DNA of 64,000 nt, from assembly GCA_949155365.1 (NCBI GenBank), contig CASCUT010000003.1, positions 1-64,000 on the forward strand. The letters run 5' to 3'. Within the stretch, counting starts at the first letter, position 1, and each line of letters starts with the position of its first letter. This DNA is from an uncultured Clostridia bacterium. Lineage in GTDB: Bacteria > Bacillota > Clostridia > TANB77 > CAG-508. The notes below the pieces were generated by a model. It did no database searches, was not told the origin of the DNA, and worked only from the letters and a program-made list of their open reading frames with translations. Position numbers and translations under genes: made by a program. Of this stretch, positions 1 through 64,000 are shown piece after piece.

Positions 1-38
1 ATTAAAAATAAAGCGAATAAACGGAAGAAGGTGAGGGA

Positions 39-545
39 ATGTCTAACTTAAATTTGAAAGGTATATGGATACCAATAGAAATATTAACAGATGACAAGTT
101 AAGTGATAAAGAAAAAATTATATATGCAATAATCATTTATTTAAGCAAAGAAAACCAATATTGTCTTTTAACAAATAAAACAATTAGTGAATTATTAAAT
201 ATATCAGTAACACAAGTATCAAACTTGATAAATTCATTAAAGTCAAAAGAATATATTGACACAGAATTAATTTACAAAGAAAACACAAAACAGGTAGAAA
301 TGAGAAAACTAATACCAATAAAAAATAAAGATACCTATTTGAGAAAAGTTAAATATCCTCCCCAAGAAAACTTTAATACTCCTATTAAAGAAAAGTTTAA
401 GGATAATAAATATAATAATAAAATAAATAATAAATATAATAGCGACAATAAAGTTTATAAAAAGAATAAGGCTAATTTTGAAGAACGAGATTATACAAAC
501 TATGACTTTACTAAACTATATGCAAATGCAGATATGCTAATATAA
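39..545 (+). CDS. helix-turn-helix domain protein (replication/regulatory type)
   Basis: ORF with RBS-like gaaggtgaggg; N-terminal winged-helix-like pattern (LSDKEKIIYAIIIYLSKENQYCLLTNKTISELLNISVTQVSNLINSLKSKEYI); Lys/Asn-rich tail. Confidence 0.6.
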   Translation: MSNLNLKGIWIPIEILTDDKLSDKEKIIYAIIIYLSKENQYCLLTNKTISELLNISVTQVSNLINSLKSKEYIDTELIYKENTKQVEMRKLIPIKNKDTYLRKVKYPPQENFNTPIKEKFKDNKYNNKINNKYNSDNKVYKKNKANFEERDYTNYDFTKLYANADMLI

Positions 546-566
546 GCTATGGCATTTGCATATAGA

Positions 567-615
567 AAATCAGCTACTAGAGTAGATAAATTACTTTTGT
601 AGCTGATTTTTTAGT
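567..615 (+). terminator. hairpin terminator after HTH gene
   Basis: AAAATCAGCTAC ... GTAGCTGATTTTTT. Confidence 0.6.
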
Positions 616-799
616 TAAATTTGTGAATAGCAATTTTAACTAAAACCTAAAAAATATGTAGATATTTTTTAGGCAAAGGGGTGTGGGGAAAATAAGTTTT
701 TCCCTGCCACGCTAACACTTTTTGAAGCGACAAGCTAAAAAAGTGTTGTAGATTTTTGGGACGTACCAAAAAATCTTCATTCTCATGTCTGGTCAAGAA

Positions 800-857
800 T
801 AAAGTGAATCTTAAATTATTAAACTAAAAAAGTTTAACAATTTAGGTTCACTTTTTT
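800..857. terminator. long imperfect inverted repeat / terminator-like hairpin
   Basis: aagtgaatcttaaattattaaact aaaa agtttaacaatttaggttcactttttt. Confidence 0.5.
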
Positions 858-1069
858 AGTGAAAATAGTTTTTTGTAAAATGTAGCTAATATCAAAAATA
901 AAATTAGAATTACTATTGACGAGATAAAATAATATTGATAAAATACTGGCAATTTATATACATAAAATATATTTTGGAAAATAAAAATCCTATACTTGAA
1001 GTATAAAGAATGTGATTATCTGTATATAAAAAACATAAAAGTGAAAAAATAGAAAACAAAGGAGGAAAA

Positions 1070-2791
1070 ATGAAAAGGGAAGTTACACAAAAAGATGGAA
1101 TTACACTAATCGCCTTAGTAATTACCATTATTGTACTAATTATTTTAGCAGGGGTTAGTATTAATTTAGTATTAGGCGAAAATGGAATTATTACAAAATC
1201 AAAAGAATCATCAAAAGATTATAAAGTTGGAAAAACGTTGGAAAAACTAGAATTGGAAAAATCAAATCTATATACAGAGAAGGAAGGAGCAATACCAACA
1301 GTAGGAGAATATGTTCAGCATTTAATTGAAAAAGAAATCATCACGACAGTGGATGTAATCAATATCGAAGATGAAATTAAACATATTATAGTAGATGGAT
1401 TTATATTTTTAGTAGAAAAAGAAGAAAATGGAAATATTAAAATAACCTATCAAGGAGAGGCAGACGGAAAACCAAGAATTGCAATAATAAAAGTAGTAGA
1501 GATAGAAAGTAACAGTATTACAGTAAAGGTATTAGCAAGCCAAGTAAATGGAGGTACATTTAGTTACGAAATAAAAAATATAACAGAAGAAGAAACAGAA
1601 TATACAGCAAAAGCAAACAAGATAACTGAGAATCAATATAAATTTGATAATTTAGTGGTAGGCAATGAATATAGGATACAAGTAACGCTAGAAAATAGTA
1701 AAGGCTCTGATACAAAAGAAACAAGTAAAACGATAAAAACAAAAGTAATAGAAGTAGAGAATATTATAATGGACCAAGAAGAAATAAGCCTGAAAGAAGG
1801 AGAAAGCACAACATTAGTAGCAACAATATTACCAGACAATGCAACAAATAAAAATATTACATGGACAAGTAGTGATGAAGAGGCAGTAACAGTAGACAGC
1901 AATGGAACAGTAACAGCAAAGGCAGTAGGAAGTACAACCATAACAGCAAGTTCTAATGACGATAGTAGTAAAAAAGCAACATGTTACGTTACGGTAACGG
2001 GAGAGCAATCTGACTGGAAACTACTTAGCAAAATAGCAAAAGCAATTGCACAAGATGAACAAATAGACTACACAGACACAGAGGTCACTGTTACAGTAGA
2101 TGGAAGAGAGCATACGATTGAAGTAGGACAAATATACCAATTAAAATATAAAGGACAAGTAAAAGATGTAAGAGTTCTGGGGTTTAAACATGATGAATTA
2201 GTAGACAAAATGTCATATGGATTTGAAGCAGATTATGCTGGAATTTCTTTTGAATTTATTAGTGGAATAAGTGTGTATGATTCTCGATTCCTTATAGGGC
2301 ATCCAGAATTAGGTAATTTTTGGCCAGGAAGTTCAAATAGAGCGGTTGGAAACACGCTTGTACAAAATGGAACAACATTTAGTAATTATTCTTATATTAA
2401 ACAAGTACGTAAACCATATGTTGGAGCAAATAAAAACCAAACTGCAGGGTGGACAGAAGATTATTTATGGTTTTTATCAGTTAGTGAAATTTATGGAAAA
2501 TGGTATGGAATATACGCAGGATTAGAGGATTCTAATAATTTACCAGATGGAAAACAATATGCATTTTATCAAAGTAGAGTAGAGAATTCTTCTTTAAGCC
2601 AAGCAAATCCTAGATTAGGAAAGGCATGTACCAATGATCGAAGCGCAGATTTACATTGGTGGACGAGAAGTCCAAATAGTAATAGATATAATGATAATGT
2701 TATCTATGTTATTTCGCAAAATGGATCATTACTTCAAGCAATGGTAGGGGCAACTCATAGAAAAAATGAAATTCCTGGATTTGCAATATAG
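1070..2791 (+). CDS. pilin-like leader protein with Big_2-type Ig domain and C-terminal DUF6273/C-lectin-like region
   Basis: Prepilin-like N-terminus KDG|ITLIALVITIIVLIILAGVSINLVLG; Big_2-like SLKEGESTTLVATILPDNATNKNITWTSSDEEAVTVDSNGTVTAKAVGSTTITA; C-terminal HWWTRSPNSN...PGFAI; RBS ggagg. Confidence 0.7.
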   Translation: MKREVTQKDGITLIALVITIIVLIILAGVSINLVLGENGIITKSKESSKDYKVGKTLEKLELEKSNLYTEKEGAIPTVGEYVQHLIEKEIITTVDVINIEDEIKHIIVDGFIFLVEKEENGNIKITYQGEADGKPRIAIIKVVEIESNSITVKVLASQVNGGTFSYEIKNITEEETEYTAKANKITENQYKFDNLVVGNEYRIQVTLENSKGSDTKETSKTIKTKVIEVENIIMDQEEISLKEGESTTLVATILPDNATNKNITWTSSDEEAVTVDSNGTVTAKAVGSTTITASSNDDSSKKATCYVTVTGEQSDWKLLSKIAKAIAQDEQIDYTDTEVTVTVDGREHTIEVGQIYQLKYKGQVKDVRVLGFKHDELVDKMSYGFEADYAGISFEFISGISVYDSRFLIGHPELGNFWPGSSNRAVGNTLVQNGTTFSNYSYIKQVRKPYVGANKNQTAGWTEDYLWFLSVSEIYGKWYGIYAGLEDSNNLPDGKQYAFYQSRVENSSLSQANPRLGKACTNDRSADLHWWTRSPNSNRYNDNVIYVISQNGSLLQAMVGATHRKNEIPGFAI

Positions 2792-3032
2792 ATTTTGGGA
2801 CGTACCAAAAAATCAGAAGAGAAAATGAAAACTCACATAGAGAACCGAGCATAGATAGAGACTCTATAATATACTCATAAATGTAGACACAAGAAGAGCA
2901 AAGAAAATGTTAGAAGAAGGACTTAATATTGATTTGATTAATAGAATTGTAGAGTTAGGAAAACAAAAAAATAGAATAGAACAAAAAAGAAACTTTCGGA
3001 TGAAAAATCCAAAAGTTTCTTTTTATGTTTAA

Positions 3033-3155
3033 TTAGCAACATCCGCATCCGCCGTTGTTGTTTCCGCAACAACAGAAAATTAAAATAAAGATAATGATAA
3101 TCCAAATGCAGTCACAACCACCGAAACCGCATCCACAACCTCTGTTTTCTGGCAT
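3033..3155 (-). CDS. 40-aa Cys/Gly-rich single-TM peptide (not in ORF track)
   Basis: Reverse strand reads MPENRGCGCGFGGCDCIWIIIIFILIFCCCGNNNGGCGCC*; preceded by aaggaggg RBS; paralogous layout to neighbour at 3213-3350. Confidence 0.65.
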   Translation of the reverse strand: MPENRGCGCGFGGCDCIWIIIIFILIFCCCGNNNGGCGCC

Positions 3156-3212
3156 ATCAAGTCCCTCCTTTCAAAGCATACTTTGCACTTTTTTTAGTCC
3201 GCTTAGGTAACA

Positions 3213-3350
3213 TTAGCAACATGGATTGTTGTTACATCCACAGTTGTTACATCCGCAACCACATCCACAGTTGTTATTTCCACAGCTACAGAAAAGTAGT
3301 AAGAATAGGATAATGAACCAAAGAATTTCACTGTTACAGCAATTTCCCAT
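3213..3350 (-). CDS. 45-aa Cys/Gly/Asn-rich single-TM peptide
   Basis: MGNCCNSEILWFIILFLLLFCSCGNNNCGCGCGCNNCGCNNNPCC; RBS aggaggt upstream on minus strand. Confidence 0.65.
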   Translation of the reverse strand: MGNCCNSEILWFIILFLLLFCSCGNNNCGCGCGCNNCGCNNNPCC

Positions 3351-3610
3351 TTTGAGATACCTCCTATCAATTAAGTTTTCATTCTTTTCTTTTTTCTCTT
3401 TCGTATGGTATATACTATTCGAAAACAAAAAAAGTGTTACAAATCAAAAAACAATCCGTGTGACAGAGGGAAGATTGGAGAAATAGCAATTTTGTTCTCG
3501 TCATATTTCAATGCTATTATAAAAAAATTAGAAAAAAGAGGAAAACTTTTGCAAAATGAGATAAGTAATGATATAATGCTTTAAAAGTAGAAAAAAGCGG
3601 AGGAAAAAAC

Positions 3611-5962
3611 GTGGGAAATATAGTATTATTAGATGATTTAACAATTAATAAAATAGCAGCAGGAGAAGTAATCGAAAGACCAGCATCAGTAGTAAAAGAG
3701 TTAGTAGAAAATGCAATTGATGCAGGTGCTACCAATATTAGTGTGGAAATTAAGAATGGAGGAATTTCTTATATTCGTATTACGGATAATGGAAAGGGAA
3801 TTATGCCAGATGATATGGAAATTGCTTTCGAACGCCATGCAACAAGTAAAATAAGGGTAGCAGAAGACTTGGAAACAGTAAAATCAATGGGGTTCCGTGG
3901 AGAGGCGTTAGCTAGTATTGCATCTATTAGTAAGGTATCGATGAAATCGAAAACAAAAGAAAATGACATAGGATATGAAATTATAGTAGAAGGTGGAGAT
4001 ATTCTTCAAAAAGAAGAAACGGCATGTCCAAATGGAACGACAATAACAGTGGAAAATTTATTTTATAATACACCAGTTCGTTACAAATTCCTAAAAAAGG
4101 ATTTCACAGAGAGTGGATATATTGAAGATACTATCACAAGAATTGCACTGATTCATCCAGAAATTGCAATAAAATTAGTTAGCAGTGGAAAGACAATTAT
4201 TCAAACCTCTGGAAATGGAGACGTTAAAGCAGTAGTATATGGTATTTATGGAAAAGATATTGCAGAAAATATATTAGATGTTCATTATGAATATGAGGAT
4301 ATTAAAATAAAAGGGGTAATTGGAAAACCAGTAATTTCACGTTCGAATCGTGCTTATCAATTGTTTTTTGTAAATGAGAGATATGTAAAAGATAAGACAT
4401 TGTCTAGTAGTGCAGAACAAGCATACAAAGGTATGATTACCATTGGAAAATTTGGATTTCTTGTTTTAAATATTGAAATAAATCCACAAAAAGTAGATGT
4501 AAATGTTCACCCAGCAAAATTGGAAGTACGTTTTGAAGAAGAACAAAAAGTATTTAAAGCAGTATACCATGCGGTAAAAGATACATTATTAAAAAATGAT
4601 TTAGTAAGTAATTCAGAAACAGCACATATGCCAATAAAATCAGAGATAGAAACATCCAGCAAGGAAACAGAGGAGCAACACGAAAGTAAAGGATTATTTC
4701 AAAAAATATTACCAAAAAAAGAAGAAAAAACAGAACCAACAATAGTGGAAGAATTGTATCAAACAAGAAAACAAGAAGAAGCAAAGAAAGAACTAGGAAT
4801 AGATGAATTAAATAGCATAATGGATAAAATGGCAAAAATGAAAAAGGAAGTAGAAACTTATAAACAAAATACAAAACCACTAGAAAATACAATGGATATT
4901 ACAACACAAGAAGAAAGCATAAAGGAACAAACTACGAATGCACTTACTTCTGAGGAAAATAAGGAAGAAACTACAATATTAGAACAAAAAGAAGAAGTTA
5001 CTAACATAGCAGAATTCGAAGAAAATAAAGAAGAAACCATAAAAGAGGAAGAACCAACAGAAAATAAAGAAGAAACACAAGTAATACCAACAACAGAACT
5101 GATGAACCAAGAAAACGAGGAAACACAAATTGTAACAGAAGAAATGAAACAACAGTTGGCAGAGCAAATGCAACAAGAGCAAACACAAGTAATTTCCACA
5201 AGAGAAATACTAGAAAAAATAGAACAGCCAGAAGAAAAGTTTGATGAAATGTATACTTCTGTATTTGGAAAGGCACCAATTCAAGAAAAAAGAGTAGAAG
5301 AAGAACCAGTAGAATACAAAGTGCCAGACCCAGAAATTGTAACAGGAGAAAACATTTCTGTATTTGAACAAGAAGAATATTCGATTCCAAACTATAAATT
5401 AATAGGAATTGCGTTTTCTACTTATATTATTATCGAATTAGACAAAGAATTATATATTATTGACCAACATGCTGCACATGAAAGAATTATGTATGAAAAA
5501 GTAAAAGAAAATTACTACAAAGAAGAGGGAAAAGATTCTCAATTAATGTTATTACCAGATATTATTACATTAACACATAAAGAAATGGACATTGCCAAAG
5601 AAAATATGCAAATGTTTGAAAAAGCAGGATTTGTATTAGAAGAATTTGGAGAAAATACAATCAAGTTGACAGGGGTTCCTAACATTTGCTTAGAGTTAGA
5701 TACGAAAGAACTGTTCTTAGAAACATTAGATGAAATTAATACAGTAGCAAGAACAGCAAAACAAGAAATTGAAGAAAAATTTATTGCAACTGTTGCGTGC
5801 AAAGCAGCAGTAAAAGCTAACATGGCATTAACAAAGGAAGAAGTGGAAAGCTTAATGGACAAACTATTAAGACTACCAAATCCATTTACTTGCCCACATG
5901 GAAGACCAACCGCCATTAAAATGACAAAAACAGATATCGAAAAGAAATTTTCAAGGAGATAG
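3611..5962 (+). CDS. mutL: DNA mismatch repair protein MutL
   Basis: GTG start; IAAGEVIERPASVVKELVENAIDAGA, DNGKGI, GFRGEALASIASIS, C-terminal QHAAHERIMYEK and CPHGRPTAIKM. Confidence 0.97.
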   Translation: MGNIVLLDDLTINKIAAGEVIERPASVVKELVENAIDAGATNISVEIKNGGISYIRITDNGKGIMPDDMEIAFERHATSKIRVAEDLETVKSMGFRGEALASIASISKVSMKSKTKENDIGYEIIVEGGDILQKEETACPNGTTITVENLFYNTPVRYKFLKKDFTESGYIEDTITRIALIHPEIAIKLVSSGKTIIQTSGNGDVKAVVYGIYGKDIAENILDVHYEYEDIKIKGVIGKPVISRSNRAYQLFFVNERYVKDKTLSSSAEQAYKGMITIGKFGFLVLNIEINPQKVDVNVHPAKLEVRFEEEQKVFKAVYHAVKDTLLKNDLVSNSETAHMPIKSEIETSSKETEEQHESKGLFQKILPKKEEKTEPTIVEELYQTRKQEEAKKELGIDELNSIMDKMAKMKKEVETYKQNTKPLENTMDITTQEESIKEQTTNALTSEENKEETTILEQKEEVTNIAEFEENKEETIKEEEPTENKEETQVIPTTELMNQENEETQIVTEEMKQQLAEQMQQEQTQVISTREILEKIEQPEEKFDEMYTSVFGKAPIQEKRVEEEPVEYKVPDPEIVTGENISVFEQEEYSIPNYKLIGIAFSTYIIIELDKELYIIDQHAAHERIMYEKVKENYYKEEGKDSQLMLLPDIITLTHKEMDIAKENMQMFEKAGFVLEEFGENTIKLTGVPNICLELDTKELFLETLDEINTVARTAKQEIEEKFIATVACKAAVKANMALTKEEVESLMDKLLRLPNPFTCPHGRPTAIKMTKTDIEKKFSRR

Positions 5963-5967
5963 AAAGA

Positions 5968-6498
5968 ATGAATATATATATGATGCTGGCAATGATTCTT
6001 GCCAATGTAATTGCCATTAGTTTGGTATATCAATTTATTAAAAAATTACCAAAGAAAGAAATAATTGTATTTTTAGCAATTAGTGTAGGAATTATGTATA
6101 TCCTAATTTCAATCGTATATTGGATAAGTGGATTAGGGATAGAAGATAGTGTACATGAAACAAGCAAAAACTTTGTTACTTATTTATTTGTACCAGTTAA
6201 TGTGATTTTATTTATTCCTTATATTGCAGTGCAATATCATAAAGTGAAACAAAATAAAATGAGCAAACAACAATTACAAAAGAAGGCAATTACACTAGGA
6301 ATTTTACTAATATTAGTATTGCTATTAGAATATTTCTATTTTGGAAGTATACAAAATAACATTGCAAAAAGGAAGAAAGAAAAAGAAGAAGAAGCAAAAC
6401 AGGAAACCGTAATACAAAACCAAGAGACCAATACCCTTTATGAAAACGAAATACAAAAACCAGAAATAGAAAATGAGATTCGTACAAATGAAAGATAG
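5968..6498 (+). CDS. membrane protein, unknown function
   Basis: ORF with multiple TM stretches and charged C-terminal tail, between mutL and miaA. Confidence 0.6.
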   Translation: MNIYMMLAMILANVIAISLVYQFIKKLPKKEIIVFLAISVGIMYILISIVYWISGLGIEDSVHETSKNFVTYLFVPVNVILFIPYIAVQYHKVKQNKMSKQQLQKKAITLGILLILVLLLEYFYFGSIQNNIAKRKKEKEEEAKQETVIQNQETNTLYENEIQKPEIENEIRTNER

Positions 6499-6522
6499 AA
6501 AAAGAGTAAAAGGAGTAAAAAG

Positions 6523-7473
6523 ATGGCAGAAAAACCAACTGTAATTGTGATAGGTGGTCCAACCGCATCTGGAAAAACAGCGCTTTCTATTGAACTTGCA
6601 AAAACAATCGAAGGGGAAATTATATCAGCCGATTCTATGCAAATTTATGAAGAAATGAATATTGGAACAGCCAAACCAGAAGAGGAAGAAAAACAGAACA
6701 TTCCACATTATTTGCTAGATTTCGTAAAACCAAATGAACGATATAGTGTAGCAGAGTATAAAAAAGATGCAAAACAAGCAATTAGAAAGATAATAGAAAG
6801 AGGAAAAACACCAATCGTAGTAGGTGGGACAGGCTTGTATATTGATTCGCTTATTTATGAAATTGAATATCCAGAAATTGAAATCGATTTTTCTTATCGT
6901 GCAGAATTAGAAGCGTTAGTAAAAAAAGAAGGATTGGAAAGCCTATATGAAAAAGCAAAACAAATTGATGCCAAAGCAATGGAGAAAATAAGCGTAAATG
7001 ATCAAAAAAGAATTTTAAGGGTATTAGAGCTATACCATCAAACTGGAAAAACAAAAACACAACTAGAAAAAGAATCAAGAAAAGAACCAGAGTTTGATTA
7101 TCGCATGTTTGCTATTCAGATGGATAGAGAAATTTTATACGATAGAATTAACAAAAGAGTAGACAAGATGTTAGAACAAGGATTAATTCAAGAAGTAGAA
7201 GCAATTTATCAAAAATATCAAGAATTTCCAACTAGTATGCAAGCATTAGGATATAAAGAAGTAGTAGAATATCTAGAAGGAAATTGTAGCAAAGAAGAGA
7301 TGATAGAAAAAATAAAAATGGAATCAAGAAGATATGCAAAAAGACAATTAACTTGGTTTCGAAAAAACAAAGAAACTATTTGGCTAGATGGACAAGATGA
7401 GGTAAAACATAATATTTCAATTATCTTGGAGGAGATAAAACGTGATGCAAGAAAAGAAAAAAATAAATCCTAA
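6523..7473 (+). CDS. miaA: tRNA dimethylallyltransferase MiaA
   Basis: GGPTASGKTALSIELAK, SADSMQIYEEMNIGTAKP, GGTGLYIDSLIY, QALGYKEVVEYL. Confidence 0.97.
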   Translation: MAEKPTVIVIGGPTASGKTALSIELAKTIEGEIISADSMQIYEEMNIGTAKPEEEEKQNIPHYLLDFVKPNERYSVAEYKKDAKQAIRKIIERGKTPIVVGGTGLYIDSLIYEIEYPEIEIDFSYRAELEALVKKEGLESLYEKAKQIDAKAMEKISVNDQKRILRVLELYHQTGKTKTQLEKESRKEPEFDYRMFAIQMDREILYDRINKRVDKMLEQGLIQEVEAIYQKYQEFPTSMQALGYKEVVEYLEGNCSKEEMIEKIKMESRRYAKRQLTWFRKNKETIWLDGQDEVKHNISIILEEIKRDARKEKNKS

Positions 7474-8689
7474 AAAGCAAATCCTTGCAATTCTAATTCT
7501 GATTGCGGTGATAAGCTACGTCATTTATATGGTATATCATTTACTAATTCGACCAACCGATACGTTTATTATTGAAAATGGAAGTTTAGCATTAGAAGAG
7601 ACGGTACAAGGCTATATTATAAGAGAGGAAACCGTATTAAAAGGAGAAAATTACAAAAATGGATTAATGCAAATTAAAGCAGAAGGAGAAAAAGTAGCAA
7701 AAGGAGAAGCCATTTTTCGTTATTATACAGCAGGAGAAGAAAACTTAAAGAAAAAAATAAAAGAATTGGATACTAAAATACAAGAAGCCTGGGAAAAAGA
7801 AAAAGAAAAAGAAAATAACCCTTTTTCACCAGATATCAAATTATTAGAACAACAAATTGAAACCAAACTAAATGACATGTATCATATCAACGATTTGCAA
7901 AAAATAAAAGAATATAAAAAAGATTTAAACTCTGCTATCACCAAAAAAGCAAAAATAGCAGGAGAATTAAGTCCAGCAGGTTCTTATTTGAAAAAGTTAA
8001 TCGAAGAAAGAAGTGAATTAGAAAACCAACTAAATTCTGGTTCAGAATATTTAACAGCCATGAGATCAGGAGTAGTATCTTATCGTGTAGATGGGCTAGA
8101 AGAAGTATTACTTCCTTCCAATTTTGGAGCATTAAGTAAGAGTATGTTAGAAGAATTAGATTTAAAAACAGGGCAAATTGTTTCAACGAGTGAAGAAAGT
8201 GGGAAAATTATTGATAACTTTTCTTGTTACATAGCTTGCCTTTTACAAGATACCAATCTCCAAGAAAAAGGAACAAAAATAGGCGATAAATTGAAAATCC
8301 GATTATCGAATGCAAAGGAAGTAAATGCAGAAATTGTTTATATTTCGAAAGAAAGTGAACAAGAAGATTTAGTTGTGTTTAAGTTAGAACGCTATGTAGA
8401 AGAATTGATTAATTATCGAAAAATTTCATTTGATATCATCTGGTGGGATGAAACAGGACTGAAAGTGCCAAATAGTGCTATTAAGCAAGAAAACGAACAA
8501 CTCTATTATTTAATTCGAAAAAGAGTAGGATACACCGACAAAATCTATGTAAAATTGCTAAAACAAGGAGAAAAATATTCTATTATAGAAAATTATAGTA
8601 CAACCAAAGAATTAATTGAAAAAGGAGTACCAGAAGATTCACTAAAAAATAGAAAGATGATAGCAGTATATGATGAGATACAATTATAA
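7445..8689 (+). CDS. HlyD-like / membrane-fusion-type protein
   Basis: N-terminal TM, biotinyl-lipoyl-like and coiled-coil region; between miaA and sepF. Confidence 0.6.
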   Translation: MQEKKKINPKKQILAILILIAVISYVIYMVYHLLIRPTDTFIIENGSLALEETVQGYIIREETVLKGENYKNGLMQIKAEGEKVAKGEAIFRYYTAGEENLKKKIKELDTKIQEAWEKEKEKENNPFSPDIKLLEQQIETKLNDMYHINDLQKIKEYKKDLNSAITKKAKIAGELSPAGSYLKKLIEERSELENQLNSGSEYLTAMRSGVVSYRVDGLEEVLLPSNFGALSKSMLEELDLKTGQIVSTSEESGKIIDNFSCYIACLLQDTNLQEKGTKIGDKLKIRLSNAKEVNAEIVYISKESEQEDLVVFKLERYVEELINYRKISFDIIWWDETGLKVPNSAIKQENEQLYYLIRKRVGYTDKIYVKLLKQGEKYSIIENYSTTKELIEKGVPEDSLKNRKMIAVYDEIQL

Positions 8690-8853
8690 ATATTACAAAA
8701 AGATTACAAAGATGTTAAATTAACATGACAATTCAAAAAAACTATTGACAAGAAGTCAAAAAAGATAGATACTTATAGCATGATAAAACAAGACGATAGA
8801 ATAAAAAGACACATAAAAATACGAAGGACAATATTATTGGGAGGTTTGAAAAA

Positions 8854-9312
8854 ATGTCAGGAGCAGTGATGAATAAGGTATTAGGACTACTTGGAGTAGA
8901 GACAGAAGAAGAGGAATATGAAGAAGAAGACTATGAACAAGAAATGGATGAACAAGAAGAAAATAAAAATTTTTGGAATAGACGTAGTAAAGTGGTAAAC
9001 ATGCCACAAACAGAACAAATCAAAATGGTAATTTCACAACCAACTACATTTGAACAATCAGAAGCGATTTGTGACTTATTAAAAGAAAAGAAATCAGTAA
9101 TTGTAAATCTAGAATACGTAAATAAAGATGTAGCAAGACGTATTGTAGATGTTATTAGTGGTGCAGCACACGCATTAGATGGACATATGCAAAAAGTATC
9201 AAGTGCTATCTTTTTAATAGCACCATACAATTATGAAATTTCAACAGATTTAGCAAGAGAAGAAATAAAAAATAAATTATCAGTATCTTGGCTTAGAAAT
9301 ACAAATGCCTAA
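8854..9312 (+). CDS. sepF: cell division protein SepF
   Basis: KVVNMPQTEQIKMVISQPTTFEQSEAICDLLKEKKSVIVNLEYVNKDVARRIVDVISGAAHALDGHMQKVSSAIFLIAP. Confidence 0.96.
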   Translation: MSGAVMNKVLGLLGVETEEEEYEEEDYEQEMDEQEENKNFWNRRSKVVNMPQTEQIKMVISQPTTFEQSEAICDLLKEKKSVIVNLEYVNKDVARRIVDVISGAAHALDGHMQKVSSAIFLIAPYNYEISTDLAREEIKNKLSVSWLRNTNA

Positions 9313-9344
9313 GCACAAGGAAAAGTTGTATTGGAGGAAGTAAA

Positions 9345-9800
9345 ATGATAACACCATTAGACATTGAAAATAAAAGATTTTCAAAACAAATGATGAATGG
9401 ATATAGTGTAGAAGAAGTAGATGAATTTTTAGATGAATTAACAGCAGATTATGAAAAATCATATAAACAAAGTACAGAATTAAAAGAAAAAGTAGAAGAA
9501 CTAGAACGTAGCCTTTTACATTATAAAACCATAGGTGATACTTTGCAAAATACACTAATTATGGCACAATCAACAGCAGAAGAAGTAAAAGAAGTAGCAA
9601 GACAACAAGCAGACCAAATTATAAAAGAAGCAGAAGGAAGTGCTAGAAAATCAGTAGATGATTTAGGACAACAAATCATCATGAAGAAAAAAGAATTAGA
9701 AGATATTAAAAAACAATTTGAAGTATACAAAGCAAAAATGGAATCACTACTAATTTCCCAATTAGAATTAATAAAAGATATTAACAAAAATGATGAATAA
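9345..9800 (+). CDS. divIVA: DivIVA family protein
   Basis: ITPLDIENKRFSKQMMNGYSVEEVDEFLDELTADYE; coiled coil. Confidence 0.93.
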   Translation: MITPLDIENKRFSKQMMNGYSVEEVDEFLDELTADYEKSYKQSTELKEKVEELERSLLHYKTIGDTLQNTLIMAQSTAEEVKEVARQQADQIIKEAEGSARKSVDDLGQQIIMKKKELEDIKKQFEVYKAKMESLLISQLELIKDINKNDE

Positions 9801-9802
9801 TG

Positions 9803-9834
9803 AAAAAAGGCACTTCTTTAAAAGTGCCTTTTTA
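9803..9834 (+). terminator. Rho-independent terminator
   Basis: aaaaaaggcacttctttaaaagtgccttttt after divIVA. Confidence 0.85.
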
Positions 9835-9866
9835 TGTAGAAAACCAAAGAAAAGGAGGCAAATGAA

Positions 9867-11171
9867 ATGAGAAGCGAAAAAGGGGTAACTTTAATTGCAT
9901 TAACCATTACCATCGTAGTACTAATCATATTATCTTTTACTCTTGTTGTTAATATTGAACCATATAAGGAAAGAAAAGCAAAAACAAATTTTGAACTTGA
10001 TATGCAAAGGCTTAAGGAGGAAATAAGCCAATATTATGCAAGAACGAAAAACTTACCAATTATAAATCGTTATACCAATCTTTCTATGCTAGAAGGAATA
10101 AGAAACTTAAACGATAACGATAACTATTATGTGATTGATATCAATCAACTAGATGTCAAATTATATAATGGAATAGACTATAAAACGATTGTAACAAGAG
10201 GGCAAGAAGCAGACATAAGTGATTTAGTAGATGTCTATATTATTAATGAACAATCTCATACAATCTACTATCCAAAAGGAATAACCTATGGAGGAGGAAC
10301 ACATTATAGAATACCAGAAGTATATAGTGAGATGGCAGACATACAAGTAGTTCCATACTTTAACCCATATATTCCAACCGGTTTTGTACATAAAGAAGGA
10401 GAATGGAATAATGGCTTTACGATAAAAGGTGTTACACAAAATGTAAATGACGAATTTGTGTGGGTACCATGTGTATTAGACCAAAGCAAAGTAAAAGAAG
10501 GAGATACAGTAGTAACCTATCAAAGAATAATGAGTGAAAAATATGCAACGAATCTAACAAATATGACAGATGGAGATAGTAGTGCCAATGAAATAAAAGA
10601 AAGTGTAAGAAAATACGGAGGTTTTTATATTGCTAAATATGAAGCAGGACTAAATGGAACAGTTGATAATAACAGCTTACAAACGGTAACCGCAACCGAT
10701 GGACAGGTTAAACCACTATCACAAGCAGGAAAAGGAGTATGGAATAATATAACAAGAGCAGATGCGATAACAGTATCAAAGGCAATGATTAATCAAGAGG
10801 CAACAAATGTAAAATCAACATTAATAAGTGGAGAAGCATGGGATACAACATTACAATGGATAGTAAATGCATCAGATAATAGAAATAAAGAACCAAATAA
10901 AGATTATGATATAAATTCAAGTGGAAAAGGATGGTATAATGATGTATCATCAAATGCATTACATGTAACAGGTTATCTCAATTCAAAGGTCAATAACATC
11001 TATGATATGGCGGGAAATGTATGGGAATGGACAACGGAAAATTCGAACAATTATATACATCGTGGAGGTTGCTATGTTGATCCATTAACCTATATCTATG
11101 TCGCATTTCGTAATGATAATAATTATGGTAAGGGAATACATGTTGGATTTAGAGTGGTTATGTATAAGTAA
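9867..11171 (+). CDS. pilin-like leader protein with C-terminal FGE-sulfatase-like (C-lectin fold) domain
   Basis: EKG|VTLIALTITIVVLIIL leader; GGFYIAKYEAG, YDMAGNVWEWTTEN, RGGCY...HVGFRVV typical of the FGE-sulfatase family. Confidence 0.8.
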   Translation: MRSEKGVTLIALTITIVVLIILSFTLVVNIEPYKERKAKTNFELDMQRLKEEISQYYARTKNLPIINRYTNLSMLEGIRNLNDNDNYYVIDINQLDVKLYNGIDYKTIVTRGQEADISDLVDVYIINEQSHTIYYPKGITYGGGTHYRIPEVYSEMADIQVVPYFNPYIPTGFVHKEGEWNNGFTIKGVTQNVNDEFVWVPCVLDQSKVKEGDTVVTYQRIMSEKYATNLTNMTDGDSSANEIKESVRKYGGFYIAKYEAGLNGTVDNNSLQTVTATDGQVKPLSQAGKGVWNNITRADAITVSKAMINQEATNVKSTLISGEAWDTTLQWIVNASDNRNKEPNKDYDINSSGKGWYNDVSSNALHVTGYLNSKVNNIYDMAGNVWEWTTENSNNYIHRGGCYVDPLTYIYVAFRNDNNYGKGIHVGFRVVMYK

Positions 11172-11275
11172 ACAAGCCATAATAGTATGTTATCAAAAAT
11201 AGAAAAATAAAAATGAAAAAAATACTTGCATAATAAAAGAAAATGTGTTAAGATAAAAAAGTCTTAACACAAAAT

Positions 11276-11350
11276 AGGGGTATAGTGTTAATGGTAGCAC
11301 ATCGGTCTCCAAAACCGCCTGTGTGGGTTCGAATCCTACTACCCCTGCCA
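11276..11350 (+). tRNA. tRNA-Trp (anticodon CCA)
   Basis: Acceptor AGGGGTA/TACCCCT, loop TCTCCAAAA, GGTTCGAATCC T-arm, encoded CCA end. Confidence 0.95.
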
Positions 11351-11430
11351 AAAAAACGGGGTTAGCAATGAAAAGGAAAACAATACTTTTTATTACTAAC
11401 CTTTTTTGTTAAAAGAGATGGAGTAGTAAA

Positions 11431-11874
11431 ATGGAAAAAGTAAAAGAAATGATAAAAAAAGTATGTACCAAAGAAGTGATTACCTATATTATATTTGGAA
11501 TTTTAACAACAATAGTCAATATCGTAATTTCTTATTTATTAAAAGCAATTTGGCAAGTAGAAGGAAATTTAGCCAGTACAATTGGAATTATATGTTCTAT
11601 TCTATTTGCTTATATTACCAATAAAATATGGGTGTTTGAATCAAAAGCAAAAGGAATGAAAGAAAATGCAATAGAATTTGTTAAATTTATATTAGGAAGA
11701 GCATTTACGATGATAATAGAAATCGTAGGAGTATTTGTTTTAAATGATGGGATCCATCTATTCTATGGAATGCTTACCGATAATATGGCATATTTAATAA
11801 ATAAATGCATGATTACCGTAATTGTAATTATCTTAAACTTTTTTATCAGTAAGTTTTTTGCATTTAAAAAATAA
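11431..11874 (+). CDS. GtrA family membrane protein
   Basis: Four TM layout; YIIFGILTTIVNIVISYLL...FAYITNKIWVF...FFISKFFAFKK. Confidence 0.85.
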   Translation: MEKVKEMIKKVCTKEVITYIIFGILTTIVNIVISYLLKAIWQVEGNLASTIGIICSILFAYITNKIWVFESKAKGMKENAIEFVKFILGRAFTMIIEIVGVFVLNDGIHLFYGMLTDNMAYLINKCMITVIVIILNFFISKFFAFKK

Positions 11875-11905
11875 AAAAATAGGGGCTAAAATAAGGAGGA
11901 AATCT

Positions 11906-12499
11906 ATGTTTAGCTCTTTTTTAAAACTATTTTATACCATTAGTTTTATTCTCTTATTTCTAACAATAAGTATTACTTGTTTCGTTGTTCCAATTATTCC
12001 CAATGTAGAAATACAACAATTAGAAGGAAAAGAAATGTTAATAAGTCCTTATGGTTTTGTATGGCCAATTCCAGGGTATACTACCATTAGTTCCTATTTT
12101 GGAAAAAGAAATTCTCCCACAGCAGGAGCTTCTTCCTTTCATAAAGGACTAGATATTGGAGCACCAGAAGGGACCACATTAATTGCAGTGATAGAGGGAC
12201 GAATTACCTATGTTGGTTTCCTAGGAGGTGGTGGCTATACCATAACATTAAGCAAAGAAAACATGAAAATAACCTATTGTCATGTTTCACCTAACTTTAT
12301 AGTACAAGTAGGGCAAGAAATACAAAAAGGAGAAATTATAGGAAAGGTAGGACCAAAATACGTATATGGAGTAAAAGGAAATACCTATCAAGACGCAACT
12401 GGAAAACCAACCAATGGAGCGACCACAGGATGTCATTTGCATTTAGGAATTCGAATAGAAGAAAAATATATAGACCCACTTCAATTTTATCAACTTTAA
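11906..12499 (+). CDS. M23 family metallopeptidase
   Basis: FHKGLDIGAPEGT and CHLHLGIRIEEKYIDPLQF; start at ATG after aaggagga. Confidence 0.88.
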   Translation: MFSSFLKLFYTISFILLFLTISITCFVVPIIPNVEIQQLEGKEMLISPYGFVWPIPGYTTISSYFGKRNSPTAGASSFHKGLDIGAPEGTTLIAVIEGRITYVGFLGGGGYTITLSKENMKITYCHVSPNFIVQVGQEIQKGEIIGKVGPKYVYGVKGNTYQDATGKPTNGATTGCHLHLGIRIEEKYIDPLQFYQL

Positions 12500-12597
12500 A
12501 AATAAGAAAGAGAAAAATACATATTGCAAAAAGGAAAAAGAAAAGATACAATAGGGTTAAGTAAGAAAACGGAAGAGAAAAGAAGAAGGAGGAAAAA

Positions 12598-13416
12598 ATG
12601 AAAATAACCAATATACAAGAATTAGAAAAAATAGCAAAAGAAATACGAAGAAACATTATTAAACAAGTATATGGAGCTAAATCAGGACATCCAGGAGGCT
12701 CACTATCTTGTGCCGATATTTTAACCGTATTATATTTTCAGCAAATGAATATCGATGAAAAAGAACCTAAAAATCCAGCAAGAGACCGATTTGTTTTATC
12801 CAAAGGACATTGTTCACCAGCGTTATATGCCACACTAGCAGAAAGGGGCTTTTTTGAAAAAAAAGAACTAAGTACCTTTCGAAACATAGAAGGAAACTTG
12901 CAAGGACATCCAGATATGAATAAGGTACCAGGAGTAGAAATGACAACAGGTTCTTTAGGACAAGGGTTATCTGTCGCAAATGGAATGGCACTAACTTCTA
13001 AGTTAAACCATGATGGATATCGTGTTTATTGCTTATTAGGAGACGGAGAAATTGAAGAAGGACAAGTGTGGGAAGCAAGTATGACAGCAAGTAAATACAA
13101 ATTAGATAACTTATGTGCAATCTTAGATTATAATCATTTACAAATTGATGGAACGATTGAAGAAGTAAAAGGGCTAGATAATATAGAAGGAAAATTTAAG
13201 AGTTTTGGATTTCATACTATTGTAGTAGATGGACATCGAATAGCGGAGTTAATTGACGCCTTTGAAACAGCAAAACTAACAAAAGGAAAACCAACGATTA
13301 TTATTGCGAAAACCACAAAAGGAAAAGGAGTATCCTTTATGGAAAATAAAGCAGAATGGCATGGAAAAGCACCAAGCGAAGAAGAATATGAAAAAGCAAT
13401 GCATGAGTTAAAATAG
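12598..13416 (+). CDS. transketolase, N-terminal subunit
   Basis: GHPGGSLSCADILTVLY, TTGSLGQGLSVANGMAL, LGDGEIEEGQVWEA. Confidence 0.95.
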   Translation: MKITNIQELEKIAKEIRRNIIKQVYGAKSGHPGGSLSCADILTVLYFQQMNIDEKEPKNPARDRFVLSKGHCSPALYATLAERGFFEKKELSTFRNIEGNLQGHPDMNKVPGVEMTTGSLGQGLSVANGMALTSKLNHDGYRVYCLLGDGEIEEGQVWEASMTASKYKLDNLCAILDYNHLQIDGTIEEVKGLDNIEGKFKSFGFHTIVVDGHRIAELIDAFETAKLTKGKPTIIIAKTTKGKGVSFMENKAEWHGKAPSEEEYEKAMHELK

Positions 13417-13458
13417 AGGTTGGAAGTTAGAAAATAGGAGAAATACAAGGAGGTAAAC

Positions 13459-14394
13459 ATGAATGAATTAATCAAAAAAGCAACTCGTCAAAGTTACGGA
13501 GAAGCTTTGTTAGAGTTAGGAAAAGAAAACCAAAATGTAGTAGTATTAGATGCAGATCTGGCAACGGCTACAAAAACAGAATTATTTGCCAAAGAATTTC
13601 CAGAGAGATTTTTTGATATGGGAATTGCAGAGCAAGACATGCTTGCGACATCCGCAGGATTTGCTACTTGTGATAAAATTCCATATGCAAGTACATTTGC
13701 TGTATTTGCAACTGGAAGGGCATATGACCAAATACGAAATAGTATTTGTTATCCCAATCTAAATGTAAAAATATGTGCTACCCATAGTGGGGTAACCGTA
13801 GGAGAAGACGGAGCGACGCATCAAATGTTAGAAGATATAGCACTTATGAGAACCTTGCCAAACATGACAGTATTATCTACTTCAGATGATGTGCAAACCA
13901 AATGGGCTGTAAAAGAAATAGCAAAAATAAAAGGACCAGTATACTTACGTTTATCCAGAATGGCAACTCCTATTATTTATGAAGAACAGCAAAGTTTTGA
14001 AATAGGAAAAGCCGTGCAAATAGGAGAAGGTGTAGATGCTTCTATCATAGCAACAGGAGATGTAGTAGCAGAAGCAATGAAAGCAAAAGAAGAATTAGAG
14101 AAACAAGGGATTATGGTGCGAGTAATTGATATGCATACCATAAAACCAATCGATAAAGAAATGATTGTGAGATGTGCGAAAGAAACCAAAAAGATAATTA
14201 CCATAGAAGATCATAGTATTTTGGGAGGCTTAGGAAGTAGTGTGTGTGAAGTACTAGCAGAAGAATATCCAACAAAAGTAATTCGAATGGGAATAAAAGA
14301 TACTTTTGGAAAATCTGGAAAAGCAGAAAAATTGATGAAATATTTTGAGATAACAGCAGAGGACATAGTAAAACAATGTAAAGAAGATAAATAG
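13459..14394 (+). CDS. transketolase, C-terminal subunit
   Basis: FFDMGIAEQDMLATSAGFAT, THSGVTVGEDGATHQMLEDIALMR. Confidence 0.95.
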   Translation: MNELIKKATRQSYGEALLELGKENQNVVVLDADLATATKTELFAKEFPERFFDMGIAEQDMLATSAGFATCDKIPYASTFAVFATGRAYDQIRNSICYPNLNVKICATHSGVTVGEDGATHQMLEDIALMRTLPNMTVLSTSDDVQTKWAVKEIAKIKGPVYLRLSRMATPIIYEEQQSFEIGKAVQIGEGVDASIIATGDVVAEAMKAKEELEKQGIMVRVIDMHTIKPIDKEMIVRCAKETKKIITIEDHSILGGLGSSVCEVLAEEYPTKVIRMGIKDTFGKSGKAEKLMKYFEITAEDIVKQCKEDK

Positions 14395-14415
14395 ACAAAA
14401 AATAGAAGAAAAAAG

Positions 14416-14447
14416 AAAGGATCTAGCATAAAAGCTAGGTCTTTTTC
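14416..14447 (+). terminator. Rho-independent terminator
   Basis: ggatctagc ataaaa gctaggtctttttc. Confidence 0.7.
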
Positions 14448-14645
14448 TTTGAAAAAATAAGAAAAAGAGAAAATAAAAGAAAAAGAGACATAAAGCGAAT
14501 AAATTCCATAAATTACAAGGTTTTTTTCCTTAAAACCTATTGCAAATTATTTGGTTTATTGTTATGATTAGGGAGAAAAGATATAACGATAAAATAGGAA
14601 AATAGCGTTACGGAAACAAGGAATAAAAGCAAGGAGCTAAAAAAT

Positions 14646-15332
14646 ATGATTGAATTTAGAAATGTAAGTAAAACCTATAGCACAGGTACAGAAGCCGTAC
14701 ATAATGCAAACTTTAAAATAGAAAAAGGAGAATTTGCTTTCTTAGTAGGAACATCTGGTTCAGGAAAATCAACCCTAATCAAAATGATATTAAAAGAAGA
14801 AAATCCTACCTCAGGAAACATTATCATTAATGGAAAAGATACAACATTCTTAAAACCAAAACGAGTTCCTTTTCTAAGAAGAAGTATGGGAGTAGTATTC
14901 CAAGACTTTAGGCTTCTTCCAGACAAAACAGTATACGAAAATGTTGCCTTTGCTATGTACATTGTAAGAGCAACACCAAAACATATCAGACGTCAAGTGC
15001 CAATGGTACTGGCTTTAGTAGGGCTAAGTGGAAAAGCAAAAATGTATCCAAATGAATTATCTGGTGGAGAGCAACAAAGAGTAGCATTAGCAAGAGCACT
15101 CGTAAATAACCCATCTATGTTAATTGCAGATGAACCTACAGGAAACTTAGATCCAGAAACAGCATGGGATATTATGACACTACTAAATGATATTAACATG
15201 AGAGGAACAACGGTCGTAGTAGCAACACACGCAAAAGATATTGTAGACCGTATGAAAAAAAGAGTAATTCATATTGATAAAGGCATTATTGATAGAGATG
15301 ATAAAAAAGGTGGTTATGATAGTGAGATATAA
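14646..15332 (+). CDS. ftsE: cell division ATP-binding protein FtsE
   Basis: GTSGSGKSTLIKMIL Walker A, LSGGEQQRVALARAL, followed by ftsX. Confidence 0.96.
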   Translation: MIEFRNVSKTYSTGTEAVHNANFKIEKGEFAFLVGTSGSGKSTLIKMILKEENPTSGNIIINGKDTTFLKPKRVPFLRRSMGVVFQDFRLLPDKTVYENVAFAMYIVRATPKHIRRQVPMVLALVGLSGKAKMYPNELSGGEQQRVALARALVNNPSMLIADEPTGNLDPETAWDIMTLLNDINMRGTTVVVATHAKDIVDRMKKRVIHIDKGIIDRDDKKGGYDSEI

Positions 15333-16224
15333 TGTACTAAGTTATTTAATAGGAGAAGGATTTCGAAACTTTTTCAAAAACAAAAAATCAACAGGAGCAT
15401 CCTTAATGATTATGTGTGCTACCATGTTAATCTTTGGATTGTTCTTCTTAATTGGAGAAAACGTAAACTATATGTTAAAAGAAATAGAATCGGTTCAAGG
15501 AATGCAAGTATACATGATAAAAGACGCAACAGAAGAGCAAATTAAAACGTTAGGAGAACAAATAAAAAATATAGACTATGTAGCAAAAGTGGAATTTGTA
15601 TCAAAAGAAGATGCTTATAACATTGTAAAAGAACAATATAAAGAATATAGCAAAGTATTAGAGCCATATACCGTAGAAAAAAATCCATTTAAGGTTTCTT
15701 ATGTCGTAACACTAACAGACTTATCACAAAGCAAAGAGGTAGAAACACAAATCAGTCAATTAGATAATGTCAACAATATCGAAATAAGAGATAAAACAAT
15801 TAATGCTTTAGTGAAAATTGCCAATGGAATTCGATGGGTATCTGCAGGAATTTTAGTATTACTAGTTATCATTTCCATTTTCATTATTGCCAATACCATT
15901 AAACTTACTGTTCATGCAAGAAGAAAAGAAATCTCTATTATGAAATATGTGGGAGCAACAAATGGATTTATCCGATGGCCATTTATAGTAGAAGGTATTA
16001 TCATTGGTGTTATATCGGCTATGATATCGATTCTAATATTAGGATTAAGTTACAACCTAATTTTAAATAAAATTATGGAATCATCCGTTACTAGTATGAT
16101 ATCCATTACCTTATTACCATTTTCTGAAATCTTTACATTAGTAGTAAGTGTTTACTTAGGATTAGGAATTGGAATTGGATGTTTAGGAAGTATTATTTCA
16201 ATGAGAAAATATCTAGAAGTATAA
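15316..16224 (+). CDS. ftsX: cell division protein FtsX
   Basis: Overlaps ftsE; NTIKLTVHARRKEISIMKYVGATNGFIRWPFIVEG; four TM layout; start is a choice between 15316 ATG and 15322 GTG. Confidence 0.93.
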   Translation: MIVRYNVLSYLIGEGFRNFFKNKKSTGASLMIMCATMLIFGLFFLIGENVNYMLKEIESVQGMQVYMIKDATEEQIKTLGEQIKNIDYVAKVEFVSKEDAYNIVKEQYKEYSKVLEPYTVEKNPFKVSYVVTLTDLSQSKEVETQISQLDNVNNIEIRDKTINALVKIANGIRWVSAGILVLLVIISIFIIANTIKLTVHARRKEISIMKYVGATNGFIRWPFIVEGIIIGVISAMISILILGLSYNLILNKIMESSVTSMISITLLPFSEIFTLVVSVYLGLGIGIGCLGSIISMRKYLEV

Positions 16225-16275
16225 TGGAGACAATAGGGTGACAGCCCGAAATTGTACCAAGGAGGAAAAAAAGAA

Positions 16276-17496
16276 ATGAAGAAAAAAATAGTGCCGTTTA
16301 TATTAAGTCTTATTTTAATAGGGAGTATTAATCTTCCTGCCTTTGCAACTAGTACGAATGACTTAAATAATCAAAAAAATGAAATAAATGACAAAATATC
16401 AGAAGCAAAAGAACAACAAAAAGAAGTAAAAGAACAATTAAGTGAGCAAATGCAAGAAATTTCAAACTTAGATGTTTCTATTTCACAAGTAGAAGAGCAA
16501 ATTAAACAATTAGAGGCTGAAATTGCACAGTTAGAAAGTTCAATTAAACAAGAGCAAGAGAAATTAGAAGAAAAACAAAGAGAACATCAAAAGAATCAAG
16601 AATTAATGGAAGAACGTTTAGTTGTAATGTATGAACAAGGAGAAACTTCTTTCTTAGATATGCTATTTAGTTCCCAAAATATTGTTGAATTTATTTCAAA
16701 CTATTATCTAATTTCACAAGTAACAGAATGTGATAGAGAACTATTAGACACCATAGAAAAAGAACAAGAAGAAATTGAAAACACAAAAACACAGTTAGAA
16801 GAGCAAAAAGGAAAAGTAGACAGCAATAAAAGAGAAAGAGAAACCAAAAATAGTTTACTAAGAACACAAAAAGCACAAAGACAAGAAAAAGCAAACGCAC
16901 TATCAGAAGAAGAGAAAAAACTACAAAATGATATCGAAGCCTATAAACAAAAAGTAGCTTCTATTGATAAAGAGATTGAAGAAGCAATTAGAAAAGCAAT
17001 GGAACAAGAAAAAAATCAAGGAACAACAGGAGGAAGTGGTTCAAAATTTGATGGTACTTTTTGTTGGCCACTAGATTACTCGCCAAGAAGAGTAACATCA
17101 GGAATGAAAATAAGATGGGGAAGATGGCACAAAGGAATTGATATTGGAACCAATGCAGAAGTAGGAAAAAGAGTAGTAGCGGCAGCTTCTGGAACCGTTA
17201 TTTATAGTGCTTACCAATCTGGAACATCTTCTAGCCCAGGATATGGTAACTATTTAATTATCTATCATGGAGGAGGATTTGCAAGTTTATATGCACATAT
17301 GCAATCAAAAGCAGTATCAGCAGGAACCTATGTATCACAAGGACAAACAGTAGGTTATTCAGGAAATACAGGAGGCGTAGCACCACATTTACACTTTGAA
17401 ATTAGAAAAGCATCCTCTGTTGGAAACTTCTTTGGAGTAAACAATTGGTTAGATCCATTAGATTACTTACCAGGAGGCTATACAAGAGTGGATTAA
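16276..17496 (+). CDS. coiled-coil murein hydrolase, M23 family (PcsB/EnvC-like)
   Basis: Signal peptide, long coiled coil, HKGIDIGTNAEVGKRVVAAASGTV and HLHFEIRKA. Confidence 0.92.
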   Translation: MKKKIVPFILSLILIGSINLPAFATSTNDLNNQKNEINDKISEAKEQQKEVKEQLSEQMQEISNLDVSISQVEEQIKQLEAEIAQLESSIKQEQEKLEEKQREHQKNQELMEERLVVMYEQGETSFLDMLFSSQNIVEFISNYYLISQVTECDRELLDTIEKEQEEIENTKTQLEEQKGKVDSNKRERETKNSLLRTQKAQRQEKANALSEEEKKLQNDIEAYKQKVASIDKEIEEAIRKAMEQEKNQGTTGGSGSKFDGTFCWPLDYSPRRVTSGMKIRWGRWHKGIDIGTNAEVGKRVVAAASGTVIYSAYQSGTSSSPGYGNYLIIYHGGGFASLYAHMQSKAVSAGTYVSQGQTVGYSGNTGGVAPHLHFEIRKASSVGNFFGVNNWLDPLDYLPGGYTRVD

Positions 17497-17518
17497 AAAA
17501 TAAAAAGGAGGGAAAAGT

Positions 17519-18668
17519 ATGAAACGTAAAGTTATTTCAATTTTAGTTGTGATTAGTTTACTATCATGCTTTTTCTTTGTACCTAAGACAAAATCAGCTA
17601 CATTAGAAGAGCAAAAACAAGAAAACCAAAATAAACAAGAACAAGCACAAAAAGAACTAGAATATGTGGAAGAGGAATTATCCAGTGCCATTGTAAAAAT
17701 ACAAGAACTAGATGATAAAATAAAAATAGCAGAAAACGAAATCGCACAAATGGATACAAAGTTAGTAGTCTTAGAAGCAAATGTAAAAGAAATCACAGAA
17801 AATTTAGAAAAAGTAGAACAAAGTTATCATGAAAATAAAAAAATAATGGAAGATAGGTTAGTTGTCATGTATGAATGTGGCAATGTTTCCTACCTAGACT
17901 TATTATTAAGCTCTGCTAATTTAGTAGAATTTTTATCCAACTACTATTTCATTGAAGAATTGATAAGAAGCGATAATGAACTATTGCAAAACATAGAAAA
18001 TCAAAAAAATGAAATAGAAACCAAAAAAGAAAAATTAGACAAAGAAAAAGCAGAATTAAAGTTGTTAAAGGTAAAACAAGAACAAACTAGAATTATTATG
18101 CAAAACAATAAAACAATGCAACAAAATCAAATAGATCGTTTATCAGAGGATGAAAAGATACTACAACAAAAAATACAAGAGTATAAACAAGAAGAACAGA
18201 GAATAGAAGCCTTAATACAATTAGCAGCGAATAACTATGAATACAGTGGAGAATTTACAGGTGGTGTCATGGCATGGCCAATTGCAAAAAGTGGAACATA
18301 TATTACATCAGGCTATAGTACAAGAGAACATCCTATCCAAGGTGTGATAAAATTCCATACGGGAATTGATATTGGAAATGCAGGTTTTGGAGCTCCTATC
18401 ATAGCAGCAGCAGATGGAGTAGTAACATTAGCAAGTTACTATGGAGGCTATGGAAATTGTGTTATGATTAATCATGGAAATGGAATTTCTACTCTATATG
18501 GACATGGACAAAAAATATTAACAACAGTAGGAACACAGGTTAAAAAAGGAGATTTAATTATGGAAGTGGGTTCTACCCGGAATGTCAACAGGACCACATT
18601 TACATTTTGAAGTAAGAGTAAAAGGCTCCCATGTAAATCCACTACCATATTTACAAGCATCACAATAA
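17519..18668 (+). pseudogene. coiled-coil M23 murein hydrolase, interrupted by +1 frameshift near 18576-18578
   Basis: Frame 0 ends ...[13 protein letters not shown]; removing one C from tctacccgga gives [32 protein letters not shown]. Confidence 0.85.
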
Positions 18669-18672
18669 AAGA

Positions 18673-18712
18673 AAAAAGTTAGAATAGCTTTTATTCTAAC
18701 TTCTAATTTTTG
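18673..18712 (+). terminator. Rho-independent terminator
   Basis: aagttagaat agcttt attctaactt ctaattttt. Confidence 0.75.
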
Positions 18713-18758
18713 GAAAAAAGAGTATACTAATAAAAAGCAAACGCTTAGGAGGAAAACA

Positions 18759-19952
18759 ATGAAAAAAGAAAAAATGCAAAAAATATATAAGAGTATCATG
18801 CTCGTTCTATTAACATCTGCTATTACCTTTATTATCACATCCATTAGTATGTATCAATCCGTAGGAAAAGGAAAAGTAAAATATGTAGCGAGTGATACCA
18901 TTGGAAGAACATTTCAAACTTTTCGTAGTTTTATCGAAAAAAATTACTTAGGTGAAATCAATGATAATGCTATGCTAGAATCTGCAATTAAAGGTTATGT
19001 AGAAGGGTTAAATGATGAATACTCCGAATACATTACCAAAGAGGAAATGGAAGAATATATGCAAGAAGCCATTGGAAAATATGTGGGAATTGGCATCTAT
19101 ATTGCGAACAATACGAAAACCAATCAAATTGTAATATTAATGCCAATGAAAGGGTCGCCAGCAGAAGAAGCGGGATTAAAATCAGGAGATGTTATTACCA
19201 AAGTAGATGGAGTATCCTATACAGGAGAAACACTAAGTGAAGCTTCGAGTGCCTTAAAAAAAGAAGAAGGGACCAAAGCACAAATAGAAATTCTAAGAGA
19301 AGATCAAGTGTTAAATTTTGAAGTAGAGCGTAGAGAAGTGAAAATCAATCATATTGAGACAGATGTGTTAGAAAATAAAATAGGCTATATGCAAATTTCT
19401 ACTTTTGATGAGGGATGTTATAACGAATTTAAACAAAAATGGGAAGAACTAAAAGAAAAACAAATTACTTCCCTAATTATCGATTTACGAAACAATGGGG
19501 GAGGAATTGTACAAGAAGCTACCAATATTGCAGATATGATGGTGGAAAAAGACAAAACATTATTAATTACAGCAAGTAAGAATAAAGAGGAACATATAAC
19601 AAAAGCAAAAGAAGAAAAAGAAATTAATATGCCGATTGTTATCTTAGTAAACGAAAATACAGCGAGTTCTTCTGAAATTTTAACAGCAGGAATCAAAGAG
19701 AATAATAGTGATGTAACGATTATAGGAAACAACACTTATGGAAAAGGAGTCATTCAAACCATATTTAATTTAACGGATGGAAGTGGAATTAAACTAACCA
19801 CAAGTGAATATTATACACCAAACCATAATGTTATTAATAAAGTAGGAATCAAACCAGATATTGAAGTAGAATTTCCAGAGGAAGAAAATTTATATACCAT
19901 AGAACGAGAAAAAGACCCACAATTACAAAAGGCAATTGAAGTATTAAAATAG
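18759..19952 (+). CDS. C-terminal processing peptidase, S41 family (CtpA)
   Basis: PDZ (MKGSPAEEAGLKSGDVITKVDG), IDLRNNGGGIVQEATNIA, NENTASSSEILTAGIKEN. Confidence 0.95.
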   Translation: MKKEKMQKIYKSIMLVLLTSAITFIITSISMYQSVGKGKVKYVASDTIGRTFQTFRSFIEKNYLGEINDNAMLESAIKGYVEGLNDEYSEYITKEEMEEYMQEAIGKYVGIGIYIANNTKTNQIVILMPMKGSPAEEAGLKSGDVITKVDGVSYTGETLSEASSALKKEEGTKAQIEILREDQVLNFEVERREVKINHIETDVLENKIGYMQISTFDEGCYNEFKQKWEELKEKQITSLIIDLRNNGGGIVQEATNIADMMVEKDKTLLITASKNKEEHITKAKEEKEINMPIVILVNENTASSSEILTAGIKENNSDVTIIGNNTYGKGVIQTIFNLTDGSGIKLTTSEYYTPNHNVINKVGIKPDIEVEFPEEENLYTIEREKDPQLQKAIEVLK

Positions 19953-19988
19953 AAAAACGAAAATTAAAATTTCTTATATCAGAATAGT

Positions 19989-20025
19989 AAAAGAACGCAG
20001 GAAGTGATGTTTCCTGCGTTCTTTT
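19989..20025. terminator. bidirectional terminator
   Basis: aaaagaacgcaggaa gtgatg tttcctgcgttctttt between convergent genes. Confidence 0.88.
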
Positions 20026-20028
20026 GAA

Positions 20029-20241
20029 CTATCGTTTAATGGTATTTCCACATTTATTGCACTTCCAAATCTTAAGACTAGTCCCATAGAGTTTTTTGGA
20101 AATGGGATAAGCACCAAGTGTCATAAGGGTTACAAATCTTTCAAAAGACTTTTCTTCCGCACTTCGGGGTGCTTTCCCTAAATAAATATGATTTGTGTAA
20201 TTGGTACACGACCGACAAAATTCAATTCTGTTTTTTGACAT
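20029..20241 (-). CDS. 70-aa putative zinc-ribbon protein
   Basis: MSKNRIEFCRSCTNYTN...WKCNKCGNTIKR: paired CxxC; RBS aggagg on minus strand. Confidence 0.6.
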   Translation of the reverse strand: MSKNRIEFCRSCTNYTNHIYLGKAPRSAEEKSFERFVTLMTLGAYPISKKLYGTSLKIWKCNKCGNTIKR

Positions 20242-20282
20242 AAAAATCCTCCTACAATGTAATATGAAATAGTATAACATAA

Positions 20283-20327
20283 TTTTACATAATATTCAAT
20301 AGAAAAAGCTTGAATATTTATGTAAAA
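20283..20327. promoter_or_regulatory. near-perfect 17-bp inverted repeat in divergent intergenic region
   Basis: ttttacataatattcaa ... ttgaatatttatgtaaaa. Confidence 0.5.
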
Positions 20328-20387
20328 TAGTATATAATAAAAATGTTAATACAAATTTGCAAATATTATAATAGGAGGAATTTCATT

Positions 20388-21098
20388 ATGATGACTTTAA
20401 TAGGTGGGCTTTCAGGAAAAGATCGGATTAGCTATGCTACATCCAATCGAGCAATAACAGCGATTCGGAAAAAGAATAAAAGAATTGAGTTAGTAGAAAG
20501 TAGTAAGCTGAATATAAGTAATCGGTTTTCAGTTGTATTGAGCATTATTTATATTATCCTTTGTATTACAAAAGTATATTGTTTTATTCCCTGGATTGAA
20601 AATGGTGTGATTGAGAAATGGTGCTACTTTATACCAACGGTTTACCTTTTCATTGGTATGATTATTTCGGTTTTGAAATTTAGATATACAGAGGGCAAAG
20701 AAGCATTAAAAAATCATGGGGCAGAGCATAAGGTTTTTATGGCATATAAACAATTGAAACGAATACCTACAATAGGAGAGGCTAAGAAATTTTCAAGAAT
20801 TAGTCGATATTGTGGAATTGCCAGAACTTCTGCATTTATTGTATCACAGCTCATAGGATTTATCATATACACCTATATGGGATATCGAATTTCAGAAATT
20901 TTGCTCTATCTAGTTCCGGTGGTTCTTTGTAACGTATTTCCTTTCTATCTGCTGGGGAATTTTGCACAACTTTTTACTACCGCTAACCCAGAAGAGAAAA
21001 ACTTAGAGTTAGCAATAACAGCACTTACTGAATTGAAGCAAAGAGAGGAAAAAGCAGAAATTGGAGACATGATACACAATATAATACTAAGAAAATAG
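20388..21098 (+). CDS. DUF1385-like membrane protein, first gene of putative RiPP cassette
   Basis: NHGAEHKVFMAYKQLK...RYCGIARTSAF...LGNFAQLFTTANPEEKNLELAITAL resembles DUF1385 landmarks (HGAEHK, RCG, TTxxPxxxxxEVAIxAL); RBS aggagg. Confidence 0.7.
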   Translation: MMTLIGGLSGKDRISYATSNRAITAIRKKNKRIELVESSKLNISNRFSVVLSIIYIILCITKVYCFIPWIENGVIEKWCYFIPTVYLFIGMIISVLKFRYTEGKEALKNHGAEHKVFMAYKQLKRIPTIGEAKKFSRISRYCGIARTSAFIVSQLIGFIIYTYMGYRISEILLYLVPVVLCNVFPFYLLGNFAQLFTTANPEEKNLELAITALTELKQREEKAEIGDMIHNIILRK

Positions 21099-21137
21099 CA
21101 AGAACTTAATAATCAATTTCTAATAAGGAGACAGATT

Positions 21138-22025
21138 ATGATTCATGATTTTACAATTGGAAGAAGTGATTTTTCAGTTACGGTGTATGTCCCTTGGAAT
21201 TGTACAAACAATTGCAAGTTTTGTCCTTCAAAAAAAGACTATGAGACAATAAAGGGAGATTTCGGACGGTTAAAACAAAGCTTACTGCTAATTCGAAAAT
21301 CCATTTTGCCAATCGTAGTATTTACAGGAGGAGAACCGAGTGCAGATGTCGATAAATTACAGGAATTATTATCGATGGTAGATAATAAAGTGGTATATAT
21401 CAATACCAGTTTACCCAAAAGGAATAGTAAAGAATTTATTGATATCGTAAACCATACAGAATGTATTAAGAGCATCAGTATTTCCAGACATGAGCCAACT
21501 TATGAAGCAGATTCAAAATTGCTACATCATATTGTAGAGGATGAAGTAATTGCGACTATCAAGAAGCCAGTAAGAATTAATGTGGTTTCACAAAAGGATG
21601 ACACTTTTTCAATTGGAAATATAGCCAATTATGTAGAAAGATGGAGCAAAGTTGCAAAACAAAAGGAAGGTGGAGCAGGAACGCTTGTCTTAAACTTAAG
21701 AGGTAATTATTGCCAACAAAAAAAGGAAGAATTGCATGAAATGACCAATAATAAGGTAATCAATGATTTAGCACGTACCTATTATTATCAGTCACATACT
21801 TTCTGCAATGTCTGTGATACCTGCACTTTTTTAAAACGGAATGAAAAAAGAGAAAGCGAATTAACCATTTGTTATCACCGTGGAATGATGACAACAGCAG
21901 TACCGTTTGGAAATATCATAGAACTGAATGACTTGATTATACTCCAAAATGGTGATATATGCTACGACTGGGACGGCAAGAAGGAAGGTATATCAACATT
22001 TTTGGATATAATACAACAAAAATAA
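21138..22025 (+). CDS. radical SAM protein, putative peptide maturase
   Basis: CTNNCKFC (CxxxCxxC), VVFTGGEPS; C-terminal FCNVCDTC...CYHRG Cys cluster. Confidence 0.88.
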   Translation: MIHDFTIGRSDFSVTVYVPWNCTNNCKFCPSKKDYETIKGDFGRLKQSLLLIRKSILPIVVFTGGEPSADVDKLQELLSMVDNKVVYINTSLPKRNSKEFIDIVNHTECIKSISISRHEPTYEADSKLLHHIVEDEVIATIKKPVRINVVSQKDDTFSIGNIANYVERWSKVAKQKEGGAGTLVLNLRGNYCQQKKEELHEMTNNKVINDLARTYYYQSHTFCNVCDTCTFLKRNEKRESELTICYHRGMMTTAVPFGNIIELNDLIILQNGDICYDWDGKKEGISTFLDIIQQK

Positions 22026-22045
22026 CAAACAAGGAGGAAAATGCT

Positions 22046-22270
22046 ATGTCATGTGGTGGAGGTTCTTTTGGAGGCTGTGGGAGTTTTTCTGGAATGAGAA
22101 TACCACTTTCTACTGGAGGATGTGGTGGGGGTTCCTATTTAAACATCTCAGAAGGAGGCTGTGGCGGAACTGCTTTCACAGTAGAGAGCATAGGAGGTTG
22201 CGGGGGCTCACTCCGGGCTTCAGAAGAAGATATTCGAAGGGTATTTGAATACATCCGAAGAAGACGATAA
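22046..22270 (+). CDS. 74-aa Gly/Cys-rich peptide, putative RiPP precursor
   Basis: ATG at 22046 after aaggagg; three 13-aa repeats STGGCGGGSYLNI/SEGGCGGTAFTVE/SIGGCGGSLRASE with Cys 26, 39, 52; charged C-terminal tail EDIRRVFEYIRRRR. Confidence 0.75.
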   Translation: MSCGGGSFGGCGSFSGMRIPLSTGGCGGGSYLNISEGGCGGTAFTVESIGGCGGSLRASEEDIRRVFEYIRRRR

Positions 22271-22285
22271 GAAAAAACTGAATAG

Positions 22286-22326
22286 TCAAAAAGACAGAGT
22301 ACCTAGTTGGTACTCTATCTTTTTTT
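22286..22326. terminator. bidirectional terminator
   Basis: aaagacagagtacc tagtt ggtactctatcttttttt between convergent genes. Confidence 0.85.
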
Positions 22327-23542
22327 AATTATTTTCTTTCATTCGATTGATGGCTTCTATGGTGTTTTCACGACTTCCAAAAGCAGTTAGTCGAAAATAC
22401 CCTTCACCACTTGGACCAAAACCAGAGCCAGGAGTTCCAACTACATTTTTTTCTTCTAATAAATAATCAAAAAAATCCCAAGAAGTCATTCCATCAGGAA
22501 CTTTTAGCCAAATATAAGGAGCATTTATGCCACCATAAACCGTATATCCAGCTTCTTCTAGTCCTTCTCGAATCAGTTTTGCATTCTCCATATAATAAGC
22601 AATATTTTCTTTTACTTGTTTTTGTCCCTCTTTCGTATAGACAGCTTCGGCAGCTCTTTGGGTAATATAAGGAACACCATTAAATTTCGTACATTGGCGA
22701 CGATTCCATAAAGCATTCAGCGAAAGGGTATCTACTTTTAATTTTTTGGGAACAACGGTATAAGCACATCGTATACCAGTAAAACCAGCCGTTTTCGAGA
22801 AGCTTCTAAATTCGATCGCAACTTCTTTTGCACCTTCTATTTCATAAATGCTATGAGGCACATTTTCTTCCGAAATAAAGGCCTCATAAGCAGAATCAAA
22901 TAAAATAATAGCGTGGTTTTCCCTTGCATAATTAACCCACTTTTGTAACTGTTCCTTGTTTAAAACGGTACCAGTGGGATTGTTAGGAAAACATAGATAA
23001 ATCATATCGACCTTTTGTGTTGGTAGTGCAGGATCAAATGCATTTTCGGCAGTAGAAGGTAGATACACCACTTTCTCATACTTTGAAGTCTTTTCGCAAA
23101 ATAAGCCACTTCTTCCAGCCATAACATTAGTATCTAGATAAACAGGATATACAGGATCGGTAATGGCGATGATATTATCTTTGGAAAATAATTCTTGAAT
23201 ATTAGCAGTATCACATTTTGCACCATCAGATACAAAAATTTCTTCTTTCGTAATCGAAATTCCTCTTTTTTGATAATCCCATTCTACAATTTTTTCTCTT
23301 AAAAAATCATACCCTTGTTCAGGACCATAGCCACGAAAGGTTTCTTTTTTTGCCATCTCGTCGGTGGCTTTATGAATTGCTTCAATTACTTTAGGGACAA
23401 TAGGAAGAGTAACATCACCAATTCCTAATTTAATTACTTTTTTATCTGGATTTTTTTCTTGAAAGTTAGCTACTTTTCTAGCAATGGTTGAAAATAGATA
23501 GCTATCTTGCAAATTAGCATAATTTTCATTTAATTTAATCAT
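22325..23542 (-). CDS. dapL: LL-diaminopimelate aminotransferase
   Basis: [61 protein letters not shown]. Confidence 0.95.
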
Positions 23543-23546
23543 TACT

Positions 23547-24417
23547 TCATTCCTCCTTATTTTGAAATAATTCTTGCGATAACTCGCCATCAAATACAGT
23601 AGTAGCAGGACCAGTCATATAAATATGATTATTTTCTAAACGCCATTCAATTTCTAATTTGCCACCTAATAGTTCAACTTCTACTTTTCGATCCGTAAAA
23701 TCATTTAAAATGCTAGCCACAACAGAGGCACAGGCACCAGTGCCACAAGCTAAAGTTTCACCAGAGCCACGTTCCCAAACTCTCATCTTAATATGAGTTC
23801 TATCGACCACCTCTATAAATTCTACATTTGTTTTATTAGGAAAATAAGTACTTGTTTCAATAACAGGTCCATATTTTTCGAGAGGAATCGTATTGGTATT
23901 TGGCACATAGGTGATTGCATGCGGATTTCCCATAGAAACACAAGTAAATAGGAAAGACCTATCAACAGCTTTAATCTGTAAATTTTTCACCATTTTTTCA
24001 TGAGAAATAACGGGAATACGAGCAGGATCTAAAATGGGTTTTCCCATATCAACGCGAACTGTTTCTACCATACCATCTTTTATATTTAATTTTAATTCTT
24101 TAATGCCGGCTAGCGTTTCAATCGTAAGGTTATCTTTTAGAGTCAATCCTTTCTCATATACAAATTTTCCGTACACAACGAATCCCATTTCCACACATTT
24201 CGGCTTCACTGCCATCATAATTAAACATTCTCATTTTAAAATCTGCCACCTTACTTTGACAAATTAAAATAAGACCATCCGAGCCAACGCCAAAATGACG
24301 ATTGCTAACAATTTGAGCTAGGGAAGACGGATGCTTTATTTCATGCCCATTTGAAAAGCAATCCATATAAACATAGTCATTTCCTAGCCCATGCATTTTT
24401 GTAAACTTTCTTTTCAT
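23547..24417 (-). pseudogene. dapF: diaminopimelate epimerase, interrupted by frameshift near 24171
   Basis: N-part [13 protein letters not shown]...[11 protein letters not shown] and C-part [10 protein letters not shown]...ETLACGTGACASVVASIL in different frames; removing one base (sense gtaCggaaaa) joins them. Confidence 0.9.
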
Positions 24418-24701
24418 AATTTCCACCCCTTAAATAGGTATTAATAACAAAGAAAAATGTAATCACATCTTACCTGTTATCCATTCTATCATAGCCAATT
24501 AAAAAAAGCAATTATTATTTCAAGAAGGAAAAAAAGAGGGAATAAAGTAAGCATAAACATATTTTATGAAAGACTATAAAATAAAGATACCAGAAAAGCC
24601 CAACCACTGCTAATAGCAATGATTAGGCTTTTTTATTATTCTGGAAACTCTAAATTTTGTTTAATGACACGCTTGTTTTTATCCAATATTTCAACCAAAA
24701 T

Positions 24702-24730
24702 AAAAAAGCTTAGAAAACTAAGCTTTTTTT
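24702..24730 (-). terminator. terminator of tRNA cluster
   Basis: aaaaaagcttag aaaa ctaagcttttttt. Confidence 0.85.
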
Positions 24731-24732
24731 CT

Positions 24733-24808
24733 TGGTGCCTCGAAGTGGAATCGAACCACTGACACAGGGATTTTCAGTCCCTTGCTCTACCAACTGAGCT
24801 ATCGAGGC
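24733..24808 (-). tRNA. tRNA-Phe (anticodon GAA)
   Basis: Reverse complement GCCTCGATAGCTCAGTTGGTAGAGCAAGGGACTGAAAATCCCTGTGTC...GGTTCGATTCCACTTCGAGGCACCA. Confidence 0.97.
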
Positions 24809-24825
24809 ATTGCTATATAAAAAAA

Positions 24826-24902
24826 TGGCGACCTGGAACGGGCTCGAACCGTCGACCTCTAGCGTGACAGGCTAGCGTTCTAACCAACTGAACTACCAGG
24901 CC
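24826..24902 (-). tRNA. tRNA-Asp (anticodon GTC)
   Basis: Reverse complement GGCCTGGTAGTTCAGTTGGTTAGAACGCTAGCCTGTCACGCTAGAGGTC...CCAGGTCGCCA. Confidence 0.97.
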
Positions 24903-24915
24903 AAAAATAAAAAAA

Positions 24916-24991
24916 TGGTGGTCGCTATAGGGCTCGAACCTATGACCCCCTGCTTGTAAGGCAGATGCTCTCCCAGCTGAGCTAAGCGACC
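24916..24991 (-). tRNA. tRNA-Val (anticodon TAC)
   Basis: Reverse complement GGTCGCTTAGCTCAGCTGGGAGAGCATCTGCCTTACAAGCAGGGGGTC...AGCGACCACCA. Confidence 0.97.
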
Positions 24992-25184
24992 ATTTCTCTC
25001 AACGAAACTAAGTATACAGGATTTTAAAAAAAATGTCAATACTTATTTTAAAAAAAATTAAAAAAATTTTAAAAAAATTTTTAGAGAAGAAGAAAATACT
25101 TGGTAGAGTAAAAGAAAATGGAATTAGTTGAAAAATAATTTTCTTTTATGCTATACTTACTAAAAACAATAAATAGGAGGGAAT

Positions 25185-26666
25185 ATGTCTTTAATCAATG
25201 TAAATAATCTAAGCTTTGCTTACGAAGGAAGTCTAAACAAAGTATTTGAACATGTTTCATTTCAGATAGATACCAATTGGAAATTAGGATTAATTGGAAG
25301 AAATGGAAAAGGAAAAACCACATTCTTTAAACTATTATTAGGAAAATATCCCTATGAAGGAAGTATATCGAAAAATGTTGAATTTGATTATTTTCCATTT
25401 GAAGTAAAACAAAAAGAAAAAATGGCAATCGAAGTAATAAATGAAATTGCTCCAATGGCAGAAGATTGGGAAATTATAAAAGAATGGAATCTATTAAAAT
25501 CAGAGGTAGAGGCATTATACCGTCCGTTTCAAACATTAAGTGGTGGAGAACAAATCAAAGTATTATTAGCAAGTTTATTTCTAAAAGGAAATCATTTCTT
25601 ATTGATTGATGAACCTACAAATCATTTAGATATAGAGACAAGAAATCATTTAGTAGAATATTTAAGTAGAAAAAAAGGATTTATAGTAGTATCGCATGAT
25701 AGAGAATTTCTAGATAAAGTAGTAGATCACGTTATTTCGATTAATCACACGAATATTGAAATTCAAAAAGGAAACTTTTCTTCTTGGCAACAAAATAAAG
25801 AAGCACAAGATAAATTTGAAATAATGCAAAATGAAAAATTAGAAAAAGATATTGGACGACTAGAGGTAGCAACAAGAAATGCCACTACTTGGTCCAATAA
25901 AATAGAACAAACCAAATACCATACCACCAATTCTGGGTCAAGCATTGATAGAGGATATGTTGGACATCAGTCTGCTAAAATGATGAAAAAAGCAAAAGGA
26001 ATGGAAAAACGAATGGAACACGCAATAGAAGAGAAAAAACAATTGCTACATAATATAGAGAAAAAAGAACCGCTTAAAATGGTTCCAATACAAAATGAGA
26101 AAAATCCAATGATAATAGCACAAAATTTGCAAATAAAATATGAAGAGAAAGAGATATTTAATCCAACCACATTTGAGATAAAAAATGGAGATAGAATAGC
26201 AATTACTGGCAAAAATGGGATTGGAAAATCCAGTATCTTAAAATTGATAGGGGGAGAGAACTTAACATATCAAGGAAATATCAAAAGAGCAAATCATTTA
26301 ATAATATCTTATGTATCACAGAATACAGAAGAATTAACAGGAACATTAACAGACTTTATCAGAAAACATGGGATACAAGAAAGTGTTTTTAAAGCAATGC
26401 TTTCCAAAATGGGAGTTCAAAGTTTAGAGTTCGAAAAAAAGATAGAAGAAATGAGTGAAGGACAGAAGAAAAAAATATTAATTGCTAAAAGTATTTCAGA
26501 ATCTGCTCATCTTTATATTTGGGATGAACCATTAAACTATATAGATATAGTAACAAGAATGCAAATCGAAGAAGTTATTTTAAAATATAAACCTACGATG
26601 CTATTAGTAGAGCATGATGAAACTTTTATTAAAAAAGTAGCAACCAATAGAATTGAATTGACATAG
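25185..26666 (+). CDS. ABC-F ATPase, Lsa/CplR-like ribosomal protection protein
   Basis: Two ABC domains (GRNGKGKTT, GKNGIGKSS), GGEQ and EGQKKK signatures, no TM; FENVSFQIDTNWKLG-like opening and AHLYIWDEPLNYIDI recall the Lsa group. Confidence 0.85.
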   Translation: MSLINVNNLSFAYEGSLNKVFEHVSFQIDTNWKLGLIGRNGKGKTTFFKLLLGKYPYEGSISKNVEFDYFPFEVKQKEKMAIEVINEIAPMAEDWEIIKEWNLLKSEVEALYRPFQTLSGGEQIKVLLASLFLKGNHFLLIDEPTNHLDIETRNHLVEYLSRKKGFIVVSHDREFLDKVVDHVISINHTNIEIQKGNFSSWQQNKEAQDKFEIMQNEKLEKDIGRLEVATRNATTWSNKIEQTKYHTTNSGSSIDRGYVGHQSAKMMKKAKGMEKRMEHAIEEKKQLLHNIEKKEPLKMVPIQNEKNPMIIAQNLQIKYEEKEIFNPTTFEIKNGDRIAITGKNGIGKSSILKLIGGENLTYQGNIKRANHLIISYVSQNTEELTGTLTDFIRKHGIQESVFKAMLSKMGVQSLEFEKKIEEMSEGQKKKILIAKSISESAHLYIWDEPLNYIDIVTRMQIEEVILKYKPTMLLVEHDETFIKKVATNRIELT

Positions 26667-26858
26667 AAAAAATACACGAAAAAAGAAAAAAATAAGAAAC
26701 TAGATTAATGGATAAATTTAATAAAAAGTATTGCCAATTAGTAAAAAATATGGTAATATAAATATGTTAAAAAATTACCTTATACTTGGTTTTAAGAATA
26801 ACACACCAAATTAAAACTCAGTTTAAGGCAAATTAAGAAAAATAGGAGGTGCACAAAT

Positions 26859-27122
26859 ATGACAAAGGAAAGAAAACAAGAAATCATTAATACTTACAAA
26901 AGAGAGGAAAAAGACACTGGTTCACCAGAAGTACAAATCGCTCTTTTAACAGAAAGAATTAATGAATTAACAGAACACTTAAAAGTACACAAAAAAGACA
27001 ACCACTCAAGAAGAGGTCTTTTAAAAATGGTAGGAGCAAGACGTAGTTTACTTAAGTACTTAAGTGACAAAGATGTTCAAAGATACAGAGATATCGTTGA
27101 AAAATTAGGATTAAGAAAATAA
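26859..27122 (+). CDS. rpsO: 30S ribosomal protein S15
   Basis: [50 protein letters not shown]. Confidence 0.98.
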
Positions 27123-27131
27123 AAAGATGCT

Positions 27132-27171
27132 GGACGTTTTGCTGTAACAACAAGTAAAACGTCCTTTTTTG
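27132..27171 (+). terminator. terminator after rpsO
   Basis: ggacgttttgctgtaacaacaagtaaaacgtcctttttt. Confidence 0.75.
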
Positions 27172-27447
27172 CAATTAGAAGCTGGATGTTAGAAATTGGA
27201 AGTTAGAAATAGAGCAAGTATTGAAGAATTGCCGTAAGTTCAAACTTTCAACCTCAAACCTCCCATTTAATACTCCTAAATTAGATAGTAGCTTGTACAA
27301 TATACTATAAGTAAAATAGTACATTGTAGAGGTTACACCTAACTTAAGAGTATTGTATATTGCAAGAAGAACAGGTTATGATAAAATAAAAAGCAAAGCA
27401 TCCCCTTATAATTTGGTGTGGTTAGGGGAAAGAGAGAGGAGATATTT

Positions 27448-29580
27448 ATGTTTAAAACATATTCAACCGAGTTAGCCGGAAGAAAGCTAATAATTGAAAC
27501 AGGAAAAATTGCAGAACTTGCCAATGGAAGTGTTATGGTTCGTTATGGAGATACTGTTGTTATGGTCAATGTAACAGCTTCGAAAGAACCAAGAGAAGGA
27601 ATTGATTTCTTCCCACTATCTGTAGATTATGAAGAAAAATTATATGCCGTAGGAAAAATACCAGGAAGCTTTATGAAAAGAGAAGGAAAACCAGCAGACA
27701 AAGCTATCTTAACATCAAGAGCCATCGATAGACCACTTCGCCCATTATTTCCAAAAGATTTTCGAAACGATGTATGTGTAGTAGCAACCGTATTATCGGT
27801 AGAACAAGACAATAGCCCAGAAGTATGTGCCATGATTGGTTCCGCAGCAGCACTTGCTATTTCTGATATTCCATTTGGTGGACCAACTGGAGCAGTAAAC
27901 GTTGGTTATGTAGATGGACAAGTAATCATTAATCCAACCGTAGCACAAAGAGAAAAATCAAGATTAACATTAACCGTTGCAGGAACAGAACAAAAAATTA
28001 CTATGATTGAAGCAGGAGCAGATGAAATACCAAATGATACCATGTTAGAAGCAATCAAAACAGCACATGAAGAAATCAAAAAAATATGCTATTTCATTTC
28101 TGACATCCAAAAAGATATTGGAAAACCAAAATTCGAATATGTATCATTTGCTGTAAAATCAGAAGTATATGAAGAAATTGAGCAACAATTCAAAGAAAGA
28201 ATGTACCAAGATGTACAAGCACCAGACAAAGATACAAGAGATGCTAACATGACGAAACTAGCAGAAGATATTAACAACTACTGGCTAGAAAAATATGGAG
28301 AAGAAAAATGCGAAGAAGACAAACGTGATATTGCAGACAGCATCCATGATTTAGAAAAAGCATGTGTAAGAGAAATGATATTAAAAGAGCATAAACGTCC
28401 AGATGGAAGAAAAATCGATGAACTAAGACCTTTATCTTGCGAAGTAGCAGTGCTTCCAAGAGTACATGGTAGTGCTATTTTCACAAGAGGGCAAACGCAA
28501 GCAATGTCAATTGTTACCTTAGGAATGAAAAGTGAAGAACAAATTTTAGATGGCGTAGACGAAGAAACAGGAAAACGTTATATGCACCAATATAACTTTC
28601 CATCTTATTCCGTAGGAGAAGCAAGACCATCTAGAGGTCCAGGAAGAAGAGAAATAGGACATGGAGCATTAGCAGAAAAAGCATTAGTTCCAGTGATTCC
28701 ATCAGAAGAAGAATTCCCATATGCCATTCGTGTGGTATCTGAAATTTTATCTTCGAATGGTTCTACTTCACAAGCAAGTATTTGTGGAAGTACCTTAGCC
28801 TTAATGGATGCAGGTGTACCAATTAAAAGACCAGTAGCAGGTATTTCAACAGGACTAATTACAAGCAAAGAAAACCCAGACGAATACATCATGCTTACAG
28901 ATATTCAAGGAATTGAAGACTTCTTTGGTGATATGGACTTTAAAGTAGGAGGAACCAAAGAAGGAATCACCGCAATTCAAGTGGATATCAAATGTGATGG
29001 TTTAACCTATGATATTATTGCAGAAGCTTTTGCAAGAACAAAAGTAGCAAGAGATTATATCTTAGATGAAATCATGTTACCAGTCATTAGCAAACCAAGA
29101 GAAGAATTATCTAAATATGCACCAAAAATCATTACAATGCATATTGCCGTAGATAAAATAAAAGATGTTATCGGACCTGGTGGAAAAATGATAAACAAAA
29201 TCATTGAAGAAGCAAAAGGTGTCAAAATTGATATCGAAGAAGATGGAACTGTATGCATCTATTCCGTAGAAGGACAAGATGGAAACAGAGCAAAGAAAAT
29301 GATAGAAGATATTACAAAAGAAATTGAAGCAGGAAGTATCTATGATGGAACCGTTACAAGAATAGCAAGCTTTGGTGCATTTGTAGACTTAGGAGCAGGA
29401 AAAGAAGGATTACTACACATTTCTAAAATTTCAAACAAACGTGTAGAAAAAGTAGAAGACGTACTAGCTATAGGAGACGAAATTACTGTAAAAGTATTAG
29501 AAATTGATAATCAAGGAAGAATTAATCTAAGCATGAAAGAGTTAGAAGTAACCGCACAAGAAGAAAAGAAAGAAGACTAA
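27448..29580 (+). CDS. pnp: polyribonucleotide nucleotidyltransferase
   Basis: [35 protein letters not shown]-like core, KH ([11 protein letters not shown]) and S1 domains. Confidence 0.97.
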
Positions 29581-29597
29581 AAAAGAAATAGCACATA

Positions 29598-29625
29598 GGG
29601 CGACAAGCAAGTCGCCCGTCTTTCA
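29598..29625 (+). terminator. terminator after pnp
   Basis: gggcgac aagcaa gtcgcccgtctttc. Confidence 0.6.
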
Positions 29626-29744
29626 AAGGAAAAGATACAACGTTTCCTTAAGATTTTATGAAGTAGTTGCAAAAATAGGACGAAGCTAGTATAATAAGGA
29701 TAGTATCTTAATAAAATAGATAGTAGAAATTGAAGGAGAAAAAA

Positions 29745-30974
29745 ATGGAATATTTATATATATTGCAACAAGCACTCGTTTGGATTGTTACGATATTTTG
29801 GCTATACCAATTAATAGTTAGCATATGTTCATTAATTAAATTAAAAGACAAACCAATTATAGAAGAAAAAGAGCATCGTTTTATGACCATTATTCCTGCT
29901 CATAATGAAGCAACAGTAGTAGGAAACTTAGTAGAAAGTTTAAAAAATCAGAATTATCCAAAGGAATTATATGATATTTATGTCATTGCCGATAACTGTA
30001 CAGATAACACCGCAGAAGTTGCTAGAAAAGCAGGTGCAATCGTGTATGAAAGATTTGACGAAGAAAAGAAAACAAAAGGATTTGCTTTGCAATGGTTTTT
30101 AGACCAAAAAATAAAAGAAGATGCACCATATGATGCATTCTGTATTTTTGATGCCGATAACATTGCAGATGTAAACTTCTTAAAAGCAATGAACAAAAAG
30201 CTATGTCAAGGAGAAAATGTAGTACAAGGATATCGTGACATCAAAAATCCAACCGATAACTGGATTACAGCAGGGTATGCTATCTTTTATTGGACGATGA
30301 ACCGTTTCTATCATTTAGCAAGATATAATTTAGGGCTATCTCCATTACTAAACGGTACAGGTTTCATGGTTCGCTTTGATATTGTCAAACCAACTGGATG
30401 GGATACAAAAACCTTAACAGAAGACATCGAATTTTCTTTAAAAAACATTATCGAAGGAAGAAAATTAGGCTGGGCAACAGATGCAATTTGCTATGACGAA
30501 CAACCAACTGGATTTAAACAATCTTGGTCACAAAGAACCAGATGGACAGTAGGGCATATTCAATGTATGAAAGAATACACAGGTCTATTAGCCGTAGCAG
30601 TAAAAGAAAAGAAAACATTAATGAACTTTGATGGATTGTTATATATCTTAGGAAGTATTCCTATGTTTGTCATTACCATAGTGCTATTGTTATTAAACTT
30701 TATTGTATACTTTGCAAATGGAATGACAGGAGCAGAGCTACTAATAAACTGCATACGTTATCTAGTACCAACCTTTATTTTCCCAATTTTTACAGCCTTA
30801 CTAATTATGATATTAGATAAAAAGCCAATCAAGCCAATGGTAAAAGGGTTAATATTCTACCCATTATTCTTAGGTTCTTGGTTACTAATTAACTTTAAAT
30901 GTTTATTTGTAAGAAATACAAAATGGGAAAAAATAGAGCACGTACGTGATATTAAAATAAATGAAGTAAATTAA
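29745..30974 (+). CDS. family 2 glycosyltransferase, membrane associated
   Basis: TIIPAHNEATVVGNLVESLKNQNYP, IFDADNIADVNFL, QRTRWTVGH; C-terminal TM segments. Confidence 0.88.
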   Translation: MEYLYILQQALVWIVTIFWLYQLIVSICSLIKLKDKPIIEEKEHRFMTIIPAHNEATVVGNLVESLKNQNYPKELYDIYVIADNCTDNTAEVARKAGAIVYERFDEEKKTKGFALQWFLDQKIKEDAPYDAFCIFDADNIADVNFLKAMNKKLCQGENVVQGYRDIKNPTDNWITAGYAIFYWTMNRFYHLARYNLGLSPLLNGTGFMVRFDIVKPTGWDTKTLTEDIEFSLKNIIEGRKLGWATDAICYDEQPTGFKQSWSQRTRWTVGHIQCMKEYTGLLAVAVKEKKTLMNFDGLLYILGSIPMFVITIVLLLLNFIVYFANGMTGAELLINCIRYLVPTFIFPIFTALLIMILDKKPIKPMVKGLIFYPLFLGSWLLINFKCLFVRNTKWEKIEHVRDIKINEVN

Positions 30975-31016
30975 GAAAATACCAATATAGAGTAAGGTTC
31001 TATATTGGTATTTTTA
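30975..31016 (+). terminator. Rho-independent terminator
   Basis: aaaataccaatataga gtaagg ttctatattggtattttt. Confidence 0.85.
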
Positions 31017-31142
31017 TATTCATAAAAACTTGAAAAAGATAAGAAAATATGCTATTATAGTAGTATAAGATTTATTTGAACTCCTTTGTACTATATGGGG
31101 TGTTCGTGGTAACAATGGCAACAAGAATTAGGAGGTAAAAGG

Positions 31143-31307
31143 ATGACTCAGGATATGGTGGCATTAAGCATAGTTAGCACTATGATTCTCTTAGGAATCG
31201 TTCCACTAATTGTTCTTTTCATTTGTTGTGCAATTGAGAAACACAAAACTTCAAAACAATTAGAAGAAATTAACAGAGAAATAAGAGAGATGAATGGCCA
31301 AATGTAA
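31143..31307 (+). CDS. 54-aa single-TM protein (not in ORF track)
   Basis: MTQDMVALSIVSTMILLGIVPLIVLFICCAIEKHKTSKQLEEINREIREMNGQM*; RBS aggaggt. Confidence 0.6.
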   Translation: MTQDMVALSIVSTMILLGIVPLIVLFICCAIEKHKTSKQLEEINREIREMNGQM

Positions 31308-31511
31308 TCTGATGTAGAAAAGAGCTTTGTTCTAAAGTAGGAGCAAGGCTCTTTTTCTATATAGGAAAGATAGAATAAAAAGAAGGATTTATTAAGGATA
31401 TGACAAAATTGATTAATGGAAAAAATGCAAATCTTTATCTTATATTTTATAGACATTTTTTTAGGGCAATGATATAATACGAAAAGAAAAAAATAAGAAA
31501 AGAGGATAAAA

Positions 31512-33017
31512 ATGAAAATAGATAAAAAGGATATATTTCATATTGCAATTATAATAGTAGGTATTTTATTTTTAGCAGTGCCAATCTTTCACTCTAATTT
31601 ATGGTTTGATGAGAGTTACTCAGTAGGAATAGCAAATCATAGTTTCCAAGAAATATGGGAGATAGGGTCTCATGATGTGCATCCTATTTTATATTATTGG
31701 ATATTACATAGTATCAATCTTATCTTTGGCAATTGCATAATAGCCTATCGTATTTTTTCATGGATATGTGCATGTATCATGGGAATACTAGGATTTACAC
31801 ATATTAGAAAAGATTTTGGAAAAAAGGTAGGAATTTTATTTTCCTTTTTTAGCTTATTCTTACCAGTGGTAGCAATTTATGCAGGAGAAATTAGAATGTA
31901 CACCTTTGCCATGCTAGTCGTTAGCCTAATGTGTATTTATGCGTATCGAATATATAGAAATGAAGGACAAAAACAAGTTAAGAATTGGATTCTATTTGCA
32001 ATATTTAGCTTAGCATCTGCGTACACCCATTATTATGGATTAATGGTAGCAGGAATTGTCAATCTCATCTTGTTTACACACTATGTTCGAAAAATGTGGA
32101 AAACAAAAGAAGTTATCTATGAAATGAAAGCATTTCTTATCTCTGCTGTTATACAAATTATTTTATACTTGCCATGGCTACTTGCCCTTATAACACAAAT
32201 GAGTCAAGTATCAAAAGGATTCTGGATATCTTTTACGTTTCCAGACACCTTAATTGAATTTTTTACCTTTCCATTTACAGGGGGAACAGAATATAGTAAA
32301 AAAATCTATGCCATCTTATTTTCTAGTATCATTGTTATTTATTTAATTTATTTAGCAGTTCAAAATAAGAAACACAAAGAAAAAATAGACAAAAAAGAAA
32401 CACAACTAATAAAACTATCCTTAGGAATTTATTTTGCAGTCATATTAGGAGCATGTTTCGCATCTCTTATACTAAGGACATTAATTATCTATGCAAGATA
32501 TATGTTATGTGCTATGGGAGTATTTTTCTTTTTCTTAGCTTTCTATCTAAGCAAAAGAGGAAAACAACATGTTATTGTAACAATTTGCATATTATGTGTG
32601 ATCATGGGGATCGGAGTGGAAATACAACTATGCAAAGCTAACTATGATGAAAGTAATCAAAAACCATTTGAATACTTGGCAGAAAACATAAAAGAAGACG
32701 ATGCACTTATTTGCGTGAATGAATTAAATGCCTTTATCGTAGTAGCAAAATTTCCAGAAAACCCTTTTTACTTCTGGGATGAGTCAGAATGGAAAGTAGA
32801 AGAAGCATATAAAGCATTCGGAAATCGCATGAAAGGAATAAATAGCTTAGAAGACTTGAAAGAAGTAACCGGAAGAATATGGGTATTAGATTCTAGAAAT
32901 AATCATTTATTAGAAAAAATAGAAGAACAATATGAAATTAAGGTGATAGAAAGAACAGAATATAATACAAAATATCATGGATGTGAGTACACATACACCT
33001 TAATAGAAAAAGAATAA
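31512..33017 (+). CDS. multi-TM glycosyltransferase, GT39/PMT-like
   Basis: FHSNLWFDESYSVGIANHSFQEIWEIGSHDVHPILYYWILH-type N-terminus, about 10 TM segments. Confidence 0.75.
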   Translation: MKIDKKDIFHIAIIIVGILFLAVPIFHSNLWFDESYSVGIANHSFQEIWEIGSHDVHPILYYWILHSINLIFGNCIIAYRIFSWICACIMGILGFTHIRKDFGKKVGILFSFFSLFLPVVAIYAGEIRMYTFAMLVVSLMCIYAYRIYRNEGQKQVKNWILFAIFSLASAYTHYYGLMVAGIVNLILFTHYVRKMWKTKEVIYEMKAFLISAVIQIILYLPWLLALITQMSQVSKGFWISFTFPDTLIEFFTFPFTGGTEYSKKIYAILFSSIIVIYLIYLAVQNKKHKEKIDKKETQLIKLSLGIYFAVILGACFASLILRTLIIYARYMLCAMGVFFFFLAFYLSKRGKQHVIVTICILCVIMGIGVEIQLCKANYDESNQKPFEYLAENIKEDDALICVNELNAFIVVAKFPENPFYFWDESEWKVEEAYKAFGNRMKGINSLEDLKEVTGRIWVLDSRNNHLLEKIEEQYEIKVIERTEYNTKYHGCEYTYTLIEKE

Positions 33018-33043
33018 AGCTACAGAAGAGAGGAGATAAAAAA

Positions 33044-33883
33044 GTGAGCGAAATCAGAGTCTTTGCTTTTGTAGGACCATCTGGAACAGGAAAAAGTTAT
33101 CGAGCCCAAATGGTAGCAGGAGAAAATAACATTTCCTATATTATCGATGATGGACTACTAGTAAATGAAAATGAAGTAGTAGCAGGAGAATCTGCCAAAA
33201 AAGCACCAACGAAAATAGAAACAGTAAAACATGCTATTTTTATTGATGAAAAAGAACGAAAAGAAATGAAAAAAGCCATTCAAAAATATAAACCAGAATC
33301 TATCTTAATATTAGGAACATCCGATGGAATGGTAGAAAAAATAGCGGAAAACTTAGGATTGCCTAAAATCCAAAAAACAATTTACATACAAGAAGTAGCA
33401 ACCGAAACAGAAATGCAAACAGCAAGAAACATAAGAGTAACAGAGGGAAAACATGTTATTCCAGTACCAACTTTTGAAATCAAAAAAGATTTTTCAGGAT
33501 ATATCTTAGATCCACTTCAAATTTTTAAATCAAAAGGAAGCGGAAATAAACCATACATTTCAGAAAAATCCATTATTAGGCCAACCTTTAGTTATTTAGG
33601 AAACTTTACAATATCCGATACCGTATTTCGTCAAATAGTAGAATATTTGGCTAGGAAAGAAGAAGGAATTGCAAGAGTCATTCGTACCAGAGTAGAAAAC
33701 TATGGAGAAGGGCCATCTATTTATATGGAAGTAGCAGTTATCTATGGGCATAATGTAATAAAAGGCTTAAAAGAATTTAAAGAAAAAAGTATAAAAGAAA
33801 TAGAAAAACTAACCACCATGAACGTACAAAAAATAACAGTAATTGCCAAATCAATCGAAGTCAGAAATCATTTGGAAAAGTAG
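33044..33883 (+). CDS. P-loop protein with C-terminal Asp23/Gls24-like domain
   Basis: GPSGTGKSYRAQMV Walker A; C-terminal ISDTVFRQIVEYLARKEEGIARV...YMEVAVIYGHNVIKGLKEFKEKSIKEIEKLTTMNVQKITVIAKSI. Confidence 0.75.
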   Translation: MSEIRVFAFVGPSGTGKSYRAQMVAGENNISYIIDDGLLVNENEVVAGESAKKAPTKIETVKHAIFIDEKERKEMKKAIQKYKPESILILGTSDGMVEKIAENLGLPKIQKTIYIQEVATETEMQTARNIRVTEGKHVIPVPTFEIKKDFSGYILDPLQIFKSKGSGNKPYISEKSIIRPTFSYLGNFTISDTVFRQIVEYLARKEEGIARVIRTRVENYGEGPSIYMEVAVIYGHNVIKGLKEFKEKSIKEIEKLTTMNVQKITVIAKSIEVRNHLEK

Positions 33884-33979
33884 GGACCAAAAGCGACCCA
33901 AAGGGACGTTTCTTTATGGTTAATCTGTCCCTTTTGGTACTTTTAATGAACGGAATAAAATAGGAAAAGGAGAAAAAAG

Positions 33980-34651
33980 ATGTCATTTGTTGTTGCAATA
34001 GATGGACCAGCAGGAACTGGAAAAGGAACCGTAACAAGCCTTATTTCAAAAGAATTGGGACTTGTGAATATTGATACAGGAGCAACCTATCGTTGTGTTG
34101 CTTTATATATGATTCAAAATCAAATAAAATTAGAAGAAAAAGAGAAAATAATTGCTTCTCTTCCTGCTATTCATATCGACATGAAGAATGAAAATGGAGA
34201 GCAAATCGTATTTTTAAATGGGAAAGAGGTAACAAAGGAAATTCGAAGCAAAGAAGTAACACAAATTGTATCACAAGTATCTTCGATAAAAGAAGTTCGC
34301 TTTGCCATGGTAGAAGTACAAAGAAAATTAGCAGAAGGAAAAGATGTAATTATGGAAGGAAGAGATATTACTACTTACGTATTTCCAAATGCAGATGTAA
34401 AAATCTATTTAGATGGCGATGAGAACGAAAGAGCAAGAAGAAGATTTAAAGAGATGCAAGAAAAAGGAATTAATATGACTTATGAAGAAGTATTAAAAAA
34501 TATCCAAGCACGTGATAAAAATGATAAAGAAAAAGAAGTGGGAGCATTGAAAATAGCAGAAGATGCTATTTATATTGATACCACCCATTTAACAGTAGAA
34601 GAAGAAAAAGAGAAAGTAAAAGAGATAATAAAAGAGAAAAGAGGGAAATAA
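33980..34651 (+). CDS. cmk: cytidylate kinase
   Basis: AIDGPAGTGKGTVTSLISKELGLVNIDTGATYRC, EGRDITTYVFPNADVKIYL. Confidence 0.96.
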   Translation: MSFVVAIDGPAGTGKGTVTSLISKELGLVNIDTGATYRCVALYMIQNQIKLEEKEKIIASLPAIHIDMKNENGEQIVFLNGKEVTKEIRSKEVTQIVSQVSSIKEVRFAMVEVQRKLAEGKDVIMEGRDITTYVFPNADVKIYLDGDENERARRRFKEMQEKGINMTYEEVLKNIQARDKNDKEKEVGALKIAEDAIYIDTTHLTVEEEKEKVKEIIKEKRGK

Positions 34652-34653
34652 GC

Positions 34654-35253
34654 ATGAAAAAAGCATTAAAAAACATACTAAAGAAAATCGTGCAAGGGGC
34701 TATTTTTCTATATTGTAAAATAGTGCATAGAGCTAAAATAGAAGGAACAGAACATATTCCAAAAGACGAACCACTTATCTTTTGCGGAAACCATAGAACC
34801 TTTTTAGATCCACCATTAATTAAAGTAACCGCGAAAAGAGAAGCTCACTTTTTAGCAAAACAAGACTTATATCACAATCCATTCCTTTCTTTTTTAGGTT
34901 GGATATTTGAGGCAATACCAGTCAAAAGAGATTCCAAAGATATTAATGCTATTAAATCTTCGTTGAAATACTTAAAAAAAGGAGAATGTATCGCACTATT
35001 CCCAGAAGGAACAAGAAATGGATTAGCAAAAGGCGAAAAAGTAAAAGATGGAGCAGCCTTTTTTGCCATAAGAAGTGGAGCAAAAGTAGTACCAGTTGGT
35101 ATATCTGGAAAAACAGGCACATTCTCAAAAGTTACCATCCGCTATGGAAAACCATTAGACTATAGCCAATATAAAAAAGCAGAAGATGAAAAACAAGCAT
35201 TAGAAACAGTAACAGAAGATATTATGAAACATATTATAGACCTAACAAAATAA
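34654..35253 (+). CDS. plsC: 1-acyl-sn-glycerol-3-phosphate acyltransferase
   Basis: CGNHRTFLDPP (HxxxxD), FPEGTRNGLAKGEKVKDGAAFFA. Confidence 0.93.
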   Translation: MKKALKNILKKIVQGAIFLYCKIVHRAKIEGTEHIPKDEPLIFCGNHRTFLDPPLIKVTAKREAHFLAKQDLYHNPFLSFLGWIFEAIPVKRDSKDINAIKSSLKYLKKGECIALFPEGTRNGLAKGEKVKDGAAFFAIRSGAKVVPVGISGKTGTFSKVTIRYGKPLDYSQYKKAEDEKQALETVTEDIMKHIIDLTK

Positions 35254-35264
35254 GATTTCTGGGA

Positions 35265-35355
35265 CGAAGATTTCTGGGACGTACGAAAAAATCTCCTTTA
35301 CATTAAAAATGTAAAAGACAATGACAGATTTTTTCGTACGTCCCAAAAATCTTCG
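35265..35355. repeat. intergenic inverted repeat, 30-nt arms with one mismatch
   Basis: cgaagatttctgggacgtacgaaaaaatct (35265-35294) / agattttttcgtacgtcccaaaaatcttcg (35326-35355). Confidence 0.9.
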
Positions 35356-35388
35356 TTTCAAAAATCTGTGAAAAATCGTGAAATTATG

Positions 35389-35417
35389 TTGACATTAAAA
35401 ATGGATTGCTATATAAT
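35389..35417 (+). promoter_or_regulatory. consensus vegetative promoter
   Basis: TTGACA (35389-35394), 17-nt spacer, TATAAT (35412-35417) upstream of S1-domain gene. Confidence 0.85.
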
Positions 35418-35451
35418 AAAATAGTTAAAAAATAATAAAAAAGGTGAAATT

Positions 35452-36561
35452 ATGAGAGATGAAAAAGAAATGACTTTTGAAGAACTATATCAAGAGTCTT
35501 TAAAAGAAACAAAATTAGAGAAAACAGTAACAGGAAAAATTATTAGTATTACAGCACAAGGGGAAATCTTTGTGGATATTAATTATAAAGCAGATGGTAT
35601 CATTCCAAAAAAAGAATATAGTGATGATGAAAATGCGAATCCAAAGGATGAATTTAAAATAGGAGATACTATTACAGCAGATGTGGTAAAACAAAACGAT
35701 GGATTAGGAAATGTATTATTATCTTACAAACGCGTGAAAACACGTGAAGCAAGAAAACAATTAGAAGAAAAAGTAAAAGAAAATGAAATCATAGAAGCAA
35801 AAGTAACACAAGTAAACGAAAAAGGATTAGTAGCAACGATAAATGATGTTAGAGTATTTATTCCTTTATCGTTATCCGGAATTACTAGAGGAGAAGATAT
35901 CCACTCTTATCAAGGAAAAGAAGTAAGATTTCGTATTACGGAATACGAACCAAGAAACAATCGAGTAATTGGTTCTATTAGAAGTGTTATTGAAGAAGAA
36001 AAGAAACAAAAACAAGAAGCATTTTGGAACACAGTAGAAGTAGGAAAAGAATACGAAGGAACGGTTGCAAGTTTAAGTTCTTATGGAGCATTTGTAGACT
36101 TAGGTGTAGTACAAGGGTTACTTCATGTATCTGAAATTTCTTGGGAGCGTAATGTAAAACCAGAAGAAATCTTAAAACAAGGTCAAGCCATAAAAGTAAC
36201 CATTCTTGAATTAGACAGAGAAAATAAACGTATCAAATTAAGTTATGGTGAAAAAGGACCAAATCCATGGAATAAAGTAGAAAAAAATTATCATATTGGT
36301 GATGTGGTAAGGGTAAAAGTAGTAAAAATGATGGCATTTGGTGTATTTGTAGAATTAGAACCAGGAATTGAAGGATTAGTCCATATTTCTCAAATTGCAG
36401 AGAAAAAGATTGCAAAACCAGAAGAAGTATTAACGATAAATGAACAAGTAAATGCGAAAATTATTGACATGGATTTAGAACAAAAAAGAATTGAGTTATC
36501 CATTAAAGAATTAGAAGGAACATCGAATGAATACAAAGAGAGTGAAACGCAAGAAGGATAG
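35452..36561 (+). CDS. S1 RNA-binding domain protein (RpsA-like)
   Basis: Repeated S1 domains (GTVASLSSYGAFVDLGVVQGLLHVSEIS; GDVVRVKVVKMMAFGVFVELEPGIEGLVHISQI); downstream of cmk-plsC. Confidence 0.9.
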   Translation: MRDEKEMTFEELYQESLKETKLEKTVTGKIISITAQGEIFVDINYKADGIIPKKEYSDDENANPKDEFKIGDTITADVVKQNDGLGNVLLSYKRVKTREARKQLEEKVKENEIIEAKVTQVNEKGLVATINDVRVFIPLSLSGITRGEDIHSYQGKEVRFRITEYEPRNNRVIGSIRSVIEEEKKQKQEAFWNTVEVGKEYEGTVASLSSYGAFVDLGVVQGLLHVSEISWERNVKPEEILKQGQAIKVTILELDRENKRIKLSYGEKGPNPWNKVEKNYHIGDVVRVKVVKMMAFGVFVELEPGIEGLVHISQIAEKKIAKPEEVLTINEQVNAKIIDMDLEQKRIELSIKELEGTSNEYKESETQEG

Positions 36562-36772
36562 TTGAAAAGTAGAAGGCAAAAGACGGATGTCAAAATTAAA
36601 GGTTTAGATATTGGCAATTAGAGTGTAAATGTCAGAAGAGAAAAAAGGAAGAACAATAAGAGAAAAATAAAAGAAGAAAAATAAAAAATAGAGAAATCCA
36701 GAAGAAGGAGTAAGGGCTAGAAAACGACCTCAAACCTCCAACTTCTGATTTCTAATGTAAAGGGGTAAAAAA

Positions 36773-38581
36773 ATGAAAAACGAAAAAATAAGAAATATTG
36801 CAATTATTGCGCACGTAGACCATGGAAAAACAACATTAGTAGACTGTCTATTAAGACAAAGTCATATTTTTAGAGAAAACGAGCAAGTGGCAGAAAGAGT
36901 TATGGACTCAAATGATTTAGAAAAAGAAAGAGGAATTACCATTCTTTCTAAAAATACATCTGTCATGTACAATGATATCAAAATCAATATCGTAGATACA
37001 CCAGGACATGCAGATTTTGGAGGAGAAGTAGAACGTGTTTTAAAAACAGTAGATGGAGTTCTTTTATTAGTGGATGCATTTGAAGGTGCAATGCCTCAAA
37101 CAAGAGAAGTATTAAAGAAATCCTTAGCATTAAATTTAAAACCAATCGTAGTTATCAACAAAATTGATCGACCAGGTTCAAACCCAGCAAAAGTAGTAGA
37201 CGAAGTATTAGAATTATTTATCGAATTAGATGCTAATGACGACCAATTAGAGTTCCCAGTAATTTATGCATCTGCAAAAAATGGAATTGCAAAAATGAAC
37301 TTAGAAGAAGAAAGCGATAACGTAAATTGCATTTTTGATACCATTATCAAAGAAATTGAGGCACCAAACTGCGAAATCGAAGGAACTGCTCAAATGCTAG
37401 TATCCAATATCGACTATGATGATTATTTAGGAAGAATTGCCGTAGGAAGAATTGAACGTGGAACTATCAAAGCAGGAATGCCAATTGCAATTTGTAAAAA
37501 AGATAAAAATGCACAAGGAAAAGTAGCAAAACTATTTACTTACCAAGGTCTAAAAAGAGTGGAAGTAGAAGAAGCAGTAGCAGGAGATATTATCGCATTA
37601 TCAGGAGTAGCAGATATAAACATTGGAGATACCATCTGTGACTTAAACAATCCAGAAAAAATTCCATTTGTGGATATCGATGAACCAACGGTATCAATGA
37701 CATTCTCTGTAAACAATGGACCATTTGCAGGAAAAGAAGGACAATTCATTACTTCAAGACATATCCGTGATCGTTTATTCAAAGAATTAGAAAGAAATGT
37801 AAGTTTACGTGTGAAAGAAACCGATTCAGCTGATAGCTTTGAAGTATGTGGTAGAGGAGAACTTCACTTATCTGTCTTAATTGAAACGATGAGAAGAGAA
37901 GGATTTGAACTAATTGTATCTCGTCCAAAAGTTATTTTTAAAGAAATCGATGGTGTAAAATGTGAACCAATGGAACGTTTAGTAGTGAATGTACCAGACG
38001 AATCTATCGGAACAGTTATTGAAAAATTAGGAAGACGTAAAGGTGAAATGGTTAACATGGAACCAGCTGAAGCAGGACATACTAAAGTAGAATTTAAAAT
38101 ACCAGCACGTGGAATTATTGGATATCGAACAGAATTCCTAACCGATACAAAGGGAGAAGGAACGATGAACTCTATCTTTGATTGCTATGAACCATATAAA
38201 GGAGAAATTCAAGCAAGAACAAGAGGAGTACTAGTAGCTTTTGAACAAGGTACATCCGTAACATATGGACTATATAACGCCCAAGAAAGAGGAGAACTTT
38301 TAATAGGAGCAGGTGTTGATGTATATGAAGGAATGGTTGTTGGAATTAACTCAAGAAATGAGGATATTGCCATCAATGTATGTAAAGAAAAACATCTAAC
38401 CAACACAAGAGCCTCTGGTTCTGATGATGCCCTTCGTTTAGTACCACCTTTACAAATGTCACTAGAAAAAGCAATTGAATTTATTGCAGAAGATGAGTTA
38501 GTAGAAATAACACCAAAAAATATTCGTCTAAGAAAGAAAACATTAGATACCAAAACAAGAGAAAGAGAAGCAAGAAGATAA
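36773..38581 (+). CDS. typA: translational GTPase TypA/BipA
   Basis: [65 protein letters not shown]. Confidence 0.97.
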
Positions 38582-38597
38582 AAAGATACAAAAAGAA

Positions 38598-38633
38598 GGA
38601 AACCAGATAAAAGCATAAACTTATCTGGTTTCC
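38598..38633. terminator. bidirectional terminator
   Basis: ggaaaccagataa aagcataaac ttatctggtttcc. Confidence 0.8.
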
Positions 38634-38703
38634 TAACTGCTAACAATTAAAGATATGGTATTACCACAAATTAATTTAATTCCTGATACTCGACATCAAT
38701 AGG

Positions 38704-39021
38704 TTAAAATTTCATCAATTTCTCCTTAACTTCCTCGATATTCTGTTTAATTTTCATATCTTTATGATACAATATAGTATTAATCAAAAAGATAGGAACC
38801 GCTAACAGCGGATAGAACAGTCCAGAGAGAGGAAAGAGAGAAAAGCATAAACAAGAGGCTAAAGCACACAAGGTCATGGACGCAAACAAATTGCGAAGTA
38901 CCTTGTAATACCGAGAGGTCCTGGTACGTTTGACAAAGAATTGAAAAATCGAATACACAATCCCTAGCGTAAAAAGAATCAGGAATAATACAAGTGCTAT
39001 GGTGCCAATAAATACTTTCAT
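38704..39021 (-). CDS. small membrane protein, unknown function
   Basis: ORF with three hydrophobic stretches; start placed at MKVFIGTIAL after aaaggaga. Confidence 0.55.
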   Translation of the reverse strand: MKVFIGTIALVLFLILFTLGIVYSIFQFFVKRTRTSRYYKVLRNLFASMTLCALASCLCFSLFPLSGLFYPLLAVPIFLINTILYHKDMKIKQNIEEVKEKLMKF

Positions 39022-39497
39022 AGAATCTCCTTTCAAATGTAAGTTAACAGTAAATAAAAAGTACGATTTGTAACTAAATATAATTATACTATATTTTACA
39101 TAATGTGTCAAATCGGGCTTATCTTAAGCAGAATGGAATGGCACTTGAAAAATAGAAGAAAATCAGGAGCAGATATACCAAATTATGACATCGGTTATAT
39201 AATGAAACTTGCAAAAGAAAATGAGATAAAGATATTGCAGAAAAGTTAATAAAAAGAAAGGAAAATACAGTAACAGAAGAGTAATATTAATACATTAGAC
39301 ATATCGATAGAAATGGTAAATTGCAAGCATAAAATAGTCAATAGAAAGAAACCAGATTAAGTTTTTACTTGTCTGGTTTCTTAGTTGCTAACTTAAATGA
39401 CATCGTATTAAATAATAGGAGGAATCTGTAGTTGCCAAAAAACAAGAAAAATGATAATATAAATAAGAGAAAATAAAAACAAAAGGAATGGAAGAAA

Positions 39498-40103
39498 ATG
39501 AATAAACAAGAATTAGAAATAATAAAGCAAAAAGCATTAGAAGAGCATATCCCTATTATTATGGATGATACCTTAGAAGTAGTAGATAAAATATTAGTAG
39601 ATTTAAAACCAAATAAAATTTTAGAAATTGGTACAGCAGTAGGATATTCTGCAATGTGCTTTTCAGAATATTTAAGCGAAAATGGAATGATCGATACAAT
39701 AGAGCGTGACGAAGAACGAATTAAAGAAGCAAAAGAAAATATTGTAAAAGTAGGGGTAGCAGAAAAAATTAATATCTTAGAAGGAGATGCCGTAGAAATT
39801 CTGCCAACACTTCAAGGAACCTATGATATGATATTTATTGATGCGGCCAAAGGAAAATATCCATTTTTCTTAAAAGAAGCATTGAGAATGTTATCCCCAA
39901 ATGGAATCATATTAGCAGACAATATTCTATATAAGGGATATGTAATGAGTGACTATAATAAGCACAAACAACGTACCGCCGTAAGAAACTTAAGAGAATA
40001 TATTTATGAAGTAACCAATGACCCTAATTTAGAAACAGAGATTTTAGAAGTAGGAGATGGCTTAGCCATCACAAAAAAATGTCCTGTTAGGGACGTTTTC
40101 TAA
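39498..40103 (+). CDS. O-methyltransferase (YrrM-like)
   Basis: ILEIGTAVGYSAMCFSEYL, MIFIDAAKGKYPFFLKEALRML, LADNILYKGYV. Confidence 0.9.
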   Translation: MNKQELEIIKQKALEEHIPIIMDDTLEVVDKILVDLKPNKILEIGTAVGYSAMCFSEYLSENGMIDTIERDEERIKEAKENIVKVGVAEKINILEGDAVEILPTLQGTYDMIFIDAAKGKYPFFLKEALRMLSPNGIILADNILYKGYVMSDYNKHKQRTAVRNLREYIYEVTNDPNLETEILEVGDGLAITKKCPVRDVF

Positions 40104-40181
40104 AGAGACATTACAATAGAAAAGAAAGCTATTTCTTAGAAGACAGAGATTTTAGTGTCTCGTTAGAGACAGTAATAAAAA

Positions 40182-40211
40182 TAACAGCAGTTTTTGAATA
40201 ACTGCTGTTTA
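40182..40211. terminator. bidirectional terminator-like hairpin
   Basis: aacagcagttttgaataactgctgtttatttt. Confidence 0.65.
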
Positions 40212-40213
40212 TT

Positions 40214-40783
40214 TTAAAATTGAAAATAACGTACACAAGATAAAATAGTATCTACTACATAAATGACACAGGCACTATTTATTAGAAAAGCTTTTAGGGA
40301 ATAAGAAACTTTTGAGAGAATAAAACTAGCTTTCTTTTTAATAAAAGGATAAAGATGTCCTACAAAAAGAATGGCAATAATTCCCCAAGCAAAAGAGTAA
40401 AAGATACTAATTCTACCATTTAAATTAAAAAAGTCATTTCGATAGTCCCACCAATAAGAGTGAAATAACACCTCTAATACATAACTTGTAATGTATTCAA
40501 AAACAGAAAAGATAACCGCCGAATAGACAAACAGCTTAAAAGAATGTTTTCGATATTTTCCTAAAAATAGAATTAAAATTAAAGCACCATATCCATAAAG
40601 CGGACATAAAGGACCATATAGAAAACCACGTTTGGTAAAATGCCCCAACATAACAAAACTGTAAGCAGTCTCCATTAACCAACCGAAAAAGGCAAATAAA
40701 AAGAAATAGAAAAGATATAGTTGAAATTTACTTAGCTTTTTTGTTCCTTTTTTTATTATCATCTTTGAATGAATATGTTCCAT
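40214..40783 (-). CDS. putative ABC transporter permease (CmpB-like membrane protein)
   Basis: FFLFAFFGWLMETAYSFVMLGHFTKRGFLYGPLCPLYGYGALIL, SYWWDYRNDFFNLNGRISIFYSFAWG. Confidence 0.8.
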   Translation of the reverse strand: MEHIHSKMIIKKGTKKLSKFQLYLFYFFLFAFFGWLMETAYSFVMLGHFTKRGFLYGPLCPLYGYGALILILFLGKYRKHSFKLFVYSAVIFSVFEYITSYVLEVLFHSYWWDYRNDFFNLNGRISIFYSFAWGIIAILFVGHLYPFIKKKASFILSKVSYSLKAFLINSACVIYVVDTILSCVRYFQF

Positions 40784-40911
40784 TTTTCCCCCTCCTATAT
40801 TTTATATATAATATCAAAAAGAAATAAAAAAGTAAAGGTAGATATTTTAGAAAAATAGTGCTATAATAAAGTAGTATGAAAAAATAAGAGAAAAAGAAAA
40901 GGGAGAAAAAA

Positions 40912-42150
40912 ATGAAGAAACCAGAATTATTAGCCCCAGCAGGGTCTTTTGAAAAAGCAAAAATTGCCTTCTTATATGGAGCAGATGCAGTCTATGCAGG
41001 AACCTCAAGTTTATCCTTAAGAACAAGAGCAGAAATGCAAGATAGCGACTTAGCAAATACCATAAAATATGCACATTCTATTGGAAAAAAAGTATATACT
41101 GCCATTAACATTTATGCTTGGGATGAAACCTATGAAGAAATCAAAAAACAAGCACAAATGTTAAATGAATTAAAAGTAGATGGTATTATTGTAGCAGATG
41201 GTGGAGTCGTAGAAATGATAAAGGAATATGCACCAGATGTTGAAGTGCATATTAGTACACAAGCAAACACCGTAAGTTATCATTCTGCTAATTTTTGGCA
41301 TAAAAATGGAGCCAAAAGAGTCATTTTAGGTCGTGAAATGAATAAAGAACAAATTAGAGAATTAATCAAGAATAAGCCAAAAGATTTAGAAGTAGAAATG
41401 TTTATTCATGGAGCAATTTGCTTTGGCTATTCTGGAAGATGCTTCTTAAGTGATTTCTTAGCAGGAAGAAGTGCTAACTTAGGCGATTGTGCACAAAGTT
41501 GTCGATGGGCATACAATGTTTATGTAGAAGAAGCAAATAAACCAGGTAACTTAATGCCAGTAGAGCATGATGAAAAAGGAACTTACATTTTTTCTTCCAA
41601 AGATATGTGTTTAATAAAAGAAATCCCAGAAATTGTAGAAATGGGAGTAGATAGCTTAAAAATAGAAGGAAGATTAAAAACAGAATATTACTTGGCATCT
41701 GTCGTAAATGCTTATCGAAATGCTATCGATGACTATTGTAAAAATCCAGATAACTATGATTATACAAAATATTTAACAGAACTAGAAAAAACAAAAACAA
41801 GAGGATTAACCACATTCTACTTTAATGATAGAAACAACAAAGACTTCCAAGAATATGAAGGAAAACAATACAATTCTCATTATGAATTTGGAGGAAAAGT
41901 AGTAGAAGCAAGAAATGAAAAAACTGTGATTGAAATAAAGAATAAATTGCAAGTAGGAGATGAACTAGAAATTATTATTCCAAATCAAATTGAAACCGTA
42001 AAATTTACGATTGATGCATTATGGGATATTGATACAGAAGAAGAGATTTCTCATATCAATCCAGGAAAAGCAGAACAGAAAGTAATGATGAAGTTACCAA
42101 TTACAGCAGAGAAAAACTGGATTTTAAGAAGGAAAAAGAAAGAGAATTAA
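40912..42150 (+). CDS. peptidase U32 family protein
   Basis: KPELLAPAGSFEKAKIAFLYGADAVYAG, MFIHGAICFGYSGRCFLSDFLAGRSANLGDCAQSCRW, DSLKIEGRLKTEYY. Confidence 0.95.
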   Translation: MKKPELLAPAGSFEKAKIAFLYGADAVYAGTSSLSLRTRAEMQDSDLANTIKYAHSIGKKVYTAINIYAWDETYEEIKKQAQMLNELKVDGIIVADGGVVEMIKEYAPDVEVHISTQANTVSYHSANFWHKNGAKRVILGREMNKEQIRELIKNKPKDLEVEMFIHGAICFGYSGRCFLSDFLAGRSANLGDCAQSCRWAYNVYVEEANKPGNLMPVEHDEKGTYIFSSKDMCLIKEIPEIVEMGVDSLKIEGRLKTEYYLASVVNAYRNAIDDYCKNPDNYDYTKYLTELEKTKTRGLTTFYFNDRNNKDFQEYEGKQYNSHYEFGGKVVEARNEKTVIEIKNKLQVGDELEIIIPNQIETVKFTIDALWDIDTEEEISHINPGKAEQKVMMKLPITAEKNWILRRKKKEN

Positions 42151-42242
42151 GAAATGACCGAAAGAAATATTAAAAGGAAGAGGTTTAATATTACAATAGA
42201 GGAAAATAGATAAGAAAGAAAAAATAGAACTTACACAGAGAT

Positions 42243-42278
42243 AAGCAGAGAATTTCAAAGATTCTCTGCTTGTTTTTT
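42243..42278 (+). terminator. Rho-independent terminator after U32 gene
   Basis: aagcagagaat ttcaaag attctctgctt gtttttt. Confidence 0.88.
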
Positions 42279-42507
42279 ATATTGTAGGAATTTTCGACCG
42301 AAGGGAAGAAAAGCTCCATACAAGATAATTATGGGAATTTTTAGAAATTGTTTGAGCGAAGCGAAGTACCATTTCTTAAATTCGTTTTTTATATTGTAGG
42401 AATTTTCGACCGAAGGGAAGAAAAGCTCCGTACAAGATAATTATGGGAATTTTTAGAAATTGTTTGAGCAAAGCGAAGTACCATTTCTTAAATTCGTTTT
42501 TTATATT
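42272..42507. repeat. tandem direct repeat, 112-bp unit, two copies plus 12-nt start of a third
   Basis: gttttttatattgtaggaattttcgaccgaaggg... starts at 42272 and 42384; gttttttatatt again at 42496; two mismatches between copies. Confidence 0.93.
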
Positions 42508-42527
42508 AAAGTGAGACTAAAACAAAG

Positions 42528-43313
42528 TTATTTTTCTAACTTTAGAGCAAGAAAATAGCCACAAGCAAAAAGAAGAAGTGAAATAGGGTTAATATGAGAG
42601 GGAAGAAGTACAAAAGTACTTCCTAGTACAAAGCCAATAATAGCATAATAAGTTTGAGAAGAATAATGCTTTAATAAAAAACGAATTAGAAGCAAAAAGA
42701 AAACTCCACCACTTACCACTCCAATCCCCATAGGAAGAAGAACGCTAAAATTCAAAGTAGCAATCGATTCTAAATAAAGATAGTAACTTCCAAAACACAT
42801 CAAGATTACAGTACTGCTAATTCCTGGAATAACAACACCAGCAGACATAGCAAACCCTGACAAAAAAAGAAATAAAATAGAAGGCTCAAAAGCCCCTAAG
42901 CAAGTATGGCTAATTTGTTTTTCTAGTAAAAATAGAAATAAGCCAAAGCCAAAACTTAACAAAGTATAGAAAAGAAAAGAAAGATGAAATTTTTGTTCTT
43001 TATGGATTTGTTTAAAAAGAGAGGGAATGCTACCTAAAATAAGTCCTAAAAATAATAGCTTACATTCTATTTCATAATGAGCAAATAAGTAATTTAGTCC
43101 AGTTCCAAAAAATAAAAAGCCAATACCAGCACCAAGTACAATAGGAAATAAAAAAATAATATTTTTTTTGAAATCATGAAAAAGACCAAGTACACTATCG
43201 ACCAATTTTTCGTAAATTCCAAAAATAACGCAAAGTACTCCACTACTAATACCAGGAAGAATTGCACCAGCACCAATTAAAAATCCTTTTAAAGTAGAAA
43301 ATAAAAAATTCAT
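42528..43313 (-). CDS. DUF368 membrane protein (polyprenyl-phosphate transporter family)
   Basis: KGFLIGAGAILPGISSGVLCVIFGIYEKLV; second half AMSAGVVIPGISSTVILMCFGSYYLYL. Confidence 0.88.
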   Translation of the reverse strand: MNFLFSTLKGFLIGAGAILPGISSGVLCVIFGIYEKLVDSVLGLFHDFKKNIIFLFPIVLGAGIGFLFFGTGLNYLFAHYEIECKLLFLGLILGSIPSLFKQIHKEQKFHLSFLFYTLLSFGFGLFLFLLEKQISHTCLGAFEPSILFLFLSGFAMSAGVVIPGISSTVILMCFGSYYLYLESIATLNFSVLLPMGIGVVSGGVFFLLLIRFLLKHYSSQTYYAIIGFVLGSTFVLLPSHINPISLLLFACGYFLALKLEK

Positions 43314-43427
43314 GACACTCCTCCTACTAAACCATATGCAAAGAAAAAATAAGTTATGCGTAAAAATAGAACAAAGCATTGTATCCGAAAAAGGAATGTG
43401 ATAAAATAAGAAAAAAAGGTGAAAAAG

Positions 43428-44510
43428 ATGAAAATAGAAGAACTAAGTTTAGAAGAAAAAATGGGACAATTATTTATGGTAGGATTGGAAGAAACAAACC
43501 ATACAGGTATCCAAGAAATGATACAACAATATAAAATAGGTGGTGTAATTTTATATAAAAAAAATTATCGTACCTATGAAGAAATGATAAATCTAGTAAA
43601 TCATTTAAAGGAAATGAATCAATCAAATGCCATTCCTCTTTTTATAAGCATTGATCAAGAGGGGGGAAGAGTAAATCGTATGCCATCTGAAATAGAAAAC
43701 CTAAAAAGTGCCATGCAAATAGTGAATACCCAAGATATGGAATTAGTAAAAGAAAGTGGAAGAGCCATAGGAAGAATGCTACAAGAGACAGGAATTTCGA
43801 TGGATTATGCACCAGTTCTTGATATTAAACGTTTTGAAGAAAAACATGCAATTGGAGACCGATGCTATGGGGAAAAAGAAGAAGACGTAAGCAAATATGG
43901 AATTGAAGTAATGAAGGAAATTCAAAACCAAGGCGTTATTTCCGTTATAAAACACTTTCCGGGTCATGGACTAACAAAAAAAGATTCTCATTTTCGCATT
44001 CCTAAAATAACACAAAAAATAGAAAAATTAGAGAAAGAAGATATGCTTCCTTTTGAAAAAGCAATCAAAGAAGGAGCCGATAGCATTATGGTAGGACATC
44101 TTATCATAAAAGACATAGATAGAAGATATCCTGCCTCTTTATCCAAAAAGGTAATTCAAACTCATCTAATTGACAAATATCAATATACAGGGCTTATTAT
44201 GACAGATGATTTGAAAATGCTAGCAATTAGGTTACATTATAATATGAAAAGGGCAGTAAAAAAAGCAATAGAAGCGGGAAATGATATCGTTATGATAGGA
44301 TTGCCTTATAGAAAAGTAAAGAAAATAATCCAATACATGACCAAACAAGTACAAAAAGGAAAAATAGAAATAGAAAGAATTAATCAAAGTGTAGAGAAAA
44401 TACAAAAGATGAAAGAGAAATACCAAATCCAAGATAAAATAGTAGAAGGTGGAAAGGTAGACCAAATCAACAGCACAATACAAAAAATAAATAAAAAAAT
44501 AGAAAAATAA
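43428..44510 (+). CDS. glycoside hydrolase family 3, beta-N-acetylhexosaminidase (NagZ-like)
   Basis: EEKMGQLFMVGL, SIDQEGGRVNRMP, VIKHFPGHGLTKKDSH, TDDLKMLAI. Confidence 0.93.
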   Translation: MKIEELSLEEKMGQLFMVGLEETNHTGIQEMIQQYKIGGVILYKKNYRTYEEMINLVNHLKEMNQSNAIPLFISIDQEGGRVNRMPSEIENLKSAMQIVNTQDMELVKESGRAIGRMLQETGISMDYAPVLDIKRFEEKHAIGDRCYGEKEEDVSKYGIEVMKEIQNQGVISVIKHFPGHGLTKKDSHFRIPKITQKIEKLEKEDMLPFEKAIKEGADSIMVGHLIIKDIDRRYPASLSKKVIQTHLIDKYQYTGLIMTDDLKMLAIRLHYNMKRAVKKAIEAGNDIVMIGLPYRKVKKIIQYMTKQVQKGKIEIERINQSVEKIQKMKEKYQIQDKIVEGGKVDQINSTIQKINKKIEK

Positions 44511-44596
44511 AAATAGAATAAAAATTACTTTCCTATCTTTTTCTCAAGGTCAGGCACATTTCTTTTTTTAGAACATATAATTTCATAGAAAAAGAA

Positions 44597-45319
44597 ATGG
44601 AGGTGCTCCTATTTTTGAATACACTTACTCTTAGTTTATCAGGGTTTTGGTGCTTTCTTTCATCTGCAGTTTTTCTAGTAGGATATATATCCAATAATCA
44701 ATTGTTTCCAGAACCACTATCACCAGAAGAAGAAAAACAATATTTACAAAAGTTAAAAGAAGGAGACGATGAAGCACGCAATATTTTAATCGAGAGAAAT
44801 TTAAGATTAGTAGCACACGTCTGTAAAAAATATGCCTCCACAAAAGTGGAACAAGAGGATTTAATTTCAATAGGTACTATTGGTTTAATTAAAGGAATTA
44901 ATAGCTTTGAGCCAACCAAAAATGTAAAATTATCAACCTATGTTTCTCGATGTATTGATAACGAAATTTTAATGCATCTAAGAAGTACCAAAAAAATCAG
45001 TGCGGAGGTTTCGCTCGAAGACCCAATTGGAAAGGATAAAGATGATAATACAGTAACCTTACAAGATGTATTAGAAAACAATGAGAAAAATATAGAAGAA
45101 GAAGTCGACTTAAAAATAAAAATGAAACAATTATATGGTAAAATGAAACAAGTATTAAAAGACAGAGAAAAGTTAATTTTAGAACTACGTTTTGGATTAG
45201 ATGGAAGAAAACCAAAAACGCAAAATCAAATTGCTGAAATGATGGGAATATCACGTTCTTATGTATCAAGGATTGAAACAAAAGCAATTGGAAAATTAGC
45301 AAAAGAAATAAAAGAATAA
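44597..45319 (+). CDS. sigK: RNA polymerase sporulation sigma factor SigK
   Basis: Pro-sequence-like hydrophobic N-terminus then GYISNNQLFPEPLSPEEEKQYLQKLKEGDDEARNILIERNLRLVAHVCKKY; uninterrupted. Confidence 0.93.
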   Translation: MEVLLFLNTLTLSLSGFWCFLSSAVFLVGYISNNQLFPEPLSPEEEKQYLQKLKEGDDEARNILIERNLRLVAHVCKKYASTKVEQEDLISIGTIGLIKGINSFEPTKNVKLSTYVSRCIDNEILMHLRSTKKISAEVSLEDPIGKDKDDNTVTLQDVLENNEKNIEEEVDLKIKMKQLYGKMKQVLKDREKLILELRFGLDGRKPKTQNQIAEMMGISRSYVSRIETKAIGKLAKEIKE

Positions 45320-45320
45320 C

Positions 45321-45351
45321 CAAAAGGAATGGGACATGTCCCATTTCTTTT
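45321..45351 (+). terminator. Rho-independent terminator after sigK
   Basis: aaggaatgggac at gtcccatttctttt. Confidence 0.75.
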
Positions 45352-45483
45352 CGTTCCGTAAATAATTTCAAAAAAATATGAACATTTTCTTGCTATTTTT
45401 CTCAAGTTATTGTATTATATTATAAGTATAATTTGTGCCAAAGAAGTAAAAAAATAAGAGATACCAGAAAGGGGCAATTATAA

Positions 45484-45912
45484 ATGAAAAAAAAGGGCAT
45501 TGTTCTTGCTATTATGTTTTTGTTAATACTATGTTCAAGTACATTTGTATTAGCAAGTAGTGCAAGAAATACAAACAAGATAGAAAACAAAGTAGAGCAA
45601 AGCGATACAATGAGCCAATTAGTAGAAATGAAAGATAAGGAAAAGAAAACATTAGAAGATTATCAAGAAGCATATGGCTCAGAAACATACGGCTTAACTG
45701 CCTATATGTTAAATCGAATACAAATTTATAGTATTCCATTTTGTTTTATTGGAGTAGCCATTAGTGCGATTTACCAATATGTATTAGGAATTCGTAAATT
45801 AGACACAAGAGATAAAGGTTTTGCTATCATGATTTCTATTATTACAATATTTATCATTGCGCAAGTATTACCACTAATATTTGCGATTGTAGTAAAAGGT
45901 TGGAGGGGTTAA
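45484..45912 (+). CDS. membrane protein, unknown function
   Basis: Signal peptide-like N-terminus, two more TM segments; 3 nt upstream of next gene. Confidence 0.65.
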   Translation: MKKKGIVLAIMFLLILCSSTFVLASSARNTNKIENKVEQSDTMSQLVEMKDKEKKTLEDYQEAYGSETYGLTAYMLNRIQIYSIPFCFIGVAISAIYQYVLGIRKLDTRDKGFAIMISIITIFIIAQVLPLIFAIVVKGWRG

Positions 45913-45915
45913 CAA

Positions 45916-48315
45916 ATGAAAGTTCTATTTGCAGTGAACAATGAATCTGTTTCAGAATCAATTATAGAGAAATATCAACAAATGTATAAAGAAATAGTCT
46001 TAAGTAAAAATGTCTATTACTTTAATGCGATTTTTAAGGAATTACAAAAAGATAAGACATATGATCGAATTGTAATTAGTGAGGACTTAGAGCCATTTAC
46101 CAATAGCAATTATGAAACGATTGATAACTTTATTTTTGAAAAATTAGATAATATTTCAGATGAGGCAGTTACCACTGCAGGAGAAGACATACCAATTATT
46201 TTAATTGCAACAGACCGACGTACTAAATCGGATAATTTGCTAATTAAATTATTTGGAATCGGAGTATATAGTGCTTTAATTGGACAAGATAGAAGCATTG
46301 AAGAAGTATGTAAATTAATTCAAAAACCACGTTCTAAAAAAGAAGCAAAAACTTACTATAAAATTGATGCTGGAGATGTCGACTATAAAAAAGAAAGTGA
46401 AGGAGATGTTAGTGAAACAGAAATCCAAAACATCTTAACACACTATAAACGTTTGGGAAGAAATGAAGAACGCTATGTAGAAAGTTTTGATAGTATAGCA
46501 GCACAATATACGGATCAACAATTAAGAGTCATTATAAAATTTTTACCACTTAATGTAAAAGCCGTATTAGAAGAAAATAGTGCAAGATATCAACAACTAA
46601 TATCTTTTGGCGGTGGCAAACCAAGAAAGTTAAATGACTACCAAAGTGCCAATAAGAGCAAAAAAAGAAACAATAATACCAATAAGGCAATTAGTAATAG
46701 TGGAATTAAAGTAGAATCTATTTCCAGTGGAGAAAAGAAACTAACAAAACCAGTTATTATTCCATCGGCTACTAGTGTCAAAAAAGTACAACAACCAACA
46801 AAAACACAACCAAATATAGAAAACAAGAAGGAAATAGAAGTAACAAAGCCAGTAGAAATTGAAACAAAAGTATCAATAGAACCAAACGAAACCAAATCAC
46901 AATTAGTAGAAGAGACACAAAAGAAAAGAAGAGGTAGACCAAAAAAAGTTCAATTAGAAGAAAACAAAGTAGAACAAGAACCAAAAAGAAAAAGAGGTAG
47001 ACCAAAGAAAAACACAGTTACGGAGCAACAAGAACTAACATTTCCAGGTTTTGAAGAGGACGAAGAAATCTTACCGGGATTTGAAAGTCTAGAGGAAAAT
47101 ACTTTACCAGGATTTGAAGAATTAGAAGAAAACACATTGCCAGGTTTCGAAGAACTAGAAGAAGACTTCCCAGGTTTTGAAGAAGAAGAAGATAATGCAT
47201 TACCAGGCTTTGAAGAACTAGAAGAAGACGAAGATATTTCTCTTCCAAATTATGAAAGTCTAGAAGAAAACACGCTTCCAAATTTTGAAGAACCAGAAGA
47301 AATTGTTTCAGTACAAGAAGAAAATGGGCCAAGCATATCAACAATGCCAAACTATGAGCAAAGCAATCAAACAAGAAAAGAGGAAACACGATTAGAAACA
47401 ATACAGCAATACAATGTAAACTTAGAAAACCTATTAACCAGTGATAAAAAAATAGTATCCTTTATAGGAACACCAAAAAATGGAACCTCTTTCTTAATCA
47501 ATAACTTAGCAGAAGTGTTAGCAAGTCAAGGAATTAAAACAGCTATTTTAGATTTAACAGAAAATCGAAATTCATACTATATCTACACAAAAAATGAAGA
47601 AGAACTAAGAAAAATAGCTTATAACTGTATTGAAAAATTAAGTCAAGGAATGGCACAAGGAATTAAAGTGAATCATAACCTAGACGTTTATACTTCTCTT
47701 CCAGGAGAAGATAATGGAATAGAAGAATATGGACGTATTCTAGAAACACTAGTAAAAAACTATTCTTTAATCTTATTAGACTGTGACTTTTCTACAAATT
47801 ATGGGTATTTAAAAGAATCACAAGAAACCTATTTAGTACAAAGCATGGACGTATTAACCATACAACCATTAACGGCATATTTAAGAGAACTAAAAGCAAA
47901 AGGAATATTAGACCCAAATAAATTGAAAGTTGTAATTAACAAATATACAAGAGTAAGAGGAATATCAGAAAAAGCAATTATTGGAGGAATGGCATTCTAT
48001 AATGACCCAGCGATGTCTTTTATGACAGAATTATTCAATCGAGAAACGATTCCATATAGTGTTATACCATTTGACTCACAAGTATATGCAAAATATTTAG
48101 AAGGTTTAATTAATTGTAATATCTCACTAAATGGATATTCAAAAGAGGTTATGACAGCATTGAAAAAACTAGCTAACATGGTATATCCTTTAGTAGGAAA
48201 TACAGGAACGCATAATAAAGCAAAATACAGTAATCCAAAATACAATCAATATGCCAATAATACATTTTCAAAAGATATGAATTCTACCTTAGATAAAATG
48301 AAACGAAATTTTTAA
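45916..48315 (+). CDS. CpaE/ParA-like P-loop protein with receiver-like N-terminus and repetitive acidic linker
   Basis: C-terminal ATPase-like FIGTPKNGTSFLINNLAEVLASQGIKTAILDL...LILLDCDFS; KRRGRPKK/KRGRPKK; repeated LPGFEELEE. Confidence 0.75.
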   Translation: MKVLFAVNNESVSESIIEKYQQMYKEIVLSKNVYYFNAIFKELQKDKTYDRIVISEDLEPFTNSNYETIDNFIFEKLDNISDEAVTTAGEDIPIILIATDRRTKSDNLLIKLFGIGVYSALIGQDRSIEEVCKLIQKPRSKKEAKTYYKIDAGDVDYKKESEGDVSETEIQNILTHYKRLGRNEERYVESFDSIAAQYTDQQLRVIIKFLPLNVKAVLEENSARYQQLISFGGGKPRKLNDYQSANKSKKRNNNTNKAISNSGIKVESISSGEKKLTKPVIIPSATSVKKVQQPTKTQPNIENKKEIEVTKPVEIETKVSIEPNETKSQLVEETQKKRRGRPKKVQLEENKVEQEPKRKRGRPKKNTVTEQQELTFPGFEEDEEILPGFESLEENTLPGFEELEENTLPGFEELEEDFPGFEEEEDNALPGFEELEEDEDISLPNYESLEENTLPNFEEPEEIVSVQEENGPSISTMPNYEQSNQTRKEETRLETIQQYNVNLENLLTSDKKIVSFIGTPKNGTSFLINNLAEVLASQGIKTAILDLTENRNSYYIYTKNEEELRKIAYNCIEKLSQGMAQGIKVNHNLDVYTSLPGEDNGIEEYGRILETLVKNYSLILLDCDFSTNYGYLKESQETYLVQSMDVLTIQPLTAYLRELKAKGILDPNKLKVVINKYTRVRGISEKAIIGGMAFYNDPAMSFMTELFNRETIPYSVIPFDSQVYAKYLEGLINCNISLNGYSKEVMTALKKLANMVYPLVGNTGTHNKAKYSNPKYNQYANNTFSKDMNSTLDKMKRNF

Positions 48316-48385
48316 CATAGAACAAGTTTTAATCGTTATCTTCGATTAAAACTTGTTTAACCAATCAATAACGGAGGTGCGAACT

Positions 48386-49483
48386 TTGATTATAGCAATT
48401 ATTATCCTATTAGTGGTTATCATTGTATTCTTAATGTTATACAATATGTCAGTTCACAAAAAGATAGATACCTTTAGCAACTTAAACCAAAAAATAGTAA
48501 GTCTAAATGTATTACAAGAATTTATGGATACCATTAGTGAAGAAAAATCCGCAGATGAAAAAATAAGAAAAATAAACGAAATATTAATTGAAAAATATGA
48601 TATCAAATATTCTACCATTGTGGTATATAATGGGGCAGAATATACGATAAAAGCCACAAATGTAGACACCAAACATTGGGAAACATTAAAAAACTTACAT
48701 GCAGAAGAGATTTTTAAAGATGCAATCGAAACAGCAACTCCAAAATATATTACCGTAGATCAAGAAGGAGAAAGGCTACCATATCAAAAAATGGAATTTG
48801 GAAGAGCAAAATCAGCTATGTTTTTCCCACTTTATATAGACAATATTTATATTGGATATTGGATTATTGAAAGTGGCCAACCACATGATTTTGATAAAAT
48901 AGATACCACCATCTTAGAAGTAGTAAAAAATAATATTATTGCGGTTATCAAAACCATTGAAAAACAAAATGTTATCGAGAATATTGTAAGAGATGATAAG
49001 TTTAGTGGTTTGAAGTCAGAGGAATATCTATATGGCGAAGGAAAAAGAAGAATAGACTACTATGATATTTCAGCAGTCTGCATGTTTACGATTACCAATA
49101 TTGTCGAAATTAACGAAGAATATGGAAGACATACAGGAAATGATGTCATTCGAAAAGTAAGTGATATGGTAAGAAGAAATATTGCAACAGAATATGTATT
49201 TGTAAGATATATGGGACCAAAATTTGTCATTGTATTTACGGGGATTGATATTGATGGTATGTCAGGATTTATGACAGAAATCAAGAAAAATTTAGAAACA
49301 ATGAAAATAGAACAAGTAGAAGAAGATGTCTACGAAGGAGAAGAACCACAACAAGTAAGTCCAAAAATTAATATCGTAGTAACCAATTACTATAAAGGTA
49401 CCGCTTTAGAAGGAACCACTAAAAAATTAGAAGAATATCTAGATTCGGCAGAAGAAAACGAAAGTCAAATCAATTACATATAA
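48386..49483 (+). CDS. GAF-like plus degenerate GGDEF domain membrane protein
   Basis: TTG start after cggaggt; N-terminal TM; GGDEF-like region with [11 protein letters not shown] in place of RYGGDEFxxxL. Confidence 0.7.
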
Positions 49484-49511
49484 CAAAGAAAAAAAGCGAG
49501 GGGGAGAGACA

Positions 49512-49769
49512 ATGACAAACGATGAAACAATGTTCTTTCAATCACCAAGAGAAGAAAAGACAGGAACAAAGGAAATTTTAAAAGAAGTGTATCAAGCACT
49601 AAGTGAAAAAGGATATAATCCCATTAATCAAATTGTTGGTTATATTCTATCAGGAGACCCAACGTATATTACAAGTCATAATGGTGCCAGAAATCTAATA
49701 CGTCAAGTTGAAAGAGATGAACTATTAGAAAAAATGGTAAAACATTATATTGGGATAGAAGAAAAATAG
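49512..49769 (+). CDS. IreB family regulatory phosphoprotein
   Basis: [55 protein letters not shown]. Confidence 0.96.
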
Positions 49770-49818
49770 AAAGGAAAAAAGTTGCTATTAAACAAGAAAA
49801 TAGAAACTTGAAAAGGAA

Positions 49819-50238
49819 ATGAGAAAATTAGGAATTGATTATGGAGATGCAAGAGTAGGAATTTCTATAACAGATGGGCTAAACATTACAGTACAAGGGT
49901 TAGAAACCATACACCATCAAGGAAATGATAAAATAGTATTAAAACGTCTAGAAGAAATACTAGGACAATATGAAATTGATACTTTTGTCATTGGAATGCC
50001 AATTAATATGAATGGAACCAAAACAGAAAGAGTAGAAGTAACGGAAAAATTTATTCATAAATTAAAATGTAAATTTCCCAAAATAGCAATCGAAACCATA
50101 GATGAAAGACTAACAACAGTCGAAGCACATAAAACTATGAACTTTCTAAATGTAGACAAAAAGAAAAAAAGAAATATTGTAGATACAATTTCCGCAGTAT
50201 ACATTTTAGAAACCTATATGAAAAAAATTCAAAATTAA
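49819..50238 (+). CDS. ruvX: Holliday junction resolvase-like RuvX/YqgF
   Basis: MRKLGIDYGDARVGISITD, VIGMPINMNGTKTERVEVTEKFIHKL, DERLTTVEAHKTM. Confidence 0.96.
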   Translation: MRKLGIDYGDARVGISITDGLNITVQGLETIHHQGNDKIVLKRLEEILGQYEIDTFVIGMPINMNGTKTERVEVTEKFIHKLKCKFPKIAIETIDERLTTVEAHKTMNFLNVDKKKKRNIVDTISAVYILETYMKKIQN

Positions 50239-50364
50239 GAAAATAATATTGCGGAAAAGTAAAAAATAGTATATGATAAATAAAAATAACAAATACTAAG
50301 AAAATAAAAGATATTAACATTGTAAAAACAATGAGAATATAAAAACTGAAAGGAGAAAATAAAA

Positions 50365-50694
50365 ATGAACGAAGATGAAAGAGAAAATATCCAAGAAGAA
50401 GAGGAATTAGATAACATTATTGTATTAAACGATGAGAACGGAGAAGAAGTTCCTTTTGAATTTTTAGATTTAATTGAATTAGATGGAGAAGAATATGTTG
50501 TATTACTACCAGTTGAAGAAGAAGAAACTGAAGATGCAGGAGAAGTAGTAATTCTAAAAGTAGAAGACACAGAATCAGAAGAGGAAGAGTCTTATGTAAG
50601 TGTAGAAGATGAAGAAATTTTAAACAGAGTATTTGCAATGTTTAAAGAAAAATTCAAAGATGAATTTAACTTTATTGATGACGAAGAAGAATAA
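50365..50694 (+). CDS. DUF1292 domain protein
   Basis: IIVLNDENGEEVPFEFLDLIELDGEEYVVLLPVEEEE...VVILKVE; follows ireB-ruvX. Confidence 0.9.
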   Translation: MNEDERENIQEEEELDNIIVLNDENGEEVPFEFLDLIELDGEEYVVLLPVEEEETEDAGEVVILKVEDTESEEEESYVSVEDEEILNRVFAMFKEKFKDEFNFIDDEEE

Positions 50695-50874
50695 AAAGAT
50701 GGCGGGAGGTTGGAATAAAAGGTATTCTAGCCTCTTTTTTCTATCAGAGTAAAATAGAGCGTAAGACAAGTAGCCGTAAATGATTAGAGGTTGCCTAGTA
50801 GGTAAAATGCCGAGTACTAAGATAGAAAATCAAAATAGAAAAAAAGAAAATGCAAAAAAAGAGGAGAAAAGCAA

Positions 50875-51351
50875 ATGAAAAATTTAAGTAGTTGGTTAAT
50901 CACATTTTTTATCATTATGTTTTGGGGGTTTCGTGTTATCGTAGCACTAATGGGTTCCATGGAAAGTGAATTTATGGTAGCACCAATCGATAATAATGTT
51001 GAAATTATTTTGTTATTTGTTGTATTACTATTAGTACCATTTATTTTTAAAAGAAAACTATGGGCAGGAATTGTTTACTTACTAGCTTATGGGTGGTATT
51101 TTGGAAGAGGACTATTTGCCAATGTAATGCTAATGATAAATGGAGAAACCTTAAGCCCTACTGTATATTTTGAAATGTTTATATCACTTATTGCAGTAGC
51201 GCTTCCAATTGCTGCAACTTTTGATATTTTAGCAGATAAATCTAGAATGAAAAATCCGACAAACAAAGAAACCGACTGGTTTTACAAGAATAAAGACTAT
51301 GATAGAAAACTAGATGAAAGGGCAGATAAAAACAACTATCGAACGTTATAA
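50875..51351 (+). CDS. membrane protein, unknown function
   Basis: ORF with four hydrophobic stretches. Confidence 0.55.
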   Translation: MKNLSSWLITFFIIMFWGFRVIVALMGSMESEFMVAPIDNNVEIILLFVVLLLVPFIFKRKLWAGIVYLLAYGWYFGRGLFANVMLMINGETLSPTVYFEMFISLIAVALPIAATFDILADKSRMKNPTNKETDWFYKNKDYDRKLDERADKNNYRTL

Positions 51352-51424
51352 CCAAAAAACAAAAGAGGTGACATACTTTTATCACATAATAAAAGAGTGA
51401 AAAAAGGAAAACACCTCTTATCTA

Positions 51425-51584
51425 ATGAAGAAAAAGGAATTTGGAAATAGGTTTTCTTCCGTAAGTATTAGAAACATGCGAAGATTTTACGAGATATATC
51501 CAATATGGTCGACAGTATCGACTGAATTATCTTGGACTCATTTTCAAGAACGAATCAAAATTGATAGAAAAGAAGATGGTTAGA
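51425..51584 (+). pseudogene. DUF1016 (YhcG-like PDDEXK nuclease) remnant
   Basis: Reads FGNRFSSVSIRNMRRFYEIYPIWSTVSTELSWTHFQERIKIDRKEDG, resembling the DUF1016 N-terminal region; no full ORF. Confidence 0.6.
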
Positions 51585-51784
51585 TTTAACCATAAAAAGA
51601 ATTATTTAATTTTTATAGTAAAGAAGTAGGTGAATAAAATGAATGATAAAAAAAGTTGTGCAAGTACAAGTATCAACTGGGATATCGGGAAATATGTAAA
51701 ACTACTCACAAACACTTATAAATAAAGAATTTCTTTTTAAAAAGATAATACACATTTTACTAAAAATTGGAGGCGATAAATATT

Positions 51785-52492
51785 ATGAATGAATGTTTGG
51801 TATTGTTTTCAGGTGGAAAAGATTCACTATTAAGTACTATATTGTTAATTGAACAAGGCTATAAAGTAAAGTTAGTTCATTATGATAATATGTGTACAAT
51901 AGGATGCAATAATGTAAAGAATGGTTATAAAAGATTGGTGAAAAAGTATGGTTCTGATAAAATTGAATATATTGGGACAAAAAATATCACCTGCTTTTTT
52001 AGGAATTTTATTAATATAATATATAATATGCATATTGATGAAATTAAAGAAAAATACGGAAATATATCTATATCACAATTAAATTGTTTGTCTTGTAGGT
52101 TATCTATGTATGTTGCCTCAATTATAATTTGTAAAAAACATAATATAAAATATGTTGCTGATGGGGCAAGAAATAGTCAATTATTTGCAATAGAACAGGA
52201 TGAAATGCTAAAACTATTTAAAGAATTATTTGATAAATATAATATAGAATTGTTACTTCCCGTTAAGGACATTACAGATGATTTTGATGAAAAAAATCAA
52301 TTTATTTTAAGAGGTATTATTCCTAAAGTGAATGAGTCTCAGTGCTTATTAGGTATGCCACTTCAAGATTCAATAGTAGATGAAGAATCTCTTAAAACGT
52401 GTATCAATATATATGAAGAACTATTTAAATATATGGCACAAAATATGATTGAAAAGTTCTCTAATATTGAAATAGGAGAGGAATTTATTTAA
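51785..52492 (+). CDS. PP-loop ATP pyrophosphatase-like protein
   Basis: LVLFSGGKDSLLSTILLIEQGYKVKLVHYDNMCTIGC; CLSCRLSMYVASIIICKKHNIKYVADGA. Confidence 0.8.
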   Translation: MNECLVLFSGGKDSLLSTILLIEQGYKVKLVHYDNMCTIGCNNVKNGYKRLVKKYGSDKIEYIGTKNITCFFRNFINIIYNMHIDEIKEKYGNISISQLNCLSCRLSMYVASIIICKKHNIKYVADGARNSQLFAIEQDEMLKLFKELFDKYNIELLLPVKDITDDFDEKNQFILRGIIPKVNESQCLLGMPLQDSIVDEESLKTCINIYEELFKYMAQNMIEKFSNIEIGEEFI

Positions 52493-53028
52493 TGAGTGAT
52501 AATAGAAGTAGAAAATTTATTTTTGTCCCGTTTTGTTTAATGGCTCAGGCTTATCAAGCACAAGGTATTGTTAAATATGATTGGAAAGGAACTATTAAAC
52601 CAATAATGCAGTTGTTAATTGATAATGAAATAAATATTATTCAAATGCCCTGTGCAGAAAGTCTATACAAAAATAATTTAATTAGAGAGCCTAAAGGATT
52701 ATCTAAATATAATAATGTAGAATTTAACAATCATTGTAATGATTTAACAGAAACTGTTTTCAAAGAAATTAAAAATATAATAAATTCAGGATATGAAGTA
52801 ATTGCGATATTAGGTATAGAGCATTCTCCTTCTTGTTGTATAAACTATATATACACTAATAATGGAATGGAAAAAAGAAAGGGTTTATTTATAGATAAGC
52901 TATTTAATAAATTACAAAAGGAAAATATAGAAATCCCTATGATAGGAATTAATAGAAAATATATAAATAAATCAATAAAAGAGTTAAAATCAATTATAGG
53001 GAAAGGAAGTGACGTAAATGTCAAATAG
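52492..53028 (+). CDS. TudS-related putative desulfidase (CD3072-like)
   Basis: Three-Cys layout VPFCLMAQ / IIQMPCAES / LGIEHSPSCCI; start overlaps previous stop (taatg). Confidence 0.65.
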   Translation: MSDNRSRKFIFVPFCLMAQAYQAQGIVKYDWKGTIKPIMQLLIDNEINIIQMPCAESLYKNNLIREPKGLSKYNNVEFNNHCNDLTETVFKEIKNIINSGYEVIAILGIEHSPSCCINYIYTNNGMEKRKGLFIDKLFNKLQKENIEIPMIGINRKYINKSIKELKSIIGKGSDVNVK

Positions 53029-53935
53029 TGAAGAACAAAAAAGTTTTACATCTGCCCCGATAAACTGGTACCCAGGACATATGGCAAAAACAAAAAAACA
53101 AATTATAGAGGATTTAAAGCTAATTGATGTAGTAGTTATCATACTGGATGCTAGAATTCCAAGAGCAAGCCAAAATCCAGATTTACAAGAGTGGACAAAA
53201 GAGAAGAAAAAGATAATGGTACTAAACAAAAGTGATTTGGCAGAAGAAAAGAAAAATCAGGAATGGATAGAATATTATAGAAAGCAAGGAATATCAGCTG
53301 TACTAACGGATTCTAATACAGGAAAGGGGATTCCAGAAACAATTCGAGAAATCGAAAAAGTAGGGCAAGAAAGAAAAGAAATAGAAGCGCAAAAAGGTAG
53401 AAAAGGAAAATCCATTCGCGTAATGGTAGTAGGAATACCAAATGTAGGAAAATCTTCGTTTATTAATCGTATTACCAAAAAAAGTTCTATGGCAGTAGGA
53501 AACAAACCAGGGATAACAAGACAGAAACAATGGATTCGAGTAAAAGAAAATATTGAGTTATTAGATACACCAGGAATCTTGTGGCCCAAATTAGGACAAG
53601 AAGAAGTCGCTCTTAGGTTGGCATATACAGGAACCATCAAAGACGATGTATTGGAAAAAACAGAAGTAGCTTTCTACTTGCTAAAATACCTACTAGAAGA
53701 AAAAAGAGAAAATGTAATAACTCGCTATTCTTTTACCAAAGAAGAAATAGAAGAAATAATGAATAGAGAAGAATATCCAGAAAATGAGAATGTTTTAGAA
53801 ATTTTGCACCAAATAGGAAGAAAAAGAGGAGCCATCGTATCGGGTGGACGAGTAGACGAAGAAAAAGTAGCAAATTTATTATTAGAAGAATTTCGAAGTG
53901 GGAAATTAGGAAAAATGACACTAGAAACACCATAA
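53018..53935 (+). CDS. rbgA: ribosome biogenesis GTPase YlqF/RbgA
   Basis: INWYPGHMAKTKKQI, VLNKSDLAE, GIPNVGKSSFINRI circularly permuted GTPase order. Confidence 0.95.
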   Translation: MSNSEEQKSFTSAPINWYPGHMAKTKKQIIEDLKLIDVVVIILDARIPRASQNPDLQEWTKEKKKIMVLNKSDLAEEKKNQEWIEYYRKQGISAVLTDSNTGKGIPETIREIEKVGQERKEIEAQKGRKGKSIRVMVVGIPNVGKSSFINRITKKSSMAVGNKPGITRQKQWIRVKENIELLDTPGILWPKLGQEEVALRLAYTGTIKDDVLEKTEVAFYLLKYLLEEKRENVITRYSFTKEEIEEIMNREEYPENENVLEILHQIGRKRGAIVSGGRVDEEKVANLLLEEFRSGKLGKMTLETP

Positions 53936-53945
53936 GGAGTAAGAA

Positions 53946-54350
53946 ATGGAAGAAATGATACCAAGAAAAAAAGAAATCGAAGAAGTAAAATTAATGCCCC
54001 CATTAGTATGGGCCTACATAGGAGACTGTGTGTATGAACTTTATATTCGTATGCAACTAGTAAATCATACAAAACTAAAACCACATAAACTACACCTAGA
54101 AAGCATCAAATACGTAAAAGCAAAGGCACAAGCAGAAATATTGGCTAGTATATATGATGATTTAACAGAAGAAGAACAAGATATTGTACGAAGAGGAAGA
54201 AATGCAGAAAATCACCATTTGCCAAAAAATGCAGAAGCAACAGATTACATGTATTCCACAGCATTTGAAGCATTGATAGGATATTTATACTTAAGTAAAC
54301 AGGATTCTCGCTTACAAGAAATTTTAGAAAAGTGCTATACTGCAATATAA
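53946..54350 (+). CDS. mrnC: mini-ribonuclease 3
   Basis: MPPLVWAYIGDCVYELYIRMQLV, VRRGRNAENHHLPKNAEATDYMYSTAFEALIGYLYL. Confidence 0.93.
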   Translation: MEEMIPRKKEIEEVKLMPPLVWAYIGDCVYELYIRMQLVNHTKLKPHKLHLESIKYVKAKAQAEILASIYDDLTEEEQDIVRRGRNAENHHLPKNAEATDYMYSTAFEALIGYLYLSKQDSRLQEILEKCYTAI

Positions 54351-54465
54351 CATTTCTTAGCTTTGAATGTTATACCAGGAAGAAAGAGAAAGGACAGTAG
54401 AAAAATAAGAAAAAGAATTGACAGAAGAGGGCAAACATGTTATGATAATAAGGCAATCACAATAT

Positions 54466-54540
54466 GGCCCCTTGGTCAAGCGGTTAAGACGCAGCCCTCT
54501 CAAGGCTGAATCATGGGTTCGATTCCCGTAGGGGTCACCA
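54466..54540 (+). tRNA. tRNA-Glu (anticodon CTC)
   Basis: GGCCCCTTGGTCAAGCGGTTAAGACGCAGCCCTCTCAAGGCTGAATCATGGGTTCGATTCCCGTAGGGGTCACCA. Confidence 0.96.
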
Positions 54541-54573
54541 AACAATTGGTTATACCAATCAAAGAGAAAAAAA

Positions 54574-54613
54574 CAATATCGCCAAATACATAAAAATGTA
54601 TTTGGCGATATTG
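54574..54613. terminator. perfect 18-bp hairpin after tRNA-Glu
   Basis: caatatcgccaaatacat aaaa atgtatttggcgatattg; lacks a clear T tract. Confidence 0.55.
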
Positions 54614-54822
54614 CTTCCGTATTCCATTTTTTTAATGGTTTTGTTAATTCGTATTCAAAAATATTACTGTAAAATAATCATTTTCAGCCTCCTAGAGGAA
54701 AAACATAAAAAATATATTGTAAAAAAAAGTCTTTTGTGGTATAACTAATAATAGTGAGGTAGAAATAAAATTTCTTTTTTAAAAAGAAAGATAGATAGCA
54801 AAAGAGAGAAGGAGGTCATATT

Positions 54823-54945
54823 ATGGCTAAGAAAAAGAAAATGGATGCAGGAAAAATATTTGTAAAAGTAATGTCAGCCATTCTTGCTTTATTAATGGTA
54901 TTAGGAATAGCAGGAACATTATTATTTTACTTAATTGCAATGTAA
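54823..54945 (+). CDS. 40-aa DUF4044-like single-TM protein (not in ORF track)
   Basis: MAKKKKMDAGKIFVKVMSAILALLMVLGIAGTLLFYLIAM*; RBS aaggaggt; directly upstream of cdaA. Confidence 0.75.
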   Translation: MAKKKKMDAGKIFVKVMSAILALLMVLGIAGTLLFYLIAM

Positions 54946-54972
54946 AACAAAATATAAAGGAAGAACAAACAA

Positions 54973-55881
54973 ATGAAAGATAATTTTTTTAGTGCAATGG
55001 ATACGGTTTGGCAAATCAATATTGTAGACTATATACAAGGATTACAACAACATCCCATTCGATTTGTTACCGCCATTATTGATATTGCCATTGTTATCTA
55101 TTTGGCATATCAATTAATAAAAATAACAAAAAAATCAAGAGTATGGCAATTAATAAAAGGAATAGGGCTTTTAATTATTCTTACTCTGGTTAGTGGCTGG
55201 GTACACTTTGATATATTAAATACCATTTTAACCACCATTATGTCTTATGGTGTGATTGCTATGATTGTTATTTTTGGACCAGAATTAAGAAGAGGGTTAG
55301 AGCAATTAGGAACCAATAAATTAACTAGATTTTTTGGGATTGATAAAAATATGATTACCAAAACCAAAGAAGATATCTACAAAATAGTGATTGCCTCAAA
55401 AGAATTAGCTTCCCATAAAACAGGAGGATTAATTGTAATAGAACGAGATATCAAATTAGGAGATATTGCAGAAACGGGAGTAGAAATGAATGCGGAAGTA
55501 TCACCACAATTACTAGTCAATTTATTTGTGCCAAATACTCCTCTGCACGATGGAGCAGTGGTGATTAGTAACAACAAAATTACAGCAGCGGCATGTATCT
55601 TACCTCTTTCCAATGACAAAGAAATTGCGAAAGAATTAGGAACGAGACATAGAGCAGGAATTGGAATATCAAAAGAAACCGATTGTATCGTAGTGATTAT
55701 TTCAGAAGAAACTGGAAAAATATCAGTAGCCAAAGACGGAACATTAATTGCAGACGTAGAAGAAGAAACACTAAAAAAATTATTATTAAAGAATATTGTT
55801 ACCAATCGATTTATCGAAGGAAAAAACAATAAAAAAAGCAAACTAGAAAAACTAAGAACAAAGTTAAAGAAGAAAGAATAG
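54973..55881 (+). CDS. cdaA: diadenylate cyclase CdaA
   Basis: Three TM segments plus DAC domain: LHDGAVVISNNKITAAACILPLS, LGTRHRAGIGISKETDCIVVIISEETG. Confidence 0.95.
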   Translation: MKDNFFSAMDTVWQINIVDYIQGLQQHPIRFVTAIIDIAIVIYLAYQLIKITKKSRVWQLIKGIGLLIILTLVSGWVHFDILNTILTTIMSYGVIAMIVIFGPELRRGLEQLGTNKLTRFFGIDKNMITKTKEDIYKIVIASKELASHKTGGLIVIERDIKLGDIAETGVEMNAEVSPQLLVNLFVPNTPLHDGAVVISNNKITAAACILPLSNDKEIAKELGTRHRAGIGISKETDCIVVIISEETGKISVAKDGTLIADVEEETLKKLLLKNIVTNRFIEGKNNKKSKLEKLRTKLKKKE

Positions 55882-55917
55882 CAAGAGAAAAAAGAATGTT
55901 AAAGAGTTTAAAAATAA

Positions 55918-55952
55918 AAAATTGCGATTTAATTTTTACATTAAATCGCAAT
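55918..55952 (+). terminator. terminator-like hairpin after cdaA
   Basis: aattgcgattta atttttacat taaatcgcaatt. Confidence 0.65.
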
Positions 55953-55975
55953 TCTATTATAAAGGGGCAAATAAT

Positions 55976-56717
55976 ATGAAAAATATTAGATTAACAATTG
56001 AATATGATGGAAAAGACTTTAATGGATGGCAAAAACAACCAGATAAATTAAATATACAAGGAGAAATTGAAAGAGCAATTGAGCAAATTACAGGAGAACC
56101 AGTAGAACTAATTGCTTCAGGAAGAACAGATGCAGGAGTACATGCGATTGCTCAAATGGCAAACTTTAAGACCAATAGCAATTTTGAAGTAGAAAAATAT
56201 CCCATAGCTTTAAACTCAAAACTTAAAAAATCAATTCGAATTCAAAAAGCAGAAGAAGTAGAAGAAAGATTTCATTGTAGGTATAGTTGCAAGCAAAAAA
56301 CATATCGCTATATCATCAACAATAGTAAGCAAGGTTCTGCTATTTACCGCAATTTAGAATATTTTGTACCAAACAAATTAGATACCAATGCCATGGAAAA
56401 AGCAATGAAAGAATTTGAGGGAGAACATGATTTTAAAGCCTTTAAAGCAAGTGGAACCAGTAGCAAAAGTAGTGTAAGAATAATTTATAAGGCAGAATTA
56501 AAGAAAGAAGCAGATAGAATTATATTAGAATTTACAGGAAACGGATTTTTATATAATATGGTAAGAATTATAGCAGGAACCATAGTAGAAGTACGGGCTA
56601 GGTAAAATAAAACCAGAAGAGATACCAGATATTATTAAATCAGGAGAAAGAACAAGAGCAGGAAAAACTTTGCCACCTTATGCATTATACTTAGTAAAAG
56701 TAGAATATGAATCATAA
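55976..56717 (+). pseudogene. truA: tRNA pseudouridine synthase A, interrupted by frameshift near 56594
   Basis: LTIEYDGKDFNGWQKQP, ASGRTDAGVHAIAQMANF; frame 0 ends GTIVEVRAR*; removing one C gives [46 protein letters not shown]. Confidence 0.9.
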
Positions 56718-56725
56718 TAGATAAA

Positions 56726-56783
56726 ACTTTAGTAATCCCCAAAAAAATTAACAAAAAAGGAGGGGATAACTAAAGTTTTTTTA
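56726..56783 (+). terminator. Rho-independent terminator
   Basis: aaactttagtaatcccc ... ggggataactaaagttttttt. Confidence 0.75.
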
Positions 56784-56848
56784 TGGGAACAGAAAATAGA
56801 AAAAAATCATATAATATATCAAAAGAGAAAACATAAGGAGAGAGAAAG

Positions 56849-57337
56849 ATGAATTTATTATTACTATTTTTTGCTTTACCTATTGCAACAATTATCCTTG
56901 CTGTTGTATTAGAAAAAATACTAAGGTGTCCATTTCTAGTATCAGCCACCTTTTTTGCGATATATTTGATTATAGCATTTAGTTTGTTTGACGCTATGTT
57001 TTTAGTATTTGTAATTGCTTACACAATTCTTGCTTTTCTATCAGCACTTATTGCAGAATGCTTCTATAGACGATGTAACAATGAAAGAAAATGCTCATTA
57101 AAATGTTGTTTGTGTACACAAAACAATAATAATAACAATACCATTACATTAAGTAATCAGGATATTGCAAGAATTGCAAATCAATTAGCAAATATGCAAA
57201 ATGATTCATGTAGTCAAGGAAGAATGGGAAATAACAACGGTAGTTGCAATTGTAATTGTTCGAATGATATAGCAACTGTAAATGTAACCAATAATACGAC
57301 AGGAGGAAGAACAAACTGGTGTTGTTATAGAAAATAA
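56849..57337 (+). CDS. membrane protein with Asn/Cys-rich C-terminal tail
   Basis: Hydrophobic N-half then CCLCTQNNNNNNTITLSNQDIARIANQLANMQND...NNNGSCNCNCSNDIATVNVTNNTTGGRTNWCC. Confidence 0.6.
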   Translation: MNLLLLFFALPIATIILAVVLEKILRCPFLVSATFFAIYLIIAFSLFDAMFLVFVIAYTILAFLSALIAECFYRRCNNERKCSLKCCLCTQNNNNNNTITLSNQDIARIANQLANMQNDSCSQGRMGNNNGSCNCNCSNDIATVNVTNNTTGGRTNWCCYRK

Positions 57338-57616
57338 GGAAGAATAAAATAGAAAAAAGTTAAAATACGGTACAATAGGATATAAAAACTAAGAGGAAGG
57401 ATTCGTTTTTTTGAGAATCCTTCTTTTTAGTTTTGTGCAGATTAATTCTTTTTGATAAAGATAAGATAAAAGCGGTTAATCTTACAAATGGGAGAGAAAA
57501 TATTTGGTATGTACTAGTAAATGAATAAATAATTAACAAAATCTTAAACCTTTATTAAACTACTTTATTTAACACGAAAAGAAGATATAATAGAAAAAAG
57601 AAAAAAGAAAGAGGGA

Positions 57617-58292
57617 ATGAAATTGGAAATTTTGAGAGTAGAAAATTTAAGCAAATATTATGGAAAAGGAGAAACAATGGTAAAAGCCTTAGATCATGTT
57701 TCCTTTACCATAGAAGAAGGGGAGTTTGTAGCAATTGTTGGTCCATCAGGTTCACGGAAAATCTACTATGTTACATATGTTAGGAGGAGTAGATAGGCCA
57801 ACAGAAGGAAAAGTATGGATTAATGGAACGAATATTTATGACTTGAATGTGGATGAACTTGCTATTTTTCGTAGGAGAGAAATTGGATTAATATATCAAT
57901 TTTATAATTTAATTCCAGTATTAAATGTAGAAGAAAACATCACACTTCCTATACTATTAGACCATAAGAAAGTAGACAAAGAAAGATTAAAAGAAATTAT
58001 TGAGATATTAGGTTTGGAAAAAAGAATAAAACATTTACCAAATCAATTATCAGGAGGACAACAACAACGTGTTTCAATTGGAAGAAGTTTAATCAATAAT
58101 CCATCCATCATTTTAGCAGACGAACCAACAGGAAATTTGGATAGTAAAAATTCGAAAGAGATTATGCAATTGTTGAAAGCATCTAATAAACAATATCATC
58201 AAACTCTTATTATGATTACACATGATAAAAACATTGCACAAGAAGCAGACCGTATTATTACCATTGAAGATGGTAAAATGGTAGAAGGATAG
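57617..58292 (+). pseudogene. ABC transporter ATP-binding protein (MacB/LolD-like), interrupted by frameshift in Walker A near 57755
   Basis: Upstream frame [46 protein letters not shown]; downstream frame [18 protein letters not shown]...LSGGQQQRVSIGRSL; joined by removing one C. Confidence 0.9.
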
Positions 58293-58306
58293 GGGGAAAA
58301 GAAAAA

Positions 58307-60916
58307 TTGAAAATATTAAATGAAATTACCAAAAAATATTTGAAATTAAATCGAAAAAGAACAATTGTAACCATTATTGGCATTATCCTATCTGGTGCTA
58401 TGATTAGTGCGGTAACAACGCTTGCTGTCACATTTCAAAATTTTATGATTAGAGTAGAAATTGCCGAAAGTGGAGAATGGCAGTCAATGCTAAAAAATGT
58501 TACCTATCAAGAAATCGAACAAATTGAGAAGAAAAAAGAAATAAAAGAAACATTGATAATGAAACCAATTTCAATTGCGCAAAATCCATATTCAGAGGAT
58601 GAATTTATTTATCTGTATGGCTATGAAAAAGAGGCATTAGAAAAAATGAATGGAAGATTACTAGAAGGGAGAATGCCAGAAAATGAACAGGAAATAGTAT
58701 TAAGTCGTACTTTCTTTGATGGAAAAGAAAATGAACCAAAGATAGGAGAAAAAGTCACCTTTGTGTTAGGAAAAAGAATGTTAGATGGGGAAGAGATGAT
58801 TTCGCAAAGAAAGCAAGAGAAGGAAACATTTCTTGCTTCTGAAACGAAGACTTATACCGTGTGTGGAAAAATGCAAAAACCAGTATTTGAAACTTCGAGA
58901 GATCATTATACTTCAGGAATAACACTATTAAATCGAAATCAAATAAAGGCAGAAGATAAAGTAAACATTGGATTAATCCATAAACAAGTAAAAAGCACAT
59001 ATCAAAATACAGAAAAAATAGCGGAAGAATTAGGGTTATACCAGAAAGGCTATGATACTTCACTGAAAATCTATGACGTGGATTACAACAGTTATGTACT
59101 TGCTTACCAAGGTGTTAGTGATGACTTAGGATTTAATGGAATGCTATATTCCGTATGTGGTATTTTAATTGTTGTTATAATGATAGGTTCTATTTTAGTA
59201 ATTTATAATAGTTTTGCTATTTCCGTATCGGAAAGAAAAAAACAATTTGGAATGTTGGCTTCCCTAGGGGCAACCAAAAAGCAAATAAAAAAATCGGTAC
59301 TATATGAAGGAGTGGTAGTAGGTAGTATTGGAATACCATTTGGTATCTTAGCAGGAATTGGAGGAATAGCGATTACTCTAAAAATAGTAGATCAATTATT
59401 AGAGCCAATGTTTGCGGAAGTAGGATGGCATTTAAGTCTTTGCGTATCTTGGACTTCTATCCTAATAGCAGTTATGTTTATTGCTCTTACCATTTACTTA
59501 TCTGTTATGCTTCCAGCAAAAAAAGCAAGTAAAATTAGTCCAATTGAAGCAATAAGACAAACAACAGATATTAAGGCAAAAGCAAAGAAGTTGAAAACTA
59601 AGAAATGGATTTATCATGTATTTGGTATTTCTGGAGAACTTGCTATGAAAAACTTAAAGAGAAGTAAAAAACGTTATCGTACTACTGTTATTTCCTTGGT
59701 AATTAGTATTGTACTATATTTAGCAACAAGTGGATTTGTAGGATATATGTTTGAGGGATTTGATACTGTATATACAACCGTAGAGTATGACTATATGATT
59801 TTATTAAATGCAATGAAGGAAGAAGAAGAACTATTACAAAAGCTTCGTACAAATGCAGTAGAAAAGTTGACAGCTTGTAAACAAGAAGTAATAAGATTAG
59901 AAATACCATCAGAAAAACTAAATGAAAAAATAAAACAAGCATTTAATGAAGAAAATGAAAAATATGGAATGAAAAAGATTGAAGAAACCTATGATTTGAC
60001 AGCTAGAATTTATGCATTAGATGAACAAACATATCAGGAATATCTAAAAAAATTAGGATTAAAACGACTAGACGAAGACGAATATATTTTGGTAAACTAT
60101 GTGAATTTATTAACCAGTTATCAATTGGAAAGTGAAATATTAAATTATAATGCACAAGAAGAAATTCAATCACCAATTTTTCAATATAACTATGATGAAG
60201 AAACAGAAGAAACAAAAGAAGAACAAATTGGAACAAGAAAAATGAAATTAGCAAAAGTGACAAAAGAATTACCGTTTGGAATACAAGAAAATACGCTTCC
60301 AGGTTCTGCTACCTTTATTACTTCGAAGGAAAATTTTAGCAAAATACAAAGGCAAGCAGAAAATAGAGAAATGGAAGTGATGGTAAAAGCCAATAATTCT
60401 AAGCAATTTGAAGAAACGATAAAAGAACTAAAAGAACAATACCCCAAAGCAGGATTAGAGAATATTTATAATGTCAAAGAACAAATGCAACAAATGAAAA
60501 ACTTAAAATTAATTATTGAAATCTTCTTATATGGTTTCATCTTCTTAATATCTGCAATAGGGGTATCCAATGTGTTTAATACCATATCAACCAATATTAC
60601 ACTAAGAAGACGTGAATTTGCAAATTTGAAATCAATCGGAATGACAAATAAACAATTTAAGAAAATGTTAAACTTAGAATGTATTTTCTATGGAACGAAA
60701 GCTTTATTATATGGAATTCCACTTGGCATATTAGTATGTTTCTTACTAAATCAAGCATTTGGAAACATGTTAGCATTCTTATTTGAAATACCTTGGAACA
60801 GTATTTTCGTTAGTGTAATAGCAATCTATTTTGTTGTATTTGCTACGATGCTGTATGCTAGTAGAAAGGTGAAAAAAGAAAACATCATTGATGTAATTCG
60901 AGATGATAATGTATAA
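58307..60916 (+). CDS. FtsX-like ABC transporter permease
   Basis: Two FtsX-like domains (SISERKKQFGMLASLGATKKQIKKSVLYEG-type; LRRREFANLKSIGMTNKQFKKMLNLECI); follows ABC ATPase. Confidence 0.92.
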   Translation: MKILNEITKKYLKLNRKRTIVTIIGIILSGAMISAVTTLAVTFQNFMIRVEIAESGEWQSMLKNVTYQEIEQIEKKKEIKETLIMKPISIAQNPYSEDEFIYLYGYEKEALEKMNGRLLEGRMPENEQEIVLSRTFFDGKENEPKIGEKVTFVLGKRMLDGEEMISQRKQEKETFLASETKTYTVCGKMQKPVFETSRDHYTSGITLLNRNQIKAEDKVNIGLIHKQVKSTYQNTEKIAEELGLYQKGYDTSLKIYDVDYNSYVLAYQGVSDDLGFNGMLYSVCGILIVVIMIGSILVIYNSFAISVSERKKQFGMLASLGATKKQIKKSVLYEGVVVGSIGIPFGILAGIGGIAITLKIVDQLLEPMFAEVGWHLSLCVSWTSILIAVMFIALTIYLSVMLPAKKASKISPIEAIRQTTDIKAKAKKLKTKKWIYHVFGISGELAMKNLKRSKKRYRTTVISLVISIVLYLATSGFVGYMFEGFDTVYTTVEYDYMILLNAMKEEEELLQKLRTNAVEKLTACKQEVIRLEIPSEKLNEKIKQAFNEENEKYGMKKIEETYDLTARIYALDEQTYQEYLKKLGLKRLDEDEYILVNYVNLLTSYQLESEILNYNAQEEIQSPIFQYNYDEETEETKEEQIGTRKMKLAKVTKELPFGIQENTLPGSATFITSKENFSKIQRQAENREMEVMVKANNSKQFEETIKELKEQYPKAGLENIYNVKEQMQQMKNLKLIIEIFLYGFIFLISAIGVSNVFNTISTNITLRRREFANLKSIGMTNKQFKKMLNLECIFYGTKALLYGIPLGILVCFLLNQAFGNMLAFLFEIPWNSIFVSVIAIYFVVFATMLYASRKVKKENIIDVIRDDNV

Positions 60917-60918
60917 CA

Positions 60919-60953
60919 AAAAGAAGGATTCTAAAAAGAATCCTTCTTTTGTC
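60919..60953. terminator. bidirectional terminator
   Basis: aaaagaaggattc taaaaa gaatccttctttt. Confidence 0.85.
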
Positions 60954-60973
60954 TTAAATTCGATTTTTCGATT

Positions 60974-61336
60974 TTACATTGCAGAAAAATCGAAAGAAAC
61001 TTTGAAAGAAAAAAAAGAAAGTAGCAATGTAACAATTTGATAAGCGAGATAAAAATCGAATCCAAAAAGTTTAGATACGATAAAACATAAAAGTAAAGGT
61101 AACGCGATGATGAAGCAAACAACGAGAAGGTAGGGGATAGAAACGCTAACTGCGTCTGCAAGGTTTCCATCAAGGATACCAAGACATAAGGTTGAAATAA
61201 TCTCCAATCCTAATTGCCATGACGAAGCAATAAGGTAGAAAATAAGAAATACAATTCCTTGAGAACAACCACATGTACTTGCAAGCAAAAAACTTAATGC
61301 CCAGACAATAAACCACCGTACCAGATTTTTTAACAT
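60974..61336 (-). CDS. small membrane protein, unknown function
   Basis: ORF with four hydrophobic stretches and aaggaggac RBS on minus strand. Confidence 0.6.
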   Translation of the reverse strand: MLKNLVRWFIVWALSFLLASTCGCSQGIVFLIFYLIASSWQLGLEIISTLCLGILDGNLADAVSVSIPYLLVVCFIIALPLLLCFIVSKLFGFDFYLAYQIVTLLLSFFSFKVSFDFSAM

Positions 61337-61587
61337 AAGTAATGTCCTCCTTTTTGTTGATGTTCTTCACTAATTAGTAAGTAAAGAAAAATAGATAAAT
61401 GTAACTAAAAATAATTATAACAAAAAAGTAAACATAATACAAGAAAAAAACTGAAAAATATTACAAAAATATTACAACGATATTAATTTTACATGACACT
61501 TATCGCATGATGTTGTTTTTCTACGATAATTGTTGTACAATGAAATAAGTAAGAATATTTTGTCAAATAATAAGGAGGAATATAGAT

Positions 61588-62496
61588 ATGGCAACAAATC
61601 CAATGCAAAGAAAAGCAAATAACTATTTATTAATGGGAATATTAGGAACGTTATTTATAACAGGAATTATCATTGTTGTTCTATTTATGCAATTAAATAC
61701 ATTACAACAAGATAAGAAAAAAACAGAGTCAGCAATGAAAAAAGTATATGTGGTAACACAAGATATTAAGTCAGGAGAAGAGGTTAACTTTGATAAATTA
61801 AAACAAGTAGCAGTAACAACAGCTGTTATCCCAGCCAATGTACTATCATTGGATTTAACAGAAGAAAATGTAAGTTACATTGCTAAAATTGCATTAAATC
61901 AAGGAACAATTTTAACCAATGATATGATAAAACAAAGTGATATAGAAACCACAGATGACTTAAGAAAACAAGAATACAATATGGTGATTTTACCAACACA
62001 AATTCAAAATGGTGACTATGTAGATATTCGTTTAAGACTTTCCGATGGAGTTGACTATATTGTAGCATCTAAAAAACAAGTAACAATTCCAGAAATTAAT
62101 GGAGTGGGTTCAGCAAACACAATTACGATTAATATGAATGAAGCAGAAACAATGGTAATGGCAAATGCAATTGTAGAAGCATACTATGATTTAGGGTCAT
62201 TACTATATGCTACTACCTATGTAGAACCAGGAATGCAAGGAACGGTTATACCAACTTATGTACCAAGTGCAGTAGTACAACATGTTTTAGTAAGCAATCC
62301 TAACATTGGACAAGAAGCAAAAAACGGATTAGTTTCAAGATATAATCAAAATGCATCAAATCGAAACTTAATGGAAAATACACTTGCACAATATGCACAA
62401 GAAAAAGTAAATAACATTCAAGCTGGTGTGCAAGAACAAATTACAAAAGCAAAAGAAGAAAGACAACTTTACTTAGAATCTTTAGGAGGATATTAA
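61588..62496 (+). CDS. SAF domain / CpaB-like Flp pilus assembly protein
   Basis: N-terminal TM, VYVVTQDIKSGEEVNFDKLKQVAVTTAVIPANVLS SAF-like segment; upstream of TadZ/CpaE-like ATPases. Confidence 0.7.
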   Translation: MATNPMQRKANNYLLMGILGTLFITGIIIVVLFMQLNTLQQDKKKTESAMKKVYVVTQDIKSGEEVNFDKLKQVAVTTAVIPANVLSLDLTEENVSYIAKIALNQGTILTNDMIKQSDIETTDDLRKQEYNMVILPTQIQNGDYVDIRLRLSDGVDYIVASKKQVTIPEINGVGSANTITINMNEAETMVMANAIVEAYYDLGSLLYATTYVEPGMQGTVIPTYVPSAVVQHVLVSNPNIGQEAKNGLVSRYNQNASNRNLMENTLAQYAQEKVNNIQAGVQEQITKAKEERQLYLESLGGY

Positions 62497-62499
62497 ACC

Positions 62500-63198
62500 A
62501 TGAAAAAAATAGGATTTATAGGAGCCTATGACAAAACAGACTTTATCGTATATATGGCTAAAATCTTAGTCGAAATGGGAAGAAAAGTATTACTAGTAGA
62601 TGGTACCTTAACCCAAAAAGCGAAATATATTATTCCCGTCATAAAACCATCCAAAGCCTATGTGACAGAATTTGAAGGAATTGATATAGCCGTTGGATTT
62701 GAAAGTTTTGACAATATAAAAGAATATCTAGGAATGCCTAAAATGGTAGAATTAAGTTATGATATTGCATTGGTCGATTTAGACACCGTAGAAGGGGTAA
62801 GAACATTTGGATTAGAAAGTTTTGAACAACATTACTTTGTGACTTCCTTTGATATGTATTCCATTAAACGAGGAATAGAATCGATTAGTGGTTTACAAAC
62901 ACCAATTCATGCAACAAAAGTGATATTTGCCAAAAATGCATTAAAAGAAGAAGATGACTATTTGAACTTCTTGGCATTAGGAAGCAAAATCACTTGGGAG
63001 GAAGAGAGAATTTATTTCCCTTTTGAAGTAGGAGACCAAACGGTTATTTATAATAATCAAAGAGTATCCAAAATTAAATTTAAAAAATTAAGCAATCAAT
63101 ATAAAGAAGGATTAATGTACCTTACTACCAAAATTGTAGACGACGTAGATGGAAATTTACTTAGAAAAGCATTTAAAAAGATAGAAAGAGGAGTTTAA
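62500..63198 (+). CDS. MinD/ParA-like protein of Tad-type locus
   Basis: KKIGFIGAYDKTDFIVYMAKILVEMGRKVLLVDGTLTQKAKYI; immediately after CpaB-like gene. Confidence 0.65.
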   Translation: MKKIGFIGAYDKTDFIVYMAKILVEMGRKVLLVDGTLTQKAKYIIPVIKPSKAYVTEFEGIDIAVGFESFDNIKEYLGMPKMVELSYDIALVDLDTVEGVRTFGLESFEQHYFVTSFDMYSIKRGIESISGLQTPIHATKVIFAKNALKEEDDYLNFLALGSKITWEEERIYFPFEVGDQTVIYNNQRVSKIKFKKLSNQYKEGLMYLTTKIVDDVDGNLLRKAFKKIERGV

Positions 63199-63203
63199 AG
63201 AAA

Positions 63204-64000
63204 ATGGCAATTATTGCATTTTGGAGTGATGAAAAAAGAGAGACAGGACAAACCATGTCAATGGTAGCACTTTCTACCTACATGGCAATTGAACATAATT
63301 ATAGAATTTTAAATGTAAGCACTAATTTTAAAGATGAAACATTGGAAAATAGTTACTTTGATTTAGAAAAAATGGAAAGCTTAGTAAAAACCATTTCAAG
63401 AGATCAAACACAAGTAGGACTAGAATCAGGAATAGAAGGACTGATTAAAATTATTAATAGCAATAAAACTTCTAGTAACATTGTGGCAAACTATACCAAA
63501 ATTGTATTTAAAGATAGACTAGATGTACTATGCTCACCAAAAACAAAAGAATATGAAGAGTATCGACAAATCTCAGAATTGTATCCTAATATTTTGCAAG
63601 TAGCAGACAGAAGCTATGACTTAGTTTTTGTAGATGTTTCAAAAAGGATGCCAGAAGAACAAGTGAAAAGAATTTTAGAACTTTCTGACATTATTGTTGT
63701 AAACATGACACAAAAATTTAAAACGATTAATGATTTCATGCAATTAAGAGAAGAAAACGAATTCTTTAAGAAAAATAATATTTTACTAAATATAGGAAGA
63801 TATGACAAATTTTCAAAATATAACATCAAAAATATTAGTCGTTACATGAAAGAAAAGAAAGATATCCACGCTGTTTTATATAATACTTTATTCTTTGAAG
63901 CATGTTCAGAAGGAAAAGTAGCAGAATTTTTCTTAAGATTAAGAAGAGTAGAAGCAGAAGATAGAAATGCTATATTCATTCAAGAAATTGCGCGATTAAC
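63204..64000 (+). CDS. CpaE/TadZ-like ATPase, partial at window edge (not in ORF track)
   Basis: Open from ATG 63204 to window end: MAIIAFWSDEKRETGQTMSMVALSTYMAIEHNYRILNVSTNF...YDLVFVDVSKR. Confidence 0.7.
   Translation, partial: MAIIAFWSDEKRETGQTMSMVALSTYMAIEHNYRILNVSTNFKDETLENSYFDLEKMESLVKTISRDQTQVGLESGIEGLIKIINSNKTSSNIVANYTKIVFKDRLDVLCSPKTKEYEEYRQISELYPNILQVADRSYDLVFVDVSKRMPEEQVKRILELSDIIVVNMTQKFKTINDFMQLREENEFFKKNNILLNIGRYDKFSKYNIKNISRYMKEKKDIHAVLYNTLFFEACSEGKVAEFFLRLRRVEAEDRNAIFIQEIARL

Follow-up and report, generated by a model that had tools for sequence, protein, structure and literature searches.

The radical SAM enzyme encoded at positions 21138–22025 and the small peptide encoded directly downstream of it (22046–22270) form a conserved two-gene unit, and this pairing is well supported by the comparison of orthologous loci. 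The enzyme is most likely a stand-alone twitch-type maturase which makes cysteine-based crosslinks at each GGCG motif of the peptide. The overall explanation, a peptide-maturation unit in which the enzyme would recognize a C-terminal follower and introduce thioethers, is given slightly better than even chances.

The window, i.e., the whole stretch of DNA analysed, comprised positions 1–64,000 of contig CASCUT010000003.1 from assembly GCA_949155365.1 (uncultured Clostridia, TANB77; CAG-508). The features of the locus are the following, the z-scores expressing the folding energy of a hairpin against shuffled sequence:

19989–20025, no strand assigned: long inverted repeat with A/T flanks, predicted bidirectional terminator (−23.8 kcal/mol, z = −8.1)
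20310–20338, plus strand: promoter-like sequence TTGAAT-17-TATAAT (10 of 12 consensus positions; consensus match only)
20388–21098, plus strand: DUF1385-family membrane protein of 236 aa (Pfam PF07136)
21138–22025, plus strand: radical SAM enzyme of 295 aa with a twitch-like C-terminus, putative maturase
22032–22037, plus strand: AGGAGG ribosome-binding site of the peptide gene, read from the sequence
22046–22270, plus strand: putative substrate peptide of 74 aa
22286–22326, no strand assigned: hairpin followed by a T run, predicted bidirectional terminator of the unit, which also ends the convergent dapL (z = −5.2)

The open reading frames for the DUF1385-like protein, the radical SAM enzyme and the peptide were all found on the plus strand in the same direction, 39 and 20 nt apart, each preceded by an AGGAGG-type ribosome-binding site. 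The sequence-only reading had described three co-directional genes with their own ribosome-binding sites and gaps of 20–40 nt, flanked by bidirectional hairpins at 19989–20025 and 22286–22326, and both parts of this description were confirmed. The sequence at 20310–20338 is the best candidate for the promoter of a transcript carrying the three genes in the window genome. No RNA element was matched in Rfam and no defence system in PADLOC.

The first hairpin separates a ctpA-like gene (plus strand, upstream) from a small ORF at 20029–20280 on the minus strand. This ORF, placed between the hairpin and the three-gene stretch, encodes 83 aa with two cysteine pairs and a zinc-ribbon or rubredoxin-like look, and matched no family at cut-off. 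Elsewhere in the window, the products of 1070–2791 and 9867–11171 showed prepilin-like N-termini (GITLIALVITIIVLIIL) and are possibly pilin-type or secreted proteins. Two adjacent EnvC-like paralogues (coiled coil plus M23-like; 16252–17496 and 17519–18610) are located between ftsX and ctpA.

Four enzyme orthologues were identified, the other three being 68–75% identical to that of the window. The neighbourhood co-occurrence check proposed with the sequence-only reading placed the peptide gene directly downstream of the enzyme in all four loci, 13–22 nt past the enzyme stop codon, and AGGAGG also preceded the peptide ATG in the three additional loci (L002–L004). Among 392 genomes of the order, the enzyme was found only in the window genome (G000) and in G028, and a profile made from the four peptide sequences recovered the same two genomes with E values from 1e-29 to 1e-34. 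A third match of the profile, in G332 (E 5e-4), lay inside a repetitive frame of 2706 codons and was judged to be due to chance. A scan of GTDB contigs added two enzyme loci, L003 and L004, and a family search in 393 genomes found the enzyme in G898 and G899, both of which also contain the peptide. Since the contig coordinates of G898 and G899 match those of L003 and L004, the total was counted as four species in two bacterial families. The pair is therefore rare: within the window's genus the enzyme was present in one of 27 genomes, and within the family of G028 in one of 37. No relative of the enzyme or the peptide was found in viral contigs, nor any enzyme relative in plasmids.

Codon comparison gave dN/dS values of 0.06–0.18 for the enzyme and of 0.22–0.37 for the peptide where computable, indicating that purifying selection acts on both genes. 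Conservation in four species, the own ribosome-binding site and the dN/dS values identify the peptide ORF as a real gene. As expected for a RiPP system, the putative precursor gene was conserved beside the putative modifying enzyme in 4/4 loci. The two genes are adjacent in all four loci and, within the order, are confined to one shared set of genomes, so that the peptide is very probably the target of the enzyme. At 1.3 kb from the pair, L003 contains a further radical SAM gene of the SPASM type, nearest to TIGR04133 but under its cut-off, with a 146-aa unmatched protein encoded directly upstream of it (L003:6497–8584); this arrangement is not kept in L004.

It had been proposed that all three genes constitute a RiPP cassette, with the DUF1385 protein helping in export, processing or immunity. 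The enzyme–peptide part of this proposal stands, since the pair is found in 4/4 loci, whereas the DUF1385 part does not. The protein itself belongs to PF07136 (41.2 bits, gathering score 22.1), but in L002, L003 and L004 its gene is absent beside the enzyme. Upstream of the enzyme lies a gene for a leucyl-tRNA synthetase, as judged by sequence, in L003 and L004 and one for a ZIP transporter in G028, and sigma-70-like promoter sequences lie directly upstream of the enzyme in L002 (12/12 consensus positions) and L004 (11/12). In addition, the genome of L004 contained no DUF1385 protein at E ≤ 0.001, and the close homologues of the window protein in the same genus (46–49% identity) adjoin pgsA/priA-like and other unrelated genes and are not linked to such a peptide. 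A true three-gene cassette, with the membrane protein responsible for export or processing of the modified peptide or for protection against it, would agree with the common direction, the 39-nt gap, the position of the best candidate promoter upstream of the DUF1385 gene and the shared terminator; as the content of the site after ctpA varies from species to species, the genes may also have arrived together. Against it stand the gene order in the three orthologous loci, two of them with promoter-like sites of their own, and the scattered homologues, by which membership of DUF1385 in the cassette was ruled out; this explanation is largely refuted and quite improbable. With the best promoter-like site lying ahead of the DUF1385 gene, the three genes may be co-transcribed in the window genome, an arrangement that is not conserved. 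The DUF1385 gene is probably a co-transcribed bystander here rather than a conserved component of the unit. Beside the enzyme–peptide pair, the orthologous loci showed no conserved gene for an exporter, a peptidase or immunity.

The position following ctpA, adjacent to dapF/dapL, is occupied by other genes from one species of the genus to the next (19952–22325 in the window and L046:14773–17598), and in G134 four unrelated genes lie between ctpA and dapF/dapL. Since the site differs in each related species, no clean insertion border was obtained from empty-site comparison. A sub-family of short DUF1385 proteins with the common N-terminal motif GGxSxxDRIxF....TAIR (L053–L056 and L016) was observed in unrelated contexts across these genomes.

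The translation of the middle gene contained all three motifs that had been read in it: a CxxxCxxC motif for the SAM cluster (Cys22/Cys26/Cys29), invariant in all aligned relatives, a GGEP motif at residues 64–67 and a C-terminal CNVCDTC (C223/C226/C229). The Pfam Radical_SAM score of 27.2 bits is slightly below the gathering score of 29.5; the orthologues and the predicted fold, in which the CxxxCxxC motif lies on a partial TIM barrel, leave no doubt that the enzyme is a radical SAM protein. The predicted structure (mean pLDDT 76.6, pTM 0.79; weak near C275 and at residues 252–264) aligned over nearly its whole length with MoaA (TM 0.58); EpeE and SkfB, two enzymes that modify RiPPs, were also among its best fold matches.

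C223, C226, C229 and C275 are invariant across the four orthologues and represent candidate ligands of an auxiliary 4Fe-4S cluster. No match to the SPASM domain (PF13186) was obtained in Pfam at E ≤ 1 and, as the conserved C-terminal cysteines are only four, they would suffice for one auxiliary cluster (twitch-like), not for the two of SPASM. The enzyme N-terminus begins about 13 residues ahead of the first barrel strand in the model, which leaves no room for an RRE, and no match to a PqqD-like RRE (PF05402) was obtained in the four enzyme genomes, in a search that did detect its controls.

Four distant relatives of the enzyme (L010–L013, in G765, G614, G392 and G732) are full-length homologues, 31–35% identical, with common CxxxCxxC, GGEP, SRH and DWD motifs. 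They are solitary radical SAM proteins of another Clostridia family, without a conserved neighbour. In contrast to the enzyme described here, they come without a GGCG peptide in any of the four genomes, and the three included in the alignment have C223 and C229 but neither C226 nor C275. The four-cysteine set accompanies the presence of the peptide, which, in these few sequences, fits a twitch-like auxiliary 4Fe-4S cluster used for work on the peptide.

The peptide (22046–22270) has the translation MSCGGGSFGGCGSFSGMRIPLSTGGCGGGSYLNISEGGCGGTAFTVESIGGCGGSLRASEEDIRRVFEYIRRRR. It starts with an SCGG motif, followed by four GGCG motifs with short hydrophobic stretches between them and by a conserved basic C-terminal segment (ASEEDIRRVFEYIRRRR). 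The description of the last gene as encoding a repeat-bearing Cys/Gly-rich peptide was therefore correct, and since four GGCG motifs were obtained in 0 of 100,000 residue shuffles (p < 1e-5), the repeats are not due to amino acid composition. Neither the conservation of the repeat motif between species nor the conserved segment at the C-terminus was part of the sequence-only reading. The four peptides are 67–81 aa long, with 4–5 cysteines each in GGCGG-like motifs, successive cysteines being mostly 13–16 residues apart. They share the pattern M-S-C-G-G and then GGCG(G/S) units, each with a short hydrophobic stretch (LRIPIxS, YLYxS, TxFSVDS) of conserved pattern, and end in GGCGGRxxASxxDIxxxFxxxRxR. 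Outside the repeats the peptides are most strongly conserved towards the C-terminus and not in the N-terminal region, the usual position of a leader, and the C-terminal segment is conserved to the same degree as the GGCG motifs. An AlphaFold model showed a helix at the C-terminus besides three short strands; since its confidence is low (pLDDT 53), the helix is only a weak prediction. No Pfam family was found for the peptide, no NCBIfam model matched any of the four peptides at E ≤ 1, and no signal peptide was seen.

Since the enzyme is without an RRE, its most likely docking site would be the basic, conserved segment at the peptide C-terminus; whether this segment serves as a follower is considered an even matter. 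From there the enzyme would work along the N-terminal part, with its 4–5 cysteines in GGCGG-like motifs. The CxxxCxxC cluster would cleave SAM to the 5′-deoxyadenosyl radical, which would abstract a hydrogen from a backbone C-alpha (or from a C-beta) adjacent to each GGCG motif, and the cysteine thiol would close a thioether with the help of the auxiliary 4Fe-4S cluster on C223/C226/C229/C275. One enzyme would thus act repeatedly along one peptide. The thioether chemistry is put forward tentatively, at rather below even chances: the cysteine motifs of the peptide, together with the candidate auxiliary-cluster cysteines of the enzyme, are compatible with thioethers of the sactipeptide/ranthipeptide kind, which is not proof, and the conserved peptide cysteines could also bind metal or stay free. 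Neither a signal peptide nor a conserved exporter or protease was seen, so that the modified product may even remain in the cell.

The same pair could carry out another chemistry, i.e., epimerisation, desaturation or C–C crosslinking of Val, Ile, Tyr and Phe residues in the hydrophobic stretches, with the GGCG motifs binding metal or forming turns. The epimerase EpeE (YydG) was the top match of the enzyme in a PDB profile search (22 bits), besides being among the best fold matches, and the conserved pattern of the hydrophobic stretches also speaks for this reading. EpeE needs no leader and binds two 4Fe-4S clusters (PMC8326336), which was counted in favour of this reading as well. The similarity to EpeE is, however, limited to the core domain, without close sequence kinship. 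Moreover, a peptide epimerase requires a free H-donor cysteine. Cys109, conserved among the four orthologues and not in the distant relatives, was rejected as catalytic H donor: the model puts it at the N-terminus of a barrel strand, on the side opposite the active site, so that the cluster ligands would be the sole remaining cysteine candidates. Such chemistry is accordingly rated as unlikely.

A radical SAM gene beside a small gene can also be an activase or regulator pair instead of a maturase and its substrate. An activase generating a glycyl or comparable radical on a glycine of a small radical-bearing peptide would find a Gly-rich target here, and the enzyme has a weak similarity (20 bits) to the NrdG2/NrdG3 activases. 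These matches are confined to the core domain and fall far short of the cut-offs (131 and 152 bits). The presence of four or five equal motifs also points to a repeated modification and not to a single radical site, which makes this role highly improbable. Alternatively, the peptide might be a small metal-binding or regulatory protein, the enzyme acting on a small molecule and the adjacency being selected for regulation only. Its 4–5 cysteines could bind Fe-S or Zn, the lack of a signal peptide is in keeping with this, and the enzyme fold is also near those of MoaA and viperin-like enzymes acting on nucleotides. This is nevertheless improbable, since the relatives without C226 and C275 come without the peptide and the pair travels together through different gene contexts.

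Regarding the preferred reading, a maturase with its repeat-bearing substrate, several known systems follow the same logic. In the His-Xaa-Ser system a small repeat peptide (HxsA) is likewise encoded beside radical SAM enzymes (HxsB/HxsC), and HxsC (TIGR03977) was the best NCBIfam match of the enzyme, albeit weak and in the core domain only (24.4 bits, cut-off 267.9). In contrast, the repeat here is Gly-Cys-Gly and not His-Xaa-Ser, and the window locus has neither an HxsB partner nor a second adjacent radical SAM gene. The ACGX, CXXX-repeat, Cys-every-fifth and SCIFF pairs also combine a small peptide of repeated cysteines with an adjacent radical SAM maturase; their enzymes generally contain SPASM domains, and none of their precursor or maturase models matches the pair. 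The EpeE/YydG epimerase (PDB 8ai1–8ai6) and the sactisynthase SkfB (6efn) share with the enzyme the RiPP-modifying radical SAM fold and an extra cluster-binding C-terminus, but are only 12–15% identical to it and have unlike substrate peptides. In addition, SkfB has an N-terminal RRE (PMC8326336), for which the enzyme here has no room.

The comparison with known maturase families (SPASM, CXXX-repeat, SCIFF, GeoRSP) in Pfam and NCBIfam placed the enzyme in none of them. The NCBIfam models for SCIFF, CXXX, GeoRSP, ranthipeptide and sactipeptide systems were not matched above cut-off, and no curated equivalog was found for the enzymes, only weak core-domain matches. The view that the combination is not a named class is thus upheld, as neither the enzyme nor the peptide could be assigned to a named maturase or precursor family of NCBIfam. 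In the open-access literature on HxsC, GGCGG/glycine-rich radical SAM RiPPs, GrrM and DUF1385, to which the search was confined, no description of the pair was found. A repeat peptide with a radical SAM enzyme is known logic, and the pair matches no curated family tested. It is a doubtful but conceivable prospect that the unit defines a RiPP class with a single RRE-less twitch-type radical SAM enzyme, a C-terminal follower and one crosslink per GGCGG, possibly with glycine alpha-carbons as acceptors, giving a leaderless, multiply crosslinked Gly-rich ladder.

If confirmed, the pair would be an enzyme–substrate system of unusual layout, with no N-terminal leader, no RRE and, apparently, no SPASM domain, and unusual also in its follower-type recognition and repeated Gly-Cys-Gly sites, in a group of small-genome Clostridia that has hardly been cultured. 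At 295 aa, the enzyme is both small and self-contained, so that its chemistry can be tested directly and would potentially be useful to crosslink designed peptides.
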